Below, piece by piece: positions 1 through 64,000 of a stretch of DNA of 64,000 nt. The stretch comes from Bacillus sp. 7884-1 (lineage in GTDB: Bacteria; Bacillota; Bacilli; Bacillales; Cytobacillaceae). The notes under the pieces are model-generated. The model was not told the origin of the DNA. It made no database searches and was given only the letters and a program-made list of their open reading frames with translations. The stretch's first letter is position 1. The number at the start of each line of letters is the position of its first letter. The stretch spans positions 1 to 64,000 of the forward strand of contig NZ_NPDD01000167.1 in the NCBI RefSeq assembly GCF_002272245.1. Reading direction: 5' to 3'. The position numbers and the translations under genes are program-made.

Positions 1-14
1 CAGTGGCACCGGAA

Positions 15-173
15 CTATTCCTGATCTAATACTCCAGTTGTCTCTTGTGAAGACATTTGTTTTTGCGCTTTGGCAACTTGATTGCTTTCATGGCTGAATT
101 CATTGACTTCACTGAATTTTTTAATGTTATCTTGTTTCTGTTCCTTTTTAGTAACAGCTTCCGACTTATTCAT
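15..173 (-). CDS. small hydrophilic protein, 52 aa
   Basis: A 52-codon ORF starts at ATG 173 behind a clear GGGAGG ribosome site and ends with TAG at 15. The protein is rich in Lys, Glu, Gln and Ser, with no hydrophobic segment, so it should be cytosolic. A short stretch in the middle (EFSHESNQ) vaguely resembles the EFASETN repeat of gamma-type small acid-soluble spore proteins, but the resemblance is too short to name it. It lies downstream of carB on the same strand, separated by a terminator, so it is probably transcribed alone. Function unknown. Confidence 0.6.
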   Translation of the reverse strand: MNKSEAVTKKEQKQDNIKKFSEVNEFSHESNQVAKAQKQMSSQETTGVLDQE

Positions 174-222
174 ATTTATCCCTCCCTATTCTACCAATCA
201 CTTTTTGAATTTGACCTGAAAA

Positions 223-268
223 AAATCTAGTAATACTCTGATTATTAGAGCAACTTTGTCCTAGATTT
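223..268 (-). terminator. terminator after carB
   Basis: On the minus strand AAATCTAG pairs with CTAGATTT, an inner CTCT/AGAG stem closes the loop, and a T run follows. It sits about 55 bp after the carB stop and should end the carAB transcript. Confidence 0.65.
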
Positions 269-324
269 AAAAAATGTAATCAATTTTGTTTTGCCTTAGC
301 TTCATCATAAAACCAAGCGAGCTG

Positions 325-3300
325 TTATGTACTTCGCATTGGTGTTGTTTGGAAACGAATGGTTTCAAGTACACGAAAGATTGCGACTACTGTATCAAGA
401 GAGGTTAAACATGGAATACCATTTTCAACTGCTTCACGACGAATTTTAAATCCGTCACGTGCAGGCTGTTTTCCCTTTGTTAGTGTATTGACCACAAGCT
501 GTGCTTTACCATTACGAATTACCTCTAACAAGTTCTCCTCTTCGGATTCGATTTTATTTACAACATTTACAGGAATTCCTTCTTGCTTAAATGCAGCAGC
601 AGTCCCTGCTGTTGCCAGGATACGATACCCAATGTTGTAGAAACGTTTAGCCAGTTCAGCAGCTTCCGCCTTATCTTTGTCCGCAACTGTAAACAATACA
701 TACCCGTGGGGCTTGATTGAAGTACCGGAAGCAATAAATCCTTTATACAGTGCTTTTTCCAATGTTGTATCTTGTCCCATTACTTCCCCGGTTGATTTCA
801 TTTCGGGTCCAAGTGTTATATCTACTTTTCTTAGCTTTGCAAATGAGAATACAGGGACTTTCACATAAACATTGTTCTCTTCGGGATGAATGCCTGATTG
901 AAGCCCGAGCTCCGGTAACGTTTTTCCTAACATTATTTTGGTAGCAAGATTTGCCATTGGAACACGTGTAATTTTGCTTAGGAATGGCACTGTGCGGCTC
1001 GCGCGCGGATTAACTTCCAATACATACACTTTCCCTTTTGTTAAGACGAACTGAATATTAAGTAAACCTACTATTTGAAAACCTTTTGCAATTCTTGTTG
1101 TATAGTCAATAATTGTCGCCTTTGTTTCTTCTGATAGGCTTTGTGGCGGATACACACCGATCGAGTCACCTGAATGGACACCTGCACGCTCAATATGTTC
1201 CATAATACCTGGAATGAATACATTCTCTCCATCAGAGATAGCATCTACTTCCATTTCCTGGCCTGTTAAATAACGGTCAATCAATACTGGCTGATCCTCG
1301 TGAACTTGGACCGCATTTTTCATGTAATGAAGTAATTCCTCAGTTTGATATACAATTTCCATTGCCCTTCCGCCTAGTACAAAAGAAGGCCGAATCAGTA
1401 CAGGGAAGCCAATATCCTCTGCAATTTTTACCGCTTGTTCTACTGAAGTTACGGTTTTCCCTAAAGGCTGCGGAATATCCAGAGCTCCCAATGTTTTTTC
1501 GAACTTTTCACGGTCTTCTGCTGCCTCAAGACTCTCAAGTGATGTGCCTAAAATTTTCACACCCCGGCTTGCCAATTCCCCGGCCAAGTTAATCCCCGTT
1601 TGCCCGCCAAATTGTACAACAACACCCAGTGGATTTTCTAAATCAATAATATGCATAACATCTTCAATGGTTAATGGCTCAAAGTACAGCTTGTCTGAAA
1701 TACTAAAATCGGTTGAAACTGTTTCGGGGTTATTATTAATAATAATTGCCTCGTAACCTGCTTCGCGAATAGCCCAGACAGAGTGAACCGTTGCATAGTC
1801 GAACTCCACTCCTTGTCCGATACGAATGGGTCCAGACCCGAGTACGATAACACTCTTCTTCTCAGTGACAATTGATTCGTTTTCATCTTCATACGTACCG
1901 TAAAAATAAGGCGTTTCGGATTCAAATTCAGCTGCACATGTATCCACCATTTTATATACAGGGATGATTCCATTCTCTTTCCGATATTCATATACTTCGC
2001 GTTCTGTCATTCCCCATAGTCTTGCTATAGTTTTATCTGAAAAACCGATTTTCTTTGCTTCAAGGAGAATTTCTCTATCGCCTTTGTTTTCTTCCAAAAC
2101 CTTTTCAAATTTGACTATATTGTCAAACTTCGCAAGGAAGAAGATATCAATTTTGCTCCACTCATGAATTTGTTCAATCGTTTTTCCTCTGCGGAGTGCT
2201 TCACCTATGTAGAATAAGCGCTCATCACCTGCTGTACGAATACGTTTTTCAATCAATTCATCATTGATTTGATCTGCATCATTTAAGGCTAGGTGATATA
2301 CTTTCAATTCAAGTGAACGAACCGCTTTTAATAGTGACTCTTCGAGCGTACGGCCGATTGCCATTACTTCACCTGTCGCTTTCATTTGTGTACCAAGCTT
2401 CCGATTGGCCGATTCAAATTTATCAAATGGCCAGCGCGGAATTTTGGTTACTACATAATCCAGGGCAGGTTCAAAAGATGCATAGGTTCTTTCTGTTACA
2501 GGATTCATCATTTCATCTAACGTAAAACCTACTGCAATTTTCGCCGAAAGTTTCGCAATTGGGTATCCTGTTGCTTTTGAAGCCAGCGCGGATGAGCGGC
2601 TCACACGCGGGTTTACTTCAATAATAAAGTATTGAAAGCTGAAGGGATCTAAGGCAAGCTGAACGTTGCATCCACCCTCAATCTTCAGGGCACGAATAAT
2701 CTTTAAAGATGCATTACGCAATAATTGATACTCACGATCGCTTAAGGTTTGACTCGGTGCTACAACAATTGAATCACCTGTATGGACACCAACAGGATCG
2801 ATGTTTTCCATGTTGCACACAACAATAGCATTATCATTGCTGTCACGCATTACTTCGTACTCAATTTCTTTAAACCCGGCAATACTTCTCTCGAGCAGGC
2901 ATTGGGTAACAGGACTGTATTTTAAGCCACTCGTTACAGTTTCAATTAATTCTTCTTTATAGTGGCAAATACCGCCGCCCGTTCCTCCAAGTGTATAGGC
3001 CGGACGAACAATAACAGGGTAGCCAACTTGTTCCACGAATGCATATGCCTCTTCCAGCGTATGAATAATTTCACTGTCCGGAACTGGTTCATTCAGTTCG
3101 TTCATTAATGAACGGAACAAATCTCGGTCTTCTGCTTGTTCAATCGCGCTTAATTTTGTTCCTAAAATTTCAACGCCCAGCTCTTCTAAAATACCTGATT
3201 TGGCCAATTCTACAGTAAGATTTAACCCTGTTTGCCCACCTAGAGTCGGTAAAATGGCATCCGGACGTTCTTTATATATGATGGAGCTTACGAACTCAAC

Positions 3301-3510
3301 AGTTAACGGCTCGATGTATACTTTATCTGCCATTTCCGTATCGGTCATAATGGTCGCTGGATTTGAGTTAACAAGAATGACTTTATACCCTTCTTCTTTT
3401 AATGCGATACATGCCTGCGTGCCCGCATAATCAAACTCTGCCGCTTGTCCAATAACAATTGGTCCTGATCCAATTACTAAAATTGTTTCAATGTCTAAGC
3501 GTTTTGTCAT
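325..3510 (-). CDS. carB: carbamoyl-phosphate synthase large subunit
   Basis: Makes carbamoyl phosphate from bicarbonate, ATP and ammonia supplied by the small subunit, feeding pyrimidine or arginine synthesis in the cytosol. At 1061 aa it has the full family layout: an N-terminal carboxyphosphate half with an ATP-grasp domain (about residues 125-320), an oligomerisation region (about 400-550), a second ATP-grasp half (from about 665), and a C-terminal MGS-like allosteric domain (about 930-1061). Both halves show the repeated GSGPI.IGQ..EFDYA opening typical of this internally duplicated protein. The start overlaps the end of carA by 23 bp, so the two are translationally coupled. No pyr or arg genes adjoin in the window, so the pathway is not settled; pyrAB is an alternative name. 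Confidence 0.97.
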
Positions 3511-4594
3511 CGTTCGTCCCTACCTTCTTCCTTGCTTCCATTAATTCAATGAAACGGTCAAATAAATAGTTTGCGTCTTCTGGTCCCGGAGATGCCTCAG
3601 GATGGTATTGGACAGTAAAAGCTGGATACTTGTCATGCTTTAACCCCTCAACTGTCCCGTCATTTAATGCAATATGTGTTACTGATAAATCAGTTCCTTC
3701 TAAAGAATCCATACAAACTGTATACCCATGGTTTTGCGAGGTAATTTCAACGCGATTTGTTTCTAAATTTTTAACAGGATGGTTTGACCCGCGGTGGCCA
3801 AACTTCAATCTTTCTGTATCTGCTCCGCATGCAAGTGCGACCAATTGATGACCTAAGCAAATGCCGAACAATGGTATTTTCCCAAGGACACCTTTAATCA
3901 TTTCAATTCCTTCTGTTATTTCTTTCGGATCCCCTGGTCCATTACTTAACATGATGCCATCCGGATTTAGATTAAATATTTTTTCTGCCGTTGTATCATA
4001 CGGAACGACTATAACATCACAGTTGCGCAGCGTTAACTCCCGTAAAATACCGTGCTTCATTCCGTAGTCGACTAGCAGGACTTTAAAACCTCTTCCAGGA
4101 CTCGGATAGGAACGTTTTGTTGATACTTGTTTCACCTGATCTCTCGTCCATTCTGCTTTCTTTAAATCTGCCACTACTTCTTCAACAATAACATCCATGC
4201 TGCAGATTCTTCCTTTTAGAATCCCATGCTCGCGGATTTTTCTTGTAAGCTTCCTTGTATCAATTCCCGCTAAACCTGGAATATCTTTGTCTTTTAAATA
4301 TTTATCAAGTGGAAATTGACTACGGAAATTTGACGGTATTTCGCAAAATTCTTTTACAATCAAACCATTAATTGTTGGTTCAATCGATTCAAAATCATCA
4401 CGATTAATTCCATAGTTACCAATAAGTGGGTAAGTCAATGTAACAATTTGACTGCAATAAGAAGGATCCGACAAAATTTCCTGATAGCCGGTCATACCTG
4501 TGTTAAATACAACTTCACCTATCAATTCCTTCTCACTGCCAAATCCTTTTCCAACAAATACAGTACCATCTTCTAAAATGAGTTGACGTTTCAT
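3488..4594 (-). CDS. carA: carbamoyl-phosphate synthase small subunit (glutaminase)
   Basis: Glutamine amidotransferase subunit that passes ammonia to CarB. The 368-aa protein has the N-terminal CPSase small-chain domain and a class I amidotransferase domain with the nucleophile in FGICLGHQ and the catalytic His/Glu in [11 protein letters not shown]. An AAAGGAG site lies 9 nt before ATG 4594. By recollection of family sequences the N-terminus and the [16 protein letters not shown] and SPGRG blocks look closer to Bacillus PyrAA than to the arginine-specific CarA, yet the gene stands outside any pyr operon here. I see no convincing PyrR-binding or T-box element in the roughly 260-nt leader, which does contain a short Arg-rich ORF. 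Confidence 0.96.
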
Positions 4595-4630
4595 TCCATT
4601 ACACTCCTTTCTTCCATACGCATTATCCTT

Positions 4631-4714
4631 CTACCCCGCAATCGTTTGATTAACGCCTGTTGATCTTCTCTTCCTCGTAAAAGGAGGATTCATTTTATAG
4701 TATTTGGAGGGCAT
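4631..4714 (-). other. candidate upstream ORF in the carA leader (27 aa)
   Basis: Inside the carA leader an ORF of 27 codons runs from ATG 4714 to TAG 4631, 36 bp before carA. Its centre reads FTRKRRSTG, with three arginine codons in four (AGG AAG AGA AGA, 4664-4675). A second mini-ORF of 10 codons ([10 protein letters not shown]) follows and overlaps the carA start as ATGA. No good ribosome site precedes the 27-codon ORF, so translation is doubtful. If translated, stalling at the arginine codons could couple carAB expression to arginine supply. This is inference only. Confidence 0.25.
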
Positions 4715-4864
4715 CACGAGCAATTCCAATGATTCACAAATTGAAGGGGTTCCGCTAAAAAGGTTTTTATTTATTTTATTATTGCGTAAAGTTAAAACTA
4801 CTTCTTTCCTAATTTGTATTTTTACAGGACATTCCTATAATCTCCTTATTTGCCAATAAAATGT

Positions 4865-4891
4865 ATTATATAAAATAAGAAAAATTGTCCA
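4865..4891 (-). promoter_or_regulatory. candidate sigma-A promoter of carAB
   Basis: On the minus strand TGGACA (4891-4886) and a perfect TATAAT (4870-4865) are separated by 15 bp, slightly short. Transcription would start near 4857, giving a leader of about 260 nt before carA. Confidence 0.45.
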
Positions 4892-4943
4892 CTTTTTTGT
4901 ATATTTGGCAACACTTGAGCAGGCATTTTTAGAGCGAAACGTC

Positions 4944-4978
4944 AAAAAAACGCCTTCAAATTTTTGAAGGCGTTTTTT
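4944..4978. terminator. bidirectional terminator-like hairpin
   Basis: AACGCCTTCAAA and TTTGAAGGCGTT form a near-perfect stem flanked by an A run on the left and a T run on the right, so it can act in either direction. It isolates carAB from the sequence that follows. Confidence 0.7.
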
Positions 4979-5001
4979 GTAATTTGAGAGAAATTTTCTG
5001 T

Positions 5002-5068
5002 GACCAAGGGGACGGTTCTAGCGGTCCTTTTTGTTTAACTTGTCCCATGAGAACCGTCCCTATGGACA
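5002..5068. repeat. REP-like palindromic element, full copy
   Basis: Two inverted modules: GGGACGGTTCT on the left and AGAACCGTCCC on the right, each flanked by GACC/GGTCC-type ends and joined by a T-rich spacer. Near-identical full copies lie at 8643 and 14653, half copies at 5306, 11592, 12199 and 16497, and degenerate copies at 13186 and 20232. The layout resembles the REP/BIME elements mobilised by RAYT (Y1) transposases. No such transposase is encoded in the window. Confidence 0.75.
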
Positions 5069-5278
5069 CTACCAGATAAAACCGAAATTTCAGTTCCACA
5101 AAGAAGACATGTTGGGCATACCTCTGAAAAATATGAACGAGTTGAAGAAATCTTTCTTACTAATAAAGTGATGTATAAAGGTCATTTTGGCGATGCGATC
5201 GTGCGAGTCTGCGATACAGAAAAAATGACAGACTTGCTCTATCATATACTAAAGGAAGACCCTGAAATATTTTCTTGA
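5069..5278 (+). pseudogene. 3' remnant of an unrecognised gene
   Basis: An open frame of about 70 codons begins inside the REP copy and ends with TGA at 5278. Codon usage and composition look coding (VPQRRHVGHTSEKYERVEEI, then VRVCDTEKMTDLLYHILKED), but there is no start codon or ribosome site. It reads like the C-terminal part of a gene whose 5' end was lost when the REP element arrived. Another REP half copy follows at 5306. I do not recognise the family. Confidence 0.35.
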
Positions 5279-5305
5279 TATTTAGTGCCTCGCAACGGGG
5301 ACCGT

Positions 5306-5330
5306 GACCGTGGGGACGGTTCTGGTGGCT
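5306..5330. repeat. REP-like half copy
   Basis: GACCGTGGGGACGGTTCTGG followed by TGGC matches one module of the full element at 5002. It sits right after the broken ORF ending at 5278. Confidence 0.65.
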
Positions 5331-5415
5331 TTTTTATAATTATTAGTGTCGTAGCTAAGATGAAGAAGCTAATCCAATTTGAATTTGTTCAGAAGTAGAT
5401 TCAAGAAAACAAAAA

Positions 5416-5449
5416 AACCACCCTTCGCTATCGTTAGCAAATGGTGGTT
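5416..5449 (-). terminator. terminator of the lipoprotein pair
   Basis: AACCACC and GGTGGTT form the stem, with an A run on the left that reads as a U tract on the minus strand. It lies downstream of the small lipoprotein gene ending at 5510. Confidence 0.55.
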
Positions 5450-5509
5450 CTCACAAATAATCTGCATTTAAAACAACAAGCAATAAGATTATTGCTAGGC
5501 AAAAGTTAA

Positions 5510-5677
5510 TCATTCTGGATTTGAACAAACAAAAATATCAGCATCAGGGTCTAATGTTAAAACTTCCTCGGCGTCAATACTCTCAATTGTTACTTTAGTT
5601 GTTTCCCATACATTACTGCATCCCGTAATTGTAAATAAAAATAATGCAATCAATGAATAGAATAACTTCCGAAACAA
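5510..5677 (-). CDS. small putative lipoprotein, 55 aa
   Basis: A TTG start at 5677 follows a GGGGGGAG ribosome site. The protein opens with a charged residue pair (FRK), then a hydrophobic stretch ending in the lipobox FTITGC (Cys20), and continues with an acidic tail rich in Glu and Asp. It should be exported and anchored by its lipidated cysteine. It lies 77 bp downstream of another lipoprotein gene on the same strand, so the two are probably co-transcribed and end at the hairpin at 5416. Function unknown. Confidence 0.6.
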   Translation of the reverse strand: MFRKLFYSLIALFLFTITGCSNVWETTKVTIESIDAEEVLTLDPDADIFVCSNPE

Positions 5678-5754
5678 CCTACTCCCCCCTTTTTAAGCTA
5701 ATAGACGGATAAAATCTATCAAAAATTCCTTATTCTACTCTCTAGGTCAAATCA

Positions 5755-6189
5755 TTATTTTAAGTCTGATAATTTTTCTCCCGTAATAATTTCGTATAGG
5801 ACTGCCGATTTTTCTTTATCTAATTGAGCATATTTACTTTCAGCTTCTATAACAAGTTCTACTTTTTCCTTATTTGGGCTTATCCAGAGCTCATACAACA
5901 CTGCTTTCGCTTCAATGTTAGGATTTTTGTATTGAAATCCAAACCTGTAATCAGGAGGGCGTATCATAGACACTTTTGCATTTTCCCAATCAATATATGA
6001 TAAAATCTCTTTCACTTTTTTAACTTGCTCATTATTATTAATTTCTTTAAAGTCCTCATAATGATTTTCATTCACCATATACTTTTGGACTTCTATCCTT
6101 TGTTTCCCATCTTTTAAATCATTTGAACAACCTGCTAAAAATATAAATATCATTCCAATAGTGACCATTAATTTTCTGTATTGTTTCAA
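5755..6189 (-). CDS. putative lipoprotein, 144 aa
   Basis: The N-terminus MKQYRKLMVTIGMIFIFLAG followed by Cys21 is a classic lipoprotein signal with a LAGC lipobox. The rest (about 120 aa) is hydrophilic, with mixed beta-prone and charged segments. It resembles the small Bacillus lipoproteins of unknown role that carry a region like DWENAKVSMIRPPDYRF, but I cannot assign a family. The gene ends 77 bp before the smaller lipoprotein gene and probably heads a two-gene transcript. Confidence 0.75.
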   Translation of the reverse strand: MKQYRKLMVTIGMIFIFLAGCSNDLKDGKQRIEVQKYMVNENHYEDFKEINNNEQVKKVKEILSYIDWENAKVSMIRPPDYRFGFQYKNPNIEAKAVLYELWISPNKEKVELVIEAESKYAQLDKEKSAVLYEIITGEKLSDLK

Positions 6190-6358
6190 GTGAATCCACC
6201 CCTTTTATTATAGGACGAATTGTTTTAGGTAAAGTTTCGACGTGTACCATCATAAAACATTCTTCGACCAACCTGTTAACTGGCTAGCCCTCTGGTTCCT
6301 GCGAACACCAAAGTATCTTAAAGTCTTTTTTCATTAAAAGCCCTTAGCATAAAGAAGA

Positions 6359-6384
6359 GCTCGATTCTTACTGTAGAATCGAGC
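6359..6384. terminator. terminator downstream of the MFS gene
   Basis: GCTCGATTCT and AGAATCGAGC form a perfect 10-bp stem with a 6-nt loop. A T-rich tract follows on the plus strand (CTGTTTTT) and a weaker one on the minus strand. It lies 30 bp past the end of the MFS gene. Confidence 0.65.
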
Positions 6385-6413
6385 CTGTTTTTGAATAACT
6401 TTTCATCATAAAG

Positions 6414-7730
6414 CTATGATAAGTTCGTTCTACTTGCTGTAACTTCCTTTTTAACATGAAGGGTCTGATTCTTTTCCTTCGCTTCTGATACCCATTTATC
6501 AAGTGATAAATAAATAATACCGGCAAAGATACAACCTATTCCTAGAACAGTAAAAAGAACCTGACCAAGATGTTCATCAAGCAAAAAACCTGCAAAAATG
6601 GGACCGAATGCACTGCCAACGATCCACTGAAGACTTGCTGCCCCCATATAGGTACCACGTAAATGTTCAGGTGCAATATTCGCTACAAATGTCATTTGTA
6701 CCGGGGATAAGAGCATTTCCCCTAATGTGTATATTCCATAGATAATGATAAGAATTAAAAGGATACTCCAATAGGAAAACTGGAGCTTTGTAAAAAAGAT
6801 TGGCAGCCATCCTACTGAAAGCAGCCCAAAACCAAATAAAACCGAACCATATAGCATGACCTTTCCAAGTTTGCGCTTACTTGCCCATTTCGATATCGCA
6901 AATTGGAAGAAAACGACCAGTGCACCGTTAAAAGCCATTAAATAAGGATATGGATTTTGGGCATCGGAAAGTGCCGGCAATTGTTGATCAAAATGCAGTG
7001 GCAGCATCCCTTCCGTTTGTGAGAATCCCATTGAAATAACAATTCCCGTGATAATATAGAAAAATAAAATTTTATCTTTGACGAGCACCGTAAATATAGA
7101 TGGCAGTTTCTCTTCTTTATCAAGATCTTTCGTATCCTTTTTTCGTTCATTTTTCGGAAGTGTTTCTGTAAGCAAGAGCGCTAAAAATAGAGAATAAATA
7201 AAAACGGATGAAGCAGCAATGATAAAAATAACTGACTTTGATAAAAACACAACGGATGCTCCAAGTAATGGACCGATTGCTGCTCCAATATTGTGTCCCA
7301 TTCGAAGCAGCCCAAATGCTTCCGTTCTTCCTTCTTCATCCGTCACATCAGCGACCATGGCTGATGCCGCAGGATGAAAAAGAGAATTAAACAAACCGAA
7401 AAAACTCGATATCAATAAGAAAGGATAGAAACCATCGAAAAAAATAAAACCAAGCATAACCAATCCATTTCCAACCATTGAAACAATCATAATAGGTTTC
7501 CTGCCATATTGATCCGCAAGCTTTCCACCTATTAATGAACCAAGCACTCCTGCAAGTGGTCCCATCGCCATCACAACACCAACTTGCCAAAAATGATCCA
7601 CCTTATCACTCATATATAAGGCGAAAAAGGGCATTAACATCATCATCGCAATACCATTAATCGATTCGCCGATAAAACGAATCCAAATATTACGATCCAT
7701 GTTTCGAAAGGCATGTAAACTCATTTTCAT
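6414..7730 (-). CDS. MFS multidrug exporter (DHA1-like), attenuator controlled
   Basis: A 438-aa, 12-helix major facilitator. Motif A appears as GGKLADQYGRKP between helices 2 and 3. The C half shows the repeated helix pattern, and the C-terminus is cytosolic and charged. Family members export drugs in exchange for protons. An upstream extension of the open frame to 7817 exists, but its first residues are encoded by a terminator hairpin. The ATG at 7730 has a good AGGAAAAAG ribosome site and is the likely start. The gene is preceded by a 40-codon leader ORF and a strong terminator, the arrangement used for ribosome-mediated induction of antibiotic-resistance genes. Substrate unknown. Confidence 0.85.
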   Translation of the reverse strand: MKMSLHAFRNMDRNIWIRFIGESINGIAMMMLMPFFALYMSDKVDHFWQVGVVMAMGPLAGVLGSLIGGKLADQYGRKPIMIVSMVGNGLVMLGFIFFDGFYPFLLISSFFGLFNSLFHPAASAMVADVTDEEGRTEAFGLLRMGHNIGAAIGPLLGASVVFLSKSVIFIIAASSVFIYSLFLALLLTETLPKNERKKDTKDLDKEEKLPSIFTVLVKDKILFFYIITGIVISMGFSQTEGMLPLHFDQQLPALSDAQNPYPYLMAFNGALVVFFQFAISKWASKRKLGKVMLYGSVLFGFGLLSVGWLPIFFTKLQFSYWSILLILIIIYGIYTLGEMLLSPVQMTFVANIAPEHLRGTYMGAASLQWIVGSAFGPIFAGFLLDEHLGQVLFTVLGIGCIFAGIIYLSLDKWVSEAKEKNQTLHVKKEVTASRTNLS

Positions 7731-7780
7731 TTCTTTTTCCTCATTTCTCTTTGACTGAAAGATTATACTTTTACCAGAAC

Positions 7781-7815
7781 AAAAAAGCCGTGAGCAAGTT
7801 AAACCCGCCCACGGC
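7781..7815 (-). terminator. leader terminator (candidate attenuator) before the MFS gene
   Basis: On the minus strand GCCGTGGGC pairs with GCTCACGGC (9 bp, one G-U), with an 11-nt loop, followed by TTTTTTG. It lies between the leader ORF stop (7851) and the MFS start (7730), so it would abort transcription before the exporter. Part of the leader ORF (GGGAGCA) can pair with the terminator's 3' arm (TGCTC), offering an antiterminator. Confidence 0.8.
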
Positions 7816-7850
7816 ATTTTAATTAAAATGAAAGAATGGGTAAGGAAAAC

Positions 7851-7973
7851 TTATGGTTGAACAATCGTTTTATAGTTAAAAAAGGGCACACTGCTCCCGT
7901 TAGACATAAGTACATATTTGGTGGAACATACTTCTACTATCCAATTAACCTTAAAACGTAAACCAGTAAGCAT
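7851..7973 (-). CDS. leader peptide, 40 aa, upstream of the MFS exporter
   Basis: ATG 7973 follows a textbook GGAGGTG ribosome site and opens a 40-codon ORF, MLTGLRFKVNWIVEVCSTKY and on to IVQP. It ends 36 bp before the terminator hairpin at 7815-7781. No domain is recognisable. Its position between a good promoter and a terminator that precedes a drug exporter is that of regulatory leader peptides. In known cases (erm genes, bmrB-bmrCD and similar) antibiotic-stalled ribosomes on the leader ORF change RNA folding and permit read-through. The same role is inferred here. Confidence 0.65.
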   Translation of the reverse strand: MLTGLRFKVNWIVEVCSTKYVLMSNGSSVPFFNYKTIVQP

Positions 7974-8028
7974 TTCCTTACACCTCCTATTCCTGAAATT
8001 TTTTAAATTATCTTAATTATCCATAAGA

Positions 8029-8058
8029 ATTATAATTTATTATTAACATGCATGTAAA
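8029..8058 (-). promoter_or_regulatory. promoter of the leader peptide-MFS unit
   Basis: TTTACA (8058-8053) and TATAAT (8034-8029) are spaced 18 bp apart on the minus strand. Transcription would start near 8022, about 50 nt before the leader ORF and about 290 nt before the MFS start. The rest of the 300-bp gap to the divergent gene at 8275 shows nothing further that I can support. Confidence 0.6.
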
Positions 8059-8274
8059 GAAATTCCTTAAAGAAAAATAAAGAACTTTAAGTAAGCTATT
8101 AGGACAGTCCTCTCAAGTAAAAATGGCTGCCTTTTCATATACCCTTCTCTAATGAGGATAAAGCCTGCTTCCTAAATATAGTGAGTAAAACTAATTCAAC
8201 TGGGTAGTATATGTTTAGGATGATTTACGTTCATATTTAGCATTTTTCCTATCAATCAATGAGGAAGTGAATAG

Positions 8275-8577
8275 ATGAAACACAGTAACGAACAAAATAA
8301 CTTTGATGGAAATGTAGAAGAAAGTGGTAACAACCTAGCTGGTAGTGATGCTAATCAGGATACCAGTGACTTTGGTGAAAGTAAAACAGCAGGAACTTTA
8401 ACTGATGCCGTTGCGGGTGCTATGATAGGTGCTCCATTTGGACTATTTGGTGCTGTTATAGGCGGTGTTACGGGCGGTGTTATTGGTAACCAGATGGTGG
8501 AGACTGCTGATGCAGATAACAATATAGCTTCCAATAATCGTGATGTGAGCAATAATACTAACTCTATAAATGAGTAG
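8275..8577 (+). CDS. glycine-zipper protein, 100 aa
   Basis: ATG 8275 follows GAGGAAGTG. The protein has a hydrophilic Asn/Asp/Glu/Ser-rich N-terminus (1-38), a central hydrophobic glycine-zipper segment (about 39-75, with repeated GxxxG-type spacing such as GAMIGAPFGLFGAVIGG), and a polar C-terminus rich in Asn and Asp. Glycine zippers pack helices in membranes or form oligomers. There is no cleavable signal. Short proteins of this shape are widespread in spore-formers with no assigned role. It stands alone between divergent neighbours. Confidence 0.7.
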   Translation: MKHSNEQNNFDGNVEESGNNLAGSDANQDTSDFGESKTAGTLTDAVAGAMIGAPFGLFGAVIGGVTGGVIGNQMVETADADNNIASNNRDVSNNTNSINE

Positions 8578-8642
8578 CTATTTTTCAAGGATTCCAATTA
8601 ATTTAACTAGGGAATGGAAATTTTCCTTTAACCACAGAGACA

Positions 8643-8710
8643 AAACCGTGGGGACGGTTCTCGCGGTCCTTTTTGTCTAACTTGTACCATGAGAACCGTC
8701 CCTCTGGACA
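8643..8710. repeat. REP-like palindromic element, full copy
   Basis: Nearly the same sequence as the 5002 copy over its whole length, including the spacer CTTTTTGT.TAACTTGT.CC. Such identity between copies 3.6 kb apart implies recent spread or gene conversion. Confidence 0.75.
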
Positions 8711-8751
8711 TTTACTTCTCCACCATTACTCCTCAGATTATTGTGAAATCC

Positions 8752-8793
8752 AAAAAAAAAACGTTCCTTACAAAATGCAAGGAACGTTTTTTT
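8752..8793. terminator. bidirectional terminator
   Basis: ACGTTCCTT and AAGGAACGT form a 9-bp stem flanked by nine A on the left and a run of T on the right. It closes the minus-strand DHA2 exporter gene and could also end plus-strand transcription from 8275. Confidence 0.8.
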
Positions 8794-8830
8794 CTGTTGA
8801 TAAGTCTTTTATCATTGGATACCTAAGCCA

Positions 8831-10273
8831 TTACTCCTGAAGTTTTACTCGTACATTTCTTTGCCTTTTTCCATCTTCCACACCCTCTGCCTGGCGGTTA
8901 TGCTTAATGAAAAAGGAGAGAATCAGTCCTATTAAGGAAAGAATGGAAACGACCATAAAGGCGATATTCGCTCCGTGTATATCCGGATAGGCAATGTCCG
9001 GGCGCTGTTTTGCTGTTTCCGCTGTTGTTGTCATAACTGTAACAAGGATGGCGGTTCCTACCGAAGCGGCAATCATTTTCATCGTATTATCCATCGCCGC
9101 CCCATGAGGAATTAATCGTTTTGGTAACTGATTCAAAGCAGCTGTTGCGACCGGCATCATTACCATGGAAAGACCAAACATTCGAATCCCATAGAGGACA
9201 GTAATATATGTCAACGTGGTCGACGGACTTAAAGTCATAAACGCAAATGAAGCAGCAGTCATGATGGTTAATCCAATCATCACGAGCCATCTTGCACCGA
9301 CTTTATCAAATATTCTTCCAACAATTGGTGACATAATCCCGCTAATCAGTGCACCAGGTAATAAAGCAAGCCCCGCCTCAAAGGCAGAAAACTCCCTCAT
9401 ATTCTGCATAAAGAGCGGAATGATTGTTTCTGCTCCAATTAAGCCCATAAAGCTGATCATTCCAATTGCTACGGCAAAAGGGAATATTGAAAACGTAAAA
9501 ACACGAAATTCCAGCATCGGATGTTTCAGTCTTATTTGGCGGAAAATAAATACAATCAGTGATACACCACCAATTGTGAGTGATAGTAAGGTTGCAGCAT
9601 GAGACCAACCGTAATTTCCAGCACTCGTAAATCCATAAAGCAGCCCGCCAAAACCGAATGACGATAGTAGGATCGAAATGACATCCACTTTTGGCTTGGA
9701 AACCTCTGTGACATTTTTCAAGAAAAAGAATGCGACAACAATATCGATAAGAGCAATAGGCAAAATAATATAAAATAACACTCTCCATGAAAATTGCGAT
9801 GTCACCCATCCAGACAATGCTGGTCCGATGGCTGGTGCAAAGGATATCACAAGCCCGACAAGACCCATTGCTGCACCGCGCTTATTGACCGGGAAGATCA
9901 GTAAAAATACGGTTGTCATTAATGGCAGCATGACTCCCGCTCCCACAGACTGAATGACTCTACCTATTAGAAGAATTTCAAAATTAGGAGCGATCCCACT
10001 GACAACCGTTCCTAAAGCAAAAACACTCATGGCAGAGATAAATAACTGTCTTGTGGTAAATTTTTCTAATAAAAAGGCACTGATTGGAATCATGATCCCA
10101 TTCACCAACATAAAGACGGTGGTCAGCCATTGTGCACTATTTGCGGTAACGCTCATTTCATCCATAATTGGAGGAATTGCTGTTATCATCAGCGTTTGAT
10201 TCAAAATCGCGATAAAGGCCCCTGCTAGCAAAAGGCCCACGATCAATGATTGCTTACTCCCTAAACTCTCCAT
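8831..10273 (-). CDS. MFS drug exporter, DHA2 (EmrB/QacA) family
   Basis: 480 aa with about 14 predicted membrane helices, the DHA2 topology. The N-terminal helix carries LNQTLMITAIPPIMDEM, close to the family's motif D1 with its conserved start of helix 1. The motif C region in helix 5 reads GLVISFAPAIGPALSGW. Such proteins expel lipophilic drugs by proton antiport. By length and sequence feel it is similar to the LmrB-type lincomycin exporters of Bacillus, but I do not assign the symbol. The start ATG follows GGGGAG. No TetR regulator gene adjoins. Confidence 0.9.
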   Translation of the reverse strand: MESLGSKQSLIVGLLLAGAFIAILNQTLMITAIPPIMDEMSVTANSAQWLTTVFMLVNGIMIPISAFLLEKFTTRQLFISAMSVFALGTVVSGIAPNFEILLIGRVIQSVGAGVMLPLMTTVFLLIFPVNKRGAAMGLVGLVISFAPAIGPALSGWVTSQFSWRVLFYIILPIALIDIVVAFFFLKNVTEVSKPKVDVISILLSSFGFGGLLYGFTSAGNYGWSHAATLLSLTIGGVSLIVFIFRQIRLKHPMLEFRVFTFSIFPFAVAIGMISFMGLIGAETIIPLFMQNMREFSAFEAGLALLPGALISGIMSPIVGRIFDKVGARWLVMIGLTIMTAASFAFMTLSPSTTLTYITVLYGIRMFGLSMVMMPVATAALNQLPKRLIPHGAAMDNTMKMIAASVGTAILVTVMTTTAETAKQRPDIAYPDIHGANIAFMVVSILSLIGLILSFFIKHNRQAEGVEDGKRQRNVRVKLQE

Positions 10274-10355
10274 TCATCAAACTCCCCATTTAAAAATATA
10301 CTGTTACAGATTACCTTGTTTTCCTTCTAAATTCCAATGAAGTGTTCTATTTTTA

Positions 10356-11558
10356 CTATAGGTTATTTACTCTAGCTTCAAAGTATTTAAATTTAACCAT
10401 GGAAATGATTCCAATGATCGGACCGATGCTTAATAGGATAAAAACAAATCTCCATCCTAACCATGTTTGAAAGATTGGAATTAGGTTTATTGACAAGATT
10501 GTAATTAGAAAACCTATACACATTTGCAAGGTAAGGGCCGTCCCGATATAGTCCGCTTCTGCAAACTCTGTAATACCAACAGAAAATTGTGCAGAATCCG
10601 CAATGACCGACACTCCCCAGATAATGGAAACAAGAACCGTCAGCCAAATGAACCCACCAAAAGTAAAACCAATCAATATCGCACAAATAGCGCTAACCGA
10701 CATACAAATAATCGTTAAATTTGCCCTTCCTATCTTATCCGCCGCTATCCCACCTGCTATGCACCCTATTCCCCCCGCAATTCCAATAGCGGAAAAAGAA
10801 GCTAACATACTTAGCCATGGGTCTAAATTTGGTGCGGACCGCAAAAAACTTGCAGATAAAAAAACTGGTAGCCAAGTCCACATGGCGTATAACTCCCACA
10901 TATGTCCAAAATAACCATAATTCACTAACATGACTGGTTTATTCTTTAGTAACTTTCCAAATACGGAAAAAGACCAAGAACTATTTTTAGAAACCAATCG
11001 AATATCAGGTAATAGATAGAAAATAAAAATAGCTGCTATCATTGCTAATGTCGAACTAATTGTGAGTACCCATCGACTATCCATATTAATTGTGAAAATG
11101 GATATAAAGTGCGGCAATGAGGAGCCTAATGTTAAAGCAGCGATTAAAATGCCTGTTGCCAATCCTCGTTGTTTTGGAAACCAGTGTGCAATCATTTTTA
11201 CTGAAGTTGGATATACACCCGCTAACGTTACACCAGTCAATATTCTCAATAATATACCAATCGCTGCCTGATCAACGATAATCAAGACCCCATTTAGGAA
11301 CGCACCCGACAGCGCTGAGATAGCAAACAACCTTCTAATATTAAAACGATCCGATACCCCAAAATATGAACTTAAAAATGCACCAATCACAAATCCAATG
11401 GGAATGGCTGCGGACAGCAATGCGCCTTGGGGCGGGGTTAGACTCCAGCTTTTTTCTAGTTCGGAGGCAATAACGGAGGCATTAAACCACAGACTTAAAC
11501 AAAAAATGACTGCTATTCCAATAATCGTTAACGCCAGCCAACGATTCTTTATCATCAT
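10356..11558 (-). CDS. MFS transporter, 400 aa
   Basis: A 12-helix major facilitator. The N-terminus WLALTIIGIAVIFCLSLWFN and the RFNIRRLF loop between helices 2 and 3 are typical of the anion/cyanate/nitrate-type MFS branch rather than classical drug exporters. Helix 4-5 carries GVTLAGVYPTSVKMIAHWFP, with a conserved Arg just before it in LLRILTG. The ribosome site GGGAGGAC precedes a tandem ATG ATG start. An independent transcript is likely, as 82 bp separate it from the DHA2 gene. Substrate unknown. Confidence 0.85.
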   Translation of the reverse strand: MMIKNRWLALTIIGIAVIFCLSLWFNASVIASELEKSWSLTPPQGALLSAAIPIGFVIGAFLSSYFGVSDRFNIRRLFAISALSGAFLNGVLIIVDQAAIGILLRILTGVTLAGVYPTSVKMIAHWFPKQRGLATGILIAALTLGSSLPHFISIFTINMDSRWVLTISSTLAMIAAIFIFYLLPDIRLVSKNSSWSFSVFGKLLKNKPVMLVNYGYFGHMWELYAMWTWLPVFLSASFLRSAPNLDPWLSMLASFSAIGIAGGIGCIAGGIAADKIGRANLTIICMSVSAICAILIGFTFGGFIWLTVLVSIIWGVSVIADSAQFSVGITEFAEADYIGTALTLQMCIGFLITILSINLIPIFQTWLGWRFVFILLSIGPIIGIISMVKFKYFEARVNNL

Positions 11559-11591
11559 TCACAATGTCCTCCCAAATAAAAATTGAATTAG

Positions 11592-11620
11592 AAAACCGTG
11601 GGGACGGTTCTCGCGGTCCT
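11592..11620. repeat. REP-like half copy
   Basis: AAACCGTGGGGACGGTTCTC followed by GCGGTCC is identical to the left half of the 8643 copy; the right half is missing. Confidence 0.65.
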
Positions 11621-11818
11621 AAAAAGTAAAAATTTTTGTAGTTCCATCCCCTTTAAGAGTGGTTTAATAATTATCATCAACTAAATGATAACACTTTCCT
11701 CTGTTTTTTTTCTGTATTTGGTCTTCATCGGCTTCATGATAACGCCTAATTAAAAAGCTCCAACCTCTATCATCAGAGCTTGGAGTCTTCATTAACTGAT
11801 TTGTATCAAGAGTAATGA

Positions 11819-11968
11819 TTATCTGCGAATTAGTACTTTCTGATGATCTGCTTGTTCAAAGTCTATTTTGGACATATCATCATCTAATGATATTTTCTTT
11901 TCTGCTAGTAAATGGTGGATGTAATGGGCCAATGCTGAATCTTCATAACGTAAACAATCCAGGTAAAC
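11819..11968 (-). pseudogene. C-terminal remnant of an unrecognised gene
   Basis: In the 860-bp gap after the MFS gene, one minus-strand frame is open for 49 codons and reads like a protein tail (LDCLRYEDSALAHYIHHLLA, then SLDDDMSKIDFEQADHQKV). It has no start codon and an in-frame stop directly upstream at 11969-11971. The codon use is protein-like, so I take it as a decayed gene end. Family not recognised. The rest of the gap holds REP-type repeats only. Confidence 0.35.
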
Positions 11969-12122
11969 TTAAATAACCCAGCTTTTTAATAAAAGATTTA
12001 CAGCACCTTAACATCAACAAAGTAGCCTCTTAACAATGATTTATTATTCTTATTTTTAGTGGGGGTAGCATGTGTGGCTATCATGGTATTTGGCGTAGGT
12101 GGAGCCGTTCGATGTAAATAGG

Positions 12123-12137
12123 AAAGTGCCAGGCACC
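12123..12137. repeat. short palindrome of the AGTGCCAGGCACC type
   Basis: AAGTGCCAGGCACC has the inverted core GTGCC.GGCAC. From memory, similar GGTGCCTGGCACTT motifs are scattered through many Bacillaceae genomes. Only one copy was noticed here, next to a REP-like half copy. Confidence 0.35.
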
Positions 12138-12198
12138 ATCCACCCCGACATATGAACTTTCGGGAGAAATTTCTGTGGTAAGAAACCTATTCGTTCAT

Positions 12199-12223
12199 GT
12201 CCGAATGAGAACCGTCCCAGTGG
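12199..12223. repeat. REP-like half copy
   Basis: GAATGAGAACCGTCCCAGTGG matches the right-hand module of the full REP-like elements at 5002 and 8643. Confidence 0.6.
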
Positions 12224-12371
12224 TATTGGAAACTCGATTCTTTTATCAATAGCTCTTCCCAACTTGTATCTGGAATTTTATTCCCTAAATTATTTACAAA
12301 AATAGAACCACAAGACAAGTTTTTAGTAATAACTTAAGATTTAATGTTTCAAATAACAAAAAAATAAAGTC

Positions 12372-12389
12372 CAGCACTCTGAAGTGCTG
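12372..12389 (-). terminator. terminator of the collagen-like gene
   Basis: CAGCACT and AGTGCTG form a 7-bp stem with a 4-nt loop. On the minus strand a T-rich tract follows after GGAC. It is 30 bp downstream of the collagen-like gene. Confidence 0.65.
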
Positions 12390-12418
12390 AAACTATCATG
12401 TGATTCTCTCATTCTATA

Positions 12419-13096
12419 TTATTCAGCAAGCATAAAAGAAAAGTTGGTATCTACATTTTTAGTATCATCATTATTCCTAACAAAAATAATCAACTCATAA
12501 TCCCCATTTTCATTATAAGATGTTCCTGCTACCCATGCTATTGTCGGTGTTGAAACCCCGTAAACCTGAATCATCGGTATAGGGTTTGAGGCTAAATGAT
12601 TAGGAAATGATTGTACTATACTAGCGGGGATTGTAATCCAGTATAATCCAGTGTTACGTTTTTCTACGGTAAAGCCTGAACCGGAGACAATGTGGCCATC
12701 AGAGGCAATTGCACCTTGAAGTATTTTATTTCCAGGGACGCCAGGATCACCTTTGTCACCTTTATCTCCCGGATCTCCCTTGTCACCCTTTGGTCCCTGT
12801 GGTCCTGTTGGCCCCACTGGTCCTTCAGTTCCAGGCTCGCCTTTATCACCTTTTAACCCTTGGTTACCTTTTGGACCAACTTGGTTCCAACTTATTTTCA
12901 TTTCATTGGAACGGCACTCATCTTCGGCATCAATTATGTAGAGGGTACCGTTGCTATTCTTGACACATGCATAATATACGGTTGTATCATCTTGTGCGAG
13001 AACACTTGATACCCCAAAAATAGCCGACATCACCAATACCCCAACCACTGCACCCTTTACTATTGGCTTTTTGAAGAGTTTCATAATTAGAGACAT
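12419..13096 (-). CDS. secreted collagen-like protein, 225 aa
   Basis: The likely start is ATG 13096, 9 nt after AGGAG; a TTG two codons earlier is too close to that site. A signal peptide with a hydrophobic core [20 protein letters not shown] ends at LAQ. A short domain with two Cys ([23 protein letters not shown]) follows, then 16-17 uninterrupted Gly-X-Y triplets (about residues 74-125, rich in GDKGDP, GPQGPK and GEPG), then a C-terminal globular domain of about 95 aa. Such layouts are common in spore-surface or secreted collagen-like proteins, where the repeat trimerises. There is no LPXTG anchor. Confidence 0.85.
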
Positions 13097-13185
13097 AATC
13101 AATCACTCCTATTTTTATTATCTATCACCTTCCTTATAAATGCAGAACTTATTATATTTAGAACGTTGGTGCAAAATATTATTAA

Positions 13186-13210
13186 GACCAAGGGAACGGT
13201 CCGAGACCTG
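13186..13210. repeat. degenerate REP-like half copy
   Basis: GACCAAGGGAACGGTCCGAG then ACCTG: recognisable but with several changes compared with the module at 5002. Confidence 0.4.
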
Positions 13211-13218
13211 TGAAAAAT

Positions 13219-13599
13219 CTAATTTTTCCTAAAGGTATCTCCAAATCCCATGCCATTATCTTCCATAGACCGATTTGATACGACATCTCCTTTTTTGACA
13301 TTTACAAACAACTCGGAATCGGTCGATGTAACAAATGCGACACTTCGTTGCTTGGTAGCATCATCATTCAAAAAACCCATTTGAATTGAAAATGCAACAG
13401 CCTATCTTGGACATCACTATCTATTCTTAAGAGGTTGATAGTTTGATCCTCATCTTTAGACATATAAAATTGTCCATCGGGCAAATCTTTTATTAATGCT
13501 GCATTGTCCTGTGACGATCCATTTGCCAAACCAGGTATTATGAACGGTATTAAACTCACAAGAAAAACAATGGAACTTAAAAAGTTGAATAAGCTATTT
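13219..13599 (-). pseudogene. frameshifted gene for a small secreted protein
   Basis: Two overlapping frames join into one protein-like reading. The first part has a hydrophobic, signal-like stretch (FLSSIVFLVSLIPFIIPGLA) and continues SSQDNAALIKDLPDGQFYMS. Near 13390 the frame breaks, and the second frame carries on with VAFSIQMGFLNDDATKQRSV and FVNVKKGDVVSNRSMEDNGM to TAG 13219. There is no proper ribosome site or start in front of the signal-like part, so the 5' end is also damaged. I do not recognise the family. It lies between the collagen-like and DegV genes. Confidence 0.5.
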
Positions 13600-13606
13600 A
13601 AAAAAT

Positions 13607-13645
13607 AAAAGCAGTGTGATTTCTTAAAAGAATCACACTGCTTTT
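13607..13645. terminator. bidirectional terminator
   Basis: AAAAGCAGTGTGATT and AATCACACTGCTTTT form a perfect 15-bp stem with a 9-nt loop. It lies downstream of degV on the minus strand. Confidence 0.85.
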
Positions 13646-13716
13646 CTAGTTGTTTTTATTTTTGATTTTGCCGATTTCCAATATTATAAGGAGTCTTCCT
13701 CACCAGTTTTCACTTT

Positions 13717-14568
13717 CTAAACTTCTAACCCTGCAATTCCGACGCCACCAGGTCCCGCATGAGTTGAAATCATTGCGCCGGCTTGAATCCATTTTACATT
13801 ATTAAAACCCGTTTCATTCGCGATTTCACTCATCCGATGCTTGATCCTTTCATCAAGTCCGATAGAGTATAGAAGGTAAAGTTGCCCTCTATCAATGTCG
13901 TATTGATCTAAATAATCTCGCATGAGTTTTTCTGAAACTGCGTCCATACTCCCGCGATATTTTTTGGTTGAAGTAAGATTTCCGTCAATTAATTCAATCC
14001 GCGGCTTTATTTTTAACAGCGCCCCTCCGAGATAAGCTAGATTACTAACTCGTCCTCCTGCTCTTAAAAAATCTAAGCTGCCGGGGACAAAAGCTAGTCT
14101 TGATTTAGGAACCACTGATTTAATCTTCTCTACTAAGCGTTCAGGGTCAATGGAAGGTTCATTCTCTAATAAGGTAACAGCATACATCACAATCGCCGTT
14201 AATCCGCCTGTAACGTTCAAAGCATCAATTAGAAAAATATCATTCATATCTTCGGTTGCAATGATCGCGTTTTGGAAGGAAGAAGATGCCTTCGAAGTAT
14301 AACCTATATGTACAATGATGCAATCAGGAAAATCATTTTTGATCTTTGTGAAAAATTCAAGATATTCATGCGAATTGGTGGATGTTGTCGAGGGTATTTT
14401 CTTTGTCCGTTCGTAATAGTCAAAAATTTCTGTTACAGGTAACGAACCATCTAAATAATCCTTTCCATCCATGATAACGTGCATCGGGACCACTTGAACA
14501 TTATGTTTTTCAGCTAATTCCTTTGGTAAATCCGCACCACTCTCTGTCGTTAAAATAATTCTCCTCAT
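13717..14568 (-). CDS. DegV/FakB family fatty-acid-binding protein
   Basis: 283 aa, the usual DegV length when started at ATG 14568, which follows GTGGGGGAT; an upstream extension to 14616 is unlikely. Family motifs are present: TTESGADLP at the N-terminus, the STSTNSHEY segment, IHIGYTSKASSSFQNA, and HAGPGGVGIAG at the C-terminus. FakB proteins hold a fatty acid for phosphorylation by the kinase FakA, letting exogenous fatty acids enter phospholipid synthesis. There is no fakA in the window. It stands as a single gene, followed by the 13607 terminator. Confidence 0.9.
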   Translation of the reverse strand: MRRIILTTESGADLPKELAEKHNVQVVPMHVIMDGKDYLDGSLPVTEIFDYYERTKKIPSTTSTNSHEYLEFFTKIKNDFPDCIIVHIGYTSKASSSFQNAIIATEDMNDIFLIDALNVTGGLTAIVMYAVTLLENEPSIDPERLVEKIKSVVPKSRLAFVPGSLDFLRAGGRVSNLAYLGGALLKIKPRIELIDGNLTSTKKYRGSMDAVSEKLMRDYLDQYDIDRGQLYLLYSIGLDERIKHRMSEIANETGFNNVKWIQAGAMISTHAGPGGVGIAGLEV

Positions 14569-14652
14569 CCATATCCCCCACTCCAATATAAAACCCATTA
14601 CGAATTCGTTCTGCATTTTTGTTCTACTCTACTATACATGAAAAAAGAGTAC

Positions 14653-14710
14653 TTAGGGACGGTTCTCTTGGTTATATTAAAAAGGCCATCAGAACCGTCC
14701 CCATGGTCAC
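14653..14710. repeat. REP-like palindromic element, full copy with diverged spacer
   Basis: Left module TTAGGGACGGTTCTCTTGG and right module AGAACCGTCCCCATGGTCAC flank a spacer unlike that of the 5002 and 8643 copies. It lies between degV and a small ORF. Confidence 0.7.
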
Positions 14711-14825
14711 TACCGCTAAATTGTAAATTAAGACACAATTCACTTAAAAAAGAGGATAAATAATTGTAAACTTCAATTTCGTCTTGAGCTACCTCAGGCA
14801 AACTTTCTAAACTGACTACTTGCAT
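14709..14825 (-). pseudogene. possible short gene remnant running into a REP element
   Basis: An ATG at 14825 opens MQVVSLESLPEVAQDEIEVY NYLSSFLSELCLNLQF, which looks like genuine protein. The frame then passes straight into the REP-like element, where the residues are meaningless. There is no convincing ribosome site. I read it as an internal piece of a gene truncated by the element. Family unknown. Confidence 0.3.
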
Positions 14826-14981
14826 TTTCTTGAACTTAAGATTCTCTCTGCATTTCCAATTCTTTCTGATTTATTAAGTTTAAGAGTGTCACTATTAAAT
14901 TTACAATAAATTCTACACAGTCAATTAACCCTTCCTATGTTATTATTTAATAGTTGATTTTTTTTCAGGAGGAAACCTTTC

Positions 14982-16082
14982 ATGCTTGATGTGAATACAT
15001 CCTTTATTAAAAAACAAGGTGAGAAGATGAAGTCTCCCACAAGTAATAACGATCTACAATATGATGAATTGTCTTCTTTTTTACAGGAAAATGGAGGAAA
15101 TCATGCTTCTCATTTGATTTTTTTAAAAGATAAAGAGATTTTTTGGACGAAAGAGCGAGATGTACTAATTGTATATAAACGCATTGCAAATAAATTAATG
15201 GTTTTAGGTGATCCAATTGGAGATGAAGCAAAAATTCAGGAAGCCATAAAAGATTTCTGTGAATATAGCAAAAGCAGAGGCTTTAAACCTGTTTTCTATC
15301 AAATAAGCCCACAGTATATGCACTATTACCATGATACAGGTTTTCGCTTCTTCAAGGTGGGCGAAGAGGGATTAGTGAATCTCCAACAATTTTCTTTAGA
15401 AGGAAAACAAGGAGCAAAATTACGAACACGATTGAATAAATTTACGCGAAATTCTTATACATTTAGCGTAGTCCACCCCCCTTATTCTAATCACTTGCTT
15501 TCCGAATTAAAGCATATTTCCGATTCATGGATAGGCAGTCAGAAGGAAAAAGGGTTTTCGGTCGTCTCTTTTAGCAAAGAATATGCTTCGCGTTTCCCTA
15601 TCGCCCTTTTACACAATCCTGAAGGGAAAGTAATTGCTTTTACGACGTTAGCAAGCGATTTTCAAAATACGGTTACCATTGACCTGATGAGAAAATATTC
15701 AGATAGCCCTCATGGAACAATGGATGTATTATTTATTCATATATTTCAGTGGGCAAAAAATAATGGATATCAAATCTGCAGTTTGGGTATGTCACCACTA
15801 TCAAATGTAGGAAACTGCAAACATTCATTTACATGTGAAAAACTAATTCGTCTTGCCTACCTTTACGGGAATTCCTTATACAATTTTAAAGGTCTAAAAG
15901 AATTTAAAAGTAAATTTACTACCGATTGGGAACCAAAATATTTAGCTTACAAAAAAACCTTTCTGCCGTTAACTATTTTACAACTACTTTTTCTGATCAA
16001 CTCTAAACGTAGTTCAATAGATAATAAGGAAAGAAAAAATAATTCTATTAAAAATGCTATCTCAAAATGGCGTTTTGAATGA
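14982..16082 (+). CDS. standalone MprF-type phosphatidylglycerol lysyltransferase C-terminal domain protein
   Basis: A 366-aa soluble protein matching the catalytic DUF2156/LPG_synthase_C fold (tandem GNAT-like) found at the C-terminus of MprF. Diagnostic pieces are VLGDPIGDE near residue 75, the basic KLRTRLNKFTR segment near 145, and TIDLMRKY..SPHGTMDVLF near 230-250. In MprF this domain moves lysine or alanine from charged tRNA to phosphatidylglycerol and so lowers the negative charge of the membrane. The MprF flippase helices are absent. A strong AGGAGG precedes ATG 14982. It is followed 18 bp later by a GtrA-family gene, suggesting a lipid-related pair. The substrate is not predictable. 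Confidence 0.8.
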   Translation: MLDVNTSFIKKQGEKMKSPTSNNDLQYDELSSFLQENGGNHASHLIFLKDKEIFWTKERDVLIVYKRIANKLMVLGDPIGDEAKIQEAIKDFCEYSKSRGFKPVFYQISPQYMHYYHDTGFRFFKVGEEGLVNLQQFSLEGKQGAKLRTRLNKFTRNSYTFSVVHPPYSNHLLSELKHISDSWIGSQKEKGFSVVSFSKEYASRFPIALLHNPEGKVIAFTTLASDFQNTVTIDLMRKYSDSPHGTMDVLFIHIFQWAKNNGYQICSLGMSPLSNVGNCKHSFTCEKLIRLAYLYGNSLYNFKGLKEFKSKFTTDWEPKYLAYKKTFLPLTILQLLFLINSKRSSIDNKERKNNSIKNAISKWRFE

Positions 16083-16100
16083 CCAAAATGAGAGGCTATA

Positions 16101-16487
16101 ATGATGCTCGTAAGTAAAGAACTATTTCTTAAATTTATCAAATACAGTGTTGTGGGCTGCATAAGCGTGCTCATTTATTTTCTTTCCGTTTTCATCTTGG
16201 TTGAACTTTTTGACAAAGATCCGATTTTCGCATCAACATTTTCCTTTATTATCATGACTTACATTTCATTTCTATTAAACAAAAAATTTACCTTTGGCAG
16301 CGACTTCTCCTACAATCAATTGTTGCGTTTTCTAGTTGTTTCTGCCATTGGTTTCATCTTAAATTTTGGTATTATGTATCTAGTAGTAAATATACTTTCA
16401 CTTCACTATGTAATCGGTGAGCTAATCACAACATTGATCATACCCATCATCAACTTCATATTGAATAACTATTGGACATTTAAATAG
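16101..16487 (+). CDS. GtrA family membrane protein
   Basis: 128 aa with four predicted membrane helices and the GtrA signatures: FIKYSVVGCISVLIYF at the N-terminus, LNKKFTF between helices 2 and 3, and NNYWTFK at the end. GtrA proteins are thought to help move undecaprenyl-phosphate-linked sugars across the membrane for cell-surface polysaccharides. It lies 18 bp downstream of the lysyltransferase-like gene, so the two are probably one operon acting on lipid or lipid-linked substrates. Confidence 0.85.
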   Translation: MMLVSKELFLKFIKYSVVGCISVLIYFLSVFILVELFDKDPIFASTFSFIIMTYISFLLNKKFTFGSDFSYNQLLRFLVVSAIGFILNFGIMYLVVNILSLHYVIGELITTLIIPIINFILNNYWTFK

Positions 16488-16496
16488 TAGGAAAAA

Positions 16497-16520
16497 GACC
16501 GGAGGGACGGTTCTGATGGC
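16497..16520. repeat. REP-like half copy
   Basis: GACCGGAGGGACGGTTCTGA then TGGC, the left module of the family, 10 bp after the gtrA stop. Confidence 0.6.
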
Positions 16521-16534
16521 TTTTTAGTATTACT

Positions 16535-16572
16535 GTCCCCCGTTACATTAACGCAGTGCTTCGCCGGGGGAC
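16535..16572. repeat. second palindromic repeat type (GTCCCCCG/CGGGGGAC)
   Basis: An 8-bp perfect inverted repeat encloses a 22-nt loop (TTACATTAACGCAGTGCTTC then GC). It is G+C rich for this genome and adjoins the REP-like half copy. From memory, similar GGGGGACAGTCCCC elements are scattered in Bacillaceae genomes. The rest of 16573-16754 shows nothing else that I can support. Confidence 0.4.
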
Positions 16573-16754
16573 TGACCCCTAGCAAAGAAAAAAACACTCA
16601 CAAACTGACAGCTTCGTTATTAAACTTTTGCACCAGTATACTATTTAAGCTTTTTCCTTACGGATTTTGATTAACTTTACTGAACAATCGCCCCCGTTGG
16701 TTTAAGTGGTATTTATTTTTTATCAAGGAATATATCGACCTTTCTTAAAAATCT

Positions 16755-16786
16755 AAAAAAAAGCCGATTTTCAACGGCTTTTTTTA
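16755..16786. terminator. terminator of the Mn transporter operon
   Basis: AAGCCG and CGGCTT with an 8-nt loop, A run on the left and T run on the right. It ends the minus-strand operon whose last gene stops at 16813. Confidence 0.75.
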
Positions 16787-16812
16787 TATTGTATTTGTTA
16801 ATTCATTTATCC

Positions 16813-17766
16813 CTATTTTCCCATTAAGTTTTCAAATATAACAGAGATATTCCATTCCATCATACCAATATAAGAATCTCCATCTTCACCCGGTTTTCCA
16901 AGAGAGTCTGTAAATAATGTCCCACCAATTGGAACACCAGTTTCTGTTGAAACCATTTCCATACTGCGAGGGTCGATACTCGTTTCTACAAATAATACTG
17001 GAATTTCTTGTTCATTGATTAAATCCACTATTTGCTTAACTTGTTGCGGCGTTCCTTGATTTTCTGCATTGATCTCCCAAATGTATCCTGCCTCAAATTC
17101 GTATGCATCACTAAAATATTTAAAAGCTCCCTCGCTTGTAACTAAAAAACGCTTTTCCTTAGGAATTTTATTAAAGCTTTCTAACGCTTCTTGATGAAGT
17201 TTTTCTAATTTCAAAATATATTCTTTAGCGTTTTTTTCGTAAATATTTGCATTCGCTGGATCTATTTCAATCAGTGCATCTCTTGCATTTTCTGCATACT
17301 TAATTCCGTTTCGGATATCAAGCCATGCATGTGGATCTTCTTCACCTTCATTTCCTTCTGATGTTAAAAATTTAGGATCTACTCCTTCACTTAGTCTAAA
17401 TACAGGCGCATCCTCACCAGTCTTTCCCGCAGTTTGGATAAGTTTCTCAAACCAAGAGTTACCCGCTTCAAGATTTAAACCATTATAAAAAACGACATCT
17501 GCATCTGTTGTTTTTTGAATGTCTAATGGAAGTGGGTCATATTCATGCGGATTAGATCCTACTTTAGCTAAACTATGAATCTCTACTTGATCGCCACCGA
17601 TATTTTTTACGATATCATAAAGAATGGAGTAAGTCGTAACCACCTGTAACTTATCCTCTTTATGTTCTTTTCCTGGTTCACTAACGGTTTCCCTATTTTC
17701 ACTACATCCTGCCAGAATGACAATTGCAAAAAGACTTATAATAAATAATTTTAGAAAATATTTCAT
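16813..17766 (-). CDS. mntA: manganese ABC transporter substrate-binding lipoprotein
   Basis: 317 aa from ATG 17766, which follows AGGAGG; an upstream extension to 17832 overlaps the permease gene and is unlikely. A lipoprotein signal ends in VILAGC (Cys21). The cluster 9 metal ligands are all visible: His74 (NPHEYDP), His146 (DPHAWLD), Glu212 (TSEGAFKYF) and Asp287 (TDSLGKPG). This His-His-Glu-Asp set is that of Mn-binding PsaA/MntA proteins rather than the His-rich Zn binders. The YIWEINAENQGTP segment is also PsaA-like. It captures Mn2+ outside the membrane and passes it to the permease encoded just upstream. Confidence 0.93.
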   Translation of the reverse strand: MKYFLKLFIISLFAIVILAGCSENRETVSEPGKEHKEDKLQVVTTYSILYDIVKNIGGDQVEIHSLAKVGSNPHEYDPLPLDIQKTTDADVVFYNGLNLEAGNSWFEKLIQTAGKTGEDAPVFRLSEGVDPKFLTSEGNEGEEDPHAWLDIRNGIKYAENARDALIEIDPANANIYEKNAKEYILKLEKLHQEALESFNKIPKEKRFLVTSEGAFKYFSDAYEFEAGYIWEINAENQGTPQQVKQIVDLINEQEIPVLFVETSIDPRSMEMVSTETGVPIGGTLFTDSLGKPGEDGDSYIGMMEWNISVIFENLMGK

Positions 17767-17786
17767 TGCTATTCCTCCTATGTTTT

Positions 17787-18644
17787 TTATGAAAGGGCTT
17801 GTTTTTTCCTTCTTGCTTTTAAGAAACGCCATAAGATTCCTTGTTTTGGTGAAAAACCAAAGGCTAATAGGAAGAGAGCAGTTGAAACTAAGACAATGGT
17901 TGCTCCTGAGGCTAAGTTATAAGTGAAGCTAAAGTATAACCCCACAACCGAAGCAATCACTCCTAAACCAGCTGAAAGGTAAATCATTACCCATAATCGA
18001 TCAGTTAATAAATAGGCTGTTGCTGCTGGAGTGATTAGCATTGCTACTACCAGTATGATTCCCACTGTTTGTAAAGAAGCAACAGTTACCATTGTAAGCA
18101 GCGTCATTAAAAAATAATGGATAAATTTTATTGGTAGTCCATATGCTTCTGCCATGGTCGGATCAAAAGAAGTCACTAGTAGTTCTTTGTAGAACAAATA
18201 AATCGAAATTAACACAAATATTCCGATGCCCAGTGTAGTCCACATATCTGAAGGTCGGACTGCTAATACATTCCCAAACAAGATGTGATAAAGGTCCGTA
18301 CTACTTTTCATTAGGGTGATCAGAATAATTCCTAATGCAAAAGCAGCCGTAAACATAATTCCAATGGAAATATCATTTTTGATACGACTATTTTGGCTAA
18401 CAAAACCGATTGACATTGCGGTCAAAACACCTGAAATAACGGCTCCAACAAAGAAATTAATTCCAAGCATGTAAGCAATGGCCACCCCTGGAAGAACAGC
18501 ATGAGAAATCGCGTCACCCATTAGTGCCATTCCTCTTAAAATGATAAAACAGCCCACTACTCCACAAATAATTCCAACCATTACAGAGGTTAAAAGAGCT
18601 TTTTGTAAAAATCCGTATTGAATCACAGCCTCAATAAAAGACAT
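17787..18644 (-). CDS. manganese ABC transporter permease
   Basis: 285 aa, about 8-9 membrane helices, ABC-3 family. The N-terminal region contains the metal-transporter signature GMALMGDAISHAVLPGVA. It forms the channel for Mn2+ and works with the ATPase encoded 1 bp upstream and the binding protein encoded 20 bp downstream. There is only one permease gene, as in streptococcal psaBCA, whereas B. subtilis mntABCD has two. It may therefore homodimerise. Confidence 0.92.
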   Translation of the reverse strand: MSFIEAVIQYGFLQKALLTSVMVGIICGVVGCFIILRGMALMGDAISHAVLPGVAIAYMLGINFFVGAVISGVLTAMSIGFVSQNSRIKNDISIGIMFTAAFALGIILITLMKSSTDLYHILFGNVLAVRPSDMWTTLGIGIFVLISIYLFYKELLVTSFDPTMAEAYGLPIKFIHYFLMTLLTMVTVASLQTVGIILVVAMLITPAATAYLLTDRLWVMIYLSAGLGVIASVVGLYFSFTYNLASGATIVLVSTALFLLAFGFSPKQGILWRFLKARRKKQALS

Positions 18645-19388
18645 TTATACCTTCACCCCCAAACTATCAAGAAACGAAAACTGTCCAGAATACGCTTTAG
18701 CCAAAACTTCCGCATTTAAAACCTGATTTATTTCTCCAAAACCAATAAGTTCTTTATTTAACAGAACAAGTTGGTCAAAATAATCACTGACTTTACTTAA
18801 ATCATGATGAACAACAAGAATCGTTTTGCCACTATTCTTTAATTCTTTCAATATAGTAATAATGGTTTCTTCACTTGATACATCTATACCAACAAAAGGC
18901 TCATCCAGAAAAAGCATTTCAGATTCTTGAGCAAGTGCCCTTGCTAAAAAAACTCGTTGTTGCTGTCCCCCTGAAAGTTCTCCAATTTGACGCTTACTAA
19001 ATTCTGCAATACCAACCCTTTGTAAACATTGCAGCGCCCATTCTTTTTCTGACTTTTTTGGTCTTTTGAATAAACCTAGTTTTGGATACGTTCCGAGTAA
19101 GACAGTATCCAAAACAGTGATTGGAAAATCCCAGTCAATATTGCTCCTTTGCGGGACATAGGCAACGGATTTTCTTAGCTCATTAAAACTTTGCCCGAAT
19201 ATTTGAACTTCGCCTTTATCTTTCGGGATAAGGTTTAACAATGCCTTTAATAGCGTTGATTTCCCAGCTCCATTTGGACCAATAACCCCAACTAATTTAC
19301 CTGGATCTATTGAAAAACTAACATTTTTCACCGCTTCATTACCATGGTAGGACACAAACAAACTTTTCACTGTAAGCGCTGGATTCAT
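18645..19388 (-). CDS. mntB: manganese ABC transporter ATP-binding protein
   Basis: 247 aa with Walker A GPNGAGKST, Q-loop YVPQR, signature LSGGQQQR, Walker B MLFLDEP and the switch His in VVHHD. It energises Mn2+ uptake as the first gene of the ATPase-permease-binding protein operon. The start follows AGGAG with an ATTATTA spacer. Two similar 16-bp palindromes upstream (19436 and 19524) are candidates for Mn-responsive control. Confidence 0.94.
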   Translation of the reverse strand: MNPALTVKSLFVSYHGNEAVKNVSFSIDPGKLVGVIGPNGAGKSTLLKALLNLIPKDKGEVQIFGQSFNELRKSVAYVPQRSNIDWDFPITVLDTVLLGTYPKLGLFKRPKKSEKEWALQCLQRVGIAEFSKRQIGELSGGQQQRVFLARALAQESEMLFLDEPFVGIDVSSEETIITILKELKNSGKTILVVHHDLSKVSDYFDQLVLLNKELIGFGEINQVLNAEVLAKAYSGQFSFLDSLGVKV

Positions 19389-19435
19389 TAATAATCATCT
19401 CCTTCATATCTAATGTTTTCCTTTGTATGAAAAAT

Positions 19436-19451
19436 GTTGACTTAATGCAAC
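19436..19451. promoter_or_regulatory. candidate MntR-like operator 1
   Basis: GTTGACTTAATGCAAC is an imperfect palindrome 47 bp upstream of mntB. It matches the second site at 19524 at 11 of 16 positions, and both keep the GTT...CTTA...AAC shape reported for DtxR/MntR-type operators. No mntR gene is in the window. Confidence 0.4.
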
Positions 19452-19523
19452 TTTTAATTAAAAAAATAAAGTGGAAATTTACCACATCTTACTTTAACTA
19501 TATATATGGTTTAATTCAAAAAA

Positions 19524-19539
19524 GTTTCCCTTATGAAAC
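19524..19539. promoter_or_regulatory. candidate MntR-like operator 2
   Basis: GTTTCCCTTATGAAAC, an inverted repeat (GTTTC/GAAAC) 135 bp upstream of mntB, similar to operator 1. It overlaps the 5' edge of a decayed plus-strand gene. Confidence 0.4.
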
Positions 19540-19595
19540 ATTTTAAACTACAGGAAAATCCATGTCAATTAAAAAGAATTTTCTTTTGTATTCTC

Positions 19596-19790
19596 ATCGA
19601 AGAATTCAAAGTTAAAGTAGATGTAACAAAAGGAAAAAATCAAGGAATAAACGGAGATATCATTCTACAATTTATTGTCACCTCTTACGTAGGGATAGTG
19701 GAATGGTGGTTCAAGAATGGAATGCCTTATTCACCTCGTGTCATGGCAGAACAAGTAGGGATTTTATTAGAGAGGAATCTATTAAAAAAC
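19596..19790 (+). pseudogene. TetR-type regulator, C-terminal remnant
   Basis: The first part of a 227-codon open frame reads IILQFIVTSYVGIVEWWFKN GMPYSPRVMAEQVGILLERN, which matches the ligand-binding C-terminus of TetR/AcrR regulators. The DNA-binding HTH half is missing. A terminator hairpin at 19792-19814 marks the natural end of this gene; the frame only continues by chance into the next remnant. The upstream residues (19533-19595) look non-native. Confidence 0.6.
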
Positions 19791-19791
19791 A

Positions 19792-19814
19792 GAGCAGTGA
19801 TTAGCACACTGCTC
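19792..19814 (+). terminator. hairpin inside the chimeric ORF
   Basis: GAGCAGTG and CACTGCTC with a 7-nt loop. It is placed exactly at the junction between the TetR remnant and the membrane-protein remnant, which argues that the long frame is not a real fusion gene. The following T tract is poor. Confidence 0.5.
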
Positions 19815-19820
19815 CTTATG

Positions 19821-20216
19821 TCTCAATCTCAAAAAACAGGGGTTTTTGGATTGATCGCAGGTTTCTTGCTTTCAGCTGGGAACCTGATGCTGGCTGCGAC
19901 CTTTTATGGGAAGTTCGCTTATAGGGACTACCCACAGGATGGTTTGTCTGTCAATATCGCGAATAGTCTTTCATATGGAGGGCTGCTTCTTGGCACGATT
20001 ATTCTCATGATTGTATCTTTCCGTGCGAAAGTATTCCCGGGCTGGTACGGAGTCGTGTTCTTGCTCATGCTTATCTCTTTAGGGCTTCCTTTCCTTGATG
20101 ACTTTTTCTCACTATTCTGGGGATTGACTTATGTGGTGATGGGCTATTCCATCTTTACAGGTAAAGGAATTCGCTACTATTTTGATCCAGCAGGAAAAAA
20201 ATCATTGATTATTTAA
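19821..20216 (+). pseudogene. membrane protein C-terminal remnant (DUF4386-like)
   Basis: The second half of the open frame encodes four membrane helices (for example GVFGLIAGFLLSAGNLMLAA, then GGLLLGTIILMIVSFRAKVF) and ends ..VVMGYSIFTGKGIRYYFD. Its composition resembles the C-terminal half of DUF4386-type membrane proteins. There is no start codon or ribosome site of its own. It is followed by a strong terminator at 20302. Confidence 0.5.
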
Positions 20217-20231
20217 TCTATAGATTTCTTG

Positions 20232-20258
20232 AAGACCATGGGGACTGTTCTCATGGTC
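20232..20258. repeat. degenerate REP-like half copy
   Basis: GACCATGGGGACTGTTCTCA then TGGTC, itself ending as a GACCATG...CATGGTC inverted repeat. It is a diverged member of the family. Confidence 0.5.
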
Positions 20259-20301
20259 TAACCTCATTTGAACCCTATAAGAAACTATGAAGACAAGAAA
20301 T

Positions 20302-20345
20302 TTAGGCTGCCTCAATCCAAATGAATTTAGTTTGAGGCAGCCTAA
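20302..20345. terminator. strong terminator-like hairpin
   Basis: TTAGGCTGCCTCAA and TTGAGGCAGCCTAA form a perfect 14-bp stem with a 16-nt loop, after the membrane-protein remnant. Confidence 0.7.
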
Positions 20346-20449
20346 TTGGTGTTTTATATATTTCTCATTTTCATTAGCGATTTTTTAAAATTTAGAACCT
20401 CAAATTGGAGGTTCCTTATTCTCGAATAAACCAAATCTTTGATATCAAA

Positions 20450-20638
20450 TCATCTAGCTATTAAACTAGTACTTTCCCCTGTAATCCCATTCGTGGCAAT
20501 CTCCCAATAGATGACCTTGTGCCCAACAATGGGCCGATTTTTAATATCGGCAAACTCTTGAATTTCACAAAACTGTTGTAATATCTTATTGATTCTGACA
20601 CGAGCTCTTTGAGATTCACGAAAACTGTCAGAATACCC
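20450..20638 (-). pseudogene. gene tail fused to the 52-bp repeat array
   Basis: Reading leftwards, a frame open for about 62 codons emerges from the repeat array and continues as convincing protein sequence (RINKILQQFCEIQEFADIKN, IVGHKVIYWEIATNGITGES) to TGA at 20450. There is no start; the upstream part is the repeat array, whose 52-bp period cannot stay in frame. I read it as the 3' end of a gene invaded or replaced by the array. Family not recognised. Confidence 0.4.
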
Positions 20639-20830
20639 CTTTCATTCTGACAGGATTGCTCTTGAATTCTCCAAAGCTGTCTGAATGTCCATTTAATTCT
20701 TACAAGAGTGCTTTAGGATTCACCAAAACTGTCAGAATAACCCTATTATTTTGACACGATTGCTCTTGGATTCACCATTGCTGTCCGAATACCTTTATGA
20801 TTCCGTTACGGTTACTCTTAAAGTATTAAA
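20592..20830. repeat. tandem array of 52-bp hairpin repeats, five units
   Basis: The motif ATTCTGACA or a variant begins at 20592, 20644, 20696, 20748 and 20800, an exact 52-bp period. The first four units carry at their right side ACTGTCAGAAT or a variant, the inverted complement of the left motif, so each can fold into a 9-bp stem around a loop like GCTCTTGGATTCACC. Units are about 70-85% alike, and divergence grows towards the fifth unit, which keeps only the left part. No unique spacers exist, so this is not a CRISPR. Confidence 0.8.
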
Positions 20831-20976
20831 GAAATATCTTAGCCCGCCTCAATGTGAACCAAAGTTCTTTTTTTCATTCCATTATTCTGCCCCGTTAACA
20901 TAATGAGAAAATAAGACCTCATCCTTCTGAGTAGTAGTTTAATTTTTGTAAATTAGAATAACATTAGAAATCAAAA

Positions 20977-21002
20977 AAACCGGCACATTTTTGGTTGCCG
21001 TT
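20977..21002 (-). terminator. terminator of the DUF4871 pseudogene
   Basis: AACGGCA pairs with TGCCGGT on the minus strand, followed by a run of T. It overlaps the pseudogene stop. Confidence 0.6.
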
Positions 21003-21429
21003 ATTTCTTATGAACCTTTACAAATACAGTTCCAAATAGTTTATCTCCAATATATGCATCTAACTTCCACATTGCACTCGTAGGTAGTGACATATTTGAT
21101 GGCATGTGTCGGTCTGCTCCATTATTTGGACCACTTAAATCTACACCTTCAAACAAAGTTATTTGTTCAATATCATTTTCGTGTGTAGCAACAACTTATA
21201 GTTTTCCTTCAAGCTCTTTGTCTTCTCCCCAAAAATGCCACATATATTTTTGGGTTTTATTTGGATAAAATATTAGAACCTCACTATGATCATAAATAAA
21301 ACCTAAACGTTCTTTTTCACCAATCAACGTATAATTACCTGCTTTAAACAAAGAACTTTCATTCCACTCTTGTGCTTGATTTCTTTCGTCTTAATTGGTA
21401 ATTACTGTTTCATTACTTTCTTATATCAT
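21001..21429 (-). pseudogene. DUF4871-type secreted protein gene with in-frame stops
   Basis: ATG 21429 with a perfect GGAGGTG site opens a frame that stays in register for 143 codons to TAA 21001 but is interrupted by three TAA codons (codon 3, codon 13 and 21196-21198). Between the stops the protein is well preserved: QAQEWNESSLFKAGNYTLIG, KYMWHFWGEDKELEGKL, then GPNNGADRHMPSNMSLPTSA MWKLDAYIG. The C-terminal block matches the DUF4871 pattern by recollection. The expected signal peptide is absent, so the 5' end was also deleted. Confidence 0.65.
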
Positions 21430-21483
21430 TTGTTCACCTCCATATGCTCGGTAATTACCCTATATTTGCTTAATAAAAGTGCT

Positions 21484-21516
21484 AAAAGCAGTGCAATTTT
21501 GAAATGCACTGCTTTT
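21484..21516. terminator. bidirectional terminator
   Basis: AAAAGCAGTGCA and TGCACTGCTTTT form a 12-bp stem with a 9-nt loop. It is very similar to the hairpin at 13607. Confidence 0.75.
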
Positions 21517-21638
21517 ATACTTGTTTTTATTTATGCCTTTTCCTCTGTAGGTACTCCAAAAGAGAACGGCTTACTAACAGTGGGAACCCTGATTTAATCA
21601 ATATTTTTTATAAGTATAGTAGTTTTCGCTATTAGTTG

Positions 21639-22583
21639 TTAAGCAAGAATGCCCTCAATTTTTTGAATAATTTCACTTGGAAGTTCGATTTCAACAGCTT
21701 TCACATTCTCTTCCACCTGACTTGGTCTGCTTGCACCAATTAAAGCGCTCGAAACATTTGGCTGTCTTAAGATCCAGGCTAAAGCAAGACCAGGTAGCGT
21801 GATATCCAATTCCTTTGCGATCTTCTCTAACTGTTCTACTTTTGAAAAAATGTCCTCATTCAGCATGCCTTTGATAAAGGTATTGATTTCTGCATTTGAA
21901 GCGCGGCTATCCTTTGGAAGGTTATTTCCCTTGTATTTTCCTGTTAAAACCCCTTGAGCGAGTGGAGAAAAGACAACTTGTCCTACACCATATTTTTCAC
22001 TCACTGGAATGACTTCTTTTTCAATATAGCGCTTAAACATGTTATAGACCGGCTGGTTCACCACGATTCGATCTAAGAGATATTTATCGGCAACACGCAT
22101 TGCCTCTTCAATTTGCGCTGCGCTCCATTCACTTACCCCGGCATAGAGGATCTTCCCTTGACGAATTAAATCATCAATCGCTCTTAATGTTTCATCAACA
22201 GGTGTTTCTGGATCAAAACGGTGACAATAAAAAACATCCACATAGTCTAAGTTCATTCTCTTTAAGCTAGCGTTTACTTGCTCGGTAATATGCTTTCTAG
22301 ATAATCCCCGATCATTCGGACCTTCACCCATTGGAAAGAACGCCTTTGTTGTAATCACATAAGAGTCACGTGGATATTCCTTTAAAGCCCCAGCCATGAC
22401 TCGTTCACCTTCACCACGCTCATAGACATTGGCAGAATCAAAAAAGTTGATCCCTATTTCATACGCTTTATGTATCGTTTTTTCAGCAATATTCTCTTCG
22501 ACAGATTTCCCGTAGGTTAACCAGCTTCCTAAACTAATTTCACTTACTTTTAAACCACTATTTCCTAATCTTCTGTATTTCAT
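21639..22583 (-). CDS. aldo/keto reductase (Kv-beta-like AKR)
   Basis: 314 aa, NADPH-dependent TIM-barrel oxidoreductase. The catalytic tetrad is visible: Asp and Tyr in FFDSANVYERG, Lys in VITTKAFF and His in DVFYCHRFD. The N-terminus MKYRRLGNSGLKVSEISLGS is typical of the AKR6/Kv-beta-like group, and the C-terminal SALIGASRPSQVEENVKAVE binds the cofactor phosphate. It reduces aldehydes or ketones; the substrate is unknown. The complete gene sits just downstream of a broken short-chain dehydrogenase that may once have been its partner. Confidence 0.92.
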   Translation of the reverse strand: MKYRRLGNSGLKVSEISLGSWLTYGKSVEENIAEKTIHKAYEIGINFFDSANVYERGEGERVMAGALKEYPRDSYVITTKAFFPMGEGPNDRGLSRKHITEQVNASLKRMNLDYVDVFYCHRFDPETPVDETLRAIDDLIRQGKILYAGVSEWSAAQIEEAMRVADKYLLDRIVVNQPVYNMFKRYIEKEVIPVSEKYGVGQVVFSPLAQGVLTGKYKGNNLPKDSRASNAEINTFIKGMLNEDIFSKVEQLEKIAKELDITLPGLALAWILRQPNVSSALIGASRPSQVEENVKAVEIELPSEIIQKIEGILA

Positions 22584-22665
22584 CGAAATCCTGCCTCCTT
22601 GGACTATTTTTAGAAAATGTCTTTCAAATAAACTTATGTTTCTTTTCGTTTATTATTACTTATGA

Positions 22666-23432
22666 TTATAAAGTTCCAGCTACACCGCCATCAATATTCA
22701 GTGAAGTACCTGTAACATAAGAGACTGCATCCGAAACAAGGAATGTAATCACTTTCGATACGTTCAAGAGGAAATTGATGGTCTTTCCGGGAGAATTCTT
22801 CCCATGAATGTTCCGGTGCTTGGTTTCTCCATATTTTTTCCATTTGTTCGTTCCGTACTAAGCCAATACATACGGTGTTGACGCGAATATTATCCCGGCC
22901 AAGGTCCTTGCTCATTGCTCATTGCTTTTGTAAGAGCCATCCCCGCTGCTCTGCTAACAGAAGTTGGCAGTGAAGTAGAAGGAGGTGTTTTCCCACTAAT
23001 TGCTGTGACATTGACAATCGCGCCTCCTCCCGATTGGCGCATATACGGTACGGCATAACGGGCACAATGAATCGTACAAAATAATTTTAAATCTAGATCC
23101 TGTCTCCAAAGTTCGGTTTCTACTTTTTCAAACGCGTGGGCCTGTGCAGTTCCGGCATTGTTGACTAAAATATCCAAACGTCCATATTTTTCTATGGTCA
23201 CTTCTACTACTTTTTTACATTGGTCTTCCTTTGTAACATCGGTTACGACAACTAATACTTCTTTTCCTGTTTGTTCAAAAATTTAGGCTGCTGCCTCCTT
23301 TAAACGATCCTCATTTCTAACACAAATCGTTACTTTTGCTCCTTCTTTCACTATCTGAAAGGCCGTTTCTAATCCAATTCCTCTGCTCGACCCGGTGATT
23401 AATGCGACCTTTCCTTTTAAACCTAAATCCAT
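22666..23432 (-). pseudogene. short-chain dehydrogenase/reductase pseudogene
   Basis: Starts at ATG 23432 with the Rossmann motif TGSSRGIG and keeps NNAG and other SDR landmarks through to NIDGGVAGTL before TAA 22666. It is broken at least three times: a TAA at 23283-23285 in place of a sense codon, a 7-bp tandem duplication (AATGAGC twice, near 22915) that shifts the frame, and a further break or short deletion near 22765 after FPLERI. The active-site Tyr-x-x-x-Lys region also looks altered. Clearly non-functional. Confidence 0.85.
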
Positions 23433-23717
23433 TATTATCTCCTTTCTTGTGTAAGCCTTTTTTATATTGGTTTCCTTATTTTTTTGCTATTGCCTTCGCT
23501 TTCACTTTAATTCGATATAAAAGGGCAAATCCCCTTCCACAGTTCAAAAATATTAATCAAACTCTCTTTATTACATTACACAAAAAAGTGTGGGGACCAT
23601 TACATACCTGCTGCATACCCTTTAATTTAGGAGAAAAAAAGCCGATTTCCCCTACGCTAAATGTGGTAGCGTCAGGAAAATGCTGATTTACAACGTTAAG
23701 GAAATCCTAATATAAAA
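23433..23717. other. intergenic, nothing supported
   Basis: No coding frame with a ribosome site, and no repeat or hairpin that I can support before the terminator at 23718. Confidence 0.5.
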
Positions 23718-23755
23718 AGCCCAATTTCTGAGCATTAAAATGGAGAAATTAGGCT
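23718..23755. terminator. terminator-like hairpin
   Basis: AGCCCAATTTCT and AGAAATTAGGCT pair over 12 positions with one mismatch. It lies downstream of the membrane-protein gene ending at 23815. Confidence 0.55.
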
Positions 23756-23814
23756 ATTCGTTACTAGATGCATTTCATTTTGGACTGACTACCAACTCGC
23801 TCAAATTCTAGATA

Positions 23815-24352
23815 TCATTTTTCAAAAAGCGCAAACGTCATTTCCCCAAGCATAACTAAAGCTGGAATGAAAAATACCAAAAAACTAATATATAATACCT
23901 TTTCATAGTGTCGGCTTCGTACCCATCTATCAACCTTACAAAAACAATATGCCATCAAAAGTCCTCCAGTAATAAACACACAAGAAAAGAGTATAATCGT
24001 GAGCATTGCTTGGAACCCTGTCAACTCGGTACCGGGATTGGTTAAGATTGGTGTACCGTAAATAGCTAGAATCATAATCCCAAATAAGAATCCTTTTTTA
24101 AACCAATGATGTGGGAGATACATTTCTACTAATATAAACAAGAAACTGATCGCTAAACAGGAACCTATTCCTGTACCAAGCAACTGCAAAACTCCTTCGA
24201 TCGTTACACCACTTGCCAATTCCGGAAAAGCGATAGCAGATACGCATAATGATTCGTAGCAAAATTCCACAAACTGCTCCAGTGGCAATCGCAGCAATAA
24301 ATGCAATTCCAATTCTTTTACAGATTTCCTTGACTCCTTCATTTATGTACAT
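23815..24352 (-). pseudogene. integral membrane protein gene with one frameshift
   Basis: The true start is ATG 24352 after TAGGAG: MYINEGVKEICKRIGIAFIA with a first membrane helix. Near 24240 the frame changes, and the second frame continues SAIAFPELASGVTIEGVLQL with four or five more helices to 23815. Joined, the product is about 178 aa. A single-base indel separates the two parts, so this is either a recent pseudogene or a sequence error. Family not recognised. Confidence 0.6.
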
Positions 24353-24546
24353 ATAAATCTCCTAACAAACCTTTTGAATTTTATACTACACCCTAAAAAG
24401 AGATGTAATATTGCCGTAATTCGCGTTAGAAGATAGAGTATTCTTCTACCAGTATAATGACTGCTTAAATAGAAGAATTGGCTGGTCTTCCTGCCACTTC
24501 CTTTTTTTAGGTAATATAAAATGAAATACCTTAATCTTTATTTTAG

Positions 24547-24735
24547 TCAAACTTCAATTTCTTCTTGATAGGAATACGATTCCTCAAGAAGCTTTTCCCA
24601 CTTTTCATACAAGCTATTAGCTGACTTATAGTTTTCGTTGACCAATGACAGATCTCCCTATAACTTCTCTTTTAAATGAGAGCACATGCCTTCCCATTCC
24701 TCTAAGCATTCGTTATCAACAAGGTTAGAAAACAT
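24547..24735 (-). pseudogene. short ORF remnant with in-frame TAG
   Basis: From ATG 24735 the frame reads FSNLVDNECLEEWEGMCSHL KEKL, then TAG at 24658-24660, then GDLSLVNENYKSANSLYEKW EKLLEESY and TGA 24547. Both sides look like one helical, acidic protein. The start region overlaps the tail of the YitT remnant, so the 5' end is not original. Confidence 0.4.
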
Positions 24736-24751
24736 CGGTTTCGTTCTATAA

Positions 24752-25085
24752 CTCCTCCTATTAATGCACTGCCAAGGTGGGATACGGAGAATTCTTTACG
24801 TAAGGGTGCAAGCAAATCGATAAACAAAGATGAAATTAACAACCCTTGTAAACTGCTAAAAAAATAGCCCCTTTCATATAAAGATCAAGCCACCATTGTC
24901 TTTCCTGTCTGAAAATGAAAGAAGTAATGAAGTATTAATGAAATTCCAAGGATTCCACCATCAATTATATGATTGGGCACGAGAAACCCGTTTACCCCAA
25001 TTCCTAATAGCAAGCTGCCAATGATCAAAGCCATTAATTTCTGAAAAATAACAATCACCTTGTCCAGTCTTTTTATTCTATTCAT
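24752..25085 (-). pseudogene. YitT family membrane protein, truncated and shifted
   Basis: ATG 25085 begins an N-terminus with the YitT hallmark GVNGFLVPNHIIDGGILGIS LILHY. After about 66 codons the frame stops near 24885. A second frame carries on with SSLQGLLISSLFIDLLAPLR and SHLGSALIGGVIE, the next conserved YitT blocks, then ends. The intervening helix and the whole C-terminal half, including the cytosolic DUF2179 domain, are missing. Confidence 0.6.
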
Positions 25086-25238
25086 ATGTCACCATCTTGA
25101 AATTAAGAATAAGTGACAAATGTTATAATCGCTCCTTCACTAACACAGTTAAAGACAATCTAGAGTTTATAAAAATGGTATGCCTAAAAAAACAGTTGAA
25201 TATTATAGAATGATTTAACATTAAGGAGGTTTTGTCTA

Positions 25239-25541
25239 TTGGCTAAAATTATCATTCTGTATGAACAACCAAAGGATATAGAAGGATTTGAAAAACATTA
25301 CTTCGATGTTCATGTTCCGCTTGGAAGGAAGATTCCCCATATTAAGAGTGAAACTATACGACGAGTCATTCAGTCACAAAATACCAACTTAAACTTATAC
25401 TTAATTACTGAACTTGAATTTGAAAACATCGATAAATTACATGAAGCATTGTCTAGCCCTGAGGCACAAGCTGCAGAAGCAGACGGAGAAAGTTTATTCA
25501 AATACCTTTTTAAACCTCCAATCATCACAATTGTTGAATAA
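25239..25541 (+). CDS. EthD family protein, 100 aa
   Basis: Starts at TTG 25239 behind AAGGAGG. The protein opens AKIIILYEQPKDIEGFEKHY and continues with HVPLGRKIP, the EthD/dimeric alpha-beta barrel pattern. EthD-like proteins are small ferredoxin-fold dimers. Named relatives accompany the ethyl tert-butyl ether P450 and polyketide cyclases, but most have no proven activity. It lies 97 bp upstream of luxE-type and luxC-type genes on the same strand, so it may handle or protect the aldehyde or acyl intermediate. That link is inference. Confidence 0.8.
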   Translation: MAKIIILYEQPKDIEGFEKHYFDVHVPLGRKIPHIKSETIRRVIQSQNTNLNLYLITELEFENIDKLHEALSSPEAQAAEADGESLFKYLFKPPIITIVE

Positions 25542-25637
25542 TAGGTATGTCAAGTCACTCCACGGCTGTTCTTTTTCATTTCATCATATTCATATTACTA
25601 ATAATAGTAATCTCGATTTACAAAGGGGTGAGTTTGA

Positions 25638-26831
25638 TTGGCGGCTTTGTTACCCATTGATGATAACGCTTTAAATGCAGTAGGAAATTGGAATTTAACC
25701 AAGGAGCAATTTTTAATAGATTTACGAAATACTTTAATTGATTCAGTGAACGAATGTGAAGCTTATCGCTTTCTGTGCAAGGAACAGGACTTTGATGCAA
25801 ATCGTGATTTACAAACCATTGACGACCTTACAAAAATCCCCTATATCACTTCTCAAACATTCAAACGGTCTGTTGGACTTTATTCCAAGCTTTTACGTAT
25901 ACCTGTTAAGGAAATTGACCTTTGGACCTTATCCAGCAGCACAAGTGGAGATCCCAGTTTATCAGGCCGAAGATGGAAAGATGTCGGTACTTATCAACGA
26001 TCATATCTTACCGTTTATCCCCGTTTATTTGGTACAGAGCCGTTAGAACGTTGCCTTATGTTTTGGCCTGATCCAAAAGCTATGCGAGCATCCATAGGCC
26101 TAATTGATGGGAAAAAAGCTGCACCATTTGCTTCGTACATTATTGATTCAGAGCGTTTTACAAAAGAACCAACTAAAACACAATATCTTTTAGAATTAAA
26201 TCAACATTCTAAAAAATTGGAGGTCAATGTTCCTGTTTTGCTTGAAGGTCTAAGGGAAGCAGATAAAGATAAAGGAAGAACATTATTGATTGGCTCAACC
26301 CCTTTACTCTACTTAACTATTGTAGATCATTATAAGCGAACCGGTGAGACTTTCCACCTCGGACCCAATACTTTCATCCTTGCAGGAGCAGGTGGATGGG
26401 ATGGAAAAAAGGGGCAGGTAAATATCGGAAGAACAATATCAAAGGAGGCTTTTGTTTCAGATTTGATGCAAATTCTAGGTATTCTACCGAAACACATTAT
26501 TGATCGATTTGGTTTTTCCGAATCCTCCGCAACGTTTGCTGGCCATTATAATTCTAACTTAAGAGATTTTATATATGAAATTCCTCCTTGGGCACATATT
26601 CTTGTTAGGGATCCATTTACACTAAAACCAATTTCAGAGTTTGGTAAAGAGGGGCTCCTTGAAGTCATAACTCCCTATGGGATGAGCACCCATACTGGAA
26701 CAGCTATTTTAGTCGATGATTTAGTCAGTCTTGTTGACCCATCAATTTATGGGAGTAAACGAACTACTATCCGTATTCATGGCCGTGTTCCTCATTCTCA
26801 TAAAGCTGGATGTGGGGTGATGTTTGAATGA
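25638..26831 (+). CDS. LuxE-like acyl-protein synthetase
   Basis: 397 aa from TTG 25638 (GGGGTGAG site). Family PF04443. A phosphate-binding stretch, LSSSTSGDPSLSG (98-110), resembles the adenylate-forming P-loop; FGFSES and GHYN follow further on. Cys392 in the extreme C-terminus (HKAGCGVMFE) matches the position of LuxE's acyl-accepting cysteine close to its end. LuxE activates a fatty acid with ATP and passes the acyl group to LuxC for reduction to aldehyde. The stop overlaps the next gene by 4 bp (ATGA), so the pair is coupled. No luciferase genes are present. Confidence 0.88.
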   Translation: MAALLPIDDNALNAVGNWNLTKEQFLIDLRNTLIDSVNECEAYRFLCKEQDFDANRDLQTIDDLTKIPYITSQTFKRSVGLYSKLLRIPVKEIDLWTLSSSTSGDPSLSGRRWKDVGTYQRSYLTVYPRLFGTEPLERCLMFWPDPKAMRASIGLIDGKKAAPFASYIIDSERFTKEPTKTQYLLELNQHSKKLEVNVPVLLEGLREADKDKGRTLLIGSTPLLYLTIVDHYKRTGETFHLGPNTFILAGAGGWDGKKGQVNIGRTISKEAFVSDLMQILGILPKHIIDRFGFSESSATFAGHYNSNLRDFIYEIPPWAHILVRDPFTLKPISEFGKEGLLEVITPYGMSTHTGTAILVDDLVSLVDPSIYGSKRTTIRIHGRVPHSHKAGCGVMFE

Positions 26832-28165
26832 CAGTTAATAATTTATTTGAACCTACTCGATGTATTGGTTCTATAGAAGCAAGAGCTGAAGCGGAAAAGC
26901 TTAGAAATGGAATATCGACGGCAAGGAGCCGCCCTGTTTCATATTATATAGACCTGCTTGATGCGGTTGGGAAACTTTGGTCAGATCCCACTTTTCGCGC
27001 CTCAGTTCTACCTTTTCTAGCAACCGCTACAGGCCATTCACCCGAGCTCGTTGAATTAGAACTTGATACGGTCTGCAAATTCCTAAAGCAGGAGTACCTT
27101 TTTGCCATGGTGGATAGAGAGCTTGAAGATGGAAACATCCTCGACAATTGGATAAAGGTTCAAGGGATATTGTTGCGGCGACATCCTCGGGGGTTGATAT
27201 TGCATAATTTGGCTGGTAATGCCTTAATCGTTGCACCTCTTAGCATTACTTTTGGATTATTGACTAAAAATATTGCACTCATCAAAGTCCCATCTGATCA
27301 ACCATTATTTTCAACGGCATTTGTCCGTTCTTTACTATCACTTGCACCAGAACTAAATAATGAGATATCTGTTCTACAATGGTCAGGTTCCGATCATGAA
27401 GTTTTTCAAACACTATTCCCTGTACTAGACGGAGCAATTCACTGGGGTGGAGAAAAATCTCAGCATGCTATATCTCTTCTGGCTTCAGAGTATGATGTGC
27501 CCTTACTCTCACATGGCCCTAAGTTTAGTTTTTCATATATAGATGGGCTGATGCAAAAGGATGTAACGGAGCTTGCAAAAAGAATTTCCATTGATATAGT
27601 GTTATGGGAGCAAAAAGCCTGTTCGTCACCAAGGTTTATCCTGGTTCGTTCAGGGGATGATGGCGCAGACGCTCAAGCGTTGGCAGAGTCTCTTGCCATT
27701 TCCCTTAGTCAGGCTGATGTCAAATGGCCAGTTTCACGGACTGATATCGGAAAAAGTATACTTGTCGCAGCCCAACGACAGCAATATAGTCTTAAATATG
27801 GAATGAGTGGTCAAGGAAAAGTACTGGCTTCAAAAGATCCAAATGGCTGGACTGTGGTGATATCGAATACATTGCCAGACAATGCTGCCATCAATGCTTC
27901 AACAGGACGATTTATATTTGTCTGTCCCGTTTCCTCAAGCACAGAAGTACTCAATTATTTGAAGTCATACGACCGTCAACAGAGAAAGCTTCTTCAAGTA
28001 ATGGCATACGAAGGAAAGGATATGAACTTCTTGGATGCTGCCACATACCTTGGCGTATCACGAATATCACGGATTGGAGAAATGAGCTTTCCAGCACCTG
28101 GTGCCTCACACGATGGTGGATATAATCTAAGTGCCTTGACAACCATTCATTCTTGCCCAGAATAA
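26828..28165 (+). CDS. LuxC-like acyl-CoA/acyl-protein reductase
   Basis: 445 aa, family PF05893, an aldehyde-dehydrogenase-like fold that reduces a thioester-bound acyl chain to fatty aldehyde with NADPH. The nucleophile is probably Cys265 in EQKACSSPRF, the block that carries the active cysteine in luminous-bacteria LuxC. RRHPRGLILHNLAGNALIVA (118-137) and the SDHEVFQTL region fit the nucleotide-binding part. Downstream of and overlapping luxE, it completes a fatty-acid reductase without luxD or luxAB. The likely product is a long-chain aldehyde or alcohol of unknown fate. Confidence 0.9.
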   Translation: MTVNNLFEPTRCIGSIEARAEAEKLRNGISTARSRPVSYYIDLLDAVGKLWSDPTFRASVLPFLATATGHSPELVELELDTVCKFLKQEYLFAMVDRELEDGNILDNWIKVQGILLRRHPRGLILHNLAGNALIVAPLSITFGLLTKNIALIKVPSDQPLFSTAFVRSLLSLAPELNNEISVLQWSGSDHEVFQTLFPVLDGAIHWGGEKSQHAISLLASEYDVPLLSHGPKFSFSYIDGLMQKDVTELAKRISIDIVLWEQKACSSPRFILVRSGDDGADAQALAESLAISLSQADVKWPVSRTDIGKSILVAAQRQQYSLKYGMSGQGKVLASKDPNGWTVVISNTLPDNAAINASTGRFIFVCPVSSSTEVLNYLKSYDRQQRKLLQVMAYEGKDMNFLDAATYLGVSRISRIGEMSFPAPGASHDGGYNLSALTTIHSCPE

Positions 28166-28316
28166 AGTTTATTCTCTACTTCTCTACTCCTAGTTTATAA
28201 TCCAAATCCTAATGCTTTCTGACTTGAAAATCAAACGTCGAAATTAACCAGAGTTCCCCCTTCTGTTTTTCGTCCATAAAATAACATAATAAAAATAAAG
28301 CAGGGGAAAAACGATA

Positions 28317-28418
28317 ATGAGATTATTTATTAATAAAAATGAACATTCTGATATCTATAAAAATGATGAAAAAATTCTGAACCTATTCAAGTGTTTGTTC
28401 GGCATAATTCCTAAATAG
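28317..28418 (+). CDS. possible 33-aa peptide
   Basis: ATG 28317, 10 nt after AGGGG, encodes MRLFINKNEHSDIYKNDEKI LNLFKCLFGIIPK. It is basic, amphipathic and has a hydrophobic tail. No relatives recalled, and it could be chance. The rest of the 438-bp gap after luxC holds only the chitinase terminator. Confidence 0.25.
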   Translation: MRLFINKNEHSDIYKNDEKILNLFKCLFGIIPK

Positions 28419-28530
28419 AGCAAATGAATGAGCAACAAAAAAACAACATGCCCTAGTAAACCAGCGCAGACCTGAGACTCATGTAAATGCGAGGTTTCAA
28501 AAAACTGTAGGCGAAATTTCGAAAAAAAAG

Positions 28531-28563
28531 AAAATCCCAGCCTTTCTTTAAGGCAGGGATTTT
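28531..28563 (-). terminator. terminator of the chitinase gene
   Basis: AAAATCCCAGCCTT and AAGGCAGGGATTTT pair over 14 positions with one mismatch, A-rich on the left (U tract on minus). Confidence 0.75.
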
Positions 28564-28603
28564 CGACTTGTTAAAAGAGTTAATCGTTTTTTTATTAAAT
28601 GCT

Positions 28604-30400
28604 TTACTTCAAATCATTATAAATCTTTGATAATAAAACTTTATTGGGATCTTGGCTAAGTTCCCACATCATAGCACCACCCAGGCCATTCGCCTTTATG
28701 AAGGAGGTTTTATATCCTATTGATTCTGTATCATCATAACTGATAAATTGAGATCCATTAAACAGCCATGGAACTTTGGAATCCGGTTCCCAGTAACGGA
28801 TGAACCCATTTTTATTTACATAATTCGCTTCCAGTTCCGCATATCTGATAGCCGAACCACCGCCCATAAATGACTGATATAAACCATTATTCATATTCGT
28901 TACCTGGTTGTAGGCTCTGCCGTAGAAAGGAACTCCCATGATGAGTTTATTGGCAGGCACCACATTATTAAGAAAAATCCGGACTGCATCCTGTACACTC
29001 CACTCCCAGGAGAAGCCTGTCTCGGGATCACGGTATAATGGAGCATTCATCCCTGTCATGATGTCCCAGGATCCGTGGATATCATACGTCATGAGCTGGA
29101 TGTAATTCACATACTGGTGAATTAAGTTCAGTTCTGTATTTGCAGCATAGGTGCTGCCCGCTCCAGCTGCAATGGTTAACAAATACTCTTTCCCATCCTT
29201 TGCACTCTGAGCATCCATTGTTTCTCTTATTTTTTTTAAAAGAAGAGTAAAATTCTGCTTGTCCTCAGGACGGTTTATATTGTCTGCTTCTCCCCCGCCA
29301 ACTGGATATTCCCAATCTAAATCAACTCCATCAAATCCATATTTCAAAATGAATTGCAGGCAGCTTTCAGCAAAGATCGTTCTGGATTGTTCCGTCAAGG
29401 CTACATCCGAGAACTTTTCGGACCATGTCCAGCCTCCCACAGAAATTAATGTTTTTAAATGAGGATATTGTTGTTTGAGCTTTGTTAATTGATAAAAATT
29501 TCCCTTGTAAGGCTGTTCGGTCGTATCTCCTGGAAAGTTTTTTTCAACATCTGCCCACGAGTCCCCTAATGCAATTTTCCCATCTGAAGAAATGTTGGCA
29601 AATGCATAGTTTATATGGGTAAGTTTACTTGCATCAATATCGGCTGCCTGAAAATTTGAATAAGTGGACCAGCCGGTAAAATATCCGACTCTTTTATAGG
29701 CGGTTGGTTCAGGGGTAACTGTATTTCTTACAATGACCGTTTTGGAAACCTGCGCACTTTGATTGGCAGTATCGTAAACGATTACCTTTAATGTTTGACT
29801 GCCATCCGGCACCCATGGGTCGGTGGCCCAATTCATACTATATGGTGCTGCAGTTCGAGTTCCAATTAAATACCCGCCATTATTGCTGTAAAACTCTACC
29901 TTGCTTATTCCTTTATCATCACTTGCATCAACAGACAATGTAACCGTTCCACTTATAGTCTGGCCATCACTCGCAATAGGAGAAACCTGAAAGCTGCTTA
30001 CTTGGGGTGGCTGATCGACTGCCGGTGCGGAAGTGGTAACATTTATCGCATTACTTGGATCAGAAACATTTCCACTTGCATCCCGCGCTTTTATGAAAAA
30101 ACTATAAGACGTATTGGAACTTAAATTCCCCACTGTATATGAGGTTGAGGAAGTATTTCCGATATAGATATTATTTTTGTAAACATCATAACCTTTAACC
30201 CCAATATTATCCGTAGAGCTAGTCCAAGTTAATGAAACAGTCGAAGCAGTAATTCCTGCTGTCTTCAAATTAGTTGGTGCAGTTGGTGCATTTCGATCCC
30301 TTTTTGCGGCTTCACTGACAGTGAAATTACTGGTAAGGCTGAGAAACACTAAAAAGAAAACAGTAAAGATTTTAAAGCAGTTTTGTAATCGTGGATTCAT
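28604..30400 (-). CDS. secreted GH18 chitinase with FN3 and Ig-like domains
   Basis: 598 aa: signal peptide (1-31), fibronectin type III domain (about 39-123), Ig-like domain (about 130-225), and GH18 TIM barrel (about 236-598). The catalytic signature DGVDLDWEY spans 357-365 with Glu364 as proton donor, and SVGGW (320-324) is the second conserved strand. The end, GLGGAMMWELSQD, is also typical. It hydrolyses chitin outside the cell, and the accessory domains likely space or position the enzyme. Together with the GH20 hexosaminidase at 46 kb it forms a chitin-degrading set. The leader contains a hairpin over the ribosome site. Confidence 0.95.
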   Translation of the reverse strand: MNPRLQNCFKIFTVFFLVFLSLTSNFTVSEAAKRDRNAPTAPTNLKTAGITASTVSLTWTSSTDNIGVKGYDVYKNNIYIGNTSSTSYTVGNLSSNTSYSFFIKARDASGNVSDPSNAINVTTSAPAVDQPPQVSSFQVSPIASDGQTISGTVTLSVDASDDKGISKVEFYSNNGGYLIGTRTAAPYSMNWATDPWVPDGSQTLKVIVYDTANQSAQVSKTVIVRNTVTPEPTAYKRVGYFTGWSTYSNFQAADIDASKLTHINYAFANISSDGKIALGDSWADVEKNFPGDTTEQPYKGNFYQLTKLKQQYPHLKTLISVGGWTWSEKFSDVALTEQSRTIFAESCLQFILKYGFDGVDLDWEYPVGGGEADNINRPEDKQNFTLLLKKIRETMDAQSAKDGKEYLLTIAAGAGSTYAANTELNLIHQYVNYIQLMTYDIHGSWDIMTGMNAPLYRDPETGFSWEWSVQDAVRIFLNNVVPANKLIMGVPFYGRAYNQVTNMNNGLYQSFMGGGSAIRYAELEANYVNKNGFIRYWEPDSKVPWLFNGSQFISYDDTESIGYKTSFIKANGLGGAMMWELSQDPNKVLLSKIYNDLK

Positions 30401-30414
30401 GGCAATTCCTGCCT

Positions 30415-30459
30415 CTCCTATTAAAATAGCAAACTATGTTTACTTAATTTTAATAGGAG
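30415..30459 (-). promoter_or_regulatory. 5'-leader hairpin covering the chitinase ribosome site
   Basis: CTCCTATTAAAAT and ATTTTAATAGGAG form a 13-bp perfect inverted repeat with a 19-nt loop, ending 15 bp before the chitinase start. In the mRNA the 3' arm contains AGGAG, so folding would hide part of the ribosome site. It could alternatively be a repressor operator. Confidence 0.5.
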
Positions 30460-30534
30460 GAAAAAGGATAATGTAGTGGCAAATAGTAGCAAATTTTAGT
30501 CTATTCCCAAATAAGCTGATAAAAGGGCTACACA

Positions 30535-30651
30535 CTAATAGGAAACTGTTGTTTGTTCAAAACGGAAAAAATCATCCTCTTCCTGATAGAGTAACCAATC
30601 CTTATAAAAAGACTCTAATTTATCAAGTTCCTTATCTTTAGAATTTCTCAT
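30535..30651 (-). CDS. small hypothetical protein, 38 aa
   Basis: ATG 30651 to TAG 30535 encodes MRNSKDKELDKLESFYKDWL LYQEEDDFFRFEQTTVSY. It is charged and helical with many aromatics in the second half, and has no signal. The ribosome site is weak (GGGTAG), but composition and codon use look real. Function unknown. Confidence 0.4.
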   Translation of the reverse strand: MRNSKDKELDKLESFYKDWLLYQEEDDFFRFEQTTVSY

Positions 30652-30659
30652 AGCAATCT

Positions 30660-32814
<2,155 letters not shown>

Positions 32815-32859
32815 CTAGTATCATAGAATCGCAATAAGGGAAACCCTTCCCATCTAGTT

Positions 32860-32975
32860 GTAAAGTAGAGAACTGATTTCAAAGAGGTAGCTTACGCTAT
32901 CTCTTTTAATTTCAGTTCCCCCTCATCAAACCGTACGTGAAGTTTTCCCTCTTAAAGCTTTCCGATGTTCTTCTT
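32860..32975 (-). mobile_element. group II intron 3' remnant (domains V and VI)
   Basis: Reading minus, a domain V-like segment AAGCTTTAAGAGGGAAAACT then TCACGTACGGTTTGATG is followed by GAGGGGGAACTG, a long stem (GAACTGA..TCAGTTC outside, AAAGAGATAGC..GCTACCTCTTT inside) that fits domain VI, and an end CTCTACTTTAC. The CACGTACGGTTTGATGAGGG string is characteristic of bacterial group II introns. In the 5' strand of domain V the expected CCGTA is CTTTA, and no ltrA-type reverse transcriptase or domains I-IV remain, so it is a dead relic. The domain VI hairpin may now terminate the protease transcript. Confidence 0.6.
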
Positions 32976-33062
32976 ACTTAAGCTAAAAAAAGGATACTCT
33001 GCTAGAAGAAATACAGTTGAGTAGTTTGCTAATACAATAGAAATTAGAAGGGAAAGGTTAAA

Positions 33063-33855
33063 ATGATTGTTGATTGCCATTTTCATGTGGATGAAAAATT
33101 TTGACACTAGAAAAAATGGTAGAGGGTATGGATAAAAATGATGTAACTAAAACAGTGCTAATTGCCCCTATGAATGAAACAATGTTTGAAATAGAGAGCG
33201 CTTTTCAACATCATTTACAACGCTTGTTCCGTTTTCTAATACTTCATGCACCTCAAATTGGACTTAAAATTTATGATGGTCTAGTAAAAGATGGCTATTT
33301 GAAACTTTATGGCAATTCATACAAGATTTATCCTAAGCCAAGCAATTGTTTTGTTGCTACTGCAATTGCTAGATTTCCAGACCGGTTTCTAGGCTGGATA
33401 GCAGTGAACCCTTTGATTCCCGGATCTATGGAAGAAGTAGAATTCTATCTTAATAACCCAAGTTTTATTGGGGTGAAAGCTCATCCGTTCATGCATCAAT
33501 ATAGTATTAAAGCAATTGATCCTATTGCGGCTTTGTGTGAATCAAAGGCATACCTATGATTATTCATCTATCTTCAGAACCTGATTCTTATCAATATTTA
33601 CCCGAAAACTACCCCAAACTTAAATTAATTTATGCTCATGCAGGTCTTCCTTTTTGGAAAAAACTATGGAAATACGTTAAGGATCAACCAAATGTATTTG
33701 TTGACACATCAAGTGATTATCTAAATCGATCGATTGTAAAGATGGCTGTTGAATCTTTAGGTTATCGTAAGGTTCTTTGGATTGATTCACTTCAAATTCC
33801 TGATAACCAAAAGGAATATATTCTGGGGCAAAACTTTTTAGGATTAATTGATTGA
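33063..33855 (+). pseudogene. amidohydrolase (metal-dependent TIM barrel) pseudogene
   Basis: ATG 33063 starts MIVDCHFHVDEKF with the H-x-H metal motif, then a TGA. A second frame continues LTLEKMVEGMDKNDVTKTVL to KAHPFMHQYS and breaks at about 33559. A third frame begins IHLSSEPDSYQYLPENYPKL KLIYAHAGLPFW, and its end lacks the expected final Asp loop. Joined, it is a typical amidohydrolase_2 protein with at least two frameshifts. Confidence 0.8.
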
Positions 33856-33969
33856 TAAAATGATTCCTATTTAACAAAGAACCTGATAAATATGTCAAAC
33901 CTACAAAAAAATTAATTACTATATATCACTCTTTTAAAATATACATCTAAAGTCTTTTACAAGGAAGGA

Positions 33970-34847
33970 GTGAAGGAATTGGTAAATAAATTAAAAAGTA
34001 TGTCTTTTTCCTTACTGGGTCCCTTAACTGAATTTCGAAATAATCCTTTGAAGCTAATGGATTCATTAAGGATATTAAATGAAGATAAAGCAATCATAAG
34101 ATTTGCAAATATAAAAATACATGTTCTGTTTCATCCCGAATTAATTAAAGAAGTTCTGGTTACTAAGCAAAAGTCATTTCAAAAATCTACAATATTTGCT
34201 GGTTTAAAAATAATCATTGGCGATGGATTATTAACAAGCGAGAACCCAAAAAATCGAAAACAAAGAAAACTCATTCAGCCATCTTTTACTCGAAGCCATT
34301 TACTATCTGTCTTTATTTATTAGCTCAACATCCAGATGAGCAAACGAAAGTCATTAATGAGATTAGTGAAATAGTAGGAGACAGAAGCGTTCAATTTACA
34401 GATTTAACTTCATTAAAATATACACAATCGACAATATTGGAGACCTTGAGAATATATCCACCAGCTTGGATTATAGCTCGTGAAGCAGCTGAAGACACTG
34501 ACCTGATGGGTTATAAAATAAATAAAGGGGAACACATCTTTATTTCTCAATATGTAACACATAGGGATGAAAAGTATTACAAAGATGCACATGTATTTAA
34601 ACCTAATCGTTTTGAGAATGGTAGACCAATCGATGTTCATGAATATGCGTATTTTCCTTTTGGCGGTGGATCTCGTATTTGCATCGGAAATCATTTTGCC
34701 TTAATGGAAGCGACGATGATCCTCGTAACCATCTTGCAGAAATATAAAGTACTACTGCCTTCAGAATCAAAGGAAGTTGAATTAGCTCCATTAATTACTT
34801 TACGACCGAAAAATGGGATTAAATTACGGATTCAAAGGAGATTGTAA
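33970..34847 (+). pseudogene. cytochrome P450 pseudogene with internal deletion
   Basis: The N-terminal part (33970-34323) runs to NRKQRKLIQPSFTRSHLL, the end of the C helix, then stops. A second frame resumes at LLAQHPDEQTKVINEI and keeps the K helix ExxR (ETLRIYPP) and the haem-binding loop FPFGGGSRICIGNHFA with its Cys ligand, ending near 34847. About 200 aa between the two, including the oxygen-binding I helix, are gone. Not functional. Confidence 0.85.
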
Positions 34848-34931
34848 CGTGCTAAGGAATTTCATCCCGCAGATTTATAAGCTGCTAAACTAACGAAGAG
34901 CTTCTATTTCAGCTTTTGTGTTAATTCGTAA

Positions 34932-36265
34932 TTATGCTGCTTTCTTTTCAATCGTACCCTCATTAAATTTTGTTTTCACAAAAATGCTTCCTATTTTGTA
35001 ACCAATTAAACCAGGAATCACCCATCCGAAGTCCATATATTGCAAAGGAACAATTGATAATAATTCTGAAAATGAATCATTTAAAAATGTAGAATTAATG
35101 ATTTCCAATAAGCTAAATAACCCAACTAGGCCGACTGTCATGACATAAACTGGTCGTTGATTAAAAGGTAATCTATCATGTAAAGACCTAAAATAATTAA
35201 GGTAATGGCCATTGGATACACTAAGCCCAATATCGGGACAGATACTTTTAAGATTTGAGATAAACCAAGATTTGCTACAAAACCGCTGATCAAACATACA
35301 AGGATTGCCCATTTTATATAAGGTAATTTAGGGAAAACACTTGAAAAATATTGTGCACATGATGTAATTAATCCTATAGAAACACTTAAATAGGCTAAAG
35401 TATAAATTAATCCTAAAACAATCGTACCACTCTGTCCAAACAATTGATGTAGTACAGAACTTAATACAATTGCCCCATTATCTACATTACCTGATATCGA
35501 AGCTGAAGCTCCTAGGTATACAATAATTAAATAACAAAAAGTTAAAAGTAGACTACATACAATTCCAAATATCGCTAAATACTTAACTTGTAATGTTTGA
35601 TTGTTTATTTTTTTACTTCTAAAAATATTGGTAAATATAATTCCATAAATTAATGCACCAATTGCATCCATTGTTTGATATCCATCTAAAAATCCTTGTG
35701 AGATTGGATTTTCTTTATAAGATAAAGAAGCCTCTTTAAAGCTAGATAAATCAGTAAACAAGGCTTTAATAAAAACAATAATGATTAATATTAATAAAGA
35801 AGGTGTTAAAATTTTCCCCAATCTGTCTACTAATTTAGATGGCGATTTTGCGAACCAAAAAACGATACTAAAAAATACAACTGTATAAACCAAAAGTCCG
35901 ATCGGTGAAGACTCAATTGTATTTGGTAAATAGAGCTTAACTCCCATTTCATAAGCAAGACTGCCTGCACGCGGAATGGCAAGTCCCTGTCCTATTGATA
36001 TAAAAATTGCCATTGGAAAAAGCAAAGCAAAAGTAGGATTAACCCTATTTACTAAAGTATCGAATGATCCTGATTTAGCAACAGCAATAAAAGCTAATAC
36101 AGCGAGACCCGCATCTGAAATAATAAATCCAATAACCGCTTGCCATACATTTTCTCCAGCAGCTGCTCCCAAATATGCTGGAAAAATTAAATTTCCTGCA
36201 CCAAATAACATTGAAAATAACATAAAGCCAATAAACATGATTTCTTTATTAGTTAATTTATTCAA
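34932..36265 (-). pseudogene. brnQ: branched-chain amino acid transporter BrnQ, frameshifted
   Basis: 375 aa from ATG 36265 show the LIVCS family start (MFIGFMLFSMLFGAGNLIFP region) and about ten helices, then run out at 35138. The overlapping frame supplies the missing end (RLPFNQRPVYVMTVGLVGLF to TIEKKAA at 34932). The joined length of about 445 aa is normal for BrnQ. The junction near 35155 looks like a 4-bp loss in a GATAGATA-like context. It would have imported Leu, Ile and Val with Na+. A sequencing error is possible, but neighbouring genes are also decayed. Confidence 0.8.
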
Positions 36266-36497
36266 TTAATTCACCTCAACCTAAAATTGTTATATTAAAA
36301 TATTTTTTATTCCATCAAATTTCCATTCAATTTAGGGTTAAATATGAAAAAGTACTAATATATTTCACTAAATTAGAAAGAGTTTCCTTATTAATCAACC
36401 TAAAAAAGTGATACGGAAATTTTTATCACCTCTAAAATCATTGTTTCATCTCTGGTATTCAAAAATTTTGTGACTTGAACTTTTGCCTAAAGAGAAC

Positions 36498-36536
36498 AAA
36501 AGCACAACTAGCTGAAAAATCACTAGTTGTGCTTTT
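36498..36536. terminator. bidirectional terminator
   Basis: AAAAGCACAACTAG and CTAGTTGTGCTTTT form a perfect 14-bp stem with an 11-nt loop, downstream of the VanY-type gene. The remainder of 36266-36497 shows nothing else. Confidence 0.85.
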
Positions 36537-36593
36537 TGTCCGCAAAACTTCCGACTGACTTCTTTTAGAAATATTCTTATGGCTCAAGAAAAT

Positions 36594-37406
36594 TTACTTA
36601 AGAACAGGGAAAATTCCGAAATACTCTTCTAATGTCAAACCACGAGCCTTCATATCTTTTGAAATTCCTGTACCTACATAGCGAATATGCCAAGGTTCAT
36701 ATTTGTAACCAGTAATGTATTCTTTCCCTTTCGGATATCGTATAATATACCCGAAATTAGCACTATTTTTATCTAACCATTTTGCTTCCTTTGTATCTGC
36801 AAAACAAGAAGACACTGCACAATATCCATTGCTCCCACTTACGTCTATTGCTAAACCCGTTTGGTGTTCGCTTGTACCAGGAATAGCACTGTATGTTCTC
36901 GCCTTTTCATAGCCGTCCCTTTTTACATAATAATTAAATACTGAAGCTTGTGTAGCATAAGAACGATATCCTGATGCACCGCTTAAATAAATTCCTTCCT
37001 TTTTAGCAGCTGCAAACATTTTTTCTAATGCAATCGCCGCTTCTTTTCGCATTTTACGTTTGTCTATATACTCTTTAAATATGAAAGAGACTTTAGGAAA
37101 AACTAAATCTGTAGGAATATATGTATGGGGCAGATATATTTTTTTGTTCACAAAAACAGCAATTGACTCTGGATATTTCGTAGTAGTTACCACTTTCCCA
37201 TCTGGCGTTCTTTCCTGTGTCGTATAAGAGGCTTTTGTTATTTGAGCTTGATTAGAATGTGGAACATTGACAAGCGGTGTCAAAGATTCATTTTTCTTGC
37301 TTTGCATATTTTTAGATAAATTTGATTCATTCGATTCTCTGCCACAACCAACGACAGCTATCAAAAATAAGAAAACGAACCATACTCTTACATTTTTTTT
37401 TACCAT
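36594..37406 (-). CDS. VanY/LdcB-type D,D- or L,D-carboxypeptidase lipoprotein
   Basis: 270 aa. Lipoprotein signal ending AVVGC (Cys21), a 60-aa Ser/Asn/Lys linker, then a peptidase M15B domain. Zn-site residues are His181 and Asp188 (SEHQTGLAID) and His240 in YKYEPWHIRYVG, with Glu237 as the likely catalytic base; SGYRSY at 145-150 is also conserved. It trims the terminal D-Ala from peptidoglycan stem peptides at the outer face of the membrane. It is a single gene with its own terminator. By pattern alone it could be LdcB-like (L,D) or DacB/VanY-like (D,D). Confidence 0.9.
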   Translation of the reverse strand: MVKKNVRVWFVFLFLIAVVGCGRESNESNLSKNMQSKKNESLTPLVNVPHSNQAQITKASYTTQERTPDGKVVTTTKYPESIAVFVNKKIYLPHTYIPTDLVFPKVSFIFKEYIDKRKMRKEAAIALEKMFAAAKKEGIYLSGASGYRSYATQASVFNYYVKRDGYEKARTYSAIPGTSEHQTGLAIDVSGSNGYCAVSSCFADTKEAKWLDKNSANFGYIIRYPKGKEYITGYKYEPWHIRYVGTGISKDMKARGLTLEEYFGIFPVLK

Positions 37407-37535
37407 GAAACACTACTCCTTCAACAAATAATCAATACGAACAGTCAAAACCATAAATGTGTTTATAAAAATTTAAATTATTAATATTAAGGTTTGTAAC
37501 TAAATTAAGATCTATACGTATTCAAGAAGAGGTGT

Positions 37536-37703
37536 ATGAAATTTTACGATTTGTTTAATAAGAAATTAATTCCTCTATACGGCATGTATAAAGTAAATAA
37601 AGATATGGTTTTCCGTGAGCACACCAATCCTTCCGGCCTGTGGACAAAAGAAAAACCAATCACCGGTTTAACAGGATTGGCTGGTTGCAATAATTTAATT
37701 TAA
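37536..37703 (+). CDS. small hypothetical protein, 55 aa
   Basis: An AGAGGTGT site precedes ATG 37536. The product MKFYDLFNKKLIPLYGMYKV continues with FREHTNPSGLWTKEKPITGL and ends at TAA 37703. Composition is balanced, with no signal or long hydrophobic helix. It may be a complete small protein or the N-terminal piece of a larger one. No relative recognised. Confidence 0.4.
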   Translation: MKFYDLFNKKLIPLYGMYKVNKDMVFREHTNPSGLWTKEKPITGLTGLAGCNNLI

Positions 37704-37759
37704 GACACAATGGCTATAGAAAATAATGTATATGGAAATAATTTCTAAAACGGTGCTAT

Positions 37760-37891
37760 TTATTGTACGGTTCCCCGCGGATTATCTAAATAAGATTTCT
37801 GTAACAAATTGTTATTTTTTAAGGACATATAGAATTTTGTTGCCTCATCAGCTTCTTTGTCGAACCATAAGTGGGGAATTATCTTTTGCAT
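37760..37891 (-). pseudogene. PhnB/VOC-family N-terminal fragment
   Basis: AAGGAGG and ATG 37891 start MQKIIPHLWFDKEADEATKF YMSL, the standard opening of PF06983 (PhnB-like glyoxalase-fold) proteins. The frame ends at codon 44 (TAA 37760), whereas the family is about 140-160 aa. Sequence to the left has no continuation in other frames. Confidence 0.6.
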
Positions 37892-38012
37892 ATAATTTCC
37901 TCCTTAGAAATAAAACCCTAATTCTGTTGCAGTTCTTAATCTTTCGCGATTTACTATAGAGAAAATGTTACCTACCATTACTATATATATATTGTTTATA
38001 TCTAGGCGTTAT

Positions 38013-38053
38013 TGAACTTGGTAAAGCGCTCTGAAAGTGATTCACCAAGTTCA
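38013..38053. terminator. terminator-like hairpin
   Basis: TGAACTTGGT and ACCAAGTTCA form a 10-bp stem with a 21-nt loop followed by a T-rich tract on the plus strand. The gap from 38054 to 38364 holds nothing else that I can support. Confidence 0.45.
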
Positions 38054-38364
38054 TATTTTTTACATTCTTTGATATTATGGATGCAAACCAAAACCTATTG
38101 ATGCAGTGGCGTTTACCTTACTAAGTTATATTTGAATACTTTTTAACTTCCCCATAGAATCTTTCAAATAAAATATTACATTTCAATTTTTTATCTTTAT
38201 GAAAATAATACCATAAACTATCAAAAAGATTGTTATTATTTCATCTGTCAATTTTTTAGGTAGCACATTTCATGACTAAGGGCAATTTTCATAAGGTCAT
38301 ATTTTATAAAGCATTTCCTATCTGTTTTTATATTCTGAATTTCTCTTTAATGGATTTGTTATTA

Positions 38365-38442
38365 CTAATGGGCACGAATTTGCTCTGTCGTATAAAATTT
38401 TGCATCTTCTTGCTGATTCGCATAGCGTATATCAAGTTTCAT
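38365..38442 (-). pseudogene. kduI: kduI N-terminal fragment (25 codons)
   Basis: ATG 38442 overlaps the GH105 stop as ATGA. MKLDIRYANQQEDAKFYTTE QIRAH is the typical beginning of 5-keto-4-deoxyuronate isomerase (..RY....F..YTTE.LR..F). A TAG follows at once, and no later part of the roughly 275-aa protein exists, so the operon's 3' end was cut off. KduI acts on the unsaturated uronates that GH105 releases, which supports the reading. Confidence 0.6.
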
Positions 38443-39518
38443 TTGATTACTCCTTCATTCATCAACTTTTTATATTCAATTCCTGCAAAAAATAGAGCAG
38501 CAAGACCGTAGCTCCAGTCTCTTGATTTTTGCATCTTATATTGTAGCTTGTAACCTAGCGCTGGTAAAATATGAAGCGGAATCGTCGGACCGCTAATATG
38601 TCCTAAACTGATGAGACCATTTCGGTAATCTAAATCAGCGACGACTGCATTAAACGCCTTCAAACTAGGTTCCAAATAGATTCGATCGAGGTAACCAGAA
38701 CGAACACCGTGCATCCACCCCGAGGCAATTAAAGCTGTTGCACTACTTTCTTTAAGGGTGGTTTCTGGCTTGTTAAGTAACGTTTCAAAATAGCCATCTG
38801 TTCGTTGATAAGGAAGTAACGCCACACTTATTTCTTGTAATATTCGGATTGCTTTGTTACGCTCTTGGCCGTTTTCTAAGTTATCAATTAACATTGGTAG
38901 CGCACCAACAACCCAGCCGTTCCCCCTCCCCCAATAAAGCTTTTGTGGAAACTGCTTTTTTACACGAACCCAATAGCTATGAACAAACAATTTGTTGTCC
39001 GGATCTTTCAAATATTTTTCGAATAACTCTGGCTGAATTTTAGCAAACTCCATGAGCCACTCTTCTCCTTGTTCTCTTGCATAAAGACTTGTAAACACCC
39101 CGTACATCATTATTGAGTCGATCCAAATACTTTTCGGATAAAATTTTCCTTCAAGTGAGTGACCGAGATGATTTGGCATATTGTGGATAATTTTTTCAGA
39201 GTGTTTAATATAGGAAAGGCCTCGTTCGGTTACGACACGATAGTCTTCATTTTCAATATGTTTACTTAAATAATACGTCGCCAAAATCGGAGCTAACGTA
39301 TCCGATTGATCAACGCGAAGCCCTTTTTTAATGTGATAATCAACATATCGTTTTATGTAATCTGTGTACCGCGCTTCACCTAAAAGGTCGTTCAGTTGAC
39401 CAAGAGCGTGCATCAGTAACCCTTCACCCCACATCCACGGTAATTTCTCCGGGACGAGTCGTTTCGTCGTCGCGTCAGCTAACTCAATAATTTTTGCAAA
39501 CAACTGATCCATCGGCAT
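38439..39518 (-). CDS. GH105 unsaturated glucuronyl/rhamnogalacturonyl hydrolase
   Basis: 359 aa, alpha/alpha-barrel. Matches the YteR/YesR type: PWMWGEGLLMHALGQL near the N-terminus, the catalytic Asp in YPKSIWIDSIMMYGVF, WGRGNGWVVGALPML, and KESSATALIASG. No signal peptide, so it cleaves imported oligosaccharides in the cytosol, releasing a delta-4,5-unsaturated uronic acid left by a lyase. It lies 8 bp downstream of a GPH transporter and overlaps the start of a kduI fragment, as expected for a pectin- or glycosaminoglycan-type pathway. Confidence 0.92.
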   Translation of the reverse strand: MPMDQLFAKIIELADATTKRLVPEKLPWMWGEGLLMHALGQLNDLLGEARYTDYIKRYVDYHIKKGLRVDQSDTLAPILATYYLSKHIENEDYRVVTERGLSYIKHSEKIIHNMPNHLGHSLEGKFYPKSIWIDSIMMYGVFTSLYAREQGEEWLMEFAKIQPELFEKYLKDPDNKLFVHSYWVRVKKQFPQKLYWGRGNGWVVGALPMLIDNLENGQERNKAIRILQEISVALLPYQRTDGYFETLLNKPETTLKESSATALIASGWMHGVRSGYLDRIYLEPSLKAFNAVVADLDYRNGLISLGHISGPTIPLHILPALGYKLQYKMQKSRDWSYGLAALFFAGIEYKKLMNEGVIK

Positions 39519-39526
39519 CCTCCAAA

Positions 39527-41179
39527 CTAAACTAACAATTTTTTCAGTTCATCCTCTTCTTCCTTATTCTTATCCTTTTGTTCGTAAAATTTCAAAAGCC
39601 TTTCGTGAATATGACGGTTTAGCGGATACTTACGGGCAATAAAAATGGCTAATAGTAATAAAATGGCCGGCAAAACAAAGATAATGACACGCAATCCTGT
39701 CATAAATGAGTTGGGCTGATTATAGAAATTTACCGATTTTAGAGATGAATTGCTACTGAAATCGTAGACCTCGGTTACTTTAAGGTCCTTCTCAACAACA
39801 ATACTGTCTTTCTCTTCATCTTTTTGACTCATTTTCAACACATTTTTATCAAAAACATAGTCGATTTTTTCATTTGTCAGCAATTCAACTTGTCGATTCT
39901 CCATGTCAATGCGAATATCATCGTTGCCGTCTTTTTGCAAATCGACCGTTAACATCCCTTCATTGTTGACGAAAGCGGTTGCATTTTTAGGGATAATCAT
40001 CTCACCTGGCTGCATATAACCAGAAAGTTGAAGCATTAAACCCACCGTCCATATGCCAATGGCTGAAGAAAACTTTCGTGAAAACGCCATAAATCCGGCA
40101 AACGAGCCACTGCGACGCTCACCAAATGCTAATAGCGATACATCCGTAACGTCAGGAAACATCACCCACGGCATAACAATACAAGCTGTCAACCCTAACC
40201 CAACAACAGCTGCAATAATAAAAATCGCGGCAATTGGCCAACTGTAATTGTAAAACCCAAGAGCAACGGTGCCAACAATAAAAATTGCTGCTCCAATCAT
40301 GAATGTTTTCGGCTTGCCGATTTTTCCAGCGAGCATTACGACAAAAAACAACATGACAATTTGCATAATGAGCATCGTTCCAAGCACAAATTCGAGTAAA
40401 TCTTCTCGATGAATCAAATATGTCATATAGTACGTAAAGATAGCGCTTACTACATCCATGACGAAAAAAGCGGATAAATACATTCCTATTAACGAACGGT
40501 AAGTTTTAACTCGAAAAGGAGAAATAATTTCTGTCAAGCTAAATCGGCGCTTCACATCGGAAATCGGTACGCGCTCTTCGCAAAAAAGAAATATGCCAAT
40601 ATACGGAACAGCATAAAAAATACTGAAAACAAGCCCCATGAATAAATACCCTGTTTTCTCAGGAAACATCCCTACGATAACCATCGGCATGACCGCACCA
40701 ATCAATGAGGAAACTTGCGAGAAAAATAAACGAGTTGCGTTCACTTGGTCGCGCTCTTTGACGTCTTGACTAATTTCGCTTGATAAAGCAGTATACGGAA
40801 TCGTTACAATCGTAGAAACCGTTGAGTAAAAGATGTAACTAAATAACACAAATAAAAATTTTCCAAGTGCACTTTCAAAATTCGGCGCATACCAGAGGAG
40901 CGTAAAGGCAATTAGGATGAGAAAAAAACCTGCTAAAAGATATGGTTTTCTCCGACCGAATCTTGTCCGCGTATTGTCAGTCACGACTCCCATCACTGGA
41001 TCTGAAAGAGCGTCCCAAATTTTTGATAATAAAATAACGGTCCCTGCAAGAACAGGGTCAATGCGGACAACATCTGTCAAAAATCTCAAATAAAAAAAAG
41101 CAATAACCAGCTGGGCACCGCCGCCAAACAAATCGCCCGCTGCAAACGTAAACACCTCTTTTTTCATCATTTTTTTCAT
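39527..41179 (-). CDS. GPH-family sugar:cation symporter with a large inserted loop
   Basis: 550 aa, about 100 longer than usual for the glycoside-pentoside-hexuronide family (MelB/YicJ type). The N-terminus AAGDLFGGGAQLVIAFFYLR FLTDV, DPVMGVVTDNTRTRFGRRKP and the IPYTALSSEIS stretch are standard. Between what should be helices 11 and 12 (about residues 398-497) lies a hydrophilic beta-rich insert (ENRQVELLTNEKIDYVFDKN and so on), probably extracytoplasmic. It imports unsaturated oligouronides for the GH105 enzyme encoded next. The insert might bind substrate or a partner. Confidence 0.9.
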   Translation of the reverse strand: MKKMMKKEVFTFAAGDLFGGGAQLVIAFFYLRFLTDVVRIDPVLAGTVILLSKIWDALSDPVMGVVTDNTRTRFGRRKPYLLAGFFLILIAFTLLWYAPNFESALGKFLFVLFSYIFYSTVSTIVTIPYTALSSEISQDVKERDQVNATRLFFSQVSSLIGAVMPMVIVGMFPEKTGYLFMGLVFSIFYAVPYIGIFLFCEERVPISDVKRRFSLTEIISPFRVKTYRSLIGMYLSAFFVMDVVSAIFTYYMTYLIHREDLLEFVLGTMLIMQIVMLFFVVMLAGKIGKPKTFMIGAAIFIVGTVALGFYNYSWPIAAIFIIAAVVGLGLTACIVMPWVMFPDVTDVSLLAFGERRSGSFAGFMAFSRKFSSAIGIWTVGLMLQLSGYMQPGEMIIPKNATAFVNNEGMLTVDLQKDGNDDIRIDMENRQVELLTNEKIDYVFDKNVLKMSQKDEEKDSIVVEKDLKVTEVYDFSSNSSLKSVNFYNQPNSFMTGLRVIIFVLPAILLLLAIFIARKYPLNRHIHERLLKFYEQKDKNKEEEDELKKLLV

Positions 41180-41202
41180 AGCTTTCTCTCCGTTTCAGCT
41201 AA

Positions 41203-43023
41203 TTATCTTTGCTCTCTCAACCCTAAATCAAAATTGAGCGTCAACCGATGCCCTTTGCATTTTAACTCAATTTCGTTTGCTCCTCTGTCAAAATTTCCAT
41301 AGGGCGATTCTAACCGCTTATATTGATCCTCCATCCGCTTTCCATCTACATATAGTCCATCTTTATATTTCAGCTTATATTTCCCATATTTTAACGTCAG
41401 TTTTTCAAAGTGAATGTTCGTCTGTTTTATTCGTTTTTGAAATTGCTCATAACTTTCACCTGAATCTGAAACTTCAAAAATCCAATATGTCGTCTTACCA
41501 TGTTGAATGAGGTCATAACGGTCATTTGGATTGACGACTAAGTCACTGCCACCAATTAAAGCGACGTGAACACATTCTTTTGTACCGAACGCGTACTTTC
41601 CTTCAATATGCGCCTGTTCAAATCGATCGATTGGAAAATGCGCATGGGTGAATTCGATGCGATGCCGTTCCATAAAGCCCTTTCGTTGGTCCACTTTATA
41701 AATCGACAAATGGACATTTTCAAACTGGGCACTATGAGGCTGAATGCCGTTTCCAACCCAATAAGAAGGCGAAAAATTTCGCGCATTGTCATCAAAAATC
41801 GGCGCACCTGGATGTGTCGAAAAAATACTAATGTCCTTATTTAAAGTTGCTTGCCAGATGTGATGTTGGTCACCAAACGTTCCCGGATAGTAATTTTGCG
41901 CTGTTGACAAAATATAGTTGGCTTTCCGATATGTATAAGAGTTCACCTTTTGAATCGCGACACCGTTTGACACTGGATTTAACATCTTTGTCACTAATGG
42001 CAATAAAAAACTGAACGACTTTATATCTAGCATCTTTAAATCCTTCAAAAAATCATTTGCCTTCATGTTGTAGGCGCGAAACATTCGCATTGTTTCGCGA
42101 ATAGATTGCAGGTTTGTAAAACTTTCCATTGCCCATTGAATATAGCCAGCCGTCACTTCGCCTTTTTCGGCACGGAGCTGCTCAAGTTCGTCCAAATCAT
42201 GCCCCATACTTGTTTTAATTACGCCCGGTTCTTTATCGTTCGCTATTTCAAAAATGACTTTTGGCAACTCATAATTTTTGCATAAAAAAAGATTGGCACT
42301 AATGCGTGTATAATCTAATTCTTGCTTATACCGGTTTCCAAATAAAAACTCATTAATTTCAAGCACATCTTGTGTCAACGGTTCACGTTTTTGCACTTCG
42401 TAACAGCGTCCACTTGTAACCGAAAACAAACCTTTATACAAATGCATCGCCATATCTGCCAAAATTAAATCCATAATAATTGCCGCTTTATTTTTAATTT
42501 CTTCATCACCAAAATCAATGAGTAATGCTAAAGGAGCAATATCTTCTTCATAATACGTGTTGGAGTGCCATTCAATAAAACCGTGTTCAAAACGATGTTT
42601 TAACCAAATGAAAATTTTCCCCCTAAACTTCTCACTCAGTTGTGCCCCTGTTAAATATGAATTAGTAAATAGCTCATTTTGGTAATAACGCCCTGCTACA
42701 TACCCACACGTAAAAAACAGTAGCTGATGATTTTCAGACCAATAACACATTGAGTCGTCACCAGGTTCATCCATCCAATATTTGAAAGACAAAATTGTAT
42801 TTCTCATCTCTTGAATAGTGTTGTCCGTCAAAAGAGATGAATAAGAATACAGTGTTCTTAAAACTGTGACCATCCTAAAGTCAGCACAGTCAAGGCGGTA
42901 ATCAATAAATTTCAATAGCTCTAGTAGTCCTGCCTCGTCAATCTGCTTCCCTTCATCTAAATCTTTAATTTCTTTAAAAGATTTCGGCCCCATTTTAATA
43001 CTCATCGGAATATCTCTGTCCAT
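41203..43023 (-). CDS. uncharacterised 606-aa protein of a uronate operon (possible polysaccharide lyase/hydrolase)
   Basis: No signal peptide and no membrane helix. The N-terminal 350 aa are helix-rich with Trp/His/Tyr motifs (DSMCYWSENHQLLFFTCGYV, EWHSNTYYEEDIAPLALLID) like an alpha/alpha toroid. The C-terminal 250 aa are beta-rich (YYPGTFGDQHHIWQATLNKD, STHPGAPIFDDNARNFSPSY WVGNG). This two-part layout and the conserved His/Tyr/Asn content recall alginate/heparin/chondroitin-type lyases, but I cannot place it in a named family. It lies 26 bp after the lactone-oxidase gene and 23 bp before the transporter gene, within a GH105 operon. It could act on imported oligosaccharides in the cytosol. 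Confidence 0.7.
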   Translation of the reverse strand: MDRDIPMSIKMGPKSFKEIKDLDEGKQIDEAGLLELLKFIDYRLDCADFRMVTVLRTLYSYSSLLTDNTIQEMRNTILSFKYWMDEPGDDSMCYWSENHQLLFFTCGYVAGRYYQNELFTNSYLTGAQLSEKFRGKIFIWLKHRFEHGFIEWHSNTYYEEDIAPLALLIDFGDEEIKNKAAIIMDLILADMAMHLYKGLFSVTSGRCYEVQKREPLTQDVLEINEFLFGNRYKQELDYTRISANLFLCKNYELPKVIFEIANDKEPGVIKTSMGHDLDELEQLRAEKGEVTAGYIQWAMESFTNLQSIRETMRMFRAYNMKANDFLKDLKMLDIKSFSFLLPLVTKMLNPVSNGVAIQKVNSYTYRKANYILSTAQNYYPGTFGDQHHIWQATLNKDISIFSTHPGAPIFDDNARNFSPSYWVGNGIQPHSAQFENVHLSIYKVDQRKGFMERHRIEFTHAHFPIDRFEQAHIEGKYAFGTKECVHVALIGGSDLVVNPNDRYDLIQHGKTTYWIFEVSDSGESYEQFQKRIKQTNIHFEKLTLKYGKYKLKYKDGLYVDGKRMEDQYKRLESPYGNFDRGANEIELKCKGHRLTLNFDLGLREQR

Positions 43024-43049
43024 AAATCTCCTACCTTCCTATCCGTTTG

Positions 43050-44366
43050 TTACTCGATTGCGAACAACTTTTTTAAATAATCGTTTAAGAAGATGCCCTT
43101 AGGATCAAGCTGTTGACGAATCTTTTTAAAGTCTCCTATTTTCGGATAAAGTGTAGTTAAATTATCGCCACGAAGTGTATGAAGTTTCCCCCAATGCGGT
43201 CGTCCATTGTAGCGACGAAAAATTGCCTCGATATCAGCAAAATATTTTTCATGCTCCATACCTTTATACATATGGACAGCAATATACGCAGAATCACGCC
43301 CATGCGCTGGACTAAGCCAAATATCATCACCTTTCACATAGCGACATTCAACAGGGAAATGAACGTGATAGTCGTTTTTCTCGACAAGCTGATGTATTTC
43401 ACGAACAACAGTTTCCATTAATTCAGCTGGAACGCTATACTCCATTTCGTTAAAACGGACGAGACGAGTTGTTGTAAATAATTGATGAGTATAACCAACA
43501 TCCTTTCCTGTATCGACAAATTTCGCTGACAGACTACTGATTGATTTACTCAGACTTGGAATCGTACGACATACTCGCGAAAGAACACCAAATAAGGCAT
43601 TTTCCATCACCATTTGATTTAAATTGCGCCAAAATCGATTGCTTGGTAGTTGATTCGTTGCTTCATTCATCAATTTAGCTTGAATGGTATCCGTATGCGG
43701 AAACCAGAAAAATTCAAAGTTGCGATAATCATCTCTAAACTCCGCTAAATGTTTAAAACATTCATCTAATGATAACCGTATACTTTCATATGTAAGGACA
43801 GTAGCCGGAATGACACGCAATGTTACTTTCACAATAATTCCTAACATCCCGAGCGAAACTTGCAACGCTCTAAATAAATCCGGGTGACTCTCACGATTAC
43901 ACGTCAATACTTCACCAACAGCAGTCACAACTTGAATTTCAACAGCTTGTGTCGCAATACTTCCAAGCTTACTTCCTGTTCCATGCGTTCCCGTACTAAT
44001 TGCCCCAGCAATCGATTGTTTATCGATATCACCAAGATTTTCTTGCGCCCATCCTTGTGCATGAAGAGCTGCACTTAAATCGCGTAATTTCGTTCCTGCC
44101 CATACACCGACTGTTTGTGTAACTGCATCGACTTTTTCGACTCCTGCTAGATGGTCAAGTGAAACAAGCACTTCATTTGTATGTATAACTGGCGTAAACG
44201 AGTGTCCAGATCCGACAATACGAATCCCTCGTCCTACTTCTTTACATCGTTTTACTAACGAAACGACATCTTCAACACTCGCTGGAAAAGCGATATGTGT
44301 CGGTTTACTTTGAACGATTCCAGACCAGTTTTGCCAAATTTTTTGATTTTCTTTTAAAGAAAACAT
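43050..44366 (-). CDS. FAD-dependent sugar-lactone oxidase (arabinono/gulonolactone oxidase family)
   Basis: 438 aa, VAO/PCMH flavoprotein. N-terminal FAD domain with IRIVGSGHSFTPV (the His commonly binds FAD covalently) and SIAGAISTGTHGTG; C-terminal ALO domain with the terminal HWGKLHTL motif that contacts the flavin. Such enzymes oxidise D-arabinono-1,4-lactone, L-gulonolactone or alditols with O2. The start overlaps the aldolase-like gene upstream by 13 bp, so they are translated together. The role in a uronate operon is unproven; it may oxidise a hexonate lactone or a sugar alcohol. Confidence 0.88.
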   Translation of the reverse strand: MFSLKENQKIWQNWSGIVQSKPTHIAFPASVEDVVSLVKRCKEVGRGIRIVGSGHSFTPVIHTNEVLVSLDHLAGVEKVDAVTQTVGVWAGTKLRDLSAALHAQGWAQENLGDIDKQSIAGAISTGTHGTGSKLGSIATQAVEIQVVTAVGEVLTCNRESHPDLFRALQVSLGMLGIIVKVTLRVIPATVLTYESIRLSLDECFKHLAEFRDDYRNFEFFWFPHTDTIQAKLMNEATNQLPSNRFWRNLNQMVMENALFGVLSRVCRTIPSLSKSISSLSAKFVDTGKDVGYTHQLFTTTRLVRFNEMEYSVPAELMETVVREIHQLVEKNDYHVHFPVECRYVKGDDIWLSPAHGRDSAYIAVHMYKGMEHEKYFADIEAIFRRYNGRPHWGKLHTLRGDNLTTLYPKIGDFKKIRQQLDPKGIFLNDYLKKLFAIE

Positions 44367-45544
44367 TGTCCATCCCCCCGATAAGTTGTTACTCTATTAA
44401 CAATTTCACCATTTGAAACACAATAAAGATGATTAAACCGCTCGCAAAGTTCACCAGCTTTCGCATGGCGTAAAAAAATAGGATCACCGTGCATTAATTT
44501 TGCGGTCCCCAGATAAACAATCGGCGTCTGTACTTCTCCCGCTCCTTCAAGGGGCAATAACTGTGCGCCTTTTGGTAAATACGGCTTCGGTAGCTTATCT
44601 GTTCCAACTGCTCCTGATGCAATGTAACCCCCTCCAGCACATGTAAATAGATGGGCATCCGGTTTGCGAACAATTTCAATCGCAAAGCCCGCAGCTGGCT
44701 TGTAATGAAAATTACGATAGTTGTCAAATAACCCCGGGGAGAAAAAACCCGACCCGACTGTTACTTCTGTTACAACTTTCTCACTTGTTGTTGTATGTAA
44801 ACTTCCCGTCCCCCCACCATTCACAAACTGAAGGGAAATCCCGTAGTTTCCAATCATTTGAATCGTCGCAGCTCGTTTTTCAGCAAGACGCTTCTTCGAT
44901 TGTTTTTTTAGTAATGTAACAATCGTATTTTTTGCAGTTTGCTTCGGATAGTGGTCACCAACACCAGCAATTTGGGCTTCGTATCCCATTACACCAACTA
45001 AACAAACAGACGAGGACTCCATTATTTTTTCAACAACTACTTTCGCATCACCTACATTACGAATCGGTGAACGCCATACGCCGAAATGAAGCCCCGGAAC
45101 ATCCATTGACATGTCAATGTCGAGACAGAGAGGGAGTGTTACATTAAACGTTTCGGCAATTTTGTTAAGATGTTGGACATGTTCGACAGAGTCAACCATT
45201 AAGGTAATCCTTTTTCCTTGTTGGTTGAACTGACAAATTTTCGCCACTACTTCTGAATCCCAGATCGGATAGCCGATTAAAATATCTTCAATTCCTTCGT
45301 TCCCTAGATAAAGCGCTTCCATCGCCGTAAAACACATCACACCTTTAAATAGCGCATGTTTCTTCATAATATATTTCATTATAAAAACACTTCGAATTGA
45401 TTTCGTCGCAATTCGAATGTTTTTGTGCGCTGCGGCTGAAACAATCCTTTCAATATTTTCATCCAATAAATCAAAGTCCACAAACGCAAAGGGTTTAGCT
45501 GTTCTTTCAAATATTTTTCTGTAATAGTGATATTCATGGTCCAT
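44354..45544 (-). CDS. PLP-dependent amino acid aldolase/deaminase-like protein (fold type III)
   Basis: 396 aa from ATG 45544, which has GGAGAGG 8-9 nt upstream; earlier starts at 45562/45565 are less well placed. It belongs to the alanine-racemase-like/D-threonine aldolase group: FVDFDLLDENIERI opens the barrel, the PLP lysine is in IRIATKSIRSV, NGGGTGS binds phosphate, and AGGGYIASGA and the C-terminal ..RFNHLYCVSNGE block (with His/Cys of the D-threonine aldolase metal site) follow. Coupled to the lactone oxidase by overlap. It is the first gene of the operon. Substrate unknown; hydroxy-amino acids are the family guess. Confidence 0.85.
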   Translation of the reverse strand: MDHEYHYYRKIFERTAKPFAFVDFDLLDENIERIVSAAAHKNIRIATKSIRSVFIMKYIMKKHALFKGVMCFTAMEALYLGNEGIEDILIGYPIWDSEVVAKICQFNQQGKRITLMVDSVEHVQHLNKIAETFNVTLPLCLDIDMSMDVPGLHFGVWRSPIRNVGDAKVVVEKIMESSSVCLVGVMGYEAQIAGVGDHYPKQTAKNTIVTLLKKQSKKRLAEKRAATIQMIGNYGISLQFVNGGGTGSLHTTTSEKVVTEVTVGSGFFSPGLFDNYRNFHYKPAAGFAIEIVRKPDAHLFTCAGGGYIASGAVGTDKLPKPYLPKGAQLLPLEGAGEVQTPIVYLGTAKLMHGDPIFLRHAKAGELCERFNHLYCVSNGEIVNRVTTYRGDGQCFL

Positions 45545-45700
45545 TCCATCAAACCTCTCCATCAAAGTTGAAACCTGTGAAATCCCCTTTTCCCTTTAAG
45601 CTACTTTATGACGACTGTCGATAAAGTAACATTTATTTATTTATTAATTTATTGTTTTCTTAAAATTTATTATTTTTTAAATATTAATTATTTTCATAAA

Positions 45701-45744
45701 ATTATACCACTAATTTTAATAATAATAAATTGACGTGTCAATTT
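45701..45744 (-). promoter_or_regulatory. promoter with adjacent operator palindrome for the uronate operon
   Basis: An extended -10 (TGGTATAAT; TATAAT at 45706-45701) is preceded by the perfect palindrome AAATTGACGTGTCAATTT (45727-45744, 8-bp arms, 2-bp centre). The palindrome covers the -35/-50 zone, so a dimeric regulator (LacI or GntR class) could block or assist polymerase. No regulator gene is adjacent. Confidence 0.5.
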
Positions 45745-45750
45745 AAGTTA

Positions 45751-45779
45751 CAGGGGCTTTCTAGAGTTGAAAGCCCCTG
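45751..45779 (+). terminator. terminator-like hairpin
   Basis: CAGGGGCTTTC and GAAAGCCCCTG form a perfect 11-bp stem with a 7-nt loop, then CCTTTTTAC. It is oriented for plus-strand transcription, although no plus-strand gene precedes it. 45780-45978 holds nothing else that I can support. Confidence 0.6.
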
Positions 45780-45978
45780 CCTTTTTACTTTATTTATTTA
45801 GGCGACCTTTTGAGTCAGACTCTTTTTTAGTGTAATACTATGACAACTATAATTTAAAACCGTTTTAGGAATAAGGGCTTACACGAAGGGCTTCTACACA
45901 GTTCACTTTCAAGATCGGAAAAGAATAAAATAATTGTGAATTATATAGAAAGCGATGAGAAATATTCCTCGTTTCCGT

Positions 45979-46004
45979 AAAAAAAACACCAGCAAAAGCT
46001 GGTG
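45979..46004 (-). terminator. terminator of the hexosaminidase gene
   Basis: CACCAGC and GCTGGTG with a 4-nt loop and eight T on the minus strand. Confidence 0.85.
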
Positions 46005-46028
46005 ACAAATTATTTCCAAATCTTAATT

Positions 46029-49000
46029 TTAATTAAATAGCTGTTTTTGGCGCGCAATCAAAATTGATGGATAAGTTTTGTTATTTAATATTTTTTGTGC
46101 ATCTGCATTCAAAACAGTTTTAGCTTTTTCACTGCTATAATTAATTAATGCTTTATTATTAATTTGGAATAAAAAGTCCTGTATATGCTTATCCGCATTA
46201 TCAGGATTCCCAATATCTAGCTGATGCTGGGCCTGTTTAAGATAATTTGTAAGCTGTGGTATTATCGGTCCAGTGAGTTCACCTGAATTAATAAAGCGGC
46301 TTACCAGCTGCATCATTGAGTTAATACTAGTAGTGACATTAAAGCTAAGCGACGTTTCTAGTTGGTTGCCAGCTACATCCTCTAGTGTAACTAGAGCTGT
46401 ATAAATTCCTGGTTTTCCTGCCATGTCAATAACTACGTCCTGCTGTGTTTTAGTTTCAATAACATAGACTTCGCCGTCTATAGTAATTTTTGCTGAAGCC
46501 ATTCCTGATAAATCATCTGCTACTTTAAAGGTAAGTGGTAAATAGTCATCAAAGGACTCTCCATCATTCAGGTTATTACCATTTACTATAAGATCAAAAT
46601 GCGGCATTGTTTTATCAATTTTTATAATCTGCTGTTTTGTCTCTTCTAAATTACCTGCTATGTCCATCGAGCGATATTCCAGCGTATAAACTCCCTCTTG
46701 ATTAAAGTCAACTGGATTATTATAAGGAATCCAATCTCCGCTATCGCCGATTCTGTATTCTATTCCTTTAATCCCGCTCAAATTATCATTTGAACTTAAA
46801 GTAACATTTACATTCGAATTAGACCACTCATTCGATCCCGTTCCACCTACCTTTGCGATAGAAACAGGTGCAGTATAATCTACTACGATTGGGATGTTAT
46901 TTGATTGTATTATTGTACCATATAGATTAACTATCGCAGTAATAACTGCATTTCCTTCTTCATTAGGCGTTATTACCCCGTTGTCATCTATAGATGCTAC
47001 CTCTGAATTACTGCTTGTATACTGTATGGTAGCTTTTGTTAAATCCGCATCTAAACCACTGTCAAGCTTTCCTGATATGATAATCGTTCCTTTGTTTGTC
47101 TTGCTTAGCACTGTTTTATCAGCAGCAATGGTTACATCCTTCAACTTATCAACTGTAAAATTAACATTGTATGTCTTTGATGTAGTACCATCCTCAGCAG
47201 TTACCTTTATCGATGTTTTGCCAGGTAGTTTTGTTGCAGCTGTTACTACTGCACTAGAATTACTATCTGATGTAGTTGTGGCTACTGTCGGAACTTCAGT
47301 TGTTCCTGCCGGTAACAATACATTGTAATCTGTTTTTTCTGCAGCAAATTCATTTAAAGGTGTACCATTTAAAGTAATAGAACTTAAAGTTGCAATTGGT
47401 GATTTTGTCAATCCTACAATTTCACTGGCACTCAAGGCTCTATCGATTATTGTTAGTTGGTCGATACTGCCTGCAAAGAATGAAGCTTTTGCACCCGTTC
47501 CTGGTTGTATTTCAGCTCCCAGATAGGACATTGGACAATTCATTTTATCTGGAAGTGTTTGCGAAAATACACCATTTACATAAAGTGATGTCCCTGCACT
47601 GGAGCCAACAAATGTTAGATGCACCCATGTGTTTGTCGTAGGAAGCTTATAATTGAAGCTACTGTCTTTTACTCCAAATACGGAAAATCCAACTTTCCCT
47701 GAATTCCTCCATTGGTTAGCCTTAATACTAGATGTTGGGCCACTAACAAGTGCTTCAGCAGTTTTGGTTGTATTGGATTTGCCGTAAACCCACATACCTA
47801 AAGTCCAGTCTCCTGCTATCTCTGTTCCTCCCAGACTCATATATTGAGAAGTCCCATTCAAACTAACCGCACTTCCAAATTTACCTGTTGTCCATGTTGG
47901 AAGAGAAGTTGTGTTACTTAATAAGGTTGCATTAAATCTACCTGAGCTATCTGCTGCTGTCGTACCGGAACCTTCATCCATGCTCCAGGTTGAGTTAATT
48001 GGCATTGCAGGCGGAGAAAATGCAATAGGATCTGCGAAATACTTAATTCCCTTATTCTCTAAACTTGAAGCGTGGTTATAAAGTCTAGACTTAAAATCGT
48101 TCCAGTCTCTCATACTCTTTGGTGTCCATCCAACCTCTGCATTCGCTATTAATCGTGGATAGATCATATAATCCAAATGGTCCTGAGTCACAATGGTTTC
48201 GGTCCATAATGTACTTTCTATTCCATAGATAGAGTTTGCCGGAGCAAAATCCGTTGGATCCCAAAGGTACGCTTTCGATGTATTGATATATCCTCTCCAA
48301 GATAAGCCAAGTGGAGAATTAGCGTAATATTTCTGATCGATATATGCATTTGCTGGAGATAAGATCATCTTCATACCTTTTGATATGGCAGATGTACCAG
48401 TGGTAGGAGTACAATGCCAGTTTTGAAGAATCGAATCACTCGATGTTAAACCGGTTGAAGTATCATATGGGTCCCATCCAACAACCTTCTTACCATATTG
48501 ACTTACAATTCCTGCGACTCTTCCTACAAAATAATTGTAATCTGAGGCAGTGGTATTAAAGGATTCATCCCCTCCAATATGAATATACGGTGAAGATGAA
48601 ATAGCAGAAAGTTCTCTTATTACATCATCAACAAAATCATATGTAGCTTCAGATCGAGCCATCAGTGTACTATACCCAACTGCTGTATCATACCTAGGTA
48701 CCGCTCTGACTCCAGTAGGATTTAATTCTGGAATCGATGCTAAAGCTGCATTAGTATGTCCAGGCATATCAATTTCAGGAATCACTTCGACATATCTAGC
48801 ATTTGCATAGCTTACAATTTCCTTAAACTGTTCTTGTGTATAATACCCACCTGGAGCATGGTTAACTGCTGAAATGCTTCCATATGTTATTAGGTCTGGT
48901 CTCGATTTAATTTCAATTCGCCATCCCTGATCATCAGACAAGTGTAAATGTAGCTTATTAATCTTATACTGTGATGCAAGATCAATCTGACGCTTCACTT

Positions 49001-49604
49001 GATCCACTGTGAAAAAGTGTCTAGCTACATCTATCATTATCCCTCGATAACTATATGAAGGCTTGTCGTTTATCGTTGAACATGGTATTACCCATGGTAC
49101 TCCTGTAACAACTGTACTCTTTACAATTTCTGCTGGTAAGAGCTGAATTAATGTTTGAGTACCTCTGAAAATACCTTCTGGTTTATAGGCAGAAAGTGTA
49201 ACTCTATCCGTATCTGTAACCAAATTATATCCTTCAATCCCTTGTTCAGCAGTTCCTCCTATTGTAGTAAAATAAATACTTCCCGCTTGAGGCGTATTTG
49301 ATTTTGTAACCCTGATATTAAAGCCTGTGGAAATATTTAGCTTAGCTACAAGGAATTGAGCAATGTTATAAATTTCATCTGTTTCTTCTTGAGAATTACC
49401 AGCTACGTAGATCGAAGTGCTTGGAGTTAAAGTAAATTCCCCAGTGCCAGCTATATAACTTACAGGTTTTGGTAATAACGATGGGATATTGGGAGCAGCT
49501 TTAGCATTATTAGGTATTATTATCACGAAATTAAGAAATAAATTAAGGAGTAACATAAATATTATTGCAACAGGAAACGTTTTATTTTTAATTAATTTGT
49601 TCAA
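46029..49604 (-). CDS. secreted multidomain GH20 beta-N-acetylhexosaminidase with FIMAH domain
   Basis: 1191 aa from TTG 49604 (AAAGGAGA site). Signal peptide (1-36), GH20b-like N domain (about 40-175), GH20 barrel (about 180-530) with the catalytic pair Asp346-Glu347 in HIGGDES, a LamG/concanavalin-like domain (about 545-725), a cadherin-like beta-sandwich (about 730-820), a Big_2-like repeat, an Ig-like YRIGDSGDW domain, and a C-terminal FIMAH helical domain (about 1085-1191). It removes terminal GlcNAc/GalNAc from chitin oligomers or glycans outside the cell. No sortase or SLH anchor is visible, so the accessory domains probably attach it to substrate. Confidence 0.93.
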   Translation of the reverse strand: MNKLIKNKTFPVAIIFMLLLNLFLNFVIIIPNNAKAAPNIPSLLPKPVSYIAGTGEFTLTPSTSIYVAGNSQEETDEIYNIAQFLVAKLNISTGFNIRVTKSNTPQAGSIYFTTIGGTAEQGIEGYNLVTDTDRVTLSAYKPEGIFRGTQTLIQLLPAEIVKSTVVTGVPWVIPCSTINDKPSYSYRGIMIDVARHFFTVDQVKRQIDLASQYKINKLHLHLSDDQGWRIEIKSRPDLITYGSISAVNHAPGGYYTQEQFKEIVSYANARYVEVIPEIDMPGHTNAALASIPELNPTGVRAVPRYDTAVGYSTLMARSEATYDFVDDVIRELSAISSSPYIHIGGDESFNTTASDYNYFVGRVAGIVSQYGKKVVGWDPYDTSTGLTSSDSILQNWHCTPTTGTSAISKGMKMILSPANAYIDQKYYANSPLGLSWRGYINTSKAYLWDPTDFAPANSIYGIESTLWTETIVTQDHLDYMIYPRLIANAEVGWTPKSMRDWNDFKSRLYNHASSLENKGIKYFADPIAFSPPAMPINSTWSMDEGSGTTAADSSGRFNATLLSNTTSLPTWTTGKFGSAVSLNGTSQYMSLGGTEIAGDWTLGMWVYGKSNTTKTAEALVSGPTSSIKANQWRNSGKVGFSVFGVKDSSFNYKLPTTNTWVHLTFVGSSAGTSLYVNGVFSQTLPDKMNCPMSYLGAEIQPGTGAKASFFAGSIDQLTIIDRALSASEIVGLTKSPIATLSSITLNGTPLNEFAAEKTDYNVLLPAGTTEVPTVATTTSDSNSSAVVTAATKLPGKTSIKVTAEDGTTSKTYNVNFTVDKLKDVTIAADKTVLSKTNKGTIIISGKLDSGLDADLTKATIQYTSSNSEVASIDDNGVITPNEEGNAVITAIVNLYGTIIQSNNIPIVVDYTAPVSIAKVGGTGSNEWSNSNVNVTLSSNDNLSGIKGIEYRIGDSGDWIPYNNPVDFNQEGVYTLEYRSMDIAGNLEETKQQIIKIDKTMPHFDLIVNGNNLNDGESFDDYLPLTFKVADDLSGMASAKITIDGEVYVIETKTQQDVVIDMAGKPGIYTALVTLEDVAGNQLETSLSFNVTTSINSMMQLVSRFINSGELTGPIIPQLTNYLKQAQHQLDIGNPDNADKHIQDFLFQINNKALINYSSEKAKTVLNADAQKILNNKTYPSILIARQKQLFN

Positions 49605-50102
49605 ACTACATTCTCCTTTTATTTTTGATATGGAATTGTAAGTTTGGTTCTTAACTTATTGTCCTAGTGTTCATTTCTCTAGAATTTGTCACTGTGAAGG
49701 TTTTGTGCACTAGCATGAAATAATTTGATAATAGTCCTGTTGTTACAGCCATCGAGGACATTGCATTAAACATTTTTTTGTTCTACTTTTTCTCATCAAA
49801 TTTCTCCTTTTTATATGTAATTAGCAGTTTAATATATTTGAAAAAATGCGAATATTGTAAAAAACCACTAATCCTAATTATAAGTAGGCAATGACTTAAA
49901 GTAAATTGGGGGAATTCCACTTGAAGTTTATAGATATTTTTTGACATACATATGCTAATAAATTTATGTTTTTGATACATTATGTAAAATTAGCTCGAAA
50001 AAGAAAATATTTTAACTCCATTTAGTGTCGCTATTTGTAAATTATCATCACCTGATTTTAGGAAATATTGGAATTTCATGTGACAATAGAATTTTAATTT
50101 AA
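49605..50102. other. A+T-rich intergenic region, nothing supported
   Basis: Upstream region of the hexosaminidase gene. No coding frame with a ribosome site, no clear promoter pair and no repeat were identified. Confidence 0.5.
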
Positions 50103-50261
50103 TTATTTCATGGATAAGGGTATCAATAAACCATTCATTTTAACAAAAAAGAATAAACACCTCATTGTTCTAATTCCAATATTAACCGTCATTGGTGCAA
50201 GTTCCTTATCACTCTTTCCACTACCTTGACCACGTTGATACTTACGTATTGTCTTTTGCAT
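50103..50261 (-). CDS. small basic hypothetical protein, 52 aa
   Basis: TAGGAGG followed 8 nt later by ATG 50261; the product MQKTIRKYQRGQGSGKSDKE LAPMTVNIGIRTMRC ends with a hydrophobic tail at TAA 50103. The N-terminus is basic. The later part (from about residue 35) is A+T-rich and may be non-native, so this may be a truncated gene. No family recognised. Confidence 0.4.
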   Translation of the reverse strand: MQKTIRKYQRGQGSGKSDKELAPMTVNIGIRTMRCLFFFVKMNGLLIPLSMK

Positions 50262-50395
50262 AAAAATAGCCTCCTATGAATTTTTATAGGCGACTAAGAG
50301 TAAATGTAATTTACAGTTTCGGTAAACAGTCTAGTTAACACTATTTAGATTGTAATGGAGAAAATTTATTAAAAACGCTGAAAATGTTATATTAG

Positions 50396-50461
50396 CGGGG
50401 CTGCGTGGAAATCGAACCTACCAGACCTGGCACGCAGGTCTCAAGCAGTTTTGAAGACTGC
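50396..50461 (-). pseudogene. selenocysteine tRNA, 3' half only
   Basis: Reading minus from 50461: anticodon arm GCAGTCTTCAAAACTGC (loop CTTCAAA, anticodon UCA), a long variable arm with a 7-bp stem (AGACCTG/CAGGTCT), a T arm with GGTTCGATT, and the 3' acceptor strand GCAGCCCCG. The UCA anticodon plus the long extra arm identify tRNA-Sec (selC). The 5' acceptor strand (expected GGGGCTGC) and D arm are absent: the sequence upstream of 50461 is unrelated A+T-rich DNA. A 3' half of a tRNA gene is the usual remnant left by integrative elements that use tRNA genes as attachment sites. Confidence 0.75.
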
Positions 50462-50623
50462 TGTCATATGTTTATCTAGTATCTTTATGTATCCTCAAGT
50501 ACTGATAAATTAAGCTTTCTTGCTTCATAGTATTTTCTTGTGATTTGTAATTTTTAAAATTTGGGCACGAAGCATGGCACCTTTAACCTCTAAATTAGGA
50601 ATGATATAGTTTGAACAGCAACA

Positions 50624-50746
50624 TTAATTTCTTAGAGCTTTTACTACATAAAACAGAGATGGATTATCATCTTTCTTGTACCACTTACCTGCTCCGTTAG
50701 CACAAAAAAAAGCCGCCATTATAGCAGCTGGATCTAAGAGTATTAT
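50624..50746 (-). pseudogene. C-terminal remnant of an unrecognised gene
   Basis: A minus frame open for 40 codons reads LLDPAAIMAAFFCANGAGKW YKKDDNPSLFYVVKALRN and ends at TAA 50624. Composition is protein-like, but there is no start and an in-frame stop lies just upstream. It is near the tRNA-Sec fragment and may belong to the same lost element. Confidence 0.3.
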
Positions 50747-50779
50747 TTACCGAAGTTATAATTACAACAATCTTATTGA

Positions 50780-50812
50780 GTTGGGGACAGATTATTAATT
50801 ATTGTCCCCAAC
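50780..50812 (+). terminator. terminator-like hairpin
   Basis: GTTGGGGACA and TGTCCCCAAC form a 10-bp perfect stem with a 13-nt loop followed by six T on the plus strand. Confidence 0.65.
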
Positions 50813-50956
50813 TTTTTTGATTACTATAGTTTTCTCCTAAGTACTATTACTCTTTAATTCTTACCTTTATTTCTTTAGGTCCGCTTTCTTTATATCAAAT
50901 GATAAAAAATTCGCTTGAGTAACTATAATGAAAAAAGTTTAGGAACTCCTTTAAAA

Positions 50957-51480
50957 TCACTCTAATTCACTTAAAATTTCCTCCAGCGTTTTTCCATTTG
51001 CATTTTCTTTTGGATTTTTGTCAGCCTTTACTGTCGGATTTTCAAGCAGATAATTTTTCTTGATATATTCCATATCCTTTAGGTCTACCGTACCATCGAA
51101 ATTGATATCAGCGTTGCGATCGGATGCTTTCCAATGATTTTTCAAGTAAACAGCGTCATCAATATCGATCAAGTTGTCTTTATTGACATCGCCGGCAAAA
51201 GCTGGTAGGAACGAAAGGATTTGCTGCTCCCCAAGACTGCCTTCGCGGCCGATTGTAAACGTTTTTTCTACTGTGAAGTGGCCTGGTATATCCAACTTGA
51301 AAGTTAAAGGTGTACGGTCGGAAGGCAATCCGTCAACATAGAATTTGGCGTCCTTTGTTACTCTCCCCTCATACGAGTTGCCATTCACGTCCATCGCTGA
51401 TACTTTCGCACCCAATGCAAGATAATCGACATAGGTAGTAAGAAGGGCTCCGTAACCATCTCTATAATAGATTGTACGGC
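50957..51480 (-). pseudogene. C-terminal remnant of a secreted dockerin-containing protein
   Basis: The last 152 codons are intact: a beta-sandwich segment (VSAMDVNGNSYEGRVTKDAK FYVDGLP) and a type I dockerin with two Ca-binding repeats, GDVNKDNLIDIDDAVYLKNH and DINFDGTVDLKDMEYIKKN, then an acidic tail ending ILSELE. Upstream the reading continues without a start (YYRDGYGALLTTYVDYLALG) and then changes frame near 51440 (PFDILAVQSII). So this is the 3' end of a larger gene, perhaps a secreted peptidase. A dockerin with no cohesin in view may serve Ca-dependent stability. Confidence 0.65.
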
Positions 51481-51944
51481 AAGAATATCAAACGGGTCAG
51501 GAACCTACAGAATATAGGCGAAGCATGAGCCGTATATGCAGTTGGTTATCGAACCAGTTAGTGGATCAGTGACACGTACAGAGTGACGGAAAGCATGTTT
51601 GATTCTCCCTGTCTTTTGTTTCGCCTATCTTTCCATTCCTTGATTAAAAAGCCTTCAGCCAAGGTAAGCCCTTTACATATCTTGCCTAATTTCTCTTCCC
51701 GTTTTTATCCGTTTTCTTCAAATAATGATAGTAAGAAACCATCTTACCCAAGAATATTCTATGTACATATTTCAAACTAAATCTATGCATTATTCACAAA
51801 CAGAGTTATGAGTATCAACTTAGCACTCCTTGCTGCCTTATTCGCTTCTTTACTGCCATACCTGCTACAATCGGTATCAAGAATGTAATTTAGCTACGGC
51901 AGTCAGAGCTTTAGTAGTTTTACTTATGGACTTCCTGACGTGAT
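51481..51944. other. intergenic with decayed sequence
   Basis: Around 51510-51560 the plus strand has GGCGAAGCATGAGCCGTATA and later ACACGTAC, which hints at group II intron-type sequence but does not fold as a domain V. At 51808-51888 a 26-codon hydrophobic ORF (MSINLALLAALFASLLPYLL) has only a poor ribosome site. The same stretch read on minus gives FLIPIVAGMAVKKRIRQQGV, a possible gene tail. None is secure. Confidence 0.25.
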
Positions 51945-51986
51945 CCATAAAAAATAAAAAGAGCCACCACTCAAAAGTGATAACTC
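51945..51986 (-). terminator. terminator of the peptide operon
   Basis: GAGTTATCACT pairs with AGTGGTGGCTC (11 bp, three G-U) around a 4-nt loop, followed on minus by TTTTTATTTTTT. It ends the long operon whose last gene stops at 52031. Confidence 0.8.
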
Positions 51987-52030
51987 TATCAAAAATTATC
52001 CCACAAGGGATCTAAGCCCCAAAGCACTAT

Positions 52031-52987
52031 TTACACCAAATGGCAAGCTACTTTTCTACCTTCAACTTCCCGTAGTTCTGGTTTGGAGGTTTTGCAGATG
52101 TCCTGTGCGAAGCTACACCGAGGGTGGAATTTGCATCCTGTTGGTGGGCTGGATGGTGATGGGAGCTCCCCTTTTAGGATGATTCGTTCCTTTACCTCGT
52201 CAGGATCAGTTTTTGGAATGGCTGACATCAGTGCTTTTGTATAGGGATGAAGCGGTTCTTCAAATAATTGCTCTTTATCAGCGACTTCCACCATTTCACC
52301 TAAGTACATGACACCTACTCGATGGGCAATATGCTCGACTACCCCTAAGTCATGAGAAATGAAAATATAAGAAAGACCGAGCTCTTCTTGTAAGTCCTGT
52401 AATAAATTCAAAATCTGAGACTGTACAGATACATCTAGTGCCGACACTGGCTCGTCCAACACAACAATCTTCGGTCTCAAAATAATCGCCCTAGCAATTC
52501 CAATTCGTTGCTTTTGTCCTCCAGACATTTCATGTGGGAAACGTGCCAAGTGACTTTCTGATAACCCGACTAATTGCAACGTCTCACTCAATAGCTGTTC
52601 ATGCTCTTGCCTAGGAATCTTATGTGCAATTAAGGGCTCCGATAAGATTTCTCTAATACTCAGCTTTGGATTCATGGACGCCATTGGATCCTGGAAGACC
52701 ATCTGAATATCCTTTCGAATATGCTTCATCTCTCGCTTGCTTAAAGTCGTGATATCCTTCCCTTGAAAAATAACTTCACCACTTGTTGGCTCTATGAGCC
52801 GTAGTACGCAGCGACCAGTTGTTGATTTTCCACAGCCTGATTCGCCAACAATCCCGATCGTTTCCTTTTCATTTAACTCTAAACTCACGCCATTCACGGC
52901 ATGGACATATTGCTTTGACTGGAACCACGCTGATTTAGCAGCGAACCTTTTCTCTAAATTTTTTACTTCGAGCAGAGCCGTTGTCAT
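52031..52987 (-). CDS. dppF: dipeptide/oligopeptide ABC transporter ATP-binding protein (DppF/OppF type)
   Basis: 318 aa: Walker A GESGCGKST, signature MSGGQKQR, Walker B VVLDEPVSALD, switch FISHD, and the C-terminal oligopeptide-transporter extension with clustered Cys (CKFHPRCSFAQDIC) that can bind an Fe-S cluster in this family. It pairs with the DppD-type ATPase encoded immediately upstream (4-bp ATGA overlap) to drive peptide uptake. Last gene of the operon, followed by a terminator. Confidence 0.93.
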   Translation of the reverse strand: MTTALLEVKNLEKRFAAKSAWFQSKQYVHAVNGVSLELNEKETIGIVGESGCGKSTTGRCVLRLIEPTSGEVIFQGKDITTLSKREMKHIRKDIQMVFQDPMASMNPKLSIREILSEPLIAHKIPRQEHEQLLSETLQLVGLSESHLARFPHEMSGGQKQRIGIARAIILRPKIVVLDEPVSALDVSVQSQILNLLQDLQEELGLSYIFISHDLGVVEHIAHRVGVMYLGEMVEVADKEQLFEEPLHPYTKALMSAIPKTDPDEVKERIILKGELPSPSSPPTGCKFHPRCSFAQDICKTSKPELREVEGRKVACHLV

Positions 52988-53964
52988 AGAACCGCCTCCT
53001 TCTTCTCATATAGCCAACATCGACAGGATGTTTGACCATCTAATTCAAAAAGTGGAGGAACGGTGTTCTCACAAATATCCATCGCTTTTGGGCAGCGGTT
53101 GGCAAAACGGCAGCCATGTGAGTACTGATCAGGGGTTGGAACCTGTCCGACAATCGATTTCAATCGCCTTTCCCCTTTTGATTGGTGGGGGGTTGATTGG
53201 ATTAAGCCAATCGTATAAGGATGCCGTGGGTTCCGAAGCAGTGTTCTCGTATCGGTTGATTCTACGACCTGTCCCGCATACATAACGACAACTCGGTCAC
53301 ACATCTCCGCTACCACACCTAGATCATGTGTGATCAACAGAATGGACATATCCAGTTCATCCTTAAGTGAGCGTAGCAAATCCAATATTTGTGCCTGAAT
53401 CGTTACATCTAATGCAGTTGTCGGTTCATCAGCAATAAGCATAGCAGGATTACAAGCAATCGCCATCGCGATCATGACACGTTGCTTCATACCACCTGAT
53501 AGGCGGTGAGGATACTCATAGTAAATATCATCTGCACGCGGGATTCCAACAAGCTTTATTAGCTCTACAACCTTTTTCTTAACGGCTGCGCCTTTTACCT
53601 TTTCATGCTTTTCAATCACTTCACCAATCTGCTTCCCAATGGTTAAGACCGGGTTTAGAGAGGTCATTGGATCTTGGAAAATCATTGAAATCTCTTTTCC
53701 TCTGATTTTCTTCATTTCTTTTTCAGATTTGTCTACGAGATTGTTATTTTTATAATTTATGTAACCATTTGTAATTTTACCGTTTTTATCAAGTAACTGA
53801 AGGATGGATAGTGAAGTAACACTTTTCCCACAGCCTGACTCCCCTACTAATCCGAGGACCTCCCCTTTTTTCACGGTAAAATCAATATGATCAACAACCG
53901 TTAATGGACCATTTTTCCCTTTAAATTGAGTGGTTAATCCGTTTACTTCTAATACATTTGACAT
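52984..53964 (-). CDS. dppD: dipeptide/oligopeptide ABC transporter ATP-binding protein (DppD/OppD type)
   Basis: 326 aa with Walker A GESGCGKSV, signature LSGGMKQR, Walker B LIADEPTTALD, switch LITHD, and the C-terminal Cys motif CRFANRCPKAMDIC. Works as a heterodimer with DppF. An AAGGAGGTGG site precedes ATG 53964. It lies 21 bp after the dppC-type gene in the operon. Confidence 0.93.
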   Translation of the reverse strand: MSNVLEVNGLTTQFKGKNGPLTVVDHIDFTVKKGEVLGLVGESGCGKSVTSLSILQLLDKNGKITNGYINYKNNNLVDKSEKEMKKIRGKEISMIFQDPMTSLNPVLTIGKQIGEVIEKHEKVKGAAVKKKVVELIKLVGIPRADDIYYEYPHRLSGGMKQRVMIAMAIACNPAMLIADEPTTALDVTIQAQILDLLRSLKDELDMSILLITHDLGVVAEMCDRVVVMYAGQVVESTDTRTLLRNPRHPYTIGLIQSTPHQSKGERRLKSIVGQVPTPDQYSHGCRFANRCPKAMDICENTVPPLFELDGQTSCRCWLYEKKEAVL

Positions 53965-53985
53965 AGTTTTCCCACCTCCTTACTC

Positions 53986-54882
53986 TTACCGTGTTGATTT
54001 CGGATCAAATATATCGCGCAATGCATCACCTAAAAGGTTGACTGCAAATACAACCATCGTGATGGCTAATCCAGGAAATGTAGACAACCACCATGCATCG
54101 TAAATATAATTTTTCCCTTCACTAAGCATCGTTCCCCATTCCGGAGTCGGAGGCTGTGCACCCAAACCAATAAAGCTAAGTGCGGCCGTATCCAAAATCG
54201 CGACACCGATAAAAAGTGTAGTAAAGACAAGCAATACACCAGCTACATTAGGTAGAAACTGCCTAAGCAAAATCCAGCTATGCGAGCTGCCAATGGACCG
54301 GCTAGCTTCTACAAAGCCGGAGGATTTAATCGTCAAGGCTGCTCCTCTTATTAATCTAGAAAAACCTGGTATTGATGCAATTCCAACAGCAATCATCGCA
54401 TTTGTTAAGCTAGGTCCTAAAATCGCAACAATCGCTAGAGCCAGGATTATGCTTGGAAGAGCTAACAAAATATCCATGATTCGCATTAACACATTATCTA
54501 CCCAGCCACCAAGATAGGCACATACTAACCCAATTAGCGTCCCGAGAAAAAAAGTTATGGCCACAGCTAGCATGGAGACCTTTAACGTAACTTGGACCCC
54601 GAAGATTAGTCGTGAAAGAAGGTCTCGGCCAATCGGATCCGTTCCTAATAAATGCTCCTTGCTTGGTCCCTCTAAAATAGACTCATAAAACAATTCCTCG
54701 GGGTTGTATGGTGCAAGTAAAGGAGCGAATATACCGATTAGGGCAACGATAAAAAGGAAAAGTATACAAACTACTGCACGCTTATCCTGAGATAACTTCC
54801 TTAGTGTATCTGATTTGATCTTCAATGGCCCACGATGTGTAACACGAGCCTGGATGGGTTTATACGTTTCTAGTTTTGCCAT
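53986..54882 (-). CDS. dppC: dipeptide ABC transporter permease (DppC type)
   Basis: 298 aa, six membrane helices with the N-terminal OppC_N segment. The EAA loop reads EASRSIGSSHSWILLRQFLP NVAGVLL, and LLGTDPIGRDLLSRLIFG is the conserved periplasmic stretch. It forms the membrane channel with the DppB-type permease encoded 3 bp upstream. Confidence 0.93.
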   Translation of the reverse strand: MAKLETYKPIQARVTHRGPLKIKSDTLRKLSQDKRAVVCILFLFIVALIGIFAPLLAPYNPEELFYESILEGPSKEHLLGTDPIGRDLLSRLIFGVQVTLKVSMLAVAITFFLGTLIGLVCAYLGGWVDNVLMRIMDILLALPSIILALAIVAILGPSLTNAMIAVGIASIPGFSRLIRGAALTIKSSGFVEASRSIGSSHSWILLRQFLPNVAGVLLVFTTLFIGVAILDTAALSFIGLGAQPPTPEWGTMLSEGKNYIYDAWWLSTFPGLAITMVVFAVNLLGDALRDIFDPKSTR

Positions 54883-54885
54883 GTA

Positions 54886-55821
54886 TCACGCCTCCTTTGT
54901 GCCCATTTCCACCCGAGGATCAATCATGCTGTATAAAACATCTACAAATATATTAATCGTTACATACACAACACCCATAAATAAAACAATTCCTTGAATA
55001 AGAGGAAAATCTCTCGACATGATTGCCCCTATTGCTAATGTACCAAGGCCCGGCCAGTTAAATACTTGTTCGATAATGACCGTTCCACCAAGTAAAGCTG
55101 CCAACTGCAGTCCAATCACCGTCACAACCGGGATTAATACATTTCGTAACGCGTGACGGAATAATATGAGTCTATCCTCAAGCCCCTTGGCCCTTGCAGT
55201 CCGAATGTAATCATTCGAAAGAACCTCGACCATTCCGTTTCTCGTTAAACGCATAATCATCGTTGATGCGACCACACCAAGTGTTACGGCTGGAAGAATA
55301 AGATCTCGAAAACCTGTTCCATTTGCAATCGGAAACCAGCTGAGCTTAACTGAAAATAACATGATTAGTAGAATAGCTAACCAAAAGCTTGGAATCGATA
55401 CCCCTAATGTGGCAAAAGCGGTACATAGTTTATCAATGAATGAATCTTTAAATCTAGCAGCTAGAATTCCTAATGACATTCCAATAACAACGGCGACAAA
55501 TAGCCCAAAAACGGCTAGCTTAACCGTCTCTGGAAAACGGTCTAAAATTTCCGTTAAAACCGGTCTACCTGTTTTTAAGGATGTTCCGAAATCACCTTCA
55601 AACAACACATTCATGATATATTGCCCGTATTGAACCAAAAGGGGCTTATCAAGCCCCAAATGGTGTGTTAGTTTTTCCACCTGCTCTGGTGATGCATTGA
55701 TTCCGAGCATGATTTTAACCGGATCACCTGGAATAAAGTGAATCAACAAAAAAGAGAAGATGGAAATTCCGAAGATTACTAGAATACCGGATAACACCCG
55801 ATTAATTATGAACTGCTTCAT
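54886..55821 (-). CDS. dppB: dipeptide ABC transporter permease (DppB type)
   Basis: 311 aa from ATG 55821, overlapping the stop of the binding-protein gene as TAATG; an upstream non-ATG start at 55836 also exists. Six helices, N-terminus NRVLSGILVIFGISIFSFLL IHFIPGDPV, and EAA loop YIRTARAKGLEDRLILFRHA LRN are diagnostic. Partner of DppC. Confidence 0.93.
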   Translation of the reverse strand: MKQFIINRVLSGILVIFGISIFSFLLIHFIPGDPVKIMLGINASPEQVEKLTHHLGLDKPLLVQYGQYIMNVLFEGDFGTSLKTGRPVLTEILDRFPETVKLAVFGLFVAVVIGMSLGILAARFKDSFIDKLCTAFATLGVSIPSFWLAILLIMLFSVKLSWFPIANGTGFRDLILPAVTLGVVASTMIMRLTRNGMVEVLSNDYIRTARAKGLEDRLILFRHALRNVLIPVVTVIGLQLAALLGGTVIIEQVFNWPGLGTLAIGAIMSRDFPLIQGIVLFMGVVYVTINIFVDVLYSMIDPRVEMGTKEA

Positions 55822-57449
55822 TACCGCTGCACCCAACTATCATGGAATTCGATTGTAACACCTTCCAATTTCACGTTTTGAATTCTTTTATTCACTACAT
55901 AAAAGACCTTTTCTGCATAGATAGGAGCCCAATATGCGTTTTCAACGATAATCTCTTGTATTCGGGCATACACTTGTTTTCTTTCTTCAGGATCGATCGT
56001 TGTTCTACCTTTGTCTAACAATCCATCCAGCTCAGGATTTTTCACTCGAACATGGTTTAAACCGCCAATCTGACTTGAGTGGAATAGCAGTGATAGAATA
56101 TCAGGATCAGCGTATGAGTAGGCTAGGAAGGATAAATCATATTCTCCCTGTGAAACCTTTTCAATTAATGTTCCTGCTTCCATAGATTGAATATTCACAT
56201 TGATTCCAACCTCCTTCAGCATGGCTTGAACCATTTGACCTGCTTGGTTATGCTGTGCCATAATGGAAAGCTCAAATGCAAGCTCCTTCCCACCCTTTTC
56301 CATCATTCCATTACTATTTTTCGTATAGCCTGAACTCTCTAATAGACTTACAGCCTCATCTTTATTTAATTTATGACCATAGTTTTCTACCTTTGAGTCA
56401 TAACCAAAAATAGTTGCTGGTATTGGACCAAAGGCTGGTGTTCCCTCACCGCTTAGGACTGCCTTGATGATGGCATCTTTATTGATAGCCATATTGATGG
56501 CTTTCCTGACGTTAAGATCTGATAGCACTTTATCCTCTAAATTCATTTCTAAAAATAATCCTAAGCCTTGACGTTCTGCTTCTAAAACGTAGTAATTAGG
56601 GTTATTGCGATACTTTTGAACATTCTTAGGAGATACATTCATGGCTACATCAATCGAGCCACTATCAAGTGCTGCTAGCATCGTTTGTTCATCCGCAATA
56701 AATTTATAAACCATTTGATCTGGATAGGCTTTTCCTTGGTTTTCTGTGAAGGCTTTCGGCCAATTAAAGTCTTTATTTCTTTCTAATGTAATCGATTGGC
56801 CTGTTACCCATTCTTTAAAGAAAAATGGTCCCGTTCCAATTGGATTTCGTCCATAATCATCACCCTGCTTTTCAATCGCTGCTAGGGATACCGGTTGTAA
56901 ATATCCTTGACTTGCGAGGTTACGTAAAAATGGTGCTGATGGAGCAGCAAGCTCAATCACGAATGTTTGATCATCTGGAGCAGAGGTTGACTGGATTCCT
57001 GCTACCAAACTAGCAGCCACTGTTGCCCCAGTATCGGGGTTCAAAATCCGGTCAAATGTCTCTTTAAACACCTGTGCTGTTAACGGTGTACCATCTGAGA
57101 AGGTCACACCTTGACGAAGTGTAAAGGTAATGGTTTTTCCATCCTCTGATACGCTGTATTTTTCAGCCAGATATGGTTCTAAATCATTTGTTTCCGGATC
57201 AATCGCAAGTAATGTCCCACCAATATGGCTAGTAATCAGACCGGCAATACTCATAGCAGTTTTATGAACATCTAACGTATCAGGCTCTTGCATGGAAGCG
57301 ATTGTAACCGTACCACCTGACTGTGGTTCTGAAGCCTTCTCAGGCTTAGAAGTGGAGGTAGAATCCTTACTACATCCATTCATTAAAACCAACGAAAGAA
57401 CCAGCATTGTTAAAAACAAGAATGATTTAGTAAGTCGATTCATAACCAT
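55821..57449 (-). CDS. peptide-binding lipoprotein of ABC transporter (SBP_bac_5)
   Basis: 542 aa from ATG 57449 (GGGAGGA, 7 nt spacing); the longer open frame to 57524 overlaps the previous gene and is unlikely. The lipoprotein signal ends LVLMNGC. SBP_bac_5 features: DPETNDLEPYLAEKYSVSED GKTITFTLR, the FSDGTPLTAQVFKETFDRI motif, and NPIGTGPFFFKEW. Captures di- or oligopeptides, perhaps muropeptides, outside the membrane. Operon context with M55, M19 and M20 peptidases and a racemase suggests peptides containing D-amino acids. Confidence 0.92.
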   Translation of the reverse strand: MVMNRLTKSFLFLTMLVLSLVLMNGCSKDSTSTSKPEKASEPQSGGTVTIASMQEPDTLDVHKTAMSIAGLITSHIGGTLLAIDPETNDLEPYLAEKYSVSEDGKTITFTLRQGVTFSDGTPLTAQVFKETFDRILNPDTGATVAASLVAGIQSTSAPDDQTFVIELAAPSAPFLRNLASQGYLQPVSLAAIEKQGDDYGRNPIGTGPFFFKEWVTGQSITLERNKDFNWPKAFTENQGKAYPDQMVYKFIADEQTMLAALDSGSIDVAMNVSPKNVQKYRNNPNYYVLEAERQGLGLFLEMNLEDKVLSDLNVRKAINMAINKDAIIKAVLSGEGTPAFGPIPATIFGYDSKVENYGHKLNKDEAVSLLESSGYTKNSNGMMEKGGKELAFELSIMAQHNQAGQMVQAMLKEVGINVNIQSMEAGTLIEKVSQGEYDLSFLAYSYADPDILSLLFHSSQIGGLNHVRVKNPELDGLLDKGRTTIDPEERKQVYARIQEIIVENAYWAPIYAEKVFYVVNKRIQNVKLEGVTIEFHDSWVQR

Positions 57450-57462
57450 TTCGGAGTCCTCC

Positions 57463-58908
57463 CTATTCAACTTTTGGTGTTTGTCTAAATCCAAATGCCG
57501 CGCGGATAACATTGTTGTGTTCATCTTTCACAAAACGAAGTGCAAGTTCTGATTCTCTGAAGGAAACAATAAATGTATCGTTACCAATTGGTTTTATATC
57601 ATTTAATTCAAATCCTTCTGCTTGAACCTGGAGCTTCCTATCTTCAATCCCCACTGTATATTTCGATCCTTCACCAGAAGCATATACACCTACATATTGC
57701 TTTAATTCTTCTTCAGAAATCTCTATTTCCACGTCAGATAAGTGAGAGTCTTTGACAGATTTTCCTAAATAATCAGCAAAAGCACTAAATAATAGTTTCG
57801 TTGATGGTACCCCTGCTAAATTAGCAAAAGACACTCCTGTCAATCCTAGTTCAGGAAGAATATTCAATTGAGCGGCGACTCCTTTAATAGACCCGCCATG
57901 GTCCACAAGCTTGTATCCATAATAGTCAGGAGTAACCATGACGCCATACCCATAGTAACGGCCTTTCTCACACTCAATATGTGGTGTCGTTATTAATTCC
58001 ACACTCTCTGGTGTTAGTATTTGAGCATCTCCTACTTTACCTTGATTGCGAAAGATTTCAGCATATTTAAGCATATCGTTTACGGTTGATTTCAAAAATC
58101 CTGCTGCACGCATGGACGGTGCATCCCAAGGGTTGTTTGATTCAAAAATAATTGTTTTGTCATCTTTTTTACGAGAATTATAGAGTGATGAGATATCCTC
58201 ATGACCGTTTAATTCTTCTAGATGGAAGACACTATTTTTCATCCCAGCTGGAACTAGAATGTAATCCCTTACAAATTGTTCGTATGAAACTCCACTTACT
58301 CTTTCAATAATCGCCCCTAAAAGTGCGTAACTATCATTGGAGTAACTAAACTCAGTTCCAGGTGCTCCAAGTAATGTAAATTCCTGTTTTGCGATGTCTT
58401 CCATTAGCTCTTCGTATGTCTCAACACTTGATTGTTCCTTCGTTGCTTCCTGCTCTACTTTCCCAATATCACCTTCTGAATTCACACCATCATCAAACTT
58501 TGGATCATTGGCCACCGTCTTACTTAAAGCCTTAAAAAGCGTTGGTAATGGTGGTAGTCCCGCTGAATGAGTCATGAAGTGGTGAATGGTCATTTGCTTT
58601 GTATATTCTTCATTCGATGTTTTAAATTCTGGTAAATATTTAATCACTGGATCATGTACATTCAGCTTTCCTGCCTCTTGCAATTGCATAATCGCCACAC
58701 ATGTAAAGGATTTCGTCACTGAACCAATTCCAAAAACAGTATCAGATGTCAATGGGAGATTGTTTTCAACGTCGCGGTATCCAAAACTATTTTCATAGAA
58801 TAATTGGCCATCCTTCGCTAATCCAATTGAAAAGCCTGGAATATCATATTTTCCTACAAGCTCTTGGCAATACTGTTCGAATTCACTAGTAACTGTTTGT
58901 TGTGTCAT
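57463..58908 (-). CDS. serine beta-lactamase-like hydrolase/peptidase (class C fold)
   Basis: 481 aa without signal peptide. Active-site motifs of the penicillin-binding/class C group: Ser63-x-x-Lys66 (GSVTKSF), Tyr189-Ser-Asn (FSYSNDSY) and HGG in LVDHGGSIKG. The C-terminal 90 aa form a lipocalin-like beta domain seen in D-aminopeptidase/esterase-type members. Likely a cytosolic D-aminopeptidase, D-esterase or amidase acting on imported peptides; not a resistance beta-lactamase. It sits 13 bp before the binding-protein gene. Confidence 0.87.
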   Translation of the reverse strand: MTQQTVTSEFEQYCQELVGKYDIPGFSIGLAKDGQLFYENSFGYRDVENNLPLTSDTVFGIGSVTKSFTCVAIMQLQEAGKLNVHDPVIKYLPEFKTSNEEYTKQMTIHHFMTHSAGLPPLPTLFKALSKTVANDPKFDDGVNSEGDIGKVEQEATKEQSSVETYEELMEDIAKQEFTLLGAPGTEFSYSNDSYALLGAIIERVSGVSYEQFVRDYILVPAGMKNSVFHLEELNGHEDISSLYNSRKKDDKTIIFESNNPWDAPSMRAAGFLKSTVNDMLKYAEIFRNQGKVGDAQILTPESVELITTPHIECEKGRYYGYGVMVTPDYYGYKLVDHGGSIKGVAAQLNILPELGLTGVSFANLAGVPSTKLLFSAFADYLGKSVKDSHLSDVEIEISEEELKQYVGVYASGEGSKYTVGIEDRKLQVQAEGFELNDIKPIGNDTFIVSFRESELALRFVKDEHNNVIRAAFGFRQTPKVE

Positions 58909-58985
58909 TCAAAACCTCTCCCTTTTCCATACATTTTTTTATTATAAAATTGTACTAAGGTACAATTCACAACCAGTGCTACATT

Positions 58986-59822
58986 TTATAAAGTCATAGA
59001 ATTTGAGCCTTGAATGGCTAATAGCAAAATGGCCATTAACACCTTTGATCCTTCGATTAAGTCATCGGTTACATACCGAATGGTTCTACCATCTAGTAAT
59101 TCAATCGTGGGCATATAACTTACAACTGTCGCCATGTTGGTATGCTTAAATTCGATATCGATAGTATATAATTGTTCTTTTTTCAGCGGCTGAATGCTTT
59201 TAGCAGATTCAACAGCCAGTTTGGCAGTAGCTCTAATTTTCTCTTGTGCGACTGTTGGATGAAGAGATTGAGCTGTAAAAGCACCAATACCTTTTTTAAC
59301 AGCTACTGTATGAATGCCTGGGATCTTCTTTTTCGCATCCTCACATATTTGTTGGTCACCAGTAAGTAAAGTCACCGGAACCTTGAAGTTACTTGCAACT
59401 GCCGCGTTAAAATCTGCTTCACTTGCTTCTTCTCCATTTAATAGGAGACGTTGAATGCAGCTCCCTAAAAAGGTGTGATTTAATATACTGTCTTTTTCTC
59501 CGGCTTTCCCATGAAATCCGATGAAAAAGATCGCATCGAAGGTCTCATCTAATCCTTGCATCATCAGTAATGGTTTATAAAAACCTCTAACTAATTCCGC
59601 TTTTGGATGAAGCTCATCAGGAATCAGATTTCGCATCGGACCATGTGATTCATTGACGACAATCTCAGTCGCACCAGCTTCAAGTGCACCTTCGATAGCA
59701 GCGTTTACATCCTGAGTTAGTAATCTCCTCGAGTACTCGTATGTGCGTTTACCCGGGATTGTATCCTCCCAATCGGTAACCCCTGAAATTCCTTCCATAT
59801 CTGCTGAAATGAAAACCTTCAC
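58986..59822 (-). CDS. dppA: D-aminopeptidase (M55, DppA type)
   Basis: 278 aa from GTG 59822 after GGAGGGATG. Zn ligands and catalytic residues of DppA are in place: Asp8 and Glu10 (SADMEGISG), His60 (NESHGPM), His104 (GFHGKAG), and a Glu in GEEASEAD near 132; the nucleophilic His is in LNHTF. The decameric cytosolic enzyme removes N-terminal D-amino acids (D-Ala) from short peptides. In B. subtilis, dppA likewise leads the dpp operon, used on cell-wall-derived peptides. Confidence 0.94.
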   Translation of the reverse strand: MKVFISADMEGISGVTDWEDTIPGKRTYEYSRRLLTQDVNAAIEGALEAGATEIVVNESHGPMRNLIPDELHPKAELVRGFYKPLLMMQGLDETFDAIFFIGFHGKAGEKDSILNHTFLGSCIQRLLLNGEEASEADFNAAVASNFKVPVTLLTGDQQICEDAKKKIPGIHTVAVKKGIGAFTAQSLHPTVAQEKIRATAKLAVESAKSIQPLKKEQLYTIDIEFKHTNMATVVSYMPTIELLDGRTIRYVTDDLIEGSKVLMAILLLAIQGSNSMTL

Positions 59823-59856
59823 TCGTTCATCCCTCCTAACTCTAAAAAGTCATGAA

Positions 59857-60996
59857 TCAGGCCCATATATTATTTTTAGAAAACACGGTTTTGTCTACTC
59901 GATATGACTCAAGTACTTGCCGGTTTACTTCATAGCCAATACCCGGTTTATCCGGCACATGGATGACTCCATTTTCCACGATGACTTCTGGCACAATAAT
60001 GTCCTTCTCCCAATACCTTGAAGAAGCGGCTGTATCACCAGGTAAAACAAACTGAGGCAGAGTCGTTAAGGCAATGTTATGTGCGCGTCCAATTCCGGCT
60101 TCTAGCATTCCCCCGCACCAGACCGCAATTCCTTGCTGGGCACAATAATCATGGATTTTCTTAGATTCCGTAAGGCCTCCTACTCTACCAATCTTAATAT
60201 TAATAATTTTACAGCTACCTAACTCAACCGCTTTTCTTGCATCCTCTACGGTGTGGATACTTTCATCTAAACAAATAGGTGTTGCTAGTTCTGACTGTAG
60301 TTTTGCGTGATCGATAATATCATCATGCGAAAGTGGCTGTTCAATCATCATGAGGTTTAATTCATCCAGTTTTTTAAGTGTGTCGATATCATCTAAGGTA
60401 TAGGCTGAGTTGGCATCCGCCATCAGTAAGATATCTGGAAAATGTCTTCTTACTTCCTTTAGCATCTCATAGTCGGCACCAGGTTTTATTTTCACTTTCA
60501 TTCGCTTGTAGCCTTCATTCACAAAGCCTTCAACTACATGAACAAGTTCATTCGCTGTAGGTTGAATACCAATACTGATTCCAACATCGATTTGCTGCTT
60601 CCTACCACCTAGTTCTTTGTATAAAGGGTTATTATTTCGTTTGGCATATAAATCCCAGACTGCGCCCTCTAACGCTGACTTTGCCATATTGTTTCCACGA
60701 ATGGATTCAAATCGTTTCGAAACTTCATCAGGATGCTCAATTGGCGATTCTAGTAGTAAAGGAATTAAAAATTGTTGCATTATGTGCTTATTTGTTTCAA
60801 CCGTTTCTTCGCTATACCAAGGGCTTGAAAAGGCGACGGACTCTCCGAAACCACTAGCACCCGTTTCATCCTCCATTTCAATCACGAAAAACTCTTTATC
60901 CTGGAAGGTTCCAAAGCTGGTAGTGAATGGATCGATTAATCGCATTACCAGACGGTGAAGGGTCACTTCCCTAATGGAAATTGGCTTATTGTTCAT
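59857..60996 (-). CDS. enolase-superfamily N-acylamino acid racemase / OSB synthase-like
   Basis: 379 aa, muconate-lactonising-enzyme subgroup. Catalytic Lys pair in RMKVKIKPG and later Lys in [10 protein letters not shown]; metal ligands in [15 protein letters not shown] and ICLDESI. The ends ([37 protein letters not shown]) match the o-succinylbenzoate synthase/N-succinylamino acid racemase branch closely, rather than L-Ala-D/L-Glu epimerases. It lies in a peptide operon with an M20 hydrolase and far from men genes, so racemising N-acyl-amino acids (D to L) is more likely than menaquinone synthesis. A dipeptide epimerase cannot be ruled out. Confidence 0.85.
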
Positions 60997-61008
60997 AATA
61001 GGTCCTCC

Positions 61009-62034
61009 TTACCTTAAGAAGATTCTTTGAAAATTTTCACCCATCAATACTTGGAGCTCTGCTACTGAATAGCCTCTTTTCAGCAGACCTTCAACTAACT
61101 TTGGAATTGATTCATGACCTGAAACGACATCAAATGGTTTTCTCGGCAAGCTGGCTAAATTATCAGGTGAGACATATTTCATAAAGTCCTCACAAAGGTC
61201 AAGCCCGAGTCCCACATGTTCGATACCTGCCACCTTTACCAGATGGTCGATATGGTTCATTAACTGTTCCAACGTGGAGCTTTCATCAGCATCCCCAACG
61301 AGCAGGCTAGCGGCATTGATTCCAATTACACCATTTGTTGCTTTGATCGCCTTTATTTGCTCATCTGTTAAATTCCGCATCGATCCACAAAGTAACCGAG
61401 CATTCGAATGAGAAGCAATCACTGGCTTCGTGGCGATCTCGATGACATCCCAAAAACCCTCATCATTTAAGTGAGAAACATCAATGATGATTCCAAGTCG
61501 TTCTGCTTCCTCAATGACCTTCACACCAAAGCTACTAATCCCGCCTTTTTTCCCTTCTTTTGTTGGTTGAAAGAAGCTCCCATCACCAACTGCATTTCTA
61601 CGACTCCAAACAAGCCCAAGATTACGAACTCCCAGCTCGTAAAAGACACGTAACAAGCTAAGATCTGTCCCTATTGGTTCGGCCCCTTCCAGCGATAGAA
61701 GAAAGCCAATCTTTTTGTTTTTCTTGGCAATATTCATATCCTCTCCGTTTAAACAAATCATTAGCTTATCAGGAGACTCCTTAACCTCTTCATATAAAGC
61801 ACTAATTTGACCTAATGCTTTCCGAAGTCCCATTTCTGGTAAGAAACCACTATCTACAAATAGAGCTGCGACAATGACATTCACACCACCTTCCACGAAT
61901 CGTGGATAGTAGTCTGTCTCAATTACCTTTGTTCTCCCTCTCTCTCGTTGAATCTGAACATCCATTAATAAATCAAAATGGCCATCAATCACCAATGCGT
62001 TATGTAGGAAATCAGTAGAGCGCTTATTATTCAT
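61009..62034 (-). CDS. membrane-dipeptidase family metallopeptidase (M19)
   Basis: 341 aa, TIM-barrel renal-dipeptidase fold. Metal-binding residues: HFD (VIDGHFDLLMD), Glu in FLLSLEGAEP, His in IIDVSHLND and VIASHSNARLL, and Asp in VGLGLDLCEDF. Despite the family name there is no signal or membrane helix, so it is cytosolic. It splits dipeptides and accepts D-residues at the C-terminal side, fitting with M55 and racemase neighbours. AAAGGAGG precedes ATG 62034. Confidence 0.92.
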   Translation of the reverse strand: MNNKRSTDFLHNALVIDGHFDLLMDVQIQRERGRTKVIETDYYPRFVEGGVNVIVAALFVDSGFLPEMGLRKALGQISALYEEVKESPDKLMICLNGEDMNIAKKNKKIGFLLSLEGAEPIGTDLSLLRVFYELGVRNLGLVWSRRNAVGDGSFFQPTKEGKKGGISSFGVKVIEEAERLGIIIDVSHLNDEGFWDVIEIATKPVIASHSNARLLCGSMRNLTDEQIKAIKATNGVIGINAASLLVGDADESSTLEQLMNHIDHLVKVAGIEHVGLGLDLCEDFMKYVSPDNLASLPRKPFDVVSGHESIPKLVEGLLKRGYSVAELQVLMGENFQRIFLR

Positions 62035-62062
62035 GATTCACCCCTCCTTTATAATGATAGAC

Positions 62063-62941
62063 TTAGACGTCCATATTCTCTTTTTTAGTAAACGGATAAA
62101 ATTCACTACTATTTTGGCCATAATTCGCCATATGGTTTTGTACCTTGGGATTACTAGTCGCCGCGATACTTGTCACTAGCAAATTTAAGAGTGAAAACGT
62201 GGGTGTAATTCCCTTTAACGGGATTGGCGTCGGTGCAATGACCCTAAATAAGAAATCAGCATACTGTCCAATTGGAGATAATCGATCATCTGTGATGGCA
62301 ATAATACACGCCCCTTTTTTCTTAGCTGCCTTAACAAACGATAAGGTCTCCTGAATGTATCTTGGGAAGGAAATGGCGACCAGCACCGTGTTTTCATCTA
62401 CCTTGGATAACAAATAATTGGCATCCTCTATTTCACCACGATATTGTGTAGTATTTCCAATCACGATATTCAAGGTATTCATGAACCAGCTCGCTGGACC
62501 ATAGGAGGATCGGAATCCAAGGACAATTCGGTTGTCTGCTTCAATCAGTTTTTTAACGGCTTCTTGATATTGTTTGAAATCAATATCCTCTAAAGTGGCT
62601 TTGACATAGGCATTATCTTGTTCCATCACATATTGAATTAAGTTTGTATCCTTTAACGTATTGGATATAGTACGGAAATTTTCGATTGGGTTAGCGGGAC
62701 TTGTCGTGTCTTCTAGTAAGCTCGTTTGAATCTCTTTTTGAAGCTCGCTGAATCCCGAATATCCTAGGGTGTAGCATAAACGAATGACTGTTGTCTCACT
62801 CGTCCCACACGCTTGCCCAATTTGTTTTGCAGTTTGAAACGCAACATCTCTTGGAAAATCAATTAGATGTTTTGCGATCATTTTTTGACGCTTCGTCATG
62901 TTATTGTAGTTTTTTCTAATATTTTCTGTGTATTTTTCCAT
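62063..62941 (-). CDS. RpiR/MurR-family transcriptional regulator
   Basis: 292 aa: N-terminal HTH_6 domain (1-77; GQACGTSETTVIRLCYTLGY SGFSELQKEI) and C-terminal SIS domain (about 125-260; DNRIVLGFRSSYGPASWFM, then VLVAISFPRYIQETLSFVKA). RpiR regulators sense phosphosugars; MurR senses MurNAc-6-phosphate. It probably controls this peptide operon, perhaps in response to a cell-wall-derived ligand. Confidence 0.9.
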   Translation of the reverse strand: MEKYTENIRKNYNNMTKRQKMIAKHLIDFPRDVAFQTAKQIGQACGTSETTVIRLCYTLGYSGFSELQKEIQTSLLEDTTSPANPIENFRTISNTLKDTNLIQYVMEQDNAYVKATLEDIDFKQYQEAVKKLIEADNRIVLGFRSSYGPASWFMNTLNIVIGNTTQYRGEIEDANYLLSKVDENTVLVAISFPRYIQETLSFVKAAKKKGACIIAITDDRLSPIGQYADFLFRVIAPTPIPLKGITPTFSLLNLLVTSIAATSNPKVQNHMANYGQNSSEFYPFTKKENMDV

Positions 62942-62989
62942 TTATTTGAACCCTTTCTTCATGTTTAGCTGTTTCTAGTTGCGATTCCT

Positions 62990-64000
62990 TTAGGGGACTA
63001 TTGCCTTCGGCTCCAAAACCTTCACGAGTGCAAGGCTCAGGATTTTTACACCATTTAAAAGAGCGTCCAGATTAAAGCTCATATTGGGATGGTGTAAGCC
63101 TGGTGATAGTCCTGTCCCAAGACCTACCATGGTTGCCTGCAGGTTCGGATACTTCAATTTATAAAAATGGAAATCCTCTCCGCCTGGTGTAACGGGTGCT
63201 GGAACAAGTCCCTCCTCTCCAAGCACTTCAACAATCGCCTCTTTGATAATATCCTCTAGTTCCGGACTTGCTTCAGCGGCCACCATGGAGGCTTGTGGTT
63301 CAAGCTTCACTTCGGCAAAATTAAACGAACCGGCCGTCAACACTGCATGTTGGACTTTTTCGAGCAATTCAGCCATCACTTCATTCCGATCTGCCCTTAC
63401 ATCAATACCAAATTCCGCAAAATCCGGGATGATATTGAGATTATCCCCACCCGCCTTGACCATCGTTACCTTAGCTGATGCTGATTCCATTGGATCCATT
63501 TTGATAGAATTGACAGCTTGAATGATAGCCCCTAGTGAGTCGGTAACATTTATGCCAAGATTAGGCCTTGCCCCGTGTGCCTGCACGCCTTTTACTTCAC
63601 CCATCATTAACGTAGCCGCTCCGTGATAGATAGCCGGTGAAGCTACTCCAAATGGCATTTCCTGAATCGGACGAACATGAATGCCAAGCAGGTAATCGAG
63701 ATCAGATATGACACCCGTTTCAATGATTGCTTTTGCTCCATTTCCAGACTCCTCAGCTGGTTGGAAAATAATTTTAATCAAGCCCTTCGGCTCAAATCCA
63801 ATCTCCTTTAGACAAGTAATCGCATGAAGAACCGTTGTCATATGTCCATCGTGTCCACAGGAGTGATTTGCCTGCCATTTCCCATCCACAAGCTGCCATA
63901 ACGCATCTATATCTGCTCTGATCCCGACGGTTGGTCCATCCTCTTTATTTCCCCAATAACCAACTACTCCTGTATGGTTATTAAACGTTTCATAAGGAAT
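62990..64000 (-). CDS. M20-family amidohydrolase/carboxypeptidase (5' end beyond the window)
   Basis: The reading frame is open to the window edge; a Met at 63889 is internal, because upstream sequence (YWGNKEDGPTVGIRADIDAL) is clearly the M20 N-terminal metal domain. Seen: GIRADIDAL (metal Asp), NHSCGHDGH (Cys/His ligands), FQPAEESGNGAKAIIETG (catalytic Glu), HVRPIQEMPFG, and PVTPGGEDFHFY. The family (N-acetyldiaminopimelate deacetylase/aminoacylase/hippurate hydrolase type) removes acyl groups from N-acyl-amino acids. With the racemase downstream it could complete an N-acyl-D- to L-amino acid salvage route. Confidence 0.9.
   Translation of the reverse strand: MPYETFNNHTGVVGYWGNKEDGPTVGIRADIDALWQLVDGKWQANHSCGHDGHMTTVLHAITCLKEIGFEPKGLIKIIFQPAEESGNGAKAIIETGVISDLDYLLGIHVRPIQEMPFGVASPAIYHGAATLMMGEVKGVQAHGARPNLGINVTDSLGAIIQAVNSIKMDPMESASAKVTMVKAGGDNLNIIPDFAEFGIDVRADRNEVMAELLEKVQHAVLTAGSFNFAEVKLEPQASMVAAEASPELEDIIKEAIVEVLGEEGLVPAPVTPGGEDFHFYKLKYPNLQATMVGLGTGLSPGLHHPNMSFNLDALLNGVKILSLALVKVLEPKAIVP

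Follow-up and report, generated by a model that had tools for sequence, protein, structure and literature searches.

A probable ribosome-mediated transcription attenuator before an MFS exporter-like gene of Bacillus sp. 7884-1 and a motif it has in common with leaders of resistance-type genes

The leader in front of an MFS exporter-like gene of Bacillus sp. 7884-1 probably acts by ribosome-mediated transcription attenuation that includes a programmed pause of RNA polymerase, a reading to which we assign a probability of roughly 0.7. Ribosome-controlled attenuation is supported by the conserved leader frame and terminator, by mutually exclusive pairings in silico and by the presence of like leaders before known ribosome-drug resistance genes. 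At its hairpin apex the leader carries GGGAGCAGTGTGCCC-TTTTTT, an exact copy of a motif with its T-tract that is shared with many other leaders. Polymerase pausing, ribosome stalling, the inducer and its export by the gene product are what we infer from this arrangement. The main interest lies in the shared motif as a concrete candidate, the kind of attenuation itself being known from vmlR and tlrB.

Layout of the leader locus

The window, i.e., the whole stretch of 64,000 nucleotides that was analysed, contains a real, conserved attenuator-like leader before the exporter-like gene. A short ORF with Shine-Dalgarno (SD) sequence, start and stop, its frame kept among relatives, is followed by a predicted intrinsic terminator ahead of the gene. 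The individual parts are as follows.

8029..8058, minus strand: sigma-A-type promoter TTTACA-18-TATAAT, 11 of 12 consensus matches (-35 at 8058-8053, -10 at 8034-8029)
7981..7987, minus strand: leader SD sequence GGAGGTG, with most of its letters either invariant in alignment A2 or conserved there to 90% or more
7851..7973, minus strand: leader ORF of 40 codons plus stop, taken from the ORF list, peptide MLTGLRFKVNWIVEVCSTKYVLMSNGSSVPFFNYKTIVQP
7945..7988, minus strand: 5' arm of the long leader hairpin (SD, start codon and first ~9 codons), putative anti-antiterminator, backed by pairing and double-changed pairs in the alignment
7878..7898, minus strand: GGGAGCAGTGTGCCCTTTTTT, one instance of the shared motif and, following PMC12288461, PMC6851288 and PMC9226507, putatively a hairpin with NusG-type T-tract (TTNTTT) at which RNA polymerase would pause
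7833..7879, minus strand: 3' arm of the leader hairpin, from alignment and folding
7849-7833, minus strand: post-stop part TTTTCCTTACCCATTCT of the 3' arm, by folding also the candidate antiterminator strand
7787..7815, minus strand: intrinsic terminator, 13 bp with a loop of 3, 9 of 13 pairs invariant in A2
about 7812-7803, minus strand: 5' arm of the terminator, candidate partner of the antiterminator strand
7781..7786, minus strand: terminator T-run of six T, read from the sequence
6414..7730, minus strand: MFS exporter-like gene, 438 aa, ATG at 7730, Pfam MFS_1 with 199 bits

The initial annotation had placed a promoter (8058-8029), a leader ORF with a perfect SD (7973-7851), a terminator and an exporter start (7730) in this order, and all of them are present. 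Its terminator of 9 bp with six U holds for the six T, while the stem comprises 13 pairs instead, including 2 G-U pairs. The promoter is the best of 10 promoter-like sites between 5500 and 9500, a count that is not above chance, as 13.8 were expected from shuffles. Its -10 element was seen in all nine orthologous loci that keep the leader and its -35 element in eight, that of L002 lying outside the stretch viewed.

None of the 25 NCBIfam models listed for the exporter reached its cut-off. Rfam returned no match at gathering score for the window, and the three matches in the region 7600-8300 were all far under their gathering scores; a riboswitch, T-box or other catalogued RNA was rejected on this ground. 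A mobile MITE-like inverted repeat was likewise rejected, given that the genome holds a single full copy of the leader DNA besides five weak matches (E > 0.2).

In the mechanism that we propose, RNA polymerase transcribing the leader in the absence of drug would pause at GGGAGCAGTGTGCCC-TTTTTT, which would let a ribosome load on the strong leader SD before the hairpin closes over it. Once this ribosome had finished the leader and departed, the SD/start region would pair with the post-stop segment, and with that segment occupied the 13-bp terminator would form, leaving the exporter untranscribed. When a drug acting on the ribosome is present, stalling early in the leader (modelled for codons 1-15) would keep the 5' arm occupied by the ribosome. 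The free post-stop segment CCUUACCCA could then capture the nascent 5' arm of the terminator, GUGGGC(A/G)GG. The resulting antiterminator, CCUUACCC paired with GUGGGC, would allow transcription to continue into the exporter.

A motif common to many leaders

A covariance model of the leader, R1, matched 44 of 193 genomes in a family search at E up to 0.1 and 58 of 397 genomes in an order search, many of these matches being weak; the stronger ones were inspected as loci. Eight Neobacillus loci (L137-L144) precede an ABC-F gene, for which the ORF was seen in L137 and L139 and the same gene start elsewhere, where it is in view. A further thirteen loci (L109-L121) lie before ABC-F-like ORFs, as labelled by eye, and L134 lies before an MFS gene, in addition to other loci. 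The hairpin apex of these related leaders reads GGGA..AGT.TG.CC followed by a T-run, or a variant thereof, in some cases in another reading frame. Among plasmid records, neither the leader of the window nor the Neobacillus ABC-F leader found a match; an RLR-type leader matched 22 records, four of which were inspected.

At the order level, the pattern GGGANNAGTNTGNCCNTTTT was searched without mismatch in 397 genomes and was found at 106 sites in 94 of them; the reversed pattern gave 6, as counted from the table. The exact-match search misses variants such as GGGGGGAGTCTGTCC in L142, and the counts are therefore lower bounds. All 106 sites were read, the downstream gene being taken as the nearest following ORF with 110 aa or more, no further than 700 nt away, and assigned by BLAST clusters. 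This assigned 95 of the 106 sites: 50 to ABC-F proteins, 17 to MFS proteins, 8 to RibD, 7 to RlmA-like proteins, 5 to SAM methyltransferases, 4 to Mph, 3 to Cfr and 1 to HflX. Pfam agrees (101 of 102 downstream ORFs), with ABC_tran in 50, MFS_1 in 17, RibD_C in 8, the RlmA zinc ribbon in 7, APH in 4 and Methyltransf_25 in 12, the latter made up of the 7 RlmA-like proteins and the 5 SAM methyltransferases. Ten proteins (nine from motif sites and that of L139) were compared with NCBIfam. Ribosomal-protection ABC-F, Cfr and HflX scored above the curated cut-off, while Msr (a cut ORF), Mef, Mph and the G745/G748 methylases stayed under it; the two proteins without a match at the threshold used are MFS_1 and methyltransferase by Pfam. 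Of the 11 remaining sites, four (L163, L220, L194 and L210) carry leaders like those of the assigned sites, and the other seven (L166, L183, L198, L205, L217, L237 and L240) roughly equal the yield of the reversed pattern.

The class-level search found the motif in 87 of 398 genomes, 38 of which are shared with the order search; the reversed pattern gave 5 by our own count. BLAST placed the 18 new loci that were read before ABC-F genes (11), MFS genes (3), Mph (1) and other genes (3). The exact motif is also present in annotated leaders, as in that of ErmD from Bacillus licheniformis (L323). It lies before Mef(F)/Msr(G) on two plasmids, from Macrococcoides canis and Lysinibacillus capsici, and before a putative RNA methyltransferase and Msr on an annotated plasmid of Priestia megaterium. 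No account of the shared motif turned up in the open-licence papers searched.

At the 95 assigned sites, the positions left free in the pattern were also biased, with T or C at position 13 in 94, T at position 21 in 85, A at position 22 in 85 and A at -1 in 83; the first of these fits a GGG/YCC stem. TTNTTT begins directly after NCC in 70 of the 95 sites, the pattern itself already requiring four of the T. A terminator-like hairpin with T-run lies downstream at all 95 sites, compared to 49 of 285 shuffled flanks, and at a stricter energy of -15 the numbers are 77 of 95 and 2 of 285, respectively. For the ABC-F, L134-type MFS, methyltransferase and Cfr sites, the sequences on either side of the motif are complementary to each other (mean of -42.8 for the 50 ABC-F sites vs -32.3 shuffled); by this test the RibD sites hardly show such complementarity and the RlmA-like (-23.8 vs -26.0) and HflX sites do not.

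The motif lies in frame within an SD-led upstream ORF (uORF) at 40 of the 106 sites, and in the remaining cases it follows an RLR-type leader or an FMN aptamer. Since it stands outside a uORF frame there, it is not explained by a peptide. Same-letter codons in the 40 uORFs were discarded as a sign of nucleic-acid constraint, as the search pattern had fixed these letters.

All eight RibD sites carry an Rfam FMN match, and the motif follows about 25 nt past the aptamer end in six of them and nearly 50 nt past it in two (L169 and L171). Among 20 further FMN loci, for most of which the gene behind the aptamer was not confirmed, 19 were readable. Seven of these have the motif at a distance of 20-26 nt and with no more than 3 mismatches, a result reached by none of 100 shuffles, and 12 of the 19 are without it. 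In the first 30 FMN loci listed, mostly ribU/fmnP-like by eye, the motif was absent (at least 4 mismatches in 30 of 30).

In Bacillus subtilis, NusG-dependent pauses are described for the tlrB, vmlR and ribD leaders, with a hairpin lying 11-12 nt before the RNA end and TTNTTT at -11 to -6, and they give the leader time to be translated or to bind FMN (PMC12288461, PMC6851288, PMC9226507). These are the pause leaders that correspond to the RlmA/TlrB-like leaders, the ABC-F leaders and the FMN aptamers with which we find the motif. The window has the layout of a NusG pause, i.e., TTNTTT with a hairpin ending directly upstream, in the form of GGGAGCAGTGTGCCC followed by TTTTTT, and the motif sits between the two arms of the SD-covering hairpin. 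The same succession of hairpin and T-tract, the place between the arms and the recurrence behind FMN aptamers point toward the idea that the motif causes polymerase pausing. In its general form, this idea holds that GGGANNAGTNTGYCC with its T-run might act as a portable, sequence-specific RNA polymerase pause signal in many ribosome-drug attenuators of Bacilli (ABC-F, MFS, 23S rRNA methylases, Cfr, Mph, HflX) and in the ribD FMN riboswitch. Strong pausing at a NusG TTNTTT site would then depend on it as an additional determinant, and across a genome it would tag ribosome-drug-responsive genes, the exporter of the window included. We regard this general proposal as evenly balanced.

Somewhat unlikely, although to be taken seriously, is a scenario in which the attenuator is real and the motif serves as the site of a trans-acting protein, as another RNA device or as a structural piece of the hairpin apex instead of a pause signal. 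The loop letters A-N-N-AGU-N-UG exceed what a 3-bp GGG/YCC stem needs, TTNTTT follows the motif directly in 70 of the 95 sites and not in all, and the pause elements described in the available part of PMC12288461 consist of a T-rich motif and a hairpin, with no conserved loop. Against this scenario speaks the fact that the motif is found in two settings, within leader-peptide attenuators and after FMN aptamers, which share NusG-dependent pausing in B. subtilis according to the same source.

Whatever its function, the motif serves as a single short marker of resistance-type leaders in the sampled genomes of the class. It also precedes genes of unassigned role, namely this exporter and several SAM methyltransferases, and it offers a means of cataloguing, purely by sequence, resistance genes that are silent unless induced.

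Conservation and predicted folding of the leader

Among 200 relatives searched, orthologues of the exporter were found in 11 genomes of the same genus at 90-96% identity and in 8 of the same order at 52-67%. The initial annotation had proposed looking for leader ORFs before homologous exporters, and leader and terminator are indeed kept in nine of the 11 same-genus orthologues, with the ORF reduced to 15 codons in L009; in L005 the leader is absent and in L007 little of it remains. Within the genus, 12 of 61 genomes have a match to the leader DNA, counting the own genome, the same-species genome (L065) and two partial matches (G004 and G015), and the leader is also present in Fictibacillus gelatini (L039, 84%). 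Genome G038 holds two copies before different genes, the second full copy (L073) preceding an unrelated SAM methyltransferase. In the exporter-linked leaders every ORF indel is a multiple of three (L003, L008 twice, L009 net, L011 and L039); the methyltransferase-linked copy L073 has one that is not. Within 500 nt upstream of 26 more distant exporter homologues (L013-L020, L040, L041 and L043-L058), no motif with fewer than 4 mismatches was found.

The exact leader peptide shows little sign of selection, with a pN/pS of 0.92 in 10 leaders, a count that left out L009 and L011, whose exporters have an in-frame TAA. The window encodes CSTKY where its relatives have RSITY. Given this replacement and the pN/pS value, a specific arrest peptide in the exporter leaders is unlikely and was rejected as a candidate. 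The leaders before the Neobacillus ABC-F genes look selected as peptides, to judge by a pN/pS of 0.25 in the 8 whole leaders, with 0.04 for codons 9-16 and 0.14 for codons 17-24.

The SD/start region and the first codons pair with the last codons and the segment directly behind the stop, forming a hairpin that spans both ends of the leader ORF. In alignment A2 of 13 sequences, the structure of 51 pairs (38 in the hairpin, 13 in the terminator) has 96.4% of cells paired and a covariation score of 0.105, a test that favours the structure, as it was derived from the same 13 sequences. Sliding the structure by 1-3 columns lowered these values to 38-54% and 0.017-0.060. Five pairs are changed on both sides, compared to a mean of 1.6 in shuffles, of which 6 of 500 reached five. 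A slide by -3 columns gave 6 such pairs, more than the 5 observed, so the double-change count alone is not decisive.

Part of the variation among relatives would fit a decaying attenuator, in which the ancestral leader was drug-responsive and the present one is a remnant before an exporter that is expressed at a low constant level or is uncontrolled. Besides the pN/pS of 0.92 and the leader loss before L005 and L007, the T-tract behind the motif is broken in four copies (L004, L006, L008 and L010), and the motif is lost or damaged in L009 and L011, the two with an in-frame TAA in the exporter. We nevertheless consider decay unlikely, in view of the nine leaders kept with their terminators, the 96.4% hairpin pairing with compensatory changes and the exact match of the window's own motif and T-tract to the pattern.

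An ordinary small-protein gene with its own terminator, the exporter being transcribed from elsewhere, would also be compatible with the strong SD and with a strong terminator immediately after the ORF. This is improbable: the pN/pS of 0.92 and ORF lengths of 15 to 41 codons among relatives argue against it, as does a hairpin covering both ends of the ORF. Moreover, unrelated leader ORFs before other resistance genes have the motif and the layout in common, and a signal scan of the interval between terminator and exporter found no promoter-like site.

The attenuator reading predicts a switch, which was analysed by folding the RNA up to the terminator 5' arm for 12 leaders (without L009), either free or with the ribosome-covered part removed. 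In the free RNA, the maximal pair probability between the post-stop arm and the terminator 5' arm was 0.0-0.03 in all 12 leaders. Placing a ribosome at codon 5 raised the predicted value to at least 0.74 in eight (L001, L065, L002, L003, L004, L006, L008 and L010) and gave at most 0.09 in L012, L039, L073 and L011; two of these last four, L039 and L011, come to 0.94 when the ribosome sits at other codons. At codon 20 the value drops to about 0.1 in L002 and L008. Averaged over the arm, the window changed from 0.06 free to 0.80 stalled, compared to averages of 0.28 and 0.49 when the linker was shuffled; 6 of 200 shuffles were equally switch-like. The antiterminator duplex is predicted at about -7 to -9.5 kcal/mol and the terminator at -21 to -23 kcal/mol. 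Such a weak duplex can win only kinetically, and timing must decide. The terminator arm of the Neobacillus ABC-F leaders was paired upstream at 0-0.08 free and 0.72-0.80 stalled in 8 of 8. The second ABC-F group (L109-L121) gave a weaker contrast, 0-0.34 free vs 0.39-0.87 stalled, and here the partner of the terminator arm often lies elsewhere than in the post-stop arm.

The antiterminator of the initial annotation, in which GGGAGCA of the leader pairs with TGCTC of the terminator, is extremely improbable: the five complementary bases exist in the window, but their pairing has a predicted probability of 0.0 in all five states folded (free RNA and four with a stalled ribosome), and the letters are not conserved among relatives (GAGCA reads GATCA in L039 and GAGTA in L010, is changed in L011 and L073 and is deleted in L009). 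From comparison of the sequences, GGGAGCAGTGTGCCC appears better explained as a copy of a motif common to many leaders with differing terminators. Of the erm- and bmrB-type logic put forward at the same time, ribosome-controlled transcription attenuation is supported, whereas erm-type translational attenuation is not backed. By equilibrium folding, the first six bases of the exporter SD are more paired in the stalled states (0.87-0.98) than in the free RNA (0.36-0.70), and translational control of this SD was rejected owing to the reversed direction.

Comparison with known attenuation systems

The ermD/ermK-type leader of Bacillus licheniformis (MTHSMRLRFPTLNQ), which acts by transcription attenuation, contains the motif without mismatch. 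It differs in that its ORF lies upstream of the motif and has an RLR arrest motif, while the ORF of the window runs through the motif. The mef(E)/mel leader of Streptococcus pneumoniae is similar as a case of leader-peptide transcription attenuation before an efflux gene, and differs in its short MTASMRLR leader, described as macrolide-inducible (PMC4335068). In B. subtilis, bmrB-bmrCD likewise combines a leader ORF and alternative stem-loops with a multidrug exporter downstream; it is induced by protein-synthesis antibiotics and requires leader translation. The account in PMC4191407 differs from the window in the ABC type of the exporter, the terminator inside the leader coding region and control by AbrB.

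The tlrB (yxjB) leader of B. subtilis precedes a 23S rRNA methylase, and its NusG-dependent pause is reported to buy the ribosome time to start the leader peptide (PMC6851288). As proposed for the window, a stalled ribosome prevents termination there. By the same description, tlrB differs in its 9-aa leader with an RYR arrest motif and in the sequestered SD of its target gene; no such arrest motif is seen in the leader of the window.

ABC-F leaders with other, very short uORFs have been described (PMC10201436), and among ABC-F systems the vmlR leader of B. subtilis offers a close parallel. Like the arrangement proposed for the window, it combines a uORF inside an anti-antiterminator hairpin with a pause hairpin followed by TTNTTT, an antiterminator, a terminator and a resistance gene (PMC9226507). 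It differs in its uORF of 3 codons (MIN) and in stalling at initiation, compared to the 40 codons and the MFS exporter of the window. Where the vmlR description in the available part of that source gives no conserved motif, the window has one at the pause position.

Surroundings of the exporter leader

Three features lie on either side of the leader in the window:

5003-5068, 5304-5335 and 8645-8710: dispersed repeat, two 66-nt copies that are 91% alike and a third, partial copy
8831-10273, minus strand: DHA2-type MFS exporter near LmrB, the next gene upstream on the leader's strand
10356-11558: third MFS-like gene

The repeat copy at 8645 is terminator-like by score. The product of 8831-10273 scored 370 bits against TIGR00711, above the cut-off of that model, and 368 bits against the LmrB model, below its cut-off.

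The motif ahead of other genes

Among loci read from relatives (L numbers), FMN aptamers were followed by the motif, the putative pause signal, either exactly or with 1-3 mismatches, at L169, L171, L196, L197, L199-L202, L304, L307, L309, L311, L312, L317 and L322, and the downstream gene was ribD wherever it was visible. The motif was absent from 30 other FMN loci, mostly ribU/fmnP-like as labelled by eye.

At L260 and L261 a motif-bearing leader lies upstream of a gene for a small RidA-like protein, and at L252 the ORF behind such a leader is phosphotransferase-like, both labels again given by eye. One of the motif sites left without a gene-family assignment precedes a nitroreductase-family gene (L205) and is probably a chance occurrence.

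Leader peptides

In G038, the relative's genome with two leader copies, the second precedes a SAM methyltransferase (G038:C50, L073 809-1435, minus strand); its ORF is frame-shifted and stops within the terminator loop. Leaders of a second MFS family (L163, L164, L216, L219-L224) share an MSIFGISAVLG-like stretch, their ORF stops one codon past the motif, and their pN/pS is 0.53.

Common to uORFs preceding ABC-F genes is CRAIFH at codons ~18-23 (L137-L144, L165, L175, L179, L181, L187, L191, L208, L209, L213, L215). Across 11 more diverse leaders, pN/pS was 0.73 for the whole ORF and 0.25 near CRAIFH. In eight Neobacillus ABC-F leaders pN/pS is 0.25 overall and 0.04 for codons 9-16, a pattern resembling that of a drug-dependent arrest peptide.
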